NCBI GenBank assembly: GCA_022508365.1
Contig: JAFLVH010000012.1
Location: 1 to 33,164, forward strand
Direction: 5' to 3'
DNA: 33,164 bases
DNA from: Clostridiales bacterium
Lineage (GTDB): Bacteria; Bacillota; Clostridia; Christensenellales; Pumilibacteraceae
Shown here: positions 1 to 33,164 of the stretch, piece after piece
Layout of the letters: each line of letters starts with the position of its first letter
How positions within the stretch are numbered: the first letter of the stretch is position 1
The notes under the pieces: generated by a model
What the model was told of the DNA's origin: nothing
Database searches by the model: none
Seen by the model: the letters and a program-made list of their open reading frames with translations, nothing else
Position numbers and translations under genes: made by a program

Positions 1-1431
1 GATGAGCTCGGACAGGCGCGGATTGGACTGAATAAGCCAGCGGCGGTGCGTAATGCCGTTGGTGACGTTGGTAAACCTGTCGGGATAGATATCGTTGAAC
101 TCGCTGAAGATGGTGTCCTTAATTATCTCGCTGTGCAGCGCCGACACGCCGTTTATCTTTTGCGAGCCGATGACGCACAGGTTTGCCATTTTCACCTGGT
201 TGTTGTGGATAATGCGCATGGCGTCCACCTTTCTGCCGTCGATCTGCTTTTCCTCCATTTCGGCGACAAACCTGCGGTTGATCTCGCCGACGATTGTGTA
301 TATGCGCGGCAGCACAAGGCGGAATGTATTTTCGTCCCACTTTTCAAGAGCTTCCGCCATGACGGTGTGGTTGGTGTAGTTGACGGTGCGGATTGTTATA
401 TCCCACGCGTCGTCCCACGAATAGCCGTGTTCGTCCATAAGTAGGCGCATAAGCTCGGGGATGGCGAGCGCCGGATGCGTATCGTTGGCGTGAATGACCG
501 CCTTGTCGGGCAGGTTCTTCAAGCTCTTATAAAGGCGCAGGTGGTCCTTTATGATGCTCTGAAGCGAAGCGGAAACAAGGAAGTATTCCTGCTGCAGTCT
601 TAGCTGTTTGCCCTGCGAGTGGTCGTCCGAAGGATACAGAACCTTGGAGATGAGCTCGGCCTCGTTTTCGCGCAAGACCGCTTTTTCGTAATCGCCCTGC
701 GAGAAGGAGCGCATATCGAACTGGGTGGACGATGTAGCCGTCCAAAGCCTTAAGACGCTGACGCCTGCGTTGTCGCCGTAGCCGGAAATCATTACGTCGT
801 TGGCAAGCGCGTCTACGCTGACGCCGTCGACATATCTGACGCGCAGTCTGTCGCCGTCCATGTACTCCTCCACCCTGCCGCCGAAGTTGACGGTAAAGCG
901 CTTATCGGAGCGCGGCATCATCCATACTTCGCCGCTGGGCAACCACATATCGGGCAGCTCAACCTGCTGATTGTCCACAATGCGCTGACGGAACAAACCG
1001 TACTGATAACGAATGGTAAAGCCCATTGCAGGATAGTTCATTGTTGCAAGACTGTCCATAAAGCATGAGGCAAGCCGTCCGAGACCGCCGTTGCCCAGTC
1101 CTGCGTCCGATTCTCTTTCGAACAGGCTGTCAAGAGAGAACTTCATATTTTTGAGACATTCGTCAAATTGCTGTGTAAGTCCCAGGTTGAACAGATTGTT
1201 CTTAAGCGATCTGCCGATGAGGAACTCCATGCAAAGGTAGTACACGCGTTTATACTTACCTTCCGCAATGCGCGCATTGTTCTCTTGCTTTTTTTGCAAT
1301 AACAGGTCGCGCACAACCAACGCGATAGCCTTGTACATCTGGTCCTCGTTGGCGCGTTCGGGCGTGATAGCAAAGTAACGGGCAAGCTTATCGACTATAA
1401 GCTCTTGTACCTCTTTTGTTGTCTTGTTCAT
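1..1431 (-). CDS. glgP: Glycogen/maltodextrin phosphorylase, C-terminal part cut by window edge
   Basis: GT35 phosphorylase, which releases glucose-1-phosphate from alpha-1,4-glucan ends in the cytoplasm. Translating the minus strand from the ATG at 1431 gives 477 open residues to the window edge, so roughly the last 40% of the usual ~800 residues is missing, including the region that holds the PLP lysine. Visible family signatures are MEFLIGR, the glycine-rich GNGGLGRLASCFMDSLA, GFTIRYQYGLFRQ, HANDTHPALAIPELMRLLMD and FTNVTNGITHRRWL. The start is supported by GGAGG five bases upstream. It lies 118 bases downstream of glgA but has its own terminator-separated promoter. Together with GlgB and GlgA it makes a storage and mobilisation set. 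I am confident of the family; glycogen versus maltodextrin preference cannot be read from this fragment. Confidence 0.96.
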   Translation of the reverse strand, partial: MNKTTKEVQELIVDKLARYFAITPERANEDQMYKAIALVVRDLLLQKKQENNARIAEGKYKRVYYLCMEFLIGRSLKNNLFNLGLTQQFDECLKNMKFSLDSLFERESDAGLGNGGLGRLASCFMDSLATMNYPAMGFTIRYQYGLFRQRIVDNQQVELPDMWLPSGEVWMMPRSDKRFTVNFGGRVEEYMDGDRLRVRYVDGVSVDALANDVMISGYGDNAGVSVLRLWTATSSTQFDMRSFSQGDYEKAVLRENEAELISKVLYPSDDHSQGKQLRLQQEYFLVSASLQSIIKDHLRLYKSLKNLPDKAVIHANDTHPALAIPELMRLLMDEHGYSWDDAWDITIRTVNYTNHTVMAEALEKWDENTFRLVLPRIYTIVGEINRRFVAEMEEKQIDGRKVDAMRIIHNNQVKMANLCVIGSQKINGVSALHSEIIKDTIFSEFNDIYPDRFTNVTNGITHRRWLIQSNPRLSELI

Positions 1432-1473
1432 ATATCCTCCGCTCCCGAAAAATGGGTAAATTCAGTGTTATGT

Positions 1474-1489
1474 TGTGCAAAATAGCACA
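1474..1489. promoter_or_regulatory. Palindrome at the predicted glgP transcription start
   Basis: TGTGC(AAAATA)GCACA is a 5-bp inverted repeat (1474-1478/1485-1489) placed from about +1 to +16 of the predicted glgP transcript. It could be a repressor operator or a small 5' UTR hairpin. The arms are short, so this is suggestive only. Confidence 0.35.
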
Positions 1490-1495
1490 TTAAAT

Positions 1496-1525
1496 ATTGT
1501 AAAATATGCACGCAAAAAAAGTCAA
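1496..1525 (-). promoter_or_regulatory. Promoter of glgP
   Basis: On the minus strand a -35 TTGACT (1520-1525) and a -10 TACAAT (1496-1501) are separated by 18 bp. The predicted start is near 1489, leaving about 58 bases of 5' UTR. The -35 box and spacer overlap the tail of the glgA terminator: the terminator's T-tract forms part of the promoter spacer. Confidence 0.7.
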
Positions 1526-1550
1526 GCGTTCAAACGTAAATTTAACGCTT
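1514..1550 (-). terminator. Intrinsic terminator of glgA
   Basis: On the minus strand AAGCGTT pairs with AACGCTT (7-bp perfect stem at 1544-1550 and 1524-1530, 13-base loop), followed by GAC and seven T. It begins inside the glgA stop codon, so glgA and glgP are likely separate transcripts with some readthrough. Confidence 0.65.
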
Positions 1551-3013
1551 TATGCGGCGAGCACGCGGTACAAAACGTTGTACTCGAGCGCCGCCTTGCC
1601 CCACGAAAAATCACACGCCATTGCGCGCTTGATGAGCGCAGTCCACATCTTCTTGTTGTTGTTGTACATATCGAGCGCACGGTAGATTGTTTTGTCCATG
1701 ACGTCCGAATCGTATTCCTCAAACACAAAGCCGTTGCCGACGTCGCCCTTGCCGCAGTCCACAATGGAATCGATAAGTCCGCCGGTCGCGCGAACGACGG
1801 GCACGGCGCCGAACCGGCACGCGTACATCTGCATAAGACCGCACGGCTCGGTGCGTGACGGGACAAGACAGATGTCCGCCGCCGCAAGCACCTTGCGCAC
1901 CAAATCCTTGTTATAAGTGATAAGCGCGCGCACTCTGGGGCTGTACATGTTTTGTATATAAGAGAGATATCCTTCTATATCCGCGTCGCCCTTGCCCATG
2001 ACTATCAGCTGAATATTGGTGTTGAGAATATTATCCTCGGCGCCAACCTTGTTGATGGACTTGCGCAACAGGTCATAGCCTTTGTACGCGGCCATGCGCG
2101 CCATCATGCACACTACGGGCACGTTTTCGTCCTCGGGCAGGGAGAGCATGCGCTGAAGCTCTACCTTGTTCTTCTTTTTGGCTTCGAGCGAATTCGCGTC
2201 GTAATTGACAAACAGCGAATCGCTTGTCGCAGGGTTAAACTCGTCTACGTCTATGCCGTTGAGTATGCCTACAATCTTGTCGCGGTGCTCGATCAAAACG
2301 CCGTCAAGCCCGCCGGCAAACTCGGGCAAGCGAATTTCCCTTGCGTACTGCGGCGACATGGTGGTTATCTTGTCGCAAGTGACTATTGCCGCTTTGACAA
2401 GGTTTATCTTGCCGTTGTGCTCGACAAGCGGAACGTTTTCGTCGCCGATGCCGAATACGTCGCCCGCAATGATAAGCGGATAAATGCCCTGGTAGTTTAT
2501 GTTGTGCAGAGTGAACACGTTTTTAATGCGCTCATAGCCCTCGCGGTACTTGTACTCCAATTGATAGTACACCGGCACGAGCGCGGTGAGATGGTCGTTG
2601 GACTGAAGTATCTCGGGCTTGAAGTCGAGATACGGGATAAGCTCGAGCGCCGCGCGCGAAAAGAACGCAAACCGCTCGGCGTCGTCGTAGTAGCCGTAAA
2701 GATTGCCGCGCTTAAAGTAGTATTCGTTGTCCACAAAGTAGTAGACCACGCCCTCATGCTCCATGCGGAAAAGTCCGCAGTACTGGTTGCGCCAGGCAAG
2801 AGATACGGTAATGTTGCACACAAACTTCATGTTCTCTTTGTATCTGTATGCCACGTCCTCGTAAAGCGGCATCATGACGCGCGCATCCGTCTTTTTGGTG
2901 CTGTTGAGCGCGCGCGGCAGGGATGAGCAAACCTCGCCCATTCCGCCTGTTGACGCAAACGGTTCGGCTTCCGTCGTAACAAACAGTACGCTGTTGATTT
3001 TTGCTTTTGCCAT
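1550..3013 (-). CDS. glgA: Glycogen synthase (GT5)
   Basis: Transfers glucose from a nucleotide sugar (ADP-glucose in characterised bacterial GT5 enzymes) to growing alpha-1,4-glucan. It has 487 residues, close to the usual ~480. The N-terminal Rossmann half starts VLFVTTEAEPFASTGGMGEV. The C-terminal half carries the family signature SRTEPCGLMQMYACRFGAVP followed by ATGGLIDSI, containing the conserved acidic EPCGL motif. Oddity: the KxGG(L/M)xDV motif normally opens with a lysine that contacts the donor phosphate; here it reads STGGMGEV, with serine in that place and glutamate for the usual aspartate. The start at 3013 is supported by AAGGAG ten bases upstream. It follows glgB by 167 bases. 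No glgC or glgD is in the window. The family call is very secure; donor preference is open because of the substitution. Confidence 0.95.
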   Translation of the reverse strand: MAKAKINSVLFVTTEAEPFASTGGMGEVCSSLPRALNSTKKTDARVMMPLYEDVAYRYKENMKFVCNITVSLAWRNQYCGLFRMEHEGVVYYFVDNEYYFKRGNLYGYYDDAERFAFFSRAALELIPYLDFKPEILQSNDHLTALVPVYYQLEYKYREGYERIKNVFTLHNINYQGIYPLIIAGDVFGIGDENVPLVEHNGKINLVKAAIVTCDKITTMSPQYAREIRLPEFAGGLDGVLIEHRDKIVGILNGIDVDEFNPATSDSLFVNYDANSLEAKKKNKVELQRMLSLPEDENVPVVCMMARMAAYKGYDLLRKSINKVGAEDNILNTNIQLIVMGKGDADIEGYLSYIQNMYSPRVRALITYNKDLVRKVLAAADICLVPSRTEPCGLMQMYACRFGAVPVVRATGGLIDSIVDCGKGDVGNGFVFEEYDSDVMDKTIYRALDMYNNNKKMWTALIKRAMACDFSWGKAALEYNVLYRVLAA

Positions 3014-3106
3014 TATTATTTTTCTCCTTTTATTTGACAGAATATCAACGGACGGTGTAAAAGCAAACGAGTATTATGTAGTATCCGTTTTTCATATTTT
3101 ATAACT

Positions 3107-3115
3107 AGTATACCA
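3107..3115 (-). promoter_or_regulatory. Possible extended -10 promoter of glgA
   Basis: On the minus strand TGGTATACT combines an upstream TG with a TATACT -10 box, about 95 bases ahead of the glgA start. No convincing -35 hexamer lies at the right distance, so it would have to work as an extended -10 promoter. glgA could equally be transcribed from the glgB promoter. Confidence 0.35.
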
Positions 3116-3180
3116 TAGCAGGCGAAATTTGAGCGCGGATTACACCGATGTTTGCAACAAAAGCCCGCGGTTTTATTGAA

Positions 3181-5271
3181 TTATTTTGTCGTTTTTTTGG
3201 TCGAAGGTTTTTTAGCGGCCTTCTTTTCCGCAGGCTCCGCTTTTTTCTCTGCGGGCTTTGCTTTCTTTTCCGCCGGTTTCTCCGCGGCGGACTTTTTGGC
3301 GGCAGGCTTCTTTTCCGCAGCCGGCTTCTTTTCCGCAGCCGACTTTTTCGCCGCCTTCTTTTCCGCAGCAGGCTTTTCCTCGGCGGACTTTTTGGCGACA
3401 GGCTTCTTTTCGGCAGGCGCCTTAGCCTTTGTGTTAGGGCAATACAGCAATATGCCGCCCATGGGAGGGATGTCTATGCTGAGCGAATCTTCCTTGCCGT
3501 GGCTTGCTATTTTTTCGGTCTTGTACACCGTGCCGGACTGACTCCAGCGGAATATTTCGGTGCGCAATAGCTCGGTGTATTCGCCCTCGTGCGCGCCGAA
3601 GCGGTAGCCGTCGTGCGGCACCGGCGAGAAGTTGATTATGGCGAGCATGCGGTTTTCCTCGCTGTCGCGGCGCTCGTACACAAGAATATTCTGTTGGTAA
3701 TCGTCCGCCACAAGCCATTCAAAGCCCCTCCAATCGTAATCGATCTCGTGCATGGCGGGATAGTTTTTGTAAATGCCGTTGAGCACCGACACAAACTTTT
3801 GCAAATCCTTGTGGGCGGGATATTCGAGGATATTCCAGTCGAGCTCCTTGTTAAAGTTCCACTCGTTGAACTGGCCGAGCTCCGCGCCCATAAACAGCAG
3901 CTTTTTGCCGGGGTGCGACCACATGTACGTCAGGAAGTTTCTGACGCCGGCAAACTTCATGTCGTAGTCGCCGGGCATCTTGTTGATGAGCGAGCCCTTG
4001 CCGTACACCACCTCGTCGTGCGAAATGGGCAGAATAAAGTTTTCCGTGAACGCGTAAATCATGGAGAAGGTTATCGTGTTGTGGTGGTACTTGCGGAACA
4101 CCGGATCGACCTTTATGTAGGACAAAGTATCGTTCATCCAACCCATGTTCCACTTAAAGTTGAAACCAAGTCCGCCCATGTCCACAGGCCGCGACACGCC
4201 GCCCCATGCCGTGGATTCCTCCGCTATCATAAGCGCGTTGGGATATTTGGCAAATATCGCGGTGTTGAGCCTACGCAAAAAGTCCACCGCCTCGAGGTTT
4301 TCGTTGCCGCCGTAGATGTTGGGACGCCATTCGTATCTGCCGTAATCGAGATACAGCATGCTGGCCACCGCGTCCACGCGCAGGCCGTCTATATGGTACT
4401 TATCCAACCAGTAGAACGCGTTGCTGATAAGGAAGTTTCTGACCTCGTTTCTGCCGTAGTCAAAGCAACGCGTGCCCCATTCCTTGTGCTCCATCCGGAG
4501 AGGATCGCTGTGCTCATACAAGGGACCGCCGTCAAACTCGTACAGACCGTCGCCGTTTTTGGGGAAGTGCCCGGGCACCCAGTCCAGAATGACAGCTATG
4601 CCTACGGAGTGCATCTTGTCCACAAGATAGGCAAAGTCCTCGGGCGTGCCGTAGCGCGACGTAGGCGCGTAGTAGCCCGTCACCTGATAGCCCCACGACC
4701 CGTCAAACGGATATTCCGCAACGCCCATAAGCTCGAGATGAGTGTATCCCATTTCCTTGAGGTAATCGCTCATTTCGTCGGCGAACTTGCGGTAAGAGAA
4801 TGTGTTGCCGTCGGCGTATCTGCGCCAGGACGCAATGTGCGCCTCGTACACCGTCATGGGCGCGGAGTACGGATTTTTCTTGTTCTTAATGTACTCGCCG
4901 TCCGTCCATTTAAAGTCGTCTATGGTCACGACCTTGGCGTTGGTACCCTCAAAGGTTTCGCGGTGGAAGGCGAACGGATCGCACTTGTAAATGGGATAAG
5001 AGAATCCGTTTTCTATATAGAACTTGTAGTTATCGTAAAGCTTAACGCCGGAGACAGTGACCTCCCAAATGCCCGCCTCGGTGATCTTGGTCATGCGGTT
5101 AGCGTCTTTGTTCCAGCCGTTGAAGTCGCCCACGACCGAAATGGACGTGGCGCGCGTTGACCAAACGCGAAAAACGGCGGTGCCTGTCTTGGGATCGAAA
5201 TGACAGCCCATGTATTTGTATGCGTCAAATGCGTCCCCGTGATGGTATGCGTCAAGCATGTTGATATCCAT
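3181..5271 (-). CDS. glgB: 1,4-alpha-glucan branching enzyme with a histone-like Lys/Ala/Pro tail
   Basis: GH13 branching enzyme, which cuts alpha-1,4-glucan and rejoins it through alpha-1,6 links in the cytoplasm. It has 696 residues. A CBM48-type N-terminal domain (about 24-110, with GDFNGWN) precedes the catalytic barrel. Catalytic regions are DGLRVDAV (nucleophile Asp300), the acid/base Glu in AEEST (351-352) and ISHDEVV (His418, Asp419). The usual fold ends at about residue 614. Residues 615-696 are almost only Lys, Ala, Pro and Glu in AEKKPAAKKSA-type units, ending KKTTK. Such tails are known from histone H1-like bacterial proteins but are not a standard part of GlgB. The start has AGGAG six bases upstream and a strong promoter. 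It is the first gene of the glgB-glgA-glgP block. I see no clear terminator after it. Confidence 0.96.
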   Translation of the reverse strand: MDINMLDAYHHGDAFDAYKYMGCHFDPKTGTAVFRVWSTRATSISVVGDFNGWNKDANRMTKITEAGIWEVTVSGVKLYDNYKFYIENGFSYPIYKCDPFAFHRETFEGTNAKVVTIDDFKWTDGEYIKNKKNPYSAPMTVYEAHIASWRRYADGNTFSYRKFADEMSDYLKEMGYTHLELMGVAEYPFDGSWGYQVTGYYAPTSRYGTPEDFAYLVDKMHSVGIAVILDWVPGHFPKNGDGLYEFDGGPLYEHSDPLRMEHKEWGTRCFDYGRNEVRNFLISNAFYWLDKYHIDGLRVDAVASMLYLDYGRYEWRPNIYGGNENLEAVDFLRRLNTAIFAKYPNALMIAEESTAWGGVSRPVDMGGLGFNFKWNMGWMNDTLSYIKVDPVFRKYHHNTITFSMIYAFTENFILPISHDEVVYGKGSLINKMPGDYDMKFAGVRNFLTYMWSHPGKKLLFMGAELGQFNEWNFNKELDWNILEYPAHKDLQKFVSVLNGIYKNYPAMHEIDYDWRGFEWLVADDYQQNILVYERRDSEENRMLAIINFSPVPHDGYRFGAHEGEYTELLRTEIFRWSQSGTVYKTEKIASHGKEDSLSIDIPPMGGILLYCPNTKAKAPAEKKPVAKKSAEEKPAAEKKAAKKSAAEKKPAAEKKPAAKKSAAEKPAEKKAKPAEKKAEPAEKKAAKKPSTKKTTK
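3184..3429 (-). repeat. Degenerate coding repeat: basic tail of GlgB
   Basis: This is the stretch that encodes GlgB residues 615-696. The plus strand shows recurrent TTCTTTTCCGC(A/G)GC(A/C) units of about 12-36 bases, corresponding to AEKKPAA and AKKSAAEKP. The frame stays open to the stop and the composition is purely Lys/Ala/Pro/Glu, which argues for a selected tail and not a frameshift artefact. Such tracts can change length between strains. Confidence 0.8.
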
Positions 5272-5314
5272 AAGTTACTCCTAAGATAATTTTTCAGAAT
5301 TTCTTCCACCTAAG

Positions 5315-5343
5315 ATTATACTACAAATAAAGGTAAATATCAA
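5315..5343 (-). promoter_or_regulatory. Promoter of glgB
   Basis: On the minus strand a -35 TTGATA (5338-5343) and a -10 TATAAT (5315-5320) are separated by 17 bp. The predicted start is near 5308, giving a 5' UTR of about 37 bases with an AGGAG site. This is a strong housekeeping-type promoter for the glycogen block. Confidence 0.85.
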
Positions 5344-5355
5344 GCCCTTTTGGAA

Positions 5356-5547
5356 AATTAAGAATTAAGAATTAAGAATGCAAAATGAGTGTCAGTTGGG
5401 CTTAATTTTTCGCTTAAAGCTGAAAATCCGCACAGTTATAAACTGTGCGGAGATTTTTTATTTTGTTATTTAAAGCTTGCCGAGGAATCGAATTAATTGC
5501 GACTCCGCCGCTCTCACCCTGAACTCTTAACTCTGAACTCCGAACTC
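5356..5547. repeat. Intergenic element with inverted repeat-unit ends (copy A)
   Basis: The left end (5356-5390) reads AATTAAGAATTAAGAATTAAG then AATGCAAAATGAG on the plus strand. The right end (5513-5547), read on the minus strand, is made of GAGTTCGGAGTTCAGAGTTAAG units. The ends are thus related and inverted, about 190 bases apart, and enclose a strong hairpin. The right end supplies the last codons and TAA stop of the HAD gene. Related elements lie at 8142-8356 and 20757-20908. Confidence 0.65.
5427..5460. terminator. Bidirectional hairpin terminator between the HAD gene and glgB
   Basis: TCCGCACAGTT (5427-5437) pairs with AACTGTGCGGA (5441-5451), an 11-bp perfect stem with a 3-base loop. 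A T-tract follows on the plus strand (GATTTTTTA) and a shorter ATTTT on the minus strand. For the minus-strand genes it would end the thiT-HAD transcript ahead of the glgB promoter. Confidence 0.75.
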
Positions 5548-6171
5548 GATAAACCCATCTGCAACCGCTTTTATCTCGTTTTCGTCGCGAGACAGCCTGT
5601 CGTAAACGCCTATTGTGTAAAAGCCCGCGCTCTTTGCCGTCTTTATCGCAAGTATTGCGTCCTCGAACACCGCGCATTCACTCACGTCGACGCCAATTTT
5701 TTTTGCTGCGGCAAGGTAAACGTCCGGGTGCGCCTTGCCCTTGCCCACCTCGCCTGTCGTGACAATCGCGTCAAACATATCTATCACGCCGTTTCTTTTA
5801 AGCGCGGGTAGGCACATCTCGGGCGTAGATGACGTGGCAACCGCAAGCTTTATGTTTTTTCTTTTAAGCTCTGTCAAGCATTCCTTGACGCGCGGCTTTA
5901 GCTCAAGCTCGGTTTCGTACGCGCGCACCGCCATGTCCGACCATTCACGCATCAAATCCTCGGGCTTGTCCTTAAGATTGAACCGCGCTATCGTGTACTC
6001 TGCGGTCTGACGGTATTCCATGGCGCACACCGCCTCCATGTAATCGTGCGGCACGGCTATTCCGCGCCGAGACAGAAACTTTTCGTCAATCTCCGCCCAA
6101 ATCGACAGCGAATCGAGCAAAGTCCCGTCCAGGTCGAATATTGCGCCTTTTATGTGCTTCGGTAATTCCAT
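5527..6171 (-). CDS. HAD-superfamily phosphatase (beta-phosphoglucomutase-like), thiamine-linked by context
   Basis: A 214-residue haloacid-dehalogenase hydrolase of the subfamily I, cap C1 type. Motif I is IFDLDGTLLDS (nucleophile and acid aspartates near residues 14 and 16), motif II is VATSST, the motif III lysine lies in KGKAHPDVY and motif IV is VFEDAILAI. The family removes phosphate from, or moves phosphate on, small sugars and cofactors; the substrate cannot be read from sequence. It starts 18 bases after the thiT-like gene and so is probably in the TPP-riboswitch operon, suggesting a thiamine phosphate or a thiamine precursor as substrate (inference). The ribosome binding site is weak, consistent with coupling to the upstream gene. 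The final EFGVQS and the stop are encoded by an intergenic repeat unit. Confidence 0.85.
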   Translation of the reverse strand: MELPKHIKGAIFDLDGTLLDSLSIWAEIDEKFLSRRGIAVPHDYMEAVCAMEYRQTAEYTIARFNLKDKPEDLMREWSDMAVRAYETELELKPRVKECLTELKRKNIKLAVATSSTPEMCLPALKRNGVIDMFDAIVTTGEVGKGKAHPDVYLAAAKKIGVDVSECAVFEDAILAIKTAKSAGFYTIGVYDRLSRDENEIKAVADGFIEFGVQS

Positions 6172-6189
6172 ACCGATATTTTACAACAT

Positions 6190-7428
6190 TTATTCGGTTT
6201 TGTCACTCACTTTTTCGACCGTTTCCGGTGCATTGTCGTCCGCAGTGGCGGCTGCTTCGAGTACGGGTTTTTTAGACGCGTTAACAATGCGCAGCTCTAT
6301 CTGCTTGCGGAAGGACTGCGACGCAAACACAAGAAGCGCCGCGACAATGACGATAACAAGCTCCGGAATGATATACATGCACTGGTAAACAAAAGAATAA
6401 AAATATTCATTGGCAAGCGCGCTTATGCCGTAATCCGCGGCGTATCCTGCACCGTACACGCCGAACGCAAACACGCCTGCAAAGTAGTGGCTTATAAACC
6501 TAAGCGCACCGGCGATTGTTGCGCCAAGCAAGAACTGCGCGCGCGTATTGCCCTTTAACACATTAAGCTCGCGCATTATGCCCGTAAGCCCGATTGCGGA
6601 AAACGCCACAACATAGTCGAGCGCGAACTGCGCGGGGTGAATGATCCACGGATCCTGTATCGCCTGAAGCAGACCGTAAATCGCGCCCACGGCAACGCCC
6701 TTTTTGCTTCCGAACATGAACGCAAACAGCATAAGCGGCAGCATGGACGCAAAGGTTATGCTTCCGCCCATCGGCATCTTAAACAGCCTTACATAGCTTA
6801 ACGCAAAGGACAGCGCAACGCACACCGCGCCGTAAGTAATGGTGCGCGTGTCCATGGGCTTGCTGTTTCTGTCAATCAAGAACGCCGCGACGACAATTCC
6901 TGCGGCAAGCAAAATCGCGCTCAAATACAGACCTAGGTTGCTGAGTACGTCCGCGCCGTAATTGTTTTCCACGGCCTGTCCGCTTGTGTAGTAAACAATC
7001 AAGCACACAAGCACCGCGATAAACGCCGAGCCCACAACAGCCGCGCCCACGATTTTTGCAATCTTAGTCGGCTTGACAAAAAGCGCAATCGCGCTTCCTA
7101 CAACCGCTATGACAAACACGAGCATGGGATAGAACAGAATGGGGAAAAGGTAGTCCTCGTCATGCGCAACGTCCACAAAATAGCACGCCGCAAACGTGAC
7201 AATGTAGCACACTGCCGCGGCAAGCGCCACAACTATCCAGCTGCCGTTTAAAAGTTTTGTCGCGGCGGCATATGACTGTTCGTCATACTTTTTTCGCGAT
7301 AGCGTCATGTACAGCCTTGTCGCGACAAAGGCCAAGACGAGCGCAATAGTGACCCACAGCGCAATCGTGCGGCAGGTTTTGGTTGCATCCTCAAAGTTGG
7401 CAAAGTAGTAAGTGATGTCTTCTAACAT
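6190..7428 (-). CDS. thiT: ECF thiamine transporter S component (ThiT/YuaJ-like) with extra N-terminal membrane region
   Basis: Membrane substrate-binding subunit for thiamine uptake; known ThiT proteins work with a shared EcfAAT energising module, not seen here. It has 412 residues, about twice the usual ~190. The C-terminal half (from about residue 195) matches the ThiT family: RLFKMPMGGSITFASMLPL, GAIYGLLQAIQDPWIIHPAQ and RFISHYFAGVFAFGVYG. The first ~190 residues add about five hydrophobic segments (near 22-42, 50-70, 92-112, 125-145 and 165-188) of unknown role. A TPP riboswitch with its own terminator precedes it, which independently supports thiamine. A strong GGAGGAG site sits seven bases before the ATG at 7428. 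The C-terminus is Glu/Asp-rich and cytosolic-looking. The ThiT assignment is strong; the extension is unexplained. Confidence 0.88.
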   Translation of the reverse strand: MLEDITYYFANFEDATKTCRTIALWVTIALVLAFVATRLYMTLSRKKYDEQSYAAATKLLNGSWIVVALAAAVCYIVTFAACYFVDVAHDEDYLFPILFYPMLVFVIAVVGSAIALFVKPTKIAKIVGAAVVGSAFIAVLVCLIVYYTSGQAVENNYGADVLSNLGLYLSAILLAAGIVVAAFLIDRNSKPMDTRTITYGAVCVALSFALSYVRLFKMPMGGSITFASMLPLMLFAFMFGSKKGVAVGAIYGLLQAIQDPWIIHPAQFALDYVVAFSAIGLTGIMRELNVLKGNTRAQFLLGATIAGALRFISHYFAGVFAFGVYGAGYAADYGISALANEYFYSFVYQCMYIIPELVIVIVAALLVFASQSFRKQIELRIVNASKKPVLEAAATADDNAPETVEKVSDKTE

Positions 7429-7464
7429 ATTTCTCCTCCAAAGTGGAATTAATCGACCTTTTAA

Positions 7465-7493
7465 CTAATTCTTAATCCAAAATTCTTAATTAA
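7465..7493 (-). repeat. Repeat-unit remnant in the thiT leader
   Basis: On the minus strand this reads AATTAAGAATTTTGGATTAAG followed by AATTAG, two units of the AATTAAGAAT family found elsewhere at gene ends. Here it lies between the riboswitch terminator and the thiT ribosome binding site. Confidence 0.5.
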
Positions 7494-7526
7494 AAAATGC
7501 GTTCGTGTCGAGCACACAAACGCATT
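7490..7526 (-). terminator. Riboswitch-controlled intrinsic terminator
   Basis: On the minus strand AATGCGTTTGTGT (7514-7526) pairs with ACACGAACGCATT (7496-7508) around a 5-base loop, 13 bp with one G-U, and runs into TTTTTT. It lies directly after the TPP aptamer and before thiT, the classic layout for transcription attenuation when TPP is bound. Confidence 0.9.
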
Positions 7527-7544
7527 AATAGACCGAGTTATAAG

Positions 7545-7637
7545 ACGGCTCCCTACGCGAGTGCTAACTCAACAGGTTCAAAGGGACCGTGCCTACAGGC
7601 AACATCTCAGCGACATTACAGTCGCGCCCCTGCATCA
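7545..7637 (-). ncRNA. TPP riboswitch (THI element)
   Basis: Minus-strand conserved blocks appear in order: CAGGGGCGC at the 5' side, GCTGAGATG (core CTGAGA, 7605-7610), TTTGAACCTGTTG (TGAACCTG, 7573-7580) and the closing CGCGTAGGGAGC (GTAGGGAG, 7549-7556). These are the pyrimidine- and pyrophosphate-sensing helices of the TPP aptamer. A terminator follows and the controlled gene is a ThiT-like transporter. A GAGTTA inside the aptamer is complementary to TAACTC just after it, a possible switching helix. Confidence 0.96.
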
Positions 7638-7642
7638 AAAAC

Positions 7643-7671
7643 AGTGTAGCATATGATAAAAGCCGTGTCAA
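7643..7671 (-). promoter_or_regulatory. Promoter of the TPP-riboswitch operon
   Basis: On the minus strand a -35 TTGACA (7666-7671) and a -10 TACACT (7643-7648) are separated by exactly 17 bp. The predicted start is a few bases ahead of the aptamer. It is divergent from the mmcQ promoter about 55 bases away. Confidence 0.85.
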
Positions 7672-7725
7672 GCGAATTCGGAATTAATTATACGGTTGCG
7701 CACAATCTAACCATTATTCAGCCTA

Positions 7726-7754
7726 TTGACAATTATACTTGCATGACTTATAAT
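7726..7754 (+). promoter_or_regulatory. Consensus promoter of mmcQ
   Basis: TTGACA (7726-7731), a 17-bp spacer and TATAAT (7749-7754) match the sigma-A consensus exactly. The predicted transcription start falls at about 7761, which is the first base of an ATG in the mmcQ frame. Confidence 0.9.
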
Positions 7755-7760
7755 GTGTAC

Positions 7761-8156
7761 ATGGAAACAAAAAACGGCGCGACGCGCGACACGGTTTACG
7801 AATATGCGGAAAATGAATACGGCTCGCTCCCCGAACACCTGTGGACGACGTTTCCGCTGTATTCGGTTTTTAGGCGAGCCGATAACAAAAAATGGTATGC
7901 CATTGTCATGAACATACAGGGACGCAAGCTTGGCCTTGACAGTGACGAATACGTGGACATTGTAGACGTAAAGTGCGACCCGTTTGAAAAAGACGAGCTT
8001 TTATGTAAACCCGGATTTTTGCCTGCATACCACCTCAGCCGCAAAACCTGGATAACCGTGCTTTTGGACGGAACAGTGGACAGTGACACACTTTTCGATT
8101 TGATTGACAAAAGCTATCTATTGGCAAGCGGAAGGAAGAACGGAGTTAAGAGTTAA
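7761..8156 (+). CDS. MmcQ/YjbR family protein, probably translated from a leaderless mRNA
   Basis: Small soluble protein of the MmcQ/YjbR (double-wing DNA-binding-like) family; the cellular role is not established. From the ATG at 7761 it has 131 residues, near the family's ~115-130. Recognisable blocks are EYAENEYGSLPEHLW at the N-terminus, KKWYAIVMNI in the middle and KPGFLPAYHLSRKTWITVLLDG, ending in SYLLAS. In-frame ATGs at 7653 and 7743 were not chosen: 7653 lies inside the divergent thiT promoter, 7743 lies between the -35 and -10 of this gene's own promoter, and both are upstream of the predicted start of transcription. No Shine-Dalgarno precedes 7761. The last residues (NGVKS) and the stop come from a GAGTTAAGAGTTAAG repeat unit. 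Confidence 0.85.
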   Translation: METKNGATRDTVYEYAENEYGSLPEHLWTTFPLYSVFRRADNKKWYAIVMNIQGRKLGLDSDEYVDIVDVKCDPFEKDELLCKPGFLPAYHLSRKTWITVLLDGTVDSDTLFDLIDKSYLLASGRKNGVKS

Positions 8157-8356
8157 GAGTGTAGAGTTAAGAGTTATAAATAAAGATGAGATTCTTCGCT
8201 TCGCTCAGAATGACAAAACATGCTCTAATCTTTAAAGTTTGTTTGTCCTACGAAGCAACCGAAGGTTATTCTGAACAAGCGCGGAGCGCGCCGTAAAGAA
8301 TCTCAACCTTAATGCCGCGAAGCGGCCATATTATTCATTCTGAATTCTCTTAATTC
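8142..8356. repeat. Intergenic element with inverted repeat-unit ends (copy B)
   Basis: It fills the gap between convergent mmcQ and parA and overlaps both stop codons. The left end is GGAGTTAAGAGTTAAGAG with further units to 8175; the right end read on the minus strand is GAATTAAGAGAATTCAGAATG. Inside, GAGATTCTT (8188-8196) and AAGAATCTC (8296-8304) are perfect inverted arms. The left half holds GATTCTTCGCTTCGCTCAGA followed by ATGAC; the right half (8243-8305) recurs at 28505-28568. Confidence 0.7.
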
Positions 8357-9162
8357 TTTTTCTTTAGTGCGGAAAGGTTTTTTATCGGCTCAAACTTGTC
8401 GCGGTTGCGGTTTAGCACTTCCTCGGCGAGGTTTTTGTACGCAATGCCGCCGGCAGACGTCGGGTCGAACTGGCTGATAGGCATGCCGAAGGACGGCGCC
8501 TCGGCAAGTCTGACGCTTCTCGGTATTCTTGTCGTAAACGCCTTTTTGCCGAAGTAGTGGGTTATCTCCTCCGCAACCGAGTTTACGAGGTTGGTGCGCG
8601 AAGAGAACATAGTCACAACCACGCCCTCTATCTCCAAGGACGGATTGAGGATTTTTTTGGCTAGCTTTATCGTGTTCATGAGCTGACTCAAGCCCTCCAA
8701 AGCAAAGTATTCGCCCTGCATGGGAATGAGTATGCTGTCCGCAGCCGTCAATGCGTTTAATGTTAAAAGTCCTATAAACGGCGGACAGTCTATAAATATG
8801 TAATCGTAGTTGTTCTTTATAGGCGCAATCGCGCGCTTAAGCGAGCTTTCGCGTTTGTCAAGGCTTACAAGCTCCGCCTCCGCACCGGCAAGGTCTATGT
8901 TGGACGGAATTATATCCAGCCGCTCCACTCCGGTATGCAATATCGCGTCCTCGGCGTTGCAGTCGCCTATGATAAGACTGTACACCGAGTTTTTCACCTT
9001 GTGCTTTTCCACGCCGAGTCCGCTCGAGGCGTTGCCCTGCGGATCGTTGTCTATAACAAGCACTCTTTTTCCGAACGCGGCAAAATATGCCGCAAGGTTT
9101 ACGCATGTGGTGGTCTTGCCCACGCCGCCCTTTTGATTTGCTATTGCAATAGTTTTCGCCAT
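8350..9162 (-). CDS. parA: ParA/Soj-type chromosome partitioning ATPase
   Basis: P-loop ATPase that in known systems binds DNA non-specifically as an ATP dimer and is released by ParB. It has 270 residues, the usual length for Soj. The deviant Walker A is KGGVGKTTT (residues 11-19) with the signature lysine, followed by VLVIDNDPQGNAS, the Walker B FIDCPP, and the family block IPRSVRLAEAPSFGMPI. The ribosome binding site is AGAGGATAAC before the ATG at 9162. No parB follows it (the next stretch holds a repeat element and convergent mmcQ) and none precedes it (plsC), unlike the usual soj-spo0J pair. The C-terminal KKKN and stop lie in an AATTAAGAG repeat unit. The family is certain; which cargo it positions is unknown. 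Confidence 0.93.
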   Translation of the reverse strand: MAKTIAIANQKGGVGKTTTCVNLAAYFAAFGKRVLVIDNDPQGNASSGLGVEKHKVKNSVYSLIIGDCNAEDAILHTGVERLDIIPSNIDLAGAEAELVSLDKRESSLKRAIAPIKNNYDYIFIDCPPFIGLLTLNALTAADSILIPMQGEYFALEGLSQLMNTIKLAKKILNPSLEIEGVVVTMFSSRTNLVNSVAEEITHYFGKKAFTTRIPRSVRLAEAPSFGMPISQFDPTSAGGIAYKNLAEEVLNRNRDKFEPIKNLSALKKKN

Positions 9163-9247
9163 GTTATCCTCTGCATTGATTTGATGTGTTTAATAATTTA
9201 GATAAAAGATAAGAAATAATAATATGAATTGCGCCGTAAAACCACAT

Positions 9248-9283
9248 TTCATTCTGCATTCTGCATTTTGCATTCTGCATTCT
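9248..9283 (-). repeat. Repeat units at the plsC 3' end
   Basis: On the minus strand AGAATGCAGAATGCAAAATG is followed by CAGAATGCAGAATGAAA, five tandem units of the GAATGCA type. They encode the last residues (NAECKMQNAE) and the TGA stop of plsC. Confidence 0.75.
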
Positions 9284-10184
9284 CTAAGTATTCCATCTTC
9301 TCGCCGTAAAACTTTTCGTACAGCCCCACCGTAGCGTCGTATGCGCGCTTTGCCATATCCTTTTTTCGTTCGGACGACGGAAGCGTCTTGTCTACGTATA
9401 TCGGATCGCCTATCTCTATCACCGCCTTTTTTAGATGCAGCAGCTTTCTTAATCCCCTCGGGCTCTTAAAGCAATACAGCATGGGCACCACGGGAAGATC
9501 CAGCTTATCGGCGTAATAGAATGCTCCGTCCTTTGGCGGTCTGGGCTTGCGGTAGTCTATCCACATGCTTTTTTCGGCGTAAAAGTGTATCTTTGCCTTT
9601 TTTTTATTAGCCGCGTACTCAAGCATTTCCATAAACGGGCGCGCGCCCTTGTAGCTTATCGGCAGCGGAATCAAGCCCGCCGTAGAAAGTATTTTTCCGC
9701 CCAATGTTCTTTTGCAGTTGTGCGGCGCCGCCACTATGTAACGGTTTTGCATGCCCGTGGCGCGAATAGTCATCACCGCGTCCAAGTATCCGACGTGGTT
9801 GGATGTTGTTATGCACGGGCCGAGCTTTTTCAGCTTTTTTCTGCCGTTGACGCGCCAGGCGCCGAACACGATTGCGCCGCCTATAAGCCCTATTAGCTTG
9901 AACAGCGTGCTCCAAAAAAAATGTCCTAAATGCCAAAACGGATTTTTTGTGTGCTTGTACACATACGTGCCGTCCGTCTCAGCGCTTTTTCTTGTGTCAA
10001 ACGGCGCGCCGTCCACATCGAAAAGCCGCAGTTTTTCAAGCTCGGTAAGATAGTCGTTGTATATGCTTTTTGTCATCTTGCCGGATTTTGCGACGTCCGA
10101 AAGCAACTTGTCGTACAGAGACCTTGGAATTTCGTCGTTTTCGGCAAGGTGAGCAAACATCGCCAGATACTTTTTTGTGTTCAT
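9249..10184 (-). CDS. PlsC-like lysophospholipid acyltransferase
   Basis: Membrane-associated acyltransferase of the 1-acyl-glycerol-3-phosphate type, adding a fatty acyl group to a lipid or glycolipid acceptor. It has 311 residues. The HX4D motif is in TSNHVGYLDAV. The second block is degenerate (FYAEKSMWIDYRKPRPPKDG, keeping the Glu of the usual FPEGTRS), as in a divergent LPLAT subgroup. A hydrophobic segment (about 92-112) precedes the catalytic region, and a 75-residue helical N-terminal extension is present. Its ATG overlaps the stop of the glycosyltransferase gene (ATGA), so the two are translationally coupled and likely act on one pathway. The C-terminal NAECKMQNAE is encoded by tandem repeat units and probably has no catalytic role. 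The exact acceptor is unknown. Confidence 0.85.
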   Translation of the reverse strand: MNTKKYLAMFAHLAENDEIPRSLYDKLLSDVAKSGKMTKSIYNDYLTELEKLRLFDVDGAPFDTRKSAETDGTYVYKHTKNPFWHLGHFFWSTLFKLIGLIGGAIVFGAWRVNGRKKLKKLGPCITTSNHVGYLDAVMTIRATGMQNRYIVAAPHNCKRTLGGKILSTAGLIPLPISYKGARPFMEMLEYAANKKKAKIHFYAEKSMWIDYRKPRPPKDGAFYYADKLDLPVVPMLYCFKSPRGLRKLLHLKKAVIEIGDPIYVDKTLPSSERKKDMAKRAYDATVGLYEKFYGEKMEYLENAECKMQNAE

Positions 10185-11521
10185 CGCAAAGCGCCCTCGG
10201 CGTGCGTTTCGCTATTTGCGTCAACTATATTAATGTCCGCGTCGTGCTCGTCCGCCATGTCCGGCATGCCGCCGCTCGGACTTCCTCCGTCATTACCGTC
10301 CGGGTCGTCGGGATCGCCTACCGTTATTCCGCGCGCCTCGTACTTTAGGCGCTGCTTATCTGCTTCCTGCTCCACGACGTCCGCCACGGCGGATATGCCG
10401 TTGCCCTCGGCAATCAGCTTTTCTATATTCTCATCGTACTTAACTAAATCCGATTTGTCATCGAGGAACCTGCGAATGCGCTTAATCGCCTTGCGCGGCC
10501 TAAACGCCGTTTCGCCGCAGCCGTGAACGCCTATAAACACCTTGACAGTGCCTGCCTCAATCACGTGCGGAGCGTAATTGATCATGACAGGAGTGTGCAT
10601 ATAAATGCTGTCAAGCACGGCGTTGGGTCCGCCCTTGGTCAAAAACAAGTCCGCCGCGCCGTACAGCTCGTAAGCGTTGTCCAAAAACTCGTACGTTTTA
10701 AGCGTCATTTCTGGCGACAGCTTAAGCTTGCCCTCGCCCCGTTCTATCGCCTTAAAGTAGTCGAACTGCTTTTTGTTGTGTCCGGCTATTACGCACAGAG
10801 TTATGGGTAAGCCTTTTTTAATAAGCGCTTTGGCAAACTTGGGACCTCTGCCCATCATGTATCCGCCGTCCGCCACAACCACGGTAAACTTATCCTTGGG
10901 CAGGTCAAACTTTTCTCTCAGCTGCTCGCGTGAGAGCGTGTTTTTTTCTATGCGCTGTCTGACGCACGGCGTGACAAGGCGCAGGCTTTCCTCTTTAAAC
11001 TTGTACTTGAGCGCTTTTTTATACGCGAGCGGATTGTCAACAATGAATATTCCGTCGCGCCTGTCCCAAAAGGTGTGCAGCGTGGGGTCGGGGTTGTAGT
11101 TGATGATTACCACGTCGGGGTCGATACGCCGCTTGTACTCCACCGCCAAAAGATTGGTGAAGTAGTGGTTGGATATTATTATATTAGGCTTGCGTTTTTT
11201 AAGCGCTTCCAAACCCTCCAAAAAGGATTTGTGCGCCATTTGGCGGTGGAAAAACCTAACCAACTTATGCCCGCCCAAAAACGCGATAAACGGAAAAACA
11301 AACCTGCCGAAGAACGGAATCTTATTGGTGTTTTGCACCTGCTTTATTAAGAATTTGTTCATCCAGACAAGGTTAGAAAAGCCGTCCTCCGTGAGGATAA
11401 AGCTTTTCTGTATATCGTACTTATCGCTGTACCGCATCAGCAGTGCATCATATATACTGTCCATCGAGGAAATATGCCCAAACCCCGATTCGACATAAGT
11501 CAGAAGAATTTTCTGTTTCAT
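10181..11521 (-). CDS. GT-B glycosyltransferase, diacylglycerol glucosyltransferase/MGDG synthase-like
   Basis: A 446-residue glycosyltransferase of the GT28 / UgtP-MGDG synthase type, which glycosylates diacylglycerol at the inner membrane face. The N-terminal acceptor domain starts KILLTYVESGFGHISSMDSI (GxGH-type entry motif) and contains PNIIISNHYFTNLLA and VIINYNPDPTLHTFW. The C-terminal nucleotide-sugar domain has VVVADGGYMMGRGP and the donor-site block LFLTKGGPNAVLDSIYMHTP. After about residue 400 a low-complexity Asp/Gly-rich acidic tail of ~44 residues is unusual. No Shine-Dalgarno is seen; it starts 21 bases after the GH78-like gene and overlaps plsC by 4 bases, so coupling in a three-gene operon is likely. 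Sugar and acceptor specificity are inferred only from family and context. Confidence 0.82.
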   Translation of the reverse strand: MKQKILLTYVESGFGHISSMDSIYDALLMRYSDKYDIQKSFILTEDGFSNLVWMNKFLIKQVQNTNKIPFFGRFVFPFIAFLGGHKLVRFFHRQMAHKSFLEGLEALKKRKPNIIISNHYFTNLLAVEYKRRIDPDVVIINYNPDPTLHTFWDRRDGIFIVDNPLAYKKALKYKFKEESLRLVTPCVRQRIEKNTLSREQLREKFDLPKDKFTVVVADGGYMMGRGPKFAKALIKKGLPITLCVIAGHNKKQFDYFKAIERGEGKLKLSPEMTLKTYEFLDNAYELYGAADLFLTKGGPNAVLDSIYMHTPVMINYAPHVIEAGTVKVFIGVHGCGETAFRPRKAIKRIRRFLDDKSDLVKYDENIEKLIAEGNGISAVADVVEQEADKQRLKYEARGITVGDPDDPDGNDGGSPSGGMPDMADEHDADINIVDANSETHAEGALR

Positions 11522-11542
11522 TATTGCTTTTTTTGTTTAGCG

Positions 11543-13711
11543 TTACACGCTGAACTTATTCTTGCCTTTATTTAAAATTATAGTCTTGCGGTCGACGTCC
11601 CGTCCTATATGCTCGCGCGCGATTATAAGCTCGACCTTGGCGGACGTTCTGTTGTCTATTATTATATCCGCTTTGGTCGGAGTATATTTATACCTTACGT
11701 CCAGCTCGCCGCTCATCAGCTTCAGCTCGGCGCGGAAGTCGCCGCCCGCCTTAAAGTCGGGCGTAATCTTTATTTTGCTCGCGCCGTCCTTTACCGAGAT
11801 TCCGGCAAACAGCTCCAACGCCTCAAATATGACTGCGGACTGATAGCTCTGGCAGTGCGTGCCGTAGCCGTTGAAGTCCTCGCCCAGTGTGGTGCTGCCG
11901 TCGTCCGCCGCAACCGAATAACGCGTGTCAAACCTCATCCTTGCCGCGTCGCTTCTATCAAGCATGCAAAGCGCCGTAAGCACCGCCCATTCCATATACG
12001 GCGAGGCGGAAACCGTGGCGGAAAGCAGCCTTGCCACCGCGTCCTTGCGGTCGTTAGGCACAAGTCCGCCCAGCACGATAAACGCGTTTGCGCGGTCGTC
12101 GTAGCAGTTTTCGCGCGTGGTGTAGCCAAGGCCCTGCCAGCAGCTTTCTATAAACTCCGCAATGTTTGCCATGCGGTCTTCAAAGTCTTCGTCGTAATAA
12201 TTGTTGCCTACAACTCTGCCGAGCTCCTTCATGAACTTGCACGCGTTATAGTACAGCGCGTTTTCCAGCAGTACCTCGTCCACGTTGTAGAGGTTGTCGT
12301 ACCAACGATTGGTGCCGTCGCGCGGCGCAACGCCGTGCTCGGTCATGTCCCACTTCATAAGATAGTTGCACATTGTTTCGTAGTGGACGCGGAAAAAATC
12401 CAAGTCGGGCACGTTGTTGCGGTACGCGCCGAAAATGCCGTACTCGCTGAGCGCAATAAGCCCGTGCGACGGAATGTCAACCGGCACGTTGCCGGGCACG
12501 CAGGACAGGAGCATGTCGTCTTTTGCGTACTCCATTATGTCGTCCAACACCTTTTTTACAAGCGGCGCCGCATTATTGTAAACAAGATACAGCGCGCGTG
12601 CCGATATGGACGCGTCGCCCAGCCACATGGTGCGTTCGCGTTCCGGCGTGTCCATCAGCGTGGAGCCCATGCTTAGATGCAGCGTGTTTACCGCCTTATT
12701 GAACAGCCTGTCCATACGGTCGCTGTCGCCCTGGAAGGAACACGTAGGCGCGGCGTTAAACCCTATCTCGCGGTAGCCGAGCTTGACTATCTTGACCGAA
12801 CGCGGCATGGTAAAGTACAGTACGCTTCCCACCATGGGCAGCATGCCGTCGTAAATGTTGAGCGTGGGCTTGGTGGTGTACCTTACCGAATGCGCCTTGT
12901 ACGTGCTTACCTCGTCGCCGAAGCAGCCCATGCAATCGGTGCGGTCTGTGGTTATGGTGATAACCTCCTGTCCGTTGCCGGCAACCTCCATGTACGGGGT
13001 TACGCGCATCTCTTTGGGTAGGGTTATTATATACGTGTCGCCGTCAAACTGATCGGTCACCTTTTTGTACTTGGCAATAACCGGCTGCGGTGAAAACTTT
13101 TCCAGCGGCACCGGTCTCTGCGTCAATATGCCCAGGTTGTCGTCGGGATATTCGGCAAGCACGGTAGCCGGCACAAACTGCGAGATGTTGAGCGCCGGGT
13201 CGTAAACGTTTTGTATGGGACCCTCGTACGCAGCGTCGTAATTTACGTTGTAGCCGGCATAGCAGCAGTTGGTGCCGCTAGGCACGCGGAACGCCTCGTT
13301 CTCGTATACCATAAAGCTTGTGTCGCTGTATATGTTAAGGTCGTTGCATTCAAAGATGAACCCCGCGCGCGGCGAACAAACAAGATCGCGCCCCTCGTTG
13401 CCGAAATAACTACAGAACACGACTATAACGTTGTCGCCCTTGGTAAGATAGCTCGCTATGTCAAACTCGTCGTAATACGCTCTTTTTCCGCTGCGGTTCA
13501 TTCCGCCGTTCCACACCACCGCGTTGCCGTTGACAAACAGATAGTAGTGCGTGTCGCACGCCGCACGGCAAAACGCGCGCTGCGGCGGCTTGTTCTGCCC
13601 GAACGAAATCACTCGGCGCATAACCACGTTGGAATTCTTTTTGGTGGCGTCCGCCGACCAAATCCACTTTGACTTTCCGAAAAGTACGGTAGGTTCCTCT
13701 TTTTTATCCAT
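11543..13711 (-). CDS. GH78-like alpha-L-rhamnosidase family six-hairpin glycosidase
   Basis: A 722-residue protein with the architecture of bacterial alpha-L-rhamnosidases: an N-terminal beta-sandwich (CDTHYYLFVNG, KGDNVIVVF), a second beta domain, then an (alpha/alpha)6 barrel beginning near DRMDRLFNKAVNTLHLSMGS. The barrel holds the family block DTPERERTMWLGDASISA, which corresponds to the acidic catalytic region PxRDERxxWxGD of GH78, and later GTHCQSYQSAVIFEALELFA. The C-terminus is a short beta domain. There is no signal peptide, so it should act in the cytoplasm on imported or endogenous glycans. GGAG lies five bases before the ATG at 13711. It has its own promoter and leads a probable operon with a glycosyltransferase and PlsC. 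Rhamnose specificity is a family inference; divergence leaves room for another sugar. Confidence 0.8.
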   Translation of the reverse strand: MDKKEEPTVLFGKSKWIWSADATKKNSNVVMRRVISFGQNKPPQRAFCRAACDTHYYLFVNGNAVVWNGGMNRSGKRAYYDEFDIASYLTKGDNVIVVFCSYFGNEGRDLVCSPRAGFIFECNDLNIYSDTSFMVYENEAFRVPSGTNCCYAGYNVNYDAAYEGPIQNVYDPALNISQFVPATVLAEYPDDNLGILTQRPVPLEKFSPQPVIAKYKKVTDQFDGDTYIITLPKEMRVTPYMEVAGNGQEVITITTDRTDCMGCFGDEVSTYKAHSVRYTTKPTLNIYDGMLPMVGSVLYFTMPRSVKIVKLGYREIGFNAAPTCSFQGDSDRMDRLFNKAVNTLHLSMGSTLMDTPERERTMWLGDASISARALYLVYNNAAPLVKKVLDDIMEYAKDDMLLSCVPGNVPVDIPSHGLIALSEYGIFGAYRNNVPDLDFFRVHYETMCNYLMKWDMTEHGVAPRDGTNRWYDNLYNVDEVLLENALYYNACKFMKELGRVVGNNYYDEDFEDRMANIAEFIESCWQGLGYTTRENCYDDRANAFIVLGGLVPNDRKDAVARLLSATVSASPYMEWAVLTALCMLDRSDAARMRFDTRYSVAADDGSTTLGEDFNGYGTHCQSYQSAVIFEALELFAGISVKDGASKIKITPDFKAGGDFRAELKLMSGELDVRYKYTPTKADIIIDNRTSAKVELIIAREHIGRDVDRKTIILNKGKNKFSV

Positions 13712-13769
13712 AAAATCTCCATACGGCGCCTCTGCCGCTTATATGTCTATGCGACAGTACACCGAATAT

Positions 13770-13798
13770 ATTTTACCACAATGAATAATCTTTTGCAA
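13770..13798 (-). promoter_or_regulatory. Promoter of the GH78-like gene
   Basis: On the minus strand a -35 TTGCAA (13793-13798) and a -10 TAAAAT (13770-13775) are separated by 17 bp, with an upstream TGG giving an extended -10. It stands between the pullulanase terminator and the GH78-like start. Confidence 0.75.
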
Positions 13799-13838
13799 CC
13801 TTTTCCGCAAAAGTTTTGGTAAAACCGCTTTTTCACAA

Positions 13839-13864
13839 CAAAAATCCCCCTTTTTGCAGGGGGA
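13839..13864 (-). terminator. Intrinsic terminator after the pullulanase gene
   Basis: On the minus strand TCCCCC (13859-13864) pairs with GGGGGA (13845-13850) around TGCAAAAA, followed by TTTTTG. The stem is GC-only apart from its base, and it ends the lipoprotein-pullulanase operon. Confidence 0.85.
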
Positions 13865-13894
13865 AGTTTTTGACCGATTGGTTAAACCGAGTTA

Positions 13895-16699
13895 TCAGAA
13901 CGAAAGCTTGGTCACGTTGTTGATTTTGATAGTGCCCGTCCTGGTGGAGGGGTTGAGCGTAACATTGAGTACGGGGTTTTCCCACGGGCGCTGGAAGTCG
14001 AGCGCGCCGGTGGCGGTGTTTGCCTCCTTAAAGCCGCCCGTCGCAAAGCCTGCGGACTGAGCGCATTTTGTATACGAGAACAATGTTGTGCTGTTGTCCC
14101 TTCTTATCTTAATCAGATTCATGTAATGATCGTGCAGGTCCTTGAACTTTTCCTGGCGCGACCACACTATCTGATTGAGCTTTATCGGCGAGTTATACGA
14201 GTTTTCGTTGCCGAACTTGGTCCTGCCCATTTCTTCGCCCGCAAGCATAAACGCTATGCCCGTGCTCATCATGTACGCCGAGGAGACCAGCTTGCACTTC
14301 TTTACGTCGTCCGCTATGGGATCGTCGTAATACAGCGCCGATTCGTTGCCCATCTTTATGCCGCGAATCTGGTCCCAAAGCGTGTAGTTGTCATGCGCAC
14401 AAGCATACGCGACGCAGCGCGAAGCCAAGCCTACCTGTACGCCCTCCGCGTAGTCGCCTACGCCGCCTTCCATCATTCTGCGCACCTTGTTAAGCGCGCC
14501 GGGATTGCCGTTTGCCCAGCCTTGACCGGGATCGTTGTTGCCGCGCAGGCCGTCTCTGCCGCCGTCGTGGAATACCGCGATGCGATCGCGCAACACATCA
14601 AACGCTTTTGCGTTGTTAAAGCCGGAGCTGTAAACATTGCGCATCTCTTGCGTGCCGCTGTTGCTTACGTACTTGCCGAGAGTTAAACTGCTTGTGGCGT
14701 TGTAACGTTTTGTGTAGGACGCCGCAGTGGACGCGCCGTAGCCGCCCCAAGGCTCGCCGTACATCAGGATGCGCTTGCCGACCTTGCTGTCGAGCTCGTC
14801 CCTTATCATATTGAGCGTCCTTATATCGTGCAGACCCATAAGGTCAAAGCGGAAGCCGTCAACGTGGTATTCCTGCGCCCAGTACAGCACGGACTCCACC
14901 ATGTATTTGCGCATCATTGTGCGCTCGGACGCCGTCTCGTTGCCGCAGCCCGCGCCGTCGGTGAACTTGCCGTTGGAGTCTGTGCGGTGGTAATAGAACG
15001 GCACCGTATCCTGCAACGCCTGGCCCGCGGTGTTGTACGTGTGGTTGTACACAACGTCCATAATCACGCCGATGCCGGCGTCGTGAAGCGCCTTAACCAT
15101 GCGCTTAAACTCGTTGATACGCACCGCGCCGTTAGCGGGGTCGGTGGAATAGCTGCCCTCGGGAATGTTGTAGTTTTGCGGATCGTAGCCCCAGTTGAAG
15201 GCGCCGCCGTCCGCGCGCGTTACGTCGTCCTCGGACACCGAGGAAAAGTCGTATACGGGGTTGAGGTGGACGTATGTTATACCCAGCTCTTTAAGATAGT
15301 TGACGCCTGTCTTAAGCGTGGGTTTGCCGGGAACGGTCGTGTTCTCTTCGGTAAAGGCAAGGTATTTGCCCTTGTACTTCATGCCGGAATCCGCCGAAGA
15401 ACTGAAGTCGTTTACCGACACCTCCCATACAATGGGCGTATCTGCCGCGCTGCCTACGACAACGCCGTTTTGACCGACAGTGCCGTTGCCGCGGTTAAAC
15501 CAAGTGGCGTCCTCCGCCCAGCCTGCGGGATTGGTTGTTGACAGATCGATAACCATGGCGCGCGTGCCGTTGGTGCCGCACGCTTTGGCGTACGGATCCA
15601 TGGTTTCGGTTTCCACACCGTTGTTGACAACCGTGTAGTTGTAGTACAAGCCGTTGTTGTCGCCGTTCAGCGTGTATTCCCAAACGCCGCCCCACGATCC
15701 GCTCTGCGGCATGCGCTTAGTCATCTTATACTTAGAAAGGGTGCCGCCAATCATGCCGTCGTCGTAAACGTTGAGCGTGACCGCCGTTGCAAACGGAGCC
15801 CACAGCCTAAACGTTGTGGAGGCCTTGCTGTATATCGCGCCGTACTGTTGATTTTGGGTATCCTCGGTTTCGTACGTTCTGATAAACTCTTCCGTATCAA
15901 TAAGACCGGACTTGGACACCGATGCGCCTTTGGGCAATGTGCTTAACTTTAGTGTGTAATCCTTGGAAAAGTCCAACTGAAGCTTATCGAACGTGGCCGT
16001 GCCGATTGTATTGACGGCGGTAACGGTGATTGCTACGCCGCTTTGAACTTCGCCGTTGTTGTCGAGCAACGTCGCCTTAACCGAATTGGTAAGCGGCGTA
16101 CTTGTTTCAAACCTTACTTGCGTCTTGCTTGTAAATGATGCGCTTATAATTTTTTCCAATGCCTGAAGTCCCTCCTCGAGATCCGTATAAGCAGCCGTAT
16201 CCTTGCGGACGTAATAAACGTCGGCGTGGTTGTTTGCGTCAAACGCGTTGCCGAGAGGCACGAACACGTCTACCGTTTCCTTTTCGTATCTGTCCCAAAA
16301 CGTGCCGGAATTCGCCTTTTGCACGCAAATCAAAAAACCCAATTGCGAACTGCCCTTAAGCGCAGTCACCTGCTTTTCGGTCAAGGGGACTTGAATGGTG
16401 TGCGCCTTGTTGTTGCCCTTGCCAAACTTCTCGTTGCTGTCCGCAGTGGCGGATACGGGATATTCCACACCCGAACCGCCCTTGAGCCACACCCATGCGG
16501 AAAGCTTGCTGTAGTTTTCCGCCAGGTCGTACACGTGTATGGTTACGCTGCCCTCGGTTTCCGCCACGGCTTTGGGCGCGGGCGCAACGACAAACAGCGA
16601 TACAAACAGGACTATCAGCGCTATTGCCGCCGCCGCAAGCCCGGTTAAAACTTTATTGCTTCTGCCCGTGTGGGGCGTTACATGCTTTGCTATTTTCAT
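13895..16699 (-). CDS. Secreted type I pullulanase (GH13)
   Basis: Debranching enzyme that cleaves alpha-1,6 links in pullulan, starch or glycogen outside the cell. From the ATG at 16699 it has 934 residues (a GTG three codons upstream is less likely because AGGTGA overlaps it and is correctly spaced for the ATG). An N-terminal hydrophobic segment (about 17-40) followed by APAPKAVAE looks like a signal peptide. A PUD-type domain (SVTIHVYDLAENYSKLSAWVW) is followed by a CBM48-like domain (STTFRLWAPFATAVTLNVYD) and then the catalytic barrel. The pullulanase signature FNWGYDPQNYNIPEG is present, as are DVVYNHT, DGFRFDLMGLHD (nucleophile in FRFD), MYGEPW and CAHDNYTLWD. There is no LPxTG or SLH anchor, so it may be released or held by the signal segment. 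It follows a lipoprotein gene by 12 bases, suggesting they work together. Confidence 0.95.
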   Translation of the reverse strand: MKIAKHVTPHTGRSNKVLTGLAAAAIALIVLFVSLFVVAPAPKAVAETEGSVTIHVYDLAENYSKLSAWVWLKGGSGVEYPVSATADSNEKFGKGNNKAHTIQVPLTEKQVTALKGSSQLGFLICVQKANSGTFWDRYEKETVDVFVPLGNAFDANNHADVYYVRKDTAAYTDLEEGLQALEKIISASFTSKTQVRFETSTPLTNSVKATLLDNNGEVQSGVAITVTAVNTIGTATFDKLQLDFSKDYTLKLSTLPKGASVSKSGLIDTEEFIRTYETEDTQNQQYGAIYSKASTTFRLWAPFATAVTLNVYDDGMIGGTLSKYKMTKRMPQSGSWGGVWEYTLNGDNNGLYYNYTVVNNGVETETMDPYAKACGTNGTRAMVIDLSTTNPAGWAEDATWFNRGNGTVGQNGVVVGSAADTPIVWEVSVNDFSSSADSGMKYKGKYLAFTEENTTVPGKPTLKTGVNYLKELGITYVHLNPVYDFSSVSEDDVTRADGGAFNWGYDPQNYNIPEGSYSTDPANGAVRINEFKRMVKALHDAGIGVIMDVVYNHTYNTAGQALQDTVPFYYHRTDSNGKFTDGAGCGNETASERTMMRKYMVESVLYWAQEYHVDGFRFDLMGLHDIRTLNMIRDELDSKVGKRILMYGEPWGGYGASTAASYTKRYNATSSLTLGKYVSNSGTQEMRNVYSSGFNNAKAFDVLRDRIAVFHDGGRDGLRGNNDPGQGWANGNPGALNKVRRMMEGGVGDYAEGVQVGLASRCVAYACAHDNYTLWDQIRGIKMGNESALYYDDPIADDVKKCKLVSSAYMMSTGIAFMLAGEEMGRTKFGNENSYNSPIKLNQIVWSRQEKFKDLHDHYMNLIKIRRDNSTTLFSYTKCAQSAGFATGGFKEANTATGALDFQRPWENPVLNVTLNPSTRTGTIKINNVTKLSF

Positions 16700-16711
16700 A
16701 TCTCTCACCTA

Positions 16712-18535
16712 TTAACCCTTTTTGCCGTAAAGCAAGCCGCGGGGAGCCGACTGCGTGCCGGTATTCGCGCTGATTGTCTGCGTGCCCACCTTGAGCGTGC
16801 CAAACGTGCCGCTGCCCTTGGTAACGTTGCCGCCCGTCGCGCAGTACGCAACTATGCCGCCCGCTTCCTTGCCGGCCTTGAGATTGTTGATAGTAACCGT
16901 GCCGAAGCTGTTGTCTATAACATTGCCGCCGGTGCGGTTGATGGATACAATGCCGGCGGACGAGCCGATATTGGTGCCCGAGCCGGAGATAGTAAGACTT
17001 TGTACGTTGTTGCCGCCCACGGTGCCGTAGTTTTCCAGTACGACGCCCGCCATCTCAAACGCAGCCGAGCCGTTAATGGCGTTTGCCTTAATCACACAGT
17101 CGGTAACAACGCAGCCGCTGACCGAGCCGAAGTTGTGCGCGACAATGCCTGCCGCCTCGCCGCCCGCAACGGTAAGCTTGGCGCCGGACAGCGTGATGTT
17201 TGTCACGGTGCCGTAATTGCGGTACGCGACCATGGCTACCGTAGCGTTTATGGGGTGAACCTCGTCCTGCATTTCGTTGTTGAGATCCACGCCGTCAAAC
17301 TTGATGTTTTTTACAATGCCGCCCGTCGCGACAAATTCAAACATCGCCCAAAAACCGCTGCTGTAATGCACCGCTATGTTGGAAAGCGTTTTTCCGTTTC
17401 CGTCCAGCACGCCGAAAAACGGCTTGCGGATGGTGTACATATTGGAATCGCCGTCAAGCGCGCTTACGGTATTGTAATCTATATCGTTGGCAATCTTGTA
17501 GTAATTTTTTGCAGTCGCTTTTTCCTCTGCCGATCTAAGCTCGTAGTAGTCGATTGCGCGCAAATCGAAGGGTGTTTTTATAAGATACGGATCGGCCTCG
17601 GTGCCGCTGCCGCTTAAGTACTTAATATCCACCGGCGCCACTTCCGCGCTTTCCACAACGCTTGTCGCCGTCATGACGGGATACACGCCGTAAACAAGAT
17701 TGCGCGTGTCCATGGCATAGCCGGGCACTGTCACCGTCACCGCGTTAAAATCAAGGTCGACTACCTTATAACCTACCGCGCCGCCTACGTCGTTCCACTT
17801 TAGCGTGTCGCCCTCAATGGTGTAATCGCTTATGGGCATGGCGCTTAGTTTTTTTGTAGCTGCATTGTACGACACCACTGTAGCCGCGCTGCTCTTGCCG
17901 TCTATCGTTGCGGAAATCTCTATGCGCGATGTTCCGGTAAGACCGCTTACGTTGAACGTGTTGGCGCTTACCGTCTGCGCCGTACCGTTTACCTTAACGG
18001 TGTACGACGACGCGCCGGAAACGCTTTTCCATTCAATCACGCCGTTGTTAAAAGAAATAATCTCGGGGCTTAGCAACAGTATACCCTCCAAATTATACGT
18101 AATAGTTGTAGGTGTGGAATCGTCATACCCGCTTGCCTTGGCTGTAAAAGAGATAGTTATATATCCCGTGTCCGGGACCACAAAATAACTTAGCTGCTTT
18201 AAGTCGATGGATGTATCGTCGATCGTAGTGGCAGTAGTAGACGAGCTGCCGCTTTTGCCTAGGAGCAAACGATACGACGTTGCGTTAGGCACGGCGTCCC
18301 ATTCCACAACAAGCGAAAACGCCGTTTCGGTAAACTTGACGGTGGATATATCTACCGACGCAAGCTGCGTGGCTGTGCCGCCAGGTCCTCCGCCCGGCTT
18401 ATCTCCCCCGGGAGTATTGCCTCCGCCGGTTCCGCCCGGGTTCGGCGCCTCTATGCTTCCGCACGCGGCAAACGCAAGCAGCACCATGAGCATTAACGGC
18501 AGAAACAATAGCCTGGTAAATTTGAACTTTGTCAT
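16712..18535 (-). CDS. Surface lipoprotein with FN3-like repeats and a GLUG-type beta-helix
   Basis: A 607-residue predicted lipoprotein. The signal peptide ends in LLAFAACGS, with the lipobox cysteine at about residue 25, followed by a Gly/Pro/Thr linker (about 30-55). Residues ~60-310 look like three fibronectin-III-like modules (WDAVPNATSYRLLLG, WKSVSGASSYTVKVNG, WNDVGGAVGYKVVD). After the block SGTEADPYLIKTPFDLRAI, residues ~315-600 contain GLUG-like turns (FFGVLDGNGKTLSNI, AGIVAHNFGSVSGC, AGIVSINRTGGNV, AGGIVAYCATGGNV) expected to form a right-handed beta-solenoid. The function is unknown; glycan binding or adhesion is plausible. It is the first gene of an operon with the pullulanase (12-base gap) and has its own promoter, so it may be a cell-surface partner for that enzyme. 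No catalytic motif was seen. Confidence 0.82.
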   Translation of the reverse strand: MTKFKFTRLLFLPLMLMVLLAFAACGSIEAPNPGGTGGGNTPGGDKPGGGPGGTATQLASVDISTVKFTETAFSLVVEWDAVPNATSYRLLLGKSGSSSTTATTIDDTSIDLKQLSYFVVPDTGYITISFTAKASGYDDSTPTTITYNLEGILLLSPEIISFNNGVIEWKSVSGASSYTVKVNGTAQTVSANTFNVSGLTGTSRIEISATIDGKSSAATVVSYNAATKKLSAMPISDYTIEGDTLKWNDVGGAVGYKVVDLDFNAVTVTVPGYAMDTRNLVYGVYPVMTATSVVESAEVAPVDIKYLSGSGTEADPYLIKTPFDLRAIDYYELRSAEEKATAKNYYKIANDIDYNTVSALDGDSNMYTIRKPFFGVLDGNGKTLSNIAVHYSSGFWAMFEFVATGGIVKNIKFDGVDLNNEMQDEVHPINATVAMVAYRNYGTVTNITLSGAKLTVAGGEAAGIVAHNFGSVSGCVVTDCVIKANAINGSAAFEMAGVVLENYGTVGGNNVQSLTISGSGTNIGSSAGIVSINRTGGNVIDNSFGTVTINNLKAGKEAGGIVAYCATGGNVTKGSGTFGTLKVGTQTISANTGTQSAPRGLLYGKKG

Positions 18536-18572
18536 CTTTTCCCATCACTTCCTTATTGATTAAGTGGCTTAT

Positions 18573-18602
18573 AGTTTAACACAAAAAAACAAACACTGTC
18601 AA
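18573..18602 (-). promoter_or_regulatory. Promoter of the lipoprotein-pullulanase operon
   Basis: On the minus strand a consensus -35 TTGACA (18597-18602) and a -10 TAAACT (18573-18578) are separated by 18 bp with a T-rich spacer. The predicted start is near 18566, about 30 bases before the lipoprotein ATG. Confidence 0.8.
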
Positions 18603-18666
18603 TAGGTTTGCCGAAAATATATTTAGTATAACCGCAAATCCGAGCGCACAAACTTGAAATTAGGTA

Positions 18667-18695
18667 TTGACAAAAGCCGCAGAATAATGTATTAT
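18667..18695 (+). promoter_or_regulatory. Promoter of the Gln/Ala-rich scaffold-like gene
   Basis: TTGACA (18667-18672) with TATTAT (18690-18695) at 17-bp spacing; a second TATAAT (18695-18700) lies five bases further. The 5' UTR would be about 28 bases, with only a weak GGGA site before the ATG. It is divergent from the lipoprotein promoter, 65 bases apart. Confidence 0.75.
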
Positions 18696-18729
18696 ATAAT
18701 GTACGAAAATATAATACACGGGAATTAGT

Positions 18730-20754
18730 ATGGCACACAACAAAGACAACAACGCCGATCTCGGCGATCAAATCATAATGGGTACGGCGTCGCCTTACAC
18801 GTTGGAGGCGGAAATTGTCATTCCCGACAGTCCGACCGAACCCGTAACCGAACCGAGTACGGACGATCAGCCAATCGTCATTTTGGCTAAGCCGTTAAGA
18901 GACGCCACCGCCTTTATGTCCGAAGACGAGGACGAAATGGACGATGATCTCGACGACCTCGATGACGAGCCGCAAGTAACTGCGGATGCGCCCAATCCGG
19001 ACGACCTGCTTGCCGCCATGCTAAACGATCAAGACCCCGTTATTATTCCCGAACAACCGCAAGCTCAACCCGAGCAGACCATAATCATGGGCGAACCCGA
19101 ACCTCAGCCTCAGAGTGACGATTTGGACGCTCAGCTCGCCGCCATGCTCGGCGAGGATAAGCAAGAGCAAGAAAATTCCGCTAACGACGATCTGGACGCT
19201 CAGCTCGCCGCCATGCTTAACGAAACCGAACAGCCCGTTGTTACGCCCGAGCCCGAGCAAACCGAGCAGCCTATAATCATGGGCGAGCCCGAACAGGTAA
19301 TTACCCCCGAGCCCGAGCAAGCGGAACAGCCTATAATCATGGGCGAACCGGAACAAGTAATTACGCCCGAGCCCGAGCAAGCGGAACAGCCTATTATAAT
19401 GGCAGAACCGGAACAAGTAATTACGCCCGAGCCCGAGCAAACAGAACAACCCATAATCATGGGCGAGCCCGAACCGACCGTAATTATCCCCGAACAAGTA
19501 ATCACCCCCGAACCCGAGCAACCGATAGATACACCCGAACAGCCGGTACAGCAAGCCCAGCCCTCGCCGGAGAGCGAAGCCGCACGCGCCATGATGGAGC
19601 AAGCGCAGGCTATGATGGAGCAAGCGCGCCGGACGCAGGAAATGATGCAACAGGCGCAGGCCGCGCAAATGCAGGCGCAGCAAGCGGCTATGCTGCAGCA
19701 GGAGCAGGCGCGACAGGCGCAGGCACAACACAGCGAGGACAAAGCGGCGGACGCGGCGCGGTCCATGATGCAGCAGGCGCAAGCCATGATGCAGCAGATG
19801 CAGGAACAGCAGGCGCAGCTTCAGGCACAGCAGGCTGCACAAGCCGCAGCACAGCAAGCCGCACAAATGCAGGCGCAACAAGCGGCACGTGTAGATAACT
19901 CGGAGGCGGAAGCCGCACGCGCCATGATGCAACAGGCGCAACGGATGATGGAGCAGATGCAGGCGCAGCAGGCACAGCTTCAGGCGCAAGCCGCGCAAAT
20001 GCAGGCGCAACAAGCGACGCAACCCGGCCGCGCGGAAAGCTCGGAATCGGCAGCCGCTCGCGCCATGATGGAACAGGCGCAGCGAATGATGGAGCAGGCG
20101 CAGCTTCAAGCGCAGCAGGCACAACAGGCGGCGCAAATCCAGCAGGCGGCGCAAATACATGCGGCGCAACTGCGACAGACGCCCGGCTACGTCAACGATC
20201 CGTACGCAATGAAAGAGGTAGACAGGCTCAAAAACGAGCTGGACGGCATGCGCGAGCTGGTGAACAAACTGACATTTGCCATGTCGCAGCAGGCAAACGG
20301 AAATCACCAAGCGCCGCAGCCTCAACAACAGCAGTACAATCCCGAGCGCGATCAATACAGACGGCTTGAAACCGAGCTAGACCGCATGCGCCGTGACATT
20401 TTGGAAAAGGACCTGCGCGACCGCGAAAAGGAGCTCGAGCGCAAGCAGAAGGAAGCGGAAAACGTGCGCGACATAAGACCGGAAATGATGCAAATGTCCG
20501 ATCCGCGCGGAGTAATGCCTATGCAGCCGCCCTTCCAAAACGTCGGCGACGAATATATCCCTATTGCCAACGGCGTGTACTACTCCACCAAAGACAGGCA
20601 GGTATACGTTATGACCCCTGCGGGCGCTGCAAGCGGCCCGGCGTTGGAGGCGCCCAAGCCGGCGGCAAAGAGACCCGTGGCAAGGCGCCCCGTAAGACCG
20701 AGAGGCAGAAGACGCGCACCCTTGCGCCGCCCCGGTCGCCGTCCTAGAAGGTAG
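18730..20754 (+). CDS. Repeat-rich Gln/Ala/Met coiled-coil protein with acidic N-terminus and Arg-rich tail; function unknown
   Basis: A 674-residue protein I do not recognise. Residues 1-280 are acidic and Pro/Glu-rich, with two repeated short motifs: IIMG-type (at 15, 118, 182, 202, 222 as IIMA, and 242) and DDLxAxLAAML-type (91, 130 and 153). Three exact-period 20-residue units run over 181-240 (PIIMGEPEQVITPEPEQ). Residues 281-490 are Gln/Ala/Met, with four copies of an AARAMMxQAQxMMEQ block, predicted long coiled coil. A second charged coiled coil (about 495-585) follows, then a small region (600-632, YIPIANGVYYSTKDRQVYVM) and a basic tail (643-674) of Arg, Pro and Lys. There is no signal peptide or membrane segment, so it is cytoplasmic. 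The plan suggests a multivalent scaffold or nucleic-acid-binding polar organiser (inference). It is monocistronic with its own promoter and terminator. Confidence 0.85.
   Translation: MAHNKDNNADLGDQIIMGTASPYTLEAEIVIPDSPTEPVTEPSTDDQPIVILAKPLRDATAFMSEDEDEMDDDLDDLDDEPQVTADAPNPDDLLAAMLNDQDPVIIPEQPQAQPEQTIIMGEPEPQPQSDDLDAQLAAMLGEDKQEQENSANDDLDAQLAAMLNETEQPVVTPEPEQTEQPIIMGEPEQVITPEPEQAEQPIIMGEPEQVITPEPEQAEQPIIMAEPEQVITPEPEQTEQPIIMGEPEPTVIIPEQVITPEPEQPIDTPEQPVQQAQPSPESEAARAMMEQAQAMMEQARRTQEMMQQAQAAQMQAQQAAMLQQEQARQAQAQHSEDKAADAARSMMQQAQAMMQQMQEQQAQLQAQQAAQAAAQQAAQMQAQQAARVDNSEAEAARAMMQQAQRMMEQMQAQQAQLQAQAAQMQAQQATQPGRAESSESAAARAMMEQAQRMMEQAQLQAQQAQQAAQIQQAAQIHAAQLRQTPGYVNDPYAMKEVDRLKNELDGMRELVNKLTFAMSQQANGNHQAPQPQQQQYNPERDQYRRLETELDRMRRDILEKDLRDREKELERKQKEAENVRDIRPEMMQMSDPRGVMPMQPPFQNVGDEYIPIANGVYYSTKDRQVYVMTPAGAASGPALEAPKPAAKRPVARRPVRPRGRRRAPLRRPGRRPRR
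19270..19479 (+). repeat. 60-base tandem coding repeat
   Basis: Three full units and a partial fourth, with a period of exactly 60 bases, encode PIIM(G/A)EPEQVITPEPEQ(A/T)EQ. The copies differ mainly at synonymous positions and at one Gly/Ala and one Ala/Thr site, so the protein sequence has been kept while the DNA drifted. This fits selection on the peptide and not a fresh slippage product. Confidence 0.9.
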
Positions 20755-20756
20755 CA

Positions 20757-20908
20757 AATTAAGAATTAAGTATTAAAGGTGACTCAAACCGAGCCACCTT
20801 TTTCTTATTTATTATATATTTTTCTTATTTATTATCCAAATTCTTAAATCTATCCTTAATGGCGGCTTCCCGCCCTCACTCTGAACTCTTAACTCTGAAC
20901 TCTTAATT
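20757..20908. repeat. Intergenic element with inverted repeat-unit ends (copy C)
   Basis: The left end AATTAAGAATTAAG (20757-20770) begins three bases after the stop of the plus-strand scaffold gene. The right end (20877-20908), read on the minus strand, begins AATTAAGAGTTCAGAGTTAA and continues GAGTTCAG; it contains the TAA stop of the convergent DUF4353 gene. A hairpin terminator and two TTTTTCTTATTTATTAT-type tracts lie between. Confidence 0.7.
20776..20806 (+). terminator. Terminator of the scaffold-like gene
   Basis: AAGGTGACTC (20776-20785) pairs with GAGCCACCTT (20791-20800) with one mismatch and a 5-base loop, followed by a T-tract (TTTTTCTTATTT). It lies inside intergenic element C. 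Confidence 0.75.
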
Positions 20909-23146
20909 CCAATAAACTCCGTTATTGTCAAGGGTGTAGCTTGTGGACGCTGCGGACGAAATGCTTGCACCGGTGCTGCCGAGTATCACGACAAGCGCAC
21001 TGATAGACGTCGGCATTTTTACCGTGGCAAAGTCGGAAACCACCAAGTAGCCGCCGCTTTGCAAGCTGACGGTTGCGCTCTTGCCTACCGAAGAAAAGTT
21101 TTGGCACTTTGTCGCTTCACTGCCCATTCCCCCGCTCTTTCCGATGCCGACTACATATCCGCCCGTGTATTTATATCCCTGCTCGGTGTCTATGCTGGAG
21201 TCCGAATTTCCGGTAGAGATAATAACGCTCTTGCCGCCGGAAAAGAGAATGCCGGAGTATGACGTTGTGCTGTTGCTGTCCACGCCGTCGCCGCCTGCAT
21301 ACACATACAGCTTGCCGCCGGAAATCGTAATTGCCGTGCCGGACGTCGCCGTGCCGTTGATGCCGTCGTCCGAAGACGTTATGGAAACGTCGCCGCCGGA
21401 AATCTCCACCGTTTTGCCCTCTATGCCCTCGTAGCTTCCGACAACGGTCACGTTTCCGCCGCAGATTGTAGCCTTGCCGTCGGCGTGAATCCCGTCGTCG
21501 TTGGAGCGCAGGGTGAGCGTTCCGCCAGAAACGGTCACATTGCCCAAGGGTGACTGCCCGTTTTCCAAAGCTACGTCGTTGTTGGCGTGCAGCGCGTCGT
21601 CGTATGCGCTTATGGTTATCGTTCCCGCGGAAATGACGATTTGGTTGTCCGATTTTATTCCCTTTGTGGAATAATCGCCCTTGTCGGTGTTGCCGTCATC
21701 CATGCCGCCCATTCCGCCTTGATTACCCATGCCGCCGGGACCGCCCATGCCGCCCTGATTGCCGGGACCGCCCATGCCGCCTTGGCTTGACGTTGTGTAA
21801 TTGGTCCAACTGTAGGAGAGGCTGTTCCCGCGCGATTGCACCGCAATGGTGTCGTAATTGTTGTTTACGGCCATATTGCCCGAGCAACCGACATAGCTTT
21901 TGTCCTGACCCTGCTGCTGCGAGCTGTTGTATACGTACAGCTGAACGTAGCTGTATCCGCTCGGTTTGGTGACGGAATAATAGTAATAATTGCCCACCTT
22001 GGAATATGAGGAAGAATTGTGCCACACACAATCGGAGTCGTCATTATAGAATTTAAGCGAATACTTATACGAATCGGAGCTGTACCGCACATAGTACACG
22101 CTGTCCTCCACCGCCGTGACCTCCTCCGAATACTTTGAATATTTGTCGGTGAAAATCTGAAGTACTACATCCGCTGTGCTTTCGTCTATGACAACGTCGT
22201 GCGCGGCGTCTATTCCGTCGCATGCCGCGTAGATAAGCACGTTGCCGCCGGTTACAGTCACGTCGCCGCGCTGATTTCCCTTTTGCGAAACGTCGCTGTC
22301 GCGCGTCTTTATGCCGTCGCCGCGGCGCGCGATCAAAACAAGCTCGCCCGATTCTACGGTTACGCTGTCATTGCCTTTGAGCGCATTGTCCATGCAATCC
22401 ACCTGCAACGACAGATTTTTTACGCTCAGGTCCTTTGTTGTATGAATGCCGTTGTTGTTTACGGACTTGACGGAAAGACTGCCCTTGCCCTGAATAGCCA
22501 AATCGCACTTAGCGTACACACTTGAGGATACGGCGTCCTCGTCCGAGGAATCCACCCCGTCACGCAAATCGTAGATATTGTTTTCGCTATCCTTTTTTGC
22601 GGAAAGCGTAACCTTGTCGCCGCTCAAAACCGCTATCGGGCATTCGGTGTACGAGCTGATTGAAAATCCGCTCATAGACAATTCTAATTTTTGCTCGTCA
22701 ACATCTATGACGATGTTCCCGTGCAAGGATCCGCGTATATCATATTCGCTTTTTTCGGCAATATTGCCAAAGGTAATTGTGTTGCCGCTTACGGAATAAG
22801 CGTTTTTAGTGCCGCTCACATACGTTATAGTAACAGTCTCCTGCTTGCCGCAATCGGAGCAATTGAAGGTAAGCACTCCGCCGGACTGCGAAGTCAAACC
22901 GAAGTCGTGATCTGTCGTGTCGGGCTCGGTCACTTCCACGTCGTTGTCGTCTGGAATCTCCCCTGCTATATCGCCCGGGCCCTGTTCGCCATCCGACGGA
23001 GTTTGACCGCCAGGCTTTTTGTCGCCGTCCGATATGCCCGGTCTACCTTGGTCGCCCGGCATTTGCACAGTTTGAGCGCTGCATGCCGCACACGCGGCAC
23101 ACAATGTCACACAACATAACACACTGATAATCTTTTTAAAGCTCAT
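20903..23146 (-). CDS. Lipoprotein of the Cthe_2159/DUF4353 carbohydrate-binding type
   Basis: A 747-residue predicted lipoprotein. The signal peptide ends in CVTLCAACAACS with the lipobox cysteine near residue 22, followed by an Asp/Gly/Pro-rich linker. The body is made of repeated beta-helix turns typical of the DUF4353 family, in which a Clostridium thermocellum member was reported to bind acidic polysaccharide: VNNNGIHTTKDL, RRGDGIKTRDSD, ACDGIDAAHDVVI, AYDDALHANNDVAL, SNDDGIHADGKATI, SYEGIEGKTVEISGG and SSDDGINGTAT. The Asp-rich turns suggest calcium. A Gly/Met/Pro/Gln linker (about residues 465-500, GGMGGPGNQGGMGG) splits the solenoid, after a Tyr/Ser-rich inserted domain (about 335-455). 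It follows the sensor kinase gene by 76 bases with AGAGGA ahead of its start, so it is likely co-transcribed with the two-component system. The stop lies in repeat element C. Confidence 0.85.
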   Translation of the reverse strand: MSFKKIISVLCCVTLCAACAACSAQTVQMPGDQGRPGISDGDKKPGGQTPSDGEQGPGDIAGEIPDDNDVEVTEPDTTDHDFGLTSQSGGVLTFNCSDCGKQETVTITYVSGTKNAYSVSGNTITFGNIAEKSEYDIRGSLHGNIVIDVDEQKLELSMSGFSISSYTECPIAVLSGDKVTLSAKKDSENNIYDLRDGVDSSDEDAVSSSVYAKCDLAIQGKGSLSVKSVNNNGIHTTKDLSVKNLSLQVDCMDNALKGNDSVTVESGELVLIARRGDGIKTRDSDVSQKGNQRGDVTVTGGNVLIYAACDGIDAAHDVVIDESTADVVLQIFTDKYSKYSEEVTAVEDSVYYVRYSSDSYKYSLKFYNDDSDCVWHNSSSYSKVGNYYYYSVTKPSGYSYVQLYVYNSSQQQGQDKSYVGCSGNMAVNNNYDTIAVQSRGNSLSYSWTNYTTSSQGGMGGPGNQGGMGGPGGMGNQGGMGGMDDGNTDKGDYSTKGIKSDNQIVISAGTITISAYDDALHANNDVALENGQSPLGNVTVSGGTLTLRSNDDGIHADGKATICGGNVTVVGSYEGIEGKTVEISGGDVSITSSDDGINGTATSGTAITISGGKLYVYAGGDGVDSNSTTSYSGILFSGGKSVIISTGNSDSSIDTEQGYKYTGGYVVGIGKSGGMGSEATKCQNFSSVGKSATVSLQSGGYLVVSDFATVKMPTSISALVVILGSTGASISSAASTSYTLDNNGVYWN

Positions 23147-23222
23147 TTCGGTATTCCTCTTTTTAGATATTAAACGGCCAACCTAAAATAAAACATAAAA
23201 GCGGTAAAAAACTTTTTTGCAG

Positions 23223-24467
23223 TTACAGCGTTACCGTAAAAGTGACAATGCCGTTTTCGCCGCGCGCGGATATTTTCCCCTTGTGCGCCGTGACGATAGC
23301 CTGCGCCACAGAAAGTCCTATTCCGTGTCCGCCAGTTTCCGAATTTCGGGATTTGTCGTTGCGGTAAAACCGTTCAAACAGCACGCTCAAATCCCCGTCC
23401 GATTCCTTTGACGGATTGGAAACGGAAAGCATAATCTTGCCGCCCGACGTTTTAAGCCCGACACGGACGTTGCCGCCGTCGTCCGAATACTTAAGCGCGT
23501 TGTCAACCAAGAGTGACACAAGCTGTCTTATAAGACTTTCGTCTCCGCAATAAGAAATATTTTTTTGTATGTCGCTATCAAGCGTAAGTCCGCGCGATAC
23601 AGCGACTGCCGAAAAAGGTTTTACCGTTTCCTCCACCGCGTCCGAAATAGAAAAATCGGTAGAGTTAAGCGTTTGACTCTGCTCGTCCATTCGTGCAAGA
23701 AACACCAGTTTTTCGGTGAGCGAGGACAGCCTTTTTACCTGGTCCTTTATGCTCTGCGTCCACTCGTCCGCCGTTCCCTGCATTTCCAGCACTTCGGCGG
23801 CGGCGCCTATTACGGTGAGCGGCGTTTTTATTTCGTGGCTTGCGTCGGTGATGAATCGCTTCTGCTTTTCGTAGCTTTCGGCTATGGGCTTTGTCACTCG
23901 ACCGGACAGAAAGAACACCGACACAAACACTGCGGCAAACGCCGACAGCCCCACGACAATGCTCACCCACAAAAAGTTGTTAAAGCCGTTAAGCTCCTTT
24001 GTGCAATCTACAAATATATACATGGTGCCGCTGCCGTACACCGTGGCGGTGCCGTAACGGTAGTTGTCGTAAAAGCCGCTGTCGGTTTTCTTTTTATACA
24101 GCGACAAGGCAATCTTTTCCGCCTGCGCTTGGTTTACGGACGCTATTTGTTCGGTGTTGACCTCCCTCACAGTGCCGCGGTGGTCTATTACTACGGTGAA
24201 GTACCGCGTTTCAAACGGCGTTTCCGGCGACATGGGTCGCTGCGGCTTAAACCCTGCGTCACCCTCCGGCGGAGCGCCGCCTTCGTCTCCCTCGCCGTTT
24301 CCGCCGAACGTGCCGCCGCCGTCCTTAAGCAGCGATACTATGTGGTCGCCGTTTTCCACAACGTTCGCGTAGTTGACTATGTTGATAATGCCCACTACCA
24401 GCACAAGCACGGCAAAAACCGAACACGTCGCGATAATGATAAATTTTTTTCTGAGCCGCTTAATCAT
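23223..24467 (-). CDS. Membrane sensor histidine kinase
   Basis: A 414-residue HisKA-type kinase. TM1 (about 10-30, FIIIATCSVFAVLVLVVGII), an external domain with a Gly/Glu/Pro-rich stretch and a mixed alpha/beta sensor (YFTVVIDHRGTVREV), TM2 (about 170-192), and then the H-box DASHEIKTPLTVIG, N-box LVSLLVDNALKYSDD and G-box GGHGIGLSVAQAIV. The start is the ATG at 24467, which overlaps the response regulator stop by 8 bases (ATGATTAA); a longer reading to 24536 would run inside the regulator gene. The external stretch GGNGEGDEGGAPPEGD is of the same composition as linkers in the downstream lipoprotein, hinting that both face the same surface environment. It pairs with the regulator at 24460-25137. 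The signal is unknown. Confidence 0.93.
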   Translation of the reverse strand: MIKRLRKKFIIIATCSVFAVLVLVVGIINIVNYANVVENGDHIVSLLKDGGGTFGGNGEGDEGGAPPEGDAGFKPQRPMSPETPFETRYFTVVIDHRGTVREVNTEQIASVNQAQAEKIALSLYKKKTDSGFYDNYRYGTATVYGSGTMYIFVDCTKELNGFNNFLWVSIVVGLSAFAAVFVSVFFLSGRVTKPIAESYEKQKRFITDASHEIKTPLTVIGAAAEVLEMQGTADEWTQSIKDQVKRLSSLTEKLVFLARMDEQSQTLNSTDFSISDAVEETVKPFSAVAVSRGLTLDSDIQKNISYCGDESLIRQLVSLLVDNALKYSDDGGNVRVGLKTSGGKIMLSVSNPSKESDGDLSVLFERFYRNDKSRNSETGGHGIGLSVAQAIVTAHKGKISARGENGIVTFTVTL

Positions 24468-25137
24468 GAATGCGCTCCAACGTGTAGCCGATATTCCGCA
24501 TTGCCTTAATCTGCACCATGTCTGACAGCGCGGCAAGCTTTTTTCGTAGGTACGAGATATACGTCCAAACCACCGTCATTTCCGTATCCGTCTCGTACCC
24601 CCAAATTTTTTCCATAAACCGCTCGGCGGAAATAACCTTGCCGGCGTTAAGCATCAGCATCTCCATCATCTGAAACTCTTTGTTGCCCAAGCGGAAAGAT
24701 CCGCCCTGCGAGGATAATTCAAAGGCGGACCGATTAAGCATAATATCGGCAAACTCAAGCGTATTTACCGCCTCGCCGCTTTTTCGGCGCAGCATTGCGC
24801 GGATGCGAGCGAGAAGCTCCTTTGTGTCAAAGGGCTTGCCGAGATAATCGTCCGCGCCGCTGTCCAGCCCCAATACCTTGTCGTCTATTTCGGTTTTGGC
24901 GGTAAGCAGCAGTACGGGCAAATTTTTATTTTGCGCGCGGAAGGCTTTAAGCACGCTTATGCCGTCCATTTTGGGCATCATAATATCGAGGATAGCGCCG
25001 TCGTAATTTCCGCTCAAAAGATATTCGAGCGCGTCCTGCCCGTTGTACACGGCGTCCACCGAATAGTTGTTGTGCTTTAATATTGTCACCAAAGCGTTGC
25101 TTAACGCCCTTTCGTCCTCCGCAAGCAGTAAACGCAT
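24460..25137 (-). CDS. OmpR/PhoB-family response regulator
   Basis: A 225-residue two-domain regulator. The receiver has the acidic pair LLAEDE (residues 7-8), the phospho-acceptor Asp51 in AILDIMMPKMDG, the Thr of LLLTAKTE and the Lys of DDYLGKPFD. The C-terminal winged helix starts near 130 and includes FRLGNKEFQMMEMLMLN and TDTEMTVVWTYISYLRKKLA. It has AAGGAG seven bases ahead of the ATG at 25137. It is first in a regulator-kinase-lipoprotein operon, so it likely controls its own operon. Upstream lie TATAAT near 25165 and the interrupted palindrome AGGTT-TGTTTT-AACCT, a possible self-regulatory site. Family assignment is secure; targets are unknown. Confidence 0.95.
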   Translation of the reverse strand: MRLLLAEDERALSNALVTILKHNNYSVDAVYNGQDALEYLLSGNYDGAILDIMMPKMDGISVLKAFRAQNKNLPVLLLTAKTEIDDKVLGLDSGADDYLGKPFDTKELLARIRAMLRRKSGEAVNTLEFADIMLNRSAFELSSQGGSFRLGNKEFQMMEMLMLNAGKVISAERFMEKIWGYETDTEMTVVWTYISYLRKKLAALSDMVQIKAMRNIGYTLERIHD

Positions 25138-25213
25138 ATTTTGCTCCTTACGCTTTTCTTGAATTATATAAAACGAGGTTAAAACAAACCTTAAAAAGAA
25201 TCGCGAATTCTCT

Positions 25214-25918
25214 TCACTCGCCGCGTATCTCGGCGGTAGGAATAATCCGTCTTACTATATCCAAGTATCTGGACAGCACTATGCTCTGCGGCGAGGTAAG
25301 CGTTTTGCTCGGCACGGTGTCGCGCATTACAAACTTTTGCAAGAAGTACTTTTTTGCGCCTATTATCATGCGCGCCGCGCCCTCTATACTGCGTTCGTCA
25401 AACAGCTCGGTAACAACCGTCGTGCGAAATTCGTAGTCCTTGCCGCTGTTCATTATTATATCGATGGACTGCTCTATCGGCGCAATGTCAAACCTTTCGG
25501 CAGGCAATCCCGCCGTCTCCGCATAACGCTCGGGCGAATTTTTTATGTCCATCGCGACGTAATCGACAAGCCCTGCGTCAATCAGTTCTTTTAATCTATC
25601 GGGCAAAAACCCATTGGTGTCCAGCTTGACGGCGTAGCCGAGGTCCTTTATCTTGCCCAAAAACCTACCTAAGTCGGTGTACAGTGTGGGCTCGCCGCCC
25701 GTCACGCACACGCCCTCCAGCACGCCGACGCGCTTACGCAAAAACGCGAAAATCTCCGCCTCGTCGTAAAATTCCACGCCGGCGGAGAGCAGCTCGCTGT
25801 TATGACAGAACGGGCACTTAAAGTTGCAGCCCGGCACAAACAGCGTGCATGCCGTGTGTTCGGGATAGTCGAGAAGCGTCAGCTTTTGTATTCCGCTTAT
25901 CTTGATGTATTGCTCCAT
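25214..25918 (-). CDS. nrdG: Anaerobic ribonucleotide reductase activating protein type radical SAM enzyme
   Basis: A 234-residue radical SAM protein with CNFKCPFC (cysteines 31, 35 and 38) binding a 4Fe-4S cluster, followed by the SAM-binding GGEPTLY and a typical VAMDIKNSPERY block. It belongs to the NrdG2-like group annotated as activators of the oxygen-sensitive class III reductase NrdD, on which they form a glycyl radical. No nrdD gene is in the window, so the partner must lie elsewhere, or the enzyme activates another glycyl radical protein. AGGA seven bases before the ATG at 25918 and a perfect-consensus promoter support the start. Its presence points to strictly or facultatively anaerobic life. 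Confidence 0.88.
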   Translation of the reverse strand: MEQYIKISGIQKLTLLDYPEHTACTLFVPGCNFKCPFCHNSELLSAGVEFYDEAEIFAFLRKRVGVLEGVCVTGGEPTLYTDLGRFLGKIKDLGYAVKLDTNGFLPDRLKELIDAGLVDYVAMDIKNSPERYAETAGLPAERFDIAPIEQSIDIIMNSGKDYEFRTTVVTELFDERSIEGAARMIIGAKKYFLQKFVMRDTVPSKTLTSPQSIVLSRYLDIVRRIIPTAEIRGE

Positions 25919-25947
25919 TGCCTGTTCCTCGATAAGTTTATGTCGTT

Positions 25948-25976
25948 ATTATATCTAATGGAACAAACATTGTCAA
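25948..25976 (-). promoter_or_regulatory. Consensus promoter of the nrdG-like gene
   Basis: On the minus strand TTGACA (25971-25976), a 17-bp spacer and TATAAT (25948-25953) match the sigma-A consensus fully. The 5' UTR is about 23 bases. It separates the activase from the AT-rich gene cluster upstream. Confidence 0.9.
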
Positions 25977-25989
25977 GAAACTTGTTCTC

Positions 25990-26367
25990 CTATAATTTGG
26001 GCATGTCTGTAAAGTGCAAAAATGCTTTTAAAAGCGCTAACAATATTTCGGCACCTGCCGCCGCTCTCAAACAATAGCTTACATATATATTAAAATGTAT
26101 TAATAGCACAATGCATAGAACCATACCTATGACAGTAATAATATTAAACGCGAAAGTAACTACTATTGTTATTTTATTAACTGCACCCCTCAATCCCAAC
26201 AAAAAAATTTTCTTGTAAAACGGGTAGCTTAGATACGGATATACTTTTTTATTCTTTTTGTAATGCTTACGCCCTTCCGCCTTAATATAATACAAAATTG
26301 GCAGAGAAAACATAGCCCATGCTATGGGGAAAACAAACAACACTCCAATCAGTGTACCCTTATCCAT
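25990..26367 (-). CDS. Small membrane protein of unknown function
   Basis: 125 residues, not recognised. Hydrophobic segments lie near 7-27 (VLFVFPIAWAMFSLPILYYI), 68-90 (ITIVVTFAFNIITVIGMVLCI) and 98-118. Between the first two is a very basic stretch (KAEGRKHYKKNKK), so that loop is probably cytosolic. AAGGAG sits five bases before the ATG. It begins 9 bases after the stop of the next gene upstream and is the last member of the AT-rich cluster. Confidence 0.7.
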   Translation of the reverse strand: MDKGTLIGVLFVFPIAWAMFSLPILYYIKAEGRKHYKKNKKVYPYLSYPFYKKIFLLGLRGAVNKITIVVTFAFNIITVIGMVLCIVLLIHFNIYVSYCLRAAAGAEILLALLKAFLHFTDMPKL

Positions 26368-26376
26368 AAATTCTCC

Positions 26377-26844
26377 TTAATGATATATTTCTGCTTTATT
26401 TAAATTTTGCAAAAACATACTATGAAAACTTTCACTATCTGCGCTAAATGTTTTTATTGCCTCGGCAACATCCCTGTAGGTTTTAATGCTTAACGAAAGA
26501 ATATCGCTCTTTAGCTCTATGACATACACGGTAATATATCTTGTAAGCTTACAAGATATTTGCACCGATTGGATATCACTCCAAGACAAAAACTGTTTTT
26601 GTTTATGTGCAGTCGGTACAACAATACCGTCATAACTAATCTTACATCTCAATAATTTCGCGGTGATAATGAATCCGGTAATAAATAGGATAGCGACAAT
26701 GCCAACCGATAAGATTGCCCACAGCGGAAGAGAACCGATAATAAAGCCTATTGTGAGTAATGACATAGCTGTTCCCATTGCGCCAAGAGCATTTAAAAGC
26801 GGATTATTTTTAGAAAAATATCTGTAAGTTTTGTTTTTACTCAT
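26377..26844 (-). CDS. Membrane protein with a bacterial PH-like cytosolic domain
   Basis: 155 residues from the ATG at 26844, which has AGGAAA ahead of it; an ATG 24 bases further upstream has no site. Two membrane segments form a hairpin (about 26-44 and 47-68: LLTIGFIIGSLPLWAIL, VGIVAILFITGFII). The remaining ~85 residues are beta-rich with ISYDGIVVP and LSWSDIQSVQI, resembling the bPH/YcxB-type domains that follow such hairpins, ending in a helix. The start overlaps the preceding gene by 8 bases, showing tight packing. It has the same plan as the protein at 27947-28465. The function is unknown. Confidence 0.7.
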   Translation of the reverse strand: MSKNKTYRYFSKNNPLLNALGAMGTAMSLLTIGFIIGSLPLWAILSVGIVAILFITGFIITAKLLRCKISYDGIVVPTAHKQKQFLSWSDIQSVQISCKLTRYITVYVIELKSDILSLSIKTYRDVAEAIKTFSADSESFHSMFLQNLNKAEIYH

Positions 26845-27139
26845 TATTTTTCCTGTCTTCGTTAGCATCTTTGGATTGGCTATAAGCTTTTTTTATCAAT
26901 ATGCACAATAAGCACACGGCTATTGTTACAATAATGCCGATACACCAATATCCAGCAGCGATTTTTAAATTAAAAACATATTCTGTCGCTATTTTGCCGC
27001 TTCCGTATCCGTTTGACACGCCAAGCGTACCGGCTGTATTGGGCTGATAGCCCAAAAGAACACCGACAACGATTGTCAACGTTAGCGAAATTAATGTCAT
27101 TGCCATTACGAACCATTTGCTTGTGAGAATTTTTGCCAT
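26837..27139 (-). CDS. Small two-segment membrane protein of unknown function
   Basis: 100 residues from the ATG at 27139, chosen because AGGAGGT lies six bases upstream; a longer reading has no such site and would overlap the preceding gene. Hydrophobic segments lie at about 11-30 (VMAMTLISLTLTIVVGVLLG) and 60-82 (GYWCIGIIVTIAVCLLCILI). The loop between them carries a Gly/Asn-rich stretch (TLGVSNGYGSGK). The C-terminus is charged (SKDANEDRKNNE). No family was recognised. Confidence 0.65.
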   Translation of the reverse strand: MAKILTSKWFVMAMTLISLTLTIVVGVLLGYQPNTAGTLGVSNGYGSGKIATEYVFNLKIAAGYWCIGIIVTIAVCLLCILIKKAYSQSKDANEDRKNNE

Positions 27140-27189
27140 TTTTAACCTCCTATATGGTACAAATAAACAAATGATGTTATAAGTAACAA

Positions 27190-27555
27190 TTAAAGAACAA
27201 CAGCCAGTAAAGCAAGCAATGCTACAATTATATTGCCTACCCCCATTAAGCCCCATCGGAATTTCATAAAGAAATGTTTAGCCATATATTCCGGTGCTAC
27301 ATAACCGTGATCAGATTTTTCCATACTTTCAACCGTATATTTATTATAAATCATTTTAAAAACTGCCTTAGGGAATAAGACCATAAATAGACCGAAACAA
27401 AATAAGGTGGCTGATAGAGCGTACAAAGCCGGCATCCAATCAGCTGCTGAAGTAATAAATCTATCCCCATGAATAAACATTACAGCACTTGCACCTGCAA
27501 AGGCACAACATAATAATATAGTAATTAATATTTTAACTGCTTTTTTGAGATTCAT
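27190..27555 (-). CDS. Small membrane protein of unknown function
   Basis: 121 residues with hydrophobic segments near 7-27 (VKILITILLCCAFAGASAVMF), 42-62 (MPALYALSATLFCFGLFMVLF) and 102-121 (GLMGVGNIIVALLALLAVVL). A conserved-looking loop (YTVESMEKSDHGYVAPEYMAKHF) separates the last two. GGAG lies upstream at a long 13-base spacing, so translation may be weak. No family was recognised; it shares composition and packing with its neighbours. Confidence 0.65.
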   Translation of the reverse strand: MNLKKAVKILITILLCCAFAGASAVMFIHGDRFITSAADWMPALYALSATLFCFGLFMVLFPKAVFKMIYNKYTVESMEKSDHGYVAPEYMAKHFFMKFRWGLMGVGNIIVALLALLAVVL

Positions 27556-27593
27556 AAAAGTGAATTTACTCCGCTAAATTTAAATTTTTAGTT

Positions 27594-27917
27594 CTAATCT
27601 TTTACGCCATATTCTATTGTAATAAACTTAATTCTATCCCACATCTGTTTTAAAGTAAATTTCCCTTTTCGTTTCATATCGAAAAGTTTTAAATCTTCGT
27701 CAAACTCTTTTAAAAACGAAAAATGTTCTGAATCATTTGATAATTTAACAGAAATATAATTGATATGAACAGTTGATTTACCATTGTCAATAATGTCTGT
27801 TGCTCTTTCAATCACGCAATTTTTATAATGAGCATATTCCTCAATTAGAAATACTGCTTTTACTATTTTACAGTTATTAATTCCATCTATAAATTGTTGA
27901 TATGATAAAGGTTCCAA
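27594..27917 (-). CDS. Small soluble protein of unknown function
   Basis: 107 residues, with a TTG start codon at 27917 supported by GAGGAG about eight bases upstream. No membrane segment or signal. The N-terminal half (YQQFIDGINNCKIVKAVFLIEE) looks helical then beta; the C-terminal part is charged (FLKEFDEDLKLFDMKRKGKF). It is the only soluble member of the AT-rich cluster. The size and setting recall immunity proteins of toxin loci, but no toxin is present and I recognise no family. Confidence 0.6.
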   Translation of the reverse strand: MEPLSYQQFIDGINNCKIVKAVFLIEEYAHYKNCVIERATDIIDNGKSTVHINYISVKLSNDSEHFSFLKEFDEDLKLFDMKRKGKFTLKQMWDRIKFITIEYGVKD

Positions 27918-27946
27918 TATATTACTCCTCTAAATTGAAATTTATA

Positions 27947-28465
27947 TTAATATGAGTACTTAGTATTGTGCTCAAATAAAGCTTGCTTGAGTTTTTTAGA
28001 CACTAGCAAATCGTCGGTGAAATTTGTTCGGTTGGAATCTAAAACACAAATTTTTTGTTTATAATACAATGATATAATTTGTAAACTTTCAATGGACAAA
28101 AGAACATAAAACTTTTGCCTTACCACATTCTTTGCTTGCTTGCCTTTCAAATACTCTGTGTCGAAGAGTAAATAATATGATATGTATATTGATCTGCCTC
28201 CTATGGGATAAGCAGTAATTCTAATGTCTTCCCATTTTATTTCTTTCTTTCCGCATCTCACAACTTTGTCATTATATAGTATCGGGGTAAAATATCCTAT
28301 GAATGCCATTGAAATAAAAAATAGTGCGAGAACCCCAACTAATACCCAACCATAAAATTTGTCAGGTTCTATACAACTACAAACAACAGATACAATTAAG
28401 AGTATCGAAAAAAGAATAATGGTGGAAATGGTAACTTTGTTTTTAAACTTAAATAATCTTTTCAT
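27947..28465 (-). CDS. Membrane protein with a PH-like cytosolic domain
   Basis: 172 residues. Two hydrophobic segments form a hairpin (about 13-33 ISTIILFSILLIVSVVCSCI and 39-58 GWVLVGVLALFFISMAFIG). A beta-rich domain follows with LYNDKVVRCGKKEIKWEDIRI, ending in a helix (LLVSKKLKQALFEH). It has the same two-segment plus WxDI layout as the product at 26377-26844, though the sequences are distant. GGTGA precedes the ATG. It is the first gene of the AT-rich cluster in the direction of transcription. The function is unknown. Confidence 0.65.
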   Translation of the reverse strand: MKRLFKFKNKVTISTIILFSILLIVSVVCSCIEPDKFYGWVLVGVLALFFISMAFIGYFTPILYNDKVVRCGKKEIKWEDIRITAYPIGGRSIYISYYLLFDTEYLKGKQAKNVVRQKFYVLLSIESLQIISLYYKQKICVLDSNRTNFTDDLLVSKKLKQALFEHNTKYSY

Positions 28466-28504
28466 TTACTTCACCATAAATTATTGTTTATCGCTAATGC
28501 ATGC

Positions 28505-28609
28505 TTGTCCTACGAAACAACCGAAGGTTATTCCGAACAAGCGCGACAACGCGCCGTGAATAATCTCACTCTTAACTCTGAACTCATTCTGCATTCTTAA
28601 TTCTGCATT
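28505..28609 (-). repeat. Solo half of the palindromic element plus repeat units at the BSH-like 3' end
   Basis: 28505-28568 matches 8243-8305 closely (TTGTCCTACGAA, CAACCGAAGGTTATTC, GAACAAGCGCG, GCGCCGT and AATCTCA shared). It is joined to mixed units CTCTTAACTCTGAACTCATT and CTGCATTCTTAATTCTGCATT. The minus-strand reading of the latter encodes the final MQN and the TAA stop of the choloylglycine-hydrolase gene. Confidence 0.75.
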
Positions 28610-29571
28610 AGAATATTCGGGTCTTTAATCATGGGAAAGCGGAAAAGTGAGGTGCCGTCCAAGTTGACCTTGTTCATATCCACCGCGCTTATCTGTCGGT
28701 TGTCGTAGCTTGTGTAATATAACACGCCCTTTGTAACGTCAAAACAAGTAGTGTAAATGGTTACTTCGCAGTGCCCGTTGTCCATAACGCAACAGCCGCG
28801 CGTCTGGTCCACCGCACCCAGTATGTGAAAGAACTGACTGACGCTTTGCTCGCAGTTGTCGTAAACAGGCGAATTGAGCGCGGTAAACGCCGCGCGCACA
28901 AACCGCGAGGAGGAAGACAAATCGCCCGGCAAGCCCAACGCGCCCATGCCGCGGCTGTACTTGTCAAAGCTTATCTTGTCGGAAAAGCCCGCCTTAGGCG
29001 GCTTGGGGCTTAGGCTCATGTAGTTATTAAGCCCAAACAGCTGCACGGGAAATGGCGGATTGTTGGTAAGTACGCCGACGTGATTATCATACACGTGCAT
29101 GCCGCTATTGTCGCATTCCACAACTATCGCCTCGTCCTTGTCCGCAATCATCCAGTGCAACTCGGACGCAGGCAATTGCTCGTTAAACGGCACGTTTGTT
29201 ATATTGATGCGGTCAAGCAATTTTTTTGCGTCCTCCACCGTCGCGCATTGGCACAAAATCCACGGGATAAACTCGAAGGTGGCAATGTTGTCCTTGCCGC
29301 ACACCGAATTCCCGAACTTGGCGTTGCCAACAAAGTTAAGCCCCGCCATGGCAAGCCCTTTGTCGTTGCATGCGTCGTAGTACAGCGGAAACCCGTCCAC
29401 AACGTACGCCACGCCCATGATTGCGTTGTGCGCAGGGACGGCGCCCATTTCCTTAAAGCACAGCTTGCGCCTACGCGGCGTTATTACAATCTCCTCCTTG
29501 TACGAACAGTCATTGTCGAGCGTGCGCCCGAAATAAAAATCGTTTGAATTATACTTTAATGCAGTGCACAT
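28597..29571 (-). CDS. Choloylglycine hydrolase family enzyme (bile salt hydrolase / penicillin V acylase-like)
   Basis: N-terminal-nucleophile amidase, 324 residues, close to known bile salt hydrolases. After Met removal the nucleophile would be Cys2 (MCTALKY). Other active-site positions of the family are present: Arg16 in FGRTLD, Asp19, Asn in AGLNFVGNA, Asn in LTNNPPF and Arg in SSSSRFVRAAF. The GLNFxGxA block leans towards bile salt hydrolases, but substrate cannot be decided by eye. There is no signal peptide, so it is cytoplasmic. GGGAG precedes the ATG. It is probably a single-gene unit downstream of a hairpin. The final MQN and the stop are encoded by a repeat unit. If active on conjugated bile salts, it marks intestinal life. 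Confidence 0.88.
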   Translation of the reverse strand: MCTALKYNSNDFYFGRTLDNDCSYKEEIVITPRRRKLCFKEMGAVPAHNAIMGVAYVVDGFPLYYDACNDKGLAMAGLNFVGNAKFGNSVCGKDNIATFEFIPWILCQCATVEDAKKLLDRINITNVPFNEQLPASELHWMIADKDEAIVVECDNSGMHVYDNHVGVLTNNPPFPVQLFGLNNYMSLSPKPPKAGFSDKISFDKYSRGMGALGLPGDLSSSSRFVRAAFTALNSPVYDNCEQSVSQFFHILGAVDQTRGCCVMDNGHCEVTIYTTCFDVTKGVLYYTSYDNRQISAVDMNKVNLDGTSLFRFPMIKDPNILMQN

Positions 29572-29637
29572 ACGCCAGCTCCCTTTTGGTTATTTTTTCG
29601 CAACACTATTTATTTATGCCACTTTGCTTATAAATGC

Positions 29638-29675
29638 GCAAAGACAAGCCGCAAAATATTGGGGCTTGTCTTTGC
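29638..29675. other. 13-bp perfect inverted repeat between the SPFH and BSH-like genes
   Basis: GCAAAGACAAGCC (29638-29650) and GGCTTGTCTTTGC (29663-29675) are perfect complements around a 12-base loop. No T-tract follows on either strand, so it is not a textbook intrinsic terminator. It may cap the SPFH transcript, act as a weak terminator or be a regulator site ahead of the BSH-like gene. Confidence 0.6.
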
Positions 29676-29691
29676 AAAACGGTATTCTTAT

Positions 29692-30846
29692 TTAAGGTTC
29701 TTCCGATGCGCCGGGCGCCGCAGGAATGAATATGGAAATGCTGTCGCCTGCCACAACGTCGGGAAGCTCGCCGTTCCACTTGGCAAGGTATTCAAGGTAT
29801 TTCAGATATTCCGCTATTACGGCTATTTCCGCTTCGCTCTTGCCGTCGAAGTTAATCTCGTATTCGTCGCCGTCCTCGCTTTCGCCCACCTTGACTATCT
29901 CGAACCCGAGCATACGCGCCACTTCCAAAGATTTTAGCTTGGTCGCCCTTGCTTCAGCTTTGGCTATTGCTATCTGCGCCTTAGCGTCGCCCTCGGCGGC
30001 TGCTATCCTCGCTTCCGCGGCAAGCTTGGCTACCGCAAGCTCCGCCTCCGCCTGAATGCGCGCTACGTTTGCCTTGGCCTCCGCCTCTATCTTTGCCTTT
30101 TCCGCCTCGTACTGCGCCTTGAGCTGTTCCTGCTCGGCAATCATCTTTTGCTCGACGGTCTGCTCAAACGCGTCCGAAAAATCTATGTTGGTAAGCACGG
30201 CGGTGTTGATTGATACATAATAGCTTTCCGAAATCGCGCCCTTAATCGTCTGTTCTACCTGAGGCGAAATGGACGCGCGCGTTTCTATAATCTCCATAGC
30301 CGAATAGCTGGACAGCACGGACTTTGTGCGCTCAATCGACACGCTGCTGATTTTGGCGGACAAAGCTTCGAGCGAGCCGTATGTTGTGGCTATCTGCTTG
30401 ACCTTGCCTGTGTCAATCTGATACTGCACCGTCATGGTAAGATCCATGGTCTGCGCGTCCTTGCTGTACGCATTGTCGCGAATGTCCAGCGTCTGCACCT
30501 TGGCGTCGTAAATGTCGTACTTTTCTGTGATCCAAAAATCAAAGTACGTGCCCGCGGTGCGAACGTCGCGTATCTCGCCCAAATGCTTGACAACCGCTAT
30601 CTCGCCTGCGTCCACAGTGTGAAAGCTGCCGGGGATAAAAAACAGCAGAAGCGCAAACAGCGCACCCACGCCCAAGCCTACCCAGCGCGCGATTTTCCAG
30701 AACGGTTTTACGTCCCCGTCACGCACCATTGTTTTGCCGCCGGCGCGCACCAACTTGCCCGTCTTTTTTGTGGCGATACAAAATACAACCGCGCCCGCCG
30801 CCATAAGCGCCGCAAACAAAATCCCTAAAGTTACTCCGATTACCAT
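29692..30846 (-). CDS. SPFH/band 7 (prohibitin-like) membrane protein
   Basis: 384 residues from the ATG at 30846, chosen because AAGGAG lies about ten bases upstream and the protein then begins with a membrane segment; a longer reading to 30930 has no such site. Two hydrophobic segments (about 2-24 and 57-76) frame a basic loop. An SPFH domain follows (SFHTVDAGEIAVVKHLGEIRD to ISPQVEQTI), then a long Ala/Glu/Lys coiled coil (about 240-320) with repeated EAEAKANVARIQAEAE-type heptads. The C-terminus is acidic and Pro/Ala-rich. Family members form large membrane rings or microdomain scaffolds. It is alone between gpmI and the BSH-like gene. The partner is unknown. Confidence 0.85.
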   Translation of the reverse strand: MVIGVTLGILFAALMAAGAVVFCIATKKTGKLVRAGGKTMVRDGDVKPFWKIARWVGLGVGALFALLLFFIPGSFHTVDAGEIAVVKHLGEIRDVRTAGTYFDFWITEKYDIYDAKVQTLDIRDNAYSKDAQTMDLTMTVQYQIDTGKVKQIATTYGSLEALSAKISSVSIERTKSVLSSYSAMEIIETRASISPQVEQTIKGAISESYYVSINTAVLTNIDFSDAFEQTVEQKMIAEQEQLKAQYEAEKAKIEAEAKANVARIQAEAELAVAKLAAEARIAAAEGDAKAQIAIAKAEARATKLKSLEVARMLGFEIVKVGESEDGDEYEINFDGKSEAEIAVIAEYLKYLEYLAKWNGELPDVVAGDSISIFIPAAPGASEEP

Positions 30847-30942
30847 AGCTACTGATTCTCCTTTTCGGTAAATTCGGCAGTTTCCGTTGCCGATTGAATA
30901 TAGGTTACCACAGATTTTTGTACTTTTCAATACGATTTGACA

Positions 30943-30975
30943 GTATTTTTTACAATAATATTGTATTTTTTACAA
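30943..30975. repeat. 13-bp direct repeat upstream of the SPFH gene
   Basis: GTATTTTTTACAA occurs twice, at 30943-30955 and 30963-30975, a 20-bp period that places both copies on the same face of the helix. The minus-strand form is TTGTAAAAAATAC, itself nearly palindromic (TTGTA/TACAA at the inner junction). It lies about 100 bases ahead of the SPFH start and before the gpmI terminator, a plausible regulator site. I see no clear promoter hexamer pair for the SPFH gene. Confidence 0.5.
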
Positions 30976-30982
30976 GTTAAGG

Positions 30983-31018
30983 GAAAAGAAAAATGACCGA
31001 CTTAATTCGCCGGTCATT
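30983..31018 (-). terminator. Intrinsic terminator of gpmI
   Basis: On the minus strand AATGACCG (31011-31018) pairs with CGGTCATT (30992-30999), 8-bp perfect with an 11-base loop, followed by TTTTCTTTTC. It lies 9 bases after the gpmI stop, immediately after the repeat unit, and closes the glycolytic operon. Confidence 0.8.
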
Positions 31019-31041
31019 CTGCATTCTTAATTCTTAATTAT
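31018..31041 (-). repeat. Repeat units at the gpmI 3' end
   Basis: On the minus strand AATAATTAAGAATTAAGAAT continues with GCAGAATG. It encodes the last residues (IIIKN) and the TAA stop of gpmI, then flows into the terminator stem. Confidence 0.75.
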
Positions 31042-32547
31042 TATGCTCTCTCCCGTCATTTCCGCGGGCTTGGCTACGCCCATGATGTCGAGCAGGGTGG
31101 GCGCTACGTCGCACAACGCCTTTCCGTCCTTTAGCTTGGCGCCTATATACTTGTCGCCGGCTATTACAAGCGGAACTACGTTTGTTGTGTGCGAGGTGCA
31201 AGGCGAACCGCCCTCAAACTGCATTACCTCGGCGTTGCCGTGATCGGCGGTGACAATGGCGGTGCCGCCGGTTTTCCACACAGCCTCCACAACACGCTTT
31301 AAGCAGCAGTCCACCGCCTCAACGGCCTTGACCGCGGCATTGAACACACCGGTGTGACCCACCATGTCGCAGTTGGCAAAGTTGAGTATAAGTACGTCCT
31401 TGCCGCTTTCTATCTGCTCCACCGCCTTATCCGCAACCTCGTATGCGCTCATCTCGGGCTGAAGGTCGTAGGTGGCCACCTTGGGACTGGCAACAAGCAC
31501 GCGCGTTTCATTGTCGTTCGGTTTTTCCACGCCGCCGTTAAAGAAGAAGGTTACGTGCGCGTACTTTTCGGTTTCCGCAACACGCGCCTGCGTCATGCCC
31601 TTGGCGGCAAGATACTCGCCCAAAGTGTTCTTTAGATGGCGCGGCGGAAACGCCGTCAAAATATTCTTTAGCGTAACGTCGTACTGCGTCATGCCCACGT
31701 ACGTAATTTTTTTGTATCCGCCCATGCGCTCGAAGCAGTCGAATTCCGGCTCGGTGATAGCGCGCGAAATCTGCCTTGCGCGGTCGGCGCGGAAGTTAAA
31801 GAATATCATGCCGTCGCCGGCATTGATGCCCTTGTAGTCGCCTATTATGACAGGCTCGACAAACTCGTCCATTGTGCCGGACGCATAGCTTGCCGCAATG
31901 GCGGAATCGGGCGAGGAATACCGTTTACCTGCGCCTGCGAACACCGCGTTGTAGCCGCGCGCCACGCGTTCCCAGCGGTTATCCCTATCCATATAATAAT
32001 ATCTGCCGACAATGGTCGCAATTTTTCCCAAGCCGATTTCTTTAATCTTTTCCTCGAGTTCGTTAATGAACGCCCTGCCGGAATCGGGCGGAACGTCTCT
32101 GCCGTCGGTTATGCAGTGCACATACAGCTTTTTTACGCCGCGCTTTTTGCAGAGCTCGAGCAGCGCGTAAAGGTGCGTGTTCATGCTGTGCACGCCGCCG
32201 TTAGAAAGCAGCCCCACCAAATGCATTGCCGCGCCCTCTCTATTGTTTACGGCGTCTATTGCGGCGGCAAAGGCGGCGTTGCCTTCAAACGAGCCGTCCT
32301 TTATAGCGTCGTCAATGGTGGTGATATCTTGATACACCACGCGCCCGGCGCCTAGGTTGAGATGTCCGACCTCGCTGTTGCCCATCTGCCCCTCGGGAAG
32401 TCCGACCGCATACCCGGACGCGTTGATAAACGTGTGCGGATACTTGCTCATAAGCATATCGATAAACGGCTTTTTCGCCTTTTTTACGGCGTTGCCGTAA
32501 TCGTCGGGATTGTAGCCGAAGCCGTCCAAAATAATTAGTGCGTTCAT
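31027..32547 (-). CDS. gpmI: 2,3-bisphosphoglycerate-independent phosphoglycerate mutase
   Basis: Interconverts 3- and 2-phosphoglycerate in lower glycolysis, a Mn-dependent alkaline-phosphatase-fold enzyme. It has 506 residues, the usual length. The metal and active-site blocks are all present: IILDGFG (Asp8), MGNSEVGHLNLGAGR (phospho-serine Ser58), HCITDGRDVPP, NFRADRARQ, NFANCDMVGHTG and VTADHGNAE. AGAGGT lies eight bases before the ATG at 32547. It follows tpiA by 59 bases, the common tpiA-gpmI order of clostridial glycolytic operons, and a terminator follows. The last residues (IIIKN) and stop are encoded by a repeat unit. Confidence 0.97.
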   Translation of the reverse strand: MNALIILDGFGYNPDDYGNAVKKAKKPFIDMLMSKYPHTFINASGYAVGLPEGQMGNSEVGHLNLGAGRVVYQDITTIDDAIKDGSFEGNAAFAAAIDAVNNREGAAMHLVGLLSNGGVHSMNTHLYALLELCKKRGVKKLYVHCITDGRDVPPDSGRAFINELEEKIKEIGLGKIATIVGRYYYMDRDNRWERVARGYNAVFAGAGKRYSSPDSAIAASYASGTMDEFVEPVIIGDYKGINAGDGMIFFNFRADRARQISRAITEPEFDCFERMGGYKKITYVGMTQYDVTLKNILTAFPPRHLKNTLGEYLAAKGMTQARVAETEKYAHVTFFFNGGVEKPNDNETRVLVASPKVATYDLQPEMSAYEVADKAVEQIESGKDVLILNFANCDMVGHTGVFNAAVKAVEAVDCCLKRVVEAVWKTGGTAIVTADHGNAEVMQFEGGSPCTSHTTNVVPLVIAGDKYIGAKLKDGKALCDVAPTLLDIMGVAKPAEMTGESIIIKN

Positions 32548-32606
32548 TATATTAACCTCTTGTTAATTTAATTGTGAGCTGTGTAAAAATTGTTGCTGTG
32601 TTTATT

Positions 32607-33164
32607 TTATTTTGCGTGATTGATAATATATGCAAAGTCGTCGGGTTTTAGGCTGGCGCCGCCGATAAGTCCGCCGTCTATCTGCTCCTGCGCCATGAGC
32701 CCTTCAACGTTTTTGGCGTTCATGCTGCCGCCGTACTGAATGCGCATGCCGTCCGCTATTTTTTCGCCGTACAGCTCTTTTACGACCGAGCGAATATAGC
32801 CGATTGTCTCGTTTGCCTGCTCGTCGGTGGCGGTCTTGCCCGTGCCTATAGCCCACACCGGCTCGTACGCAATAACGACCTTGGCGGCGTCCTCCGCACT
32901 TATACCGTCAAACGCGCCGACTACCTGCGTGCGGCACACCTTGTCAGTAAGTCCGCCCTCGCGCTCATTAAGCATCTCGCCGACGCACACGATGGGCTTT
33001 AAGCCGTTTTTAAGCGCCTGAACAAGCCTTGCGTTGACGGTCTTGTCCGTCTCGCCAAAGTACTGGCGGCGCTCGCTGTGTCCTATGATAACGTATTTTG
33101 CGCCGGCCTCAAGCAGCATAGCCGCGGAAATCTCGCCGGTAAACGCGCCGCTGTCCGCCCACGC
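32607..33164 (-). CDS. tpiA: Triosephosphate isomerase, N-terminal part cut by window edge
   Basis: Interconverts dihydroxyacetone phosphate and glyceraldehyde-3-phosphate. The reading frame stays open to the window edge: 15 codons precede the first internal ATG at 33119 (AWADSGAFTGEISAA), a typical TIM segment, so the true start is outside. 185 residues of the usual ~250 are present. Visible are the catalytic His in IIGHSERRQYFGE, the catalytic Glu in AYEPVWAIGTG with flexible loop 6 (GTGKTAT), YGGSMNAKN and GGLIGGASL. It is upstream of gpmI in the same direction and is probably part of a larger glycolytic operon beyond the edge. Confidence 0.97.
   Translation of the reverse strand, partial: AWADSGAFTGEISAAMLLEAGAKYVIIGHSERRQYFGETDKTVNARLVQALKNGLKPIVCVGEMLNEREGGLTDKVCRTQVVGAFDGISAEDAAKVVIAYEPVWAIGTGKTATDEQANETIGYIRSVVKELYGEKIADGMRIQYGGSMNAKNVEGLMAQEQIDGGLIGGASLKPDDFAYIINHAK

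Follow-up and report, generated by a model that had tools for sequence, protein, structure and literature searches.

What is the product of the long open reading frame (ORF) at positions 18730 to 20754 of this contig, and what might it do in the cell? The window, by which we mean the whole analysed stretch of 33,164 nucleotides, corresponds to an entire contig (C4) from a draft genome of 1.67 Mb, which comprises 81 contigs and is 91.8% complete. A first-pass annotation had described the ORF as a cytoplasmic, multivalent scaffold-like protein of no recognisable family, with an acidic motif array, a long coiled coil and an Arg-rich tail, resembling polar hubs in general plan. We find that the ORF is a real, previously undescribed protein and that this anatomy holds overall, but needed correction, since the one long coiled coil is better described as separate helices and four of the six IIMG-type motif copies are not independent of one another. 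The interpretation as a scaffold likewise retains the lack of a family, the recurring kinds of motif, the cytoplasmic character and the basic tail, and is weakened by a motif copy number that varies.

18730 to 20754, + strand: gene of the scaffold-like protein, 674 amino acids, ATG start; dN/dS well below 1 where dS is usable

A protein without a recognisable family

The 674-residue protein matched no Pfam or NCBIfam family. Among 12 orthologs scanned, Pfam returned three unrelated families and PHROGs two unrelated, weakly matching ones, each in only 1 of the 12 members. Candidate relatives in the PDB, namely LSD1 and ALIX with a profile query (E 0.017–0.04) and klebicin C with the whole protein (E 0.0019), were read as coiled-coil or low-complexity noise and set aside. 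The C-terminal 184 residues gave zero matches against 50,697 phage records, and of 26 stretches of viral contigs that fitted the search pattern none was confirmed as a relative. The earlier statement that no family can be recognised is therefore borne out, and the kinship with a phage protein, a secreted protein or one of cell division that would have spoken against a new scaffold did not appear, the DivIVA family of Pfam included. No title or abstract shown for the literature on Anaerocaecibacter, Pumilibacter and Pumilibacteraceae concerned the scaffold-like protein.

Distribution and relatives

The protein was matched in all 20 genomes of the genus, the window's own included; in one of these (G012) the N-terminal part alone is visible, at a contig end, and in another (G011) the C-terminal part is found twice, one copy perhaps stemming from the 7% contamination of that genome. 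A search of 101 genomes (the window's own and 100 relatives, E up to 0.001) matched 22, namely these 20, one genome of another genus (G028, E 8.9e-4) and G094, which was dropped as its locus (L021) looks like that of a repeat protein whose N terminus is hydrophobic, and was judged unrelated. A collection of named genomes yielded 18 loci, including that of Anaerocaecibacter muris CLA-AA-M11, which is placed by NCBI in Pumilibacteraceae, Clostridia. We infer the genus to be that of A. muris; the carriers of the protein form a small bacterial group related to a mouse-gut isolate.

A profile made from genus proteins only (A2) and searched against 74 genomes of the family found a third genus (G033, E 1.8e-5; G045, E 5.6e-4), while its matches in G020, in G057 and at a second place in G015 were dropped. 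The relatives in G028, G033 and G045 read as whole proteins, alike in general plan and far diverged. A further profile (A3) had L022, L070 and L071 among its members, so that the strong scores of these three follow by construction, and independent support for the distant relatives comes from the first search for G028 and from the A2 scores for the other two genomes. With A3, nothing certain emerged beyond G028, G033 and G045; one weak match, in G042 (E 0.19), was kept, and the others (E 0.02 to 0.6) were dropped, L117 and L118 looking unrelated. When A3 was run against 396 genomes of the order (142 genera sampled), 10 were matched, all in the same three genera, and no relative outside one bacterial family was found.

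The G042 protein is a syntenic relative, which gave short matches to L022 in a single comparison (E 9e-6 and 2e-5) and shares both neighbours, of which one ORF is transposase-like (46% identical) and the other of the DUF421 kind (66% identical). At 207 residues it has no motif array, helical modules or Arg tail, and the hub plan is therefore not kept throughout the lineage. Within the genus, all 12 full-length proteins aligned have the same order of parts, with 1 to 4 helical modules each.

Architecture of the protein

18730 to 18822, + strand: conserved N-terminal peptide, consensus MANxKDNNADLGNQTIEGTEPPIALDAEIV in an alignment (A1) of 12 full-length genus proteins
18730 to 19575, + strand: acidic arm, residues 1-282, net charge -67, predicted disordered
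19000 to 19218, + strand: three DDL(DAQ)LAAML-type motifs, residues 91, 130 and 153, with short model helices at 133-140 and 151-163
19241 to 19474, + strand: 60-bp tandem array with four PIIM[GA] motifs, 3.9 copies, 87% matches
19567 to 20172, + strand: four predicted Met/Ala/Gln helical modules, residues 280-329, 339-384, 391-429 and 438-481 (AlphaFold2 model)
20200 to 20466, + strand: two predicted charged amphipathic helices, residues 491-522 and 538-579 (AlphaFold2 model and alignment), the slowest-changing part
20467 to 20502, + strand: conserved linker peptide VRDIRPEMMQMS, genus consensus DIRPEMVQMSD
20548 to 20616, + strand: predicted three-stranded beta unit, EYIPIANGVYYSTKDRQVYVMT region, 10-residue blocks with pLDDT 78 and 90
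20650 to 20751, + strand: Arg/Pro-rich tail, net +16; 14 Arg, 2 Lys and 8 Pro in the last 34 residues

The protein begins with a peptide of about 30 residues in which M1, G12, Q14, I16, T19 and P22 are invariant in the 12 genus proteins, and which opens an acidic arm whose predicted disorder is read from low AlphaFold2 confidence (pLDDT mostly under 50). The six IIMG-type motifs reported earlier are indeed there, at residues 15, 118, 182, 202, 222 (as IIMA) and 242, and the four from 182 to 242 lie inside the 60-bp tandem array, so these copies are not independent. The three DDLxAxLAAML-type motifs fared less evenly, two being exact DDLDAQLAAML (residues 130 and 153) and the third a shorter DDLLAAML (residue 91).

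Two motif classes, PIIM/PIVx and LDxQLxxML, recur genus-wide, and we compared their counts with 300 composition-preserving shuffles of each arm, using the patterns P-[IV]-[IVF]-[IVLMT] and LxxxLxxhh, which were picked post hoc from sequences already inspected. Nineteen of the 21 loci were covered, two truncated ones being omitted and three other 5′-truncated ones kept, with the arm ends of three distant relatives set by hand. In 15 of the 19 loci the first motif was more frequent than in any of the 300 shuffles, and in 14 the second was, in a test that ignores tandem duplication, which inflates single counts. In the remaining loci the count of the first motif was reached by 2 (L008), 1 (L014), 31 (L016) and 14 (L115) of the 300 shuffles; the second was weaker in L001, L006 and L022, had zero copies in L114 and L115, and in the window protein is present in 2 copies, a number reached by 1 of 300 shuffles. 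Both classes are carried by L022, which belongs to another genus. Perhaps the most telling comparison is between the repeat units that carry the first motif, which differ by species: about 20 residues in the window, QPIILGDMPDE in L006, EQPIITDAFA in L013 and EEPVIVTAPADN in L114. That the motif returns from differing units is the best indication of selection on the motif itself. Across the genus, and partly beyond it, the kind of motif is conserved, while copy number varies widely. A failure of the copies to be conserved between related genomes had been named as a point against the scaffold reading, and it is half of what we see, in that the numbers differ and the kinds are kept.

The next part of the protein holds four AAR[AS]MM blocks, at residues 284, 342, 395 and 442, which had been taken to form a long coiled coil. 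The four blocks stand, but AlphaFold2 predicts four separate helices with breaks between them, in a model with a mean pLDDT of 55.6 (66.5 in the other; shallow alignment). The module pattern (D/N)xx(E/D)AA(R/K)xMM(E/Q)QA(Q/R/K)xMM(E/Q)QAQ, in which several positions are fixed by the search itself, occurs in 44 copies in 18 of the 21 loci, with 1 to 4 per protein, and the distant relatives L022, L114 and L115 are without it. We considered and dropped copper or silver binding by these modules, for which MxxM spacing would be expected and in which the spacing is MM-x5-MM. The predicted helices suggest self-association.

Directly before the tail lies the predicted beta unit, which is recognisable in two other genera. 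Among the first eight Foldseek rows, four (3le4, 2ysi, 2dwv, 4e5r) represent either WW domains or the dimerisation domain of DGCR8, which is linked with a WW domain. The likeness consists of the three predicted strands and of an arm in the same protein that is proline-rich. A WW domain as such is not supported: the Foldseek E values of 2.4–5.9 are not significant, Pfam returned nothing for 6 of 6 pieces (E up to 10), and Trp, two of which mark a WW domain, is absent in 18 genus proteins. One paper announces in its title a WW-like motif of a bacterial enzyme (PMC12331936).

The tail had been singled out as basic, and it proves exceptionally so. Its net charge is +9 to +17 in all 21 loci, at least +10 in 20 and +9 in the remaining one. 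Among 309 ORFs (mechanically called, non-overlapping, at least 120 residues, without X), 16 reach a net charge of at least +10 in the last 34 residues and all 16 are members of the scaffold family, which is over-represented in this set because the stretches were picked around its gene, and of which members with X, cut by contig ends or lying under a longer opposite-strand ORF are missing or low. One charge lower, at +9, three unrelated ORFs score the same as the next member of the family. The tail sequence drifts with its charge kept, which would fit any polyanion.

Selection, expression and location

Against the nearest relative, whose gene is in two contig pieces that were analysed apart, dN/dS was lowest in the charged helices (0.03), followed by the beta core (0.06), the modules (0.08), the tail (0.21) and the arm (0.24). 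Wherever dS was usable, the ratio ran from 0.01 to 0.33, and for the tail from 0.21 to 0.29; several comparisons had saturated dS and gave no ratio. The parts with usable dS are under purifying selection, as judged from these ratios.

18667 to 18695, + strand: sigma-70/A-type promoter-like site TTGACA-17-TATTAT, 11/12 consensus matches

Upstream of the gene is a promoter-like site, one of 5 found in the scanned stretch against 1.5 expected. Counted by eye, 14 of 16 upstream regions have an exact TTGACA in the same aligned position, among them all three from the other two genera; of the exceptions, L018 has TTGACT and L011 none. Judged from this site, expression would be steady and probably high.

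The cytoplasmic character proposed earlier is also supported. The largest 19-residue Kyte-Doolittle mean among the 21 proteins is 1.35, and the N-terminal 15-residue maximum is 1.14, on a hydropathy scale that is uninformative on the N terminus of 5′-truncated loci. By hydropathy, the strongly hydrophobic segment of a secreted or membrane protein is absent in 21 of 21 proteins, as is Cys by composition, and these two absences together make a cytoplasmic place likely.

A tentative mechanism and its alternatives

We propose the following mechanism, to which we give about an even chance: the protein would be a multivalent scaffold of the cytoplasm that associates with itself, recruits clients through its arm and docks on a polyanion through its tail. 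Made steadily and probably in abundance, it would assemble with itself, the Met/Ala/Gln modules and the charged helices keeping the molecules together. The acidic, presumably disordered arm would show several copies of two kinds of motif, an extended strand-like P-[IV]-[IV]-h and an amphipathic helix LDxQLxxML, each of which may make many weak contacts with a client or with a partner scaffold, as the repeated expansion of the motifs leads us to infer. The Arg/Pro tail could then dock the assembly on nucleoid DNA, RNA, polyphosphate or acidic lipid, and the N-terminal peptide and the beta unit may provide two further, single-copy binding surfaces.

Such a plan displays individual features of known organisers. 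PopZ, the polar hub of Caulobacter, combines an acidic, proline-rich disordered part with oligomerising helices and binds clients multivalently. Set beside this description, the scaffold-like protein shares a predicted disordered acidic part, predicted helices and perhaps a multivalent plan, and by this analogy may be read as a polar hub; it differs in having no Pfam match and in the repeated motifs, Met modules, beta unit and Arg tail that are its own. The APR cytadherence proteins of Mycoplasma (HMW1, HMW3 and P65) form a terminal organelle scaffold and carry an acidic proline-rich domain, short repeats and a coiled coil. Here the organisms are unrelated, the Pfam match is lacking and the APR proteins are not known to have an Arg tail.

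8350 to 9162, - strand: ParA/Soj-type ATPase, PF13614 1.1e-69, a possible partner gene

Most of the remaining probability is shared by nucleic-acid binding, a ParA adaptor and other explanations. The protein may be nucleoid- or RNA-associated, with the tail as its main working part and the arm and helices serving only to space, cluster or shield it. The 14 Arg and 8 Pro of the last 34 residues recall histone-H1- or protamine-like tails, and both the charge that sets the family apart in the ORF survey and the tail's dN/dS favour such a role. We nevertheless find it rather unlikely, since the slowest parts are the charged helices and the beta core, not the tail, since the arm's repeated motifs are left unexplained, and since a drifting sequence of constant charge fits any polyanion. 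A more deflationary account, that this is a low-complexity protein which evolves fast, matters little and owes its growing repeats to slippage, draws on the 60-bp array, the widely differing copy numbers and the short form in G042. It seems very improbable in view of the purifying selection in parts with usable dS, the presence in 20 of 20 genus genomes, the growth of the same motif kind from different units and the conserved promoter-like site.

A further reading makes the protein an adaptor or anchor of ParA/Soj, in a role like that of PopZ, HubP or McdB, which would help to place the chromosome or other cargo. The ATPase gene lies 9.6 kb from the scaffold-like gene in the window, and in 12 of 20 genus genomes the only PF13614 match (E up to 1e-40) is 7.4–11.3 kb away on the same contig, with the gene pointing away, a count in which G004, G005 and G009 have only the gene's N-terminal piece on that contig. 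The intervening genes vary between species, and in the window's genome ParB, the only PF02195 match, is apart from ParA/Soj on another contig (C29) with other neighbours. On the other side, the gap between the two genes widens to 27 and 33 kb in two genus genomes, and in six others they lie on different contigs (at least 28 kb apart in G017). The same separation onto different contigs is seen in 4 of 4 genomes from the other genera, of which G045 has its gene about 3 kb from a contig end, so that a link is possible there. The N terminus of ParB also has the usual ParA-binding look, its motif being presumably of the ParA-binding type, and gene order conserved in one genus is weak evidence. McdB, a partner of a ParA-type ATPase, is described as having a disordered end, a central coiled coil, helical self-association and charge-split ends (PMC10554743). 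The scaffold-like protein shows a general likeness to this, with helices between an arm of net -67 and a tail of +16, but it is acidic at the N terminus and basic at the C terminus, has no adjacent ParA/McdA gene and no Pfam match. Overall we give the ParA link low weight and consider the adaptor role quite unlikely.

Very unlikely, too, is a structural role of the cytoskeletal or polar type, in which the protein would replace or assist DivIVA in cell shaping. DivIVA is a cytoplasmic coiled-coil organiser of Firmicutes, and its cut-off is passed by none of the 20 genus genomes as against 35 among the 54 from elsewhere in the family. The scaffold-like protein, however, has no PF05103 match, and a separate DivIVA-like ORF is found in the same genome. 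Of four genus loci with weak DivIVA matches, inspected by eye, L124 and L125 are ATP synthase b subunit-like and L122 and L123 DivIVA-like (compared with L126), so DivIVA has not simply been lost from the two genomes concerned and its replacement is unsupported; moreover, all four g10 and g15 genomes pass the cut-off yet have a relative of the scaffold-like protein. The two divergent ORFs (L122:6227-6817 and L123:6043-6648), which fall under the cut-off, seem to lack the MDFN..KKGY start of L126:5826-6587.

Returning to the self-associating scaffold, we also entertain, with a slim chance of being right, a bolder version of it. The protein would be a Pumilibacteraceae hub made of new parts, with regrowing motifs, Met modules, a WW-like unit that reads the proline-rich arm of its own or a neighbouring molecule and so polymerises, and an Arg tail that tethers the assembly to the nucleoid beside ParA. 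If true, a PopZ-type hub would have evolved independently in Clostridia. What is known of bacterial hubs and condensate scaffolds comes largely from a few model organisms, and a cultured member (A. muris) together with clear motif classes would make this a tractable case of an independently evolved scaffold. The related species also offer a natural experiment, since they differ in repeat unit and in the number of motifs and keep the motif kind.

Gene neighbourhood

In the window a lipoprotein-like ORF lies divergent to the gene, and after it comes a CBM48/alpha-amylase ORF. These two (clusters c1 and c0) are the commonest neighbours, each in 12 of 21 clustered loci, and we draw no functional link from them to an operon partner. 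The directly upstream ORF is on the same strand in six loci (L042, L044, L046, L047, L114 and L115), and it cannot therefore be claimed that the gene is always transcribed alone. In L046 (11409-16344, genome G014) the gene is followed by a same-strand ORF with a sub-threshold HSP70 match and by a helicase-like ORF. In both g10 genomes a conserved transposase-like ORF lies divergent to the distant relative (L049:11951-12670 and L116:7545-8411), that of L049 with a weak Y1_Tnp match.

Several other features of the window merit mention. Short 7- and 14-bp tandem repeats lie near gene ends at 8143-8176, 9250-9283 and 20878-20906, and six small ORFs stand in a row at 25990-28465 (- strand), five of which were scanned without a match (three against Pfam, two against NCBIfam). 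The glycogen-branching enzyme at 3181-5271 (- strand) ends in about 80 residues of Lys/Ala/Pro/Glu repeats, an end that we take to resemble a histone H1 tail; a similar one is found at L048:2329-4416. A bile salt hydrolase at 28597-29571 (- strand), matched by NF038245 with 442 bits (cut-off 350), recurs in 6 of the 21 clustered loci.
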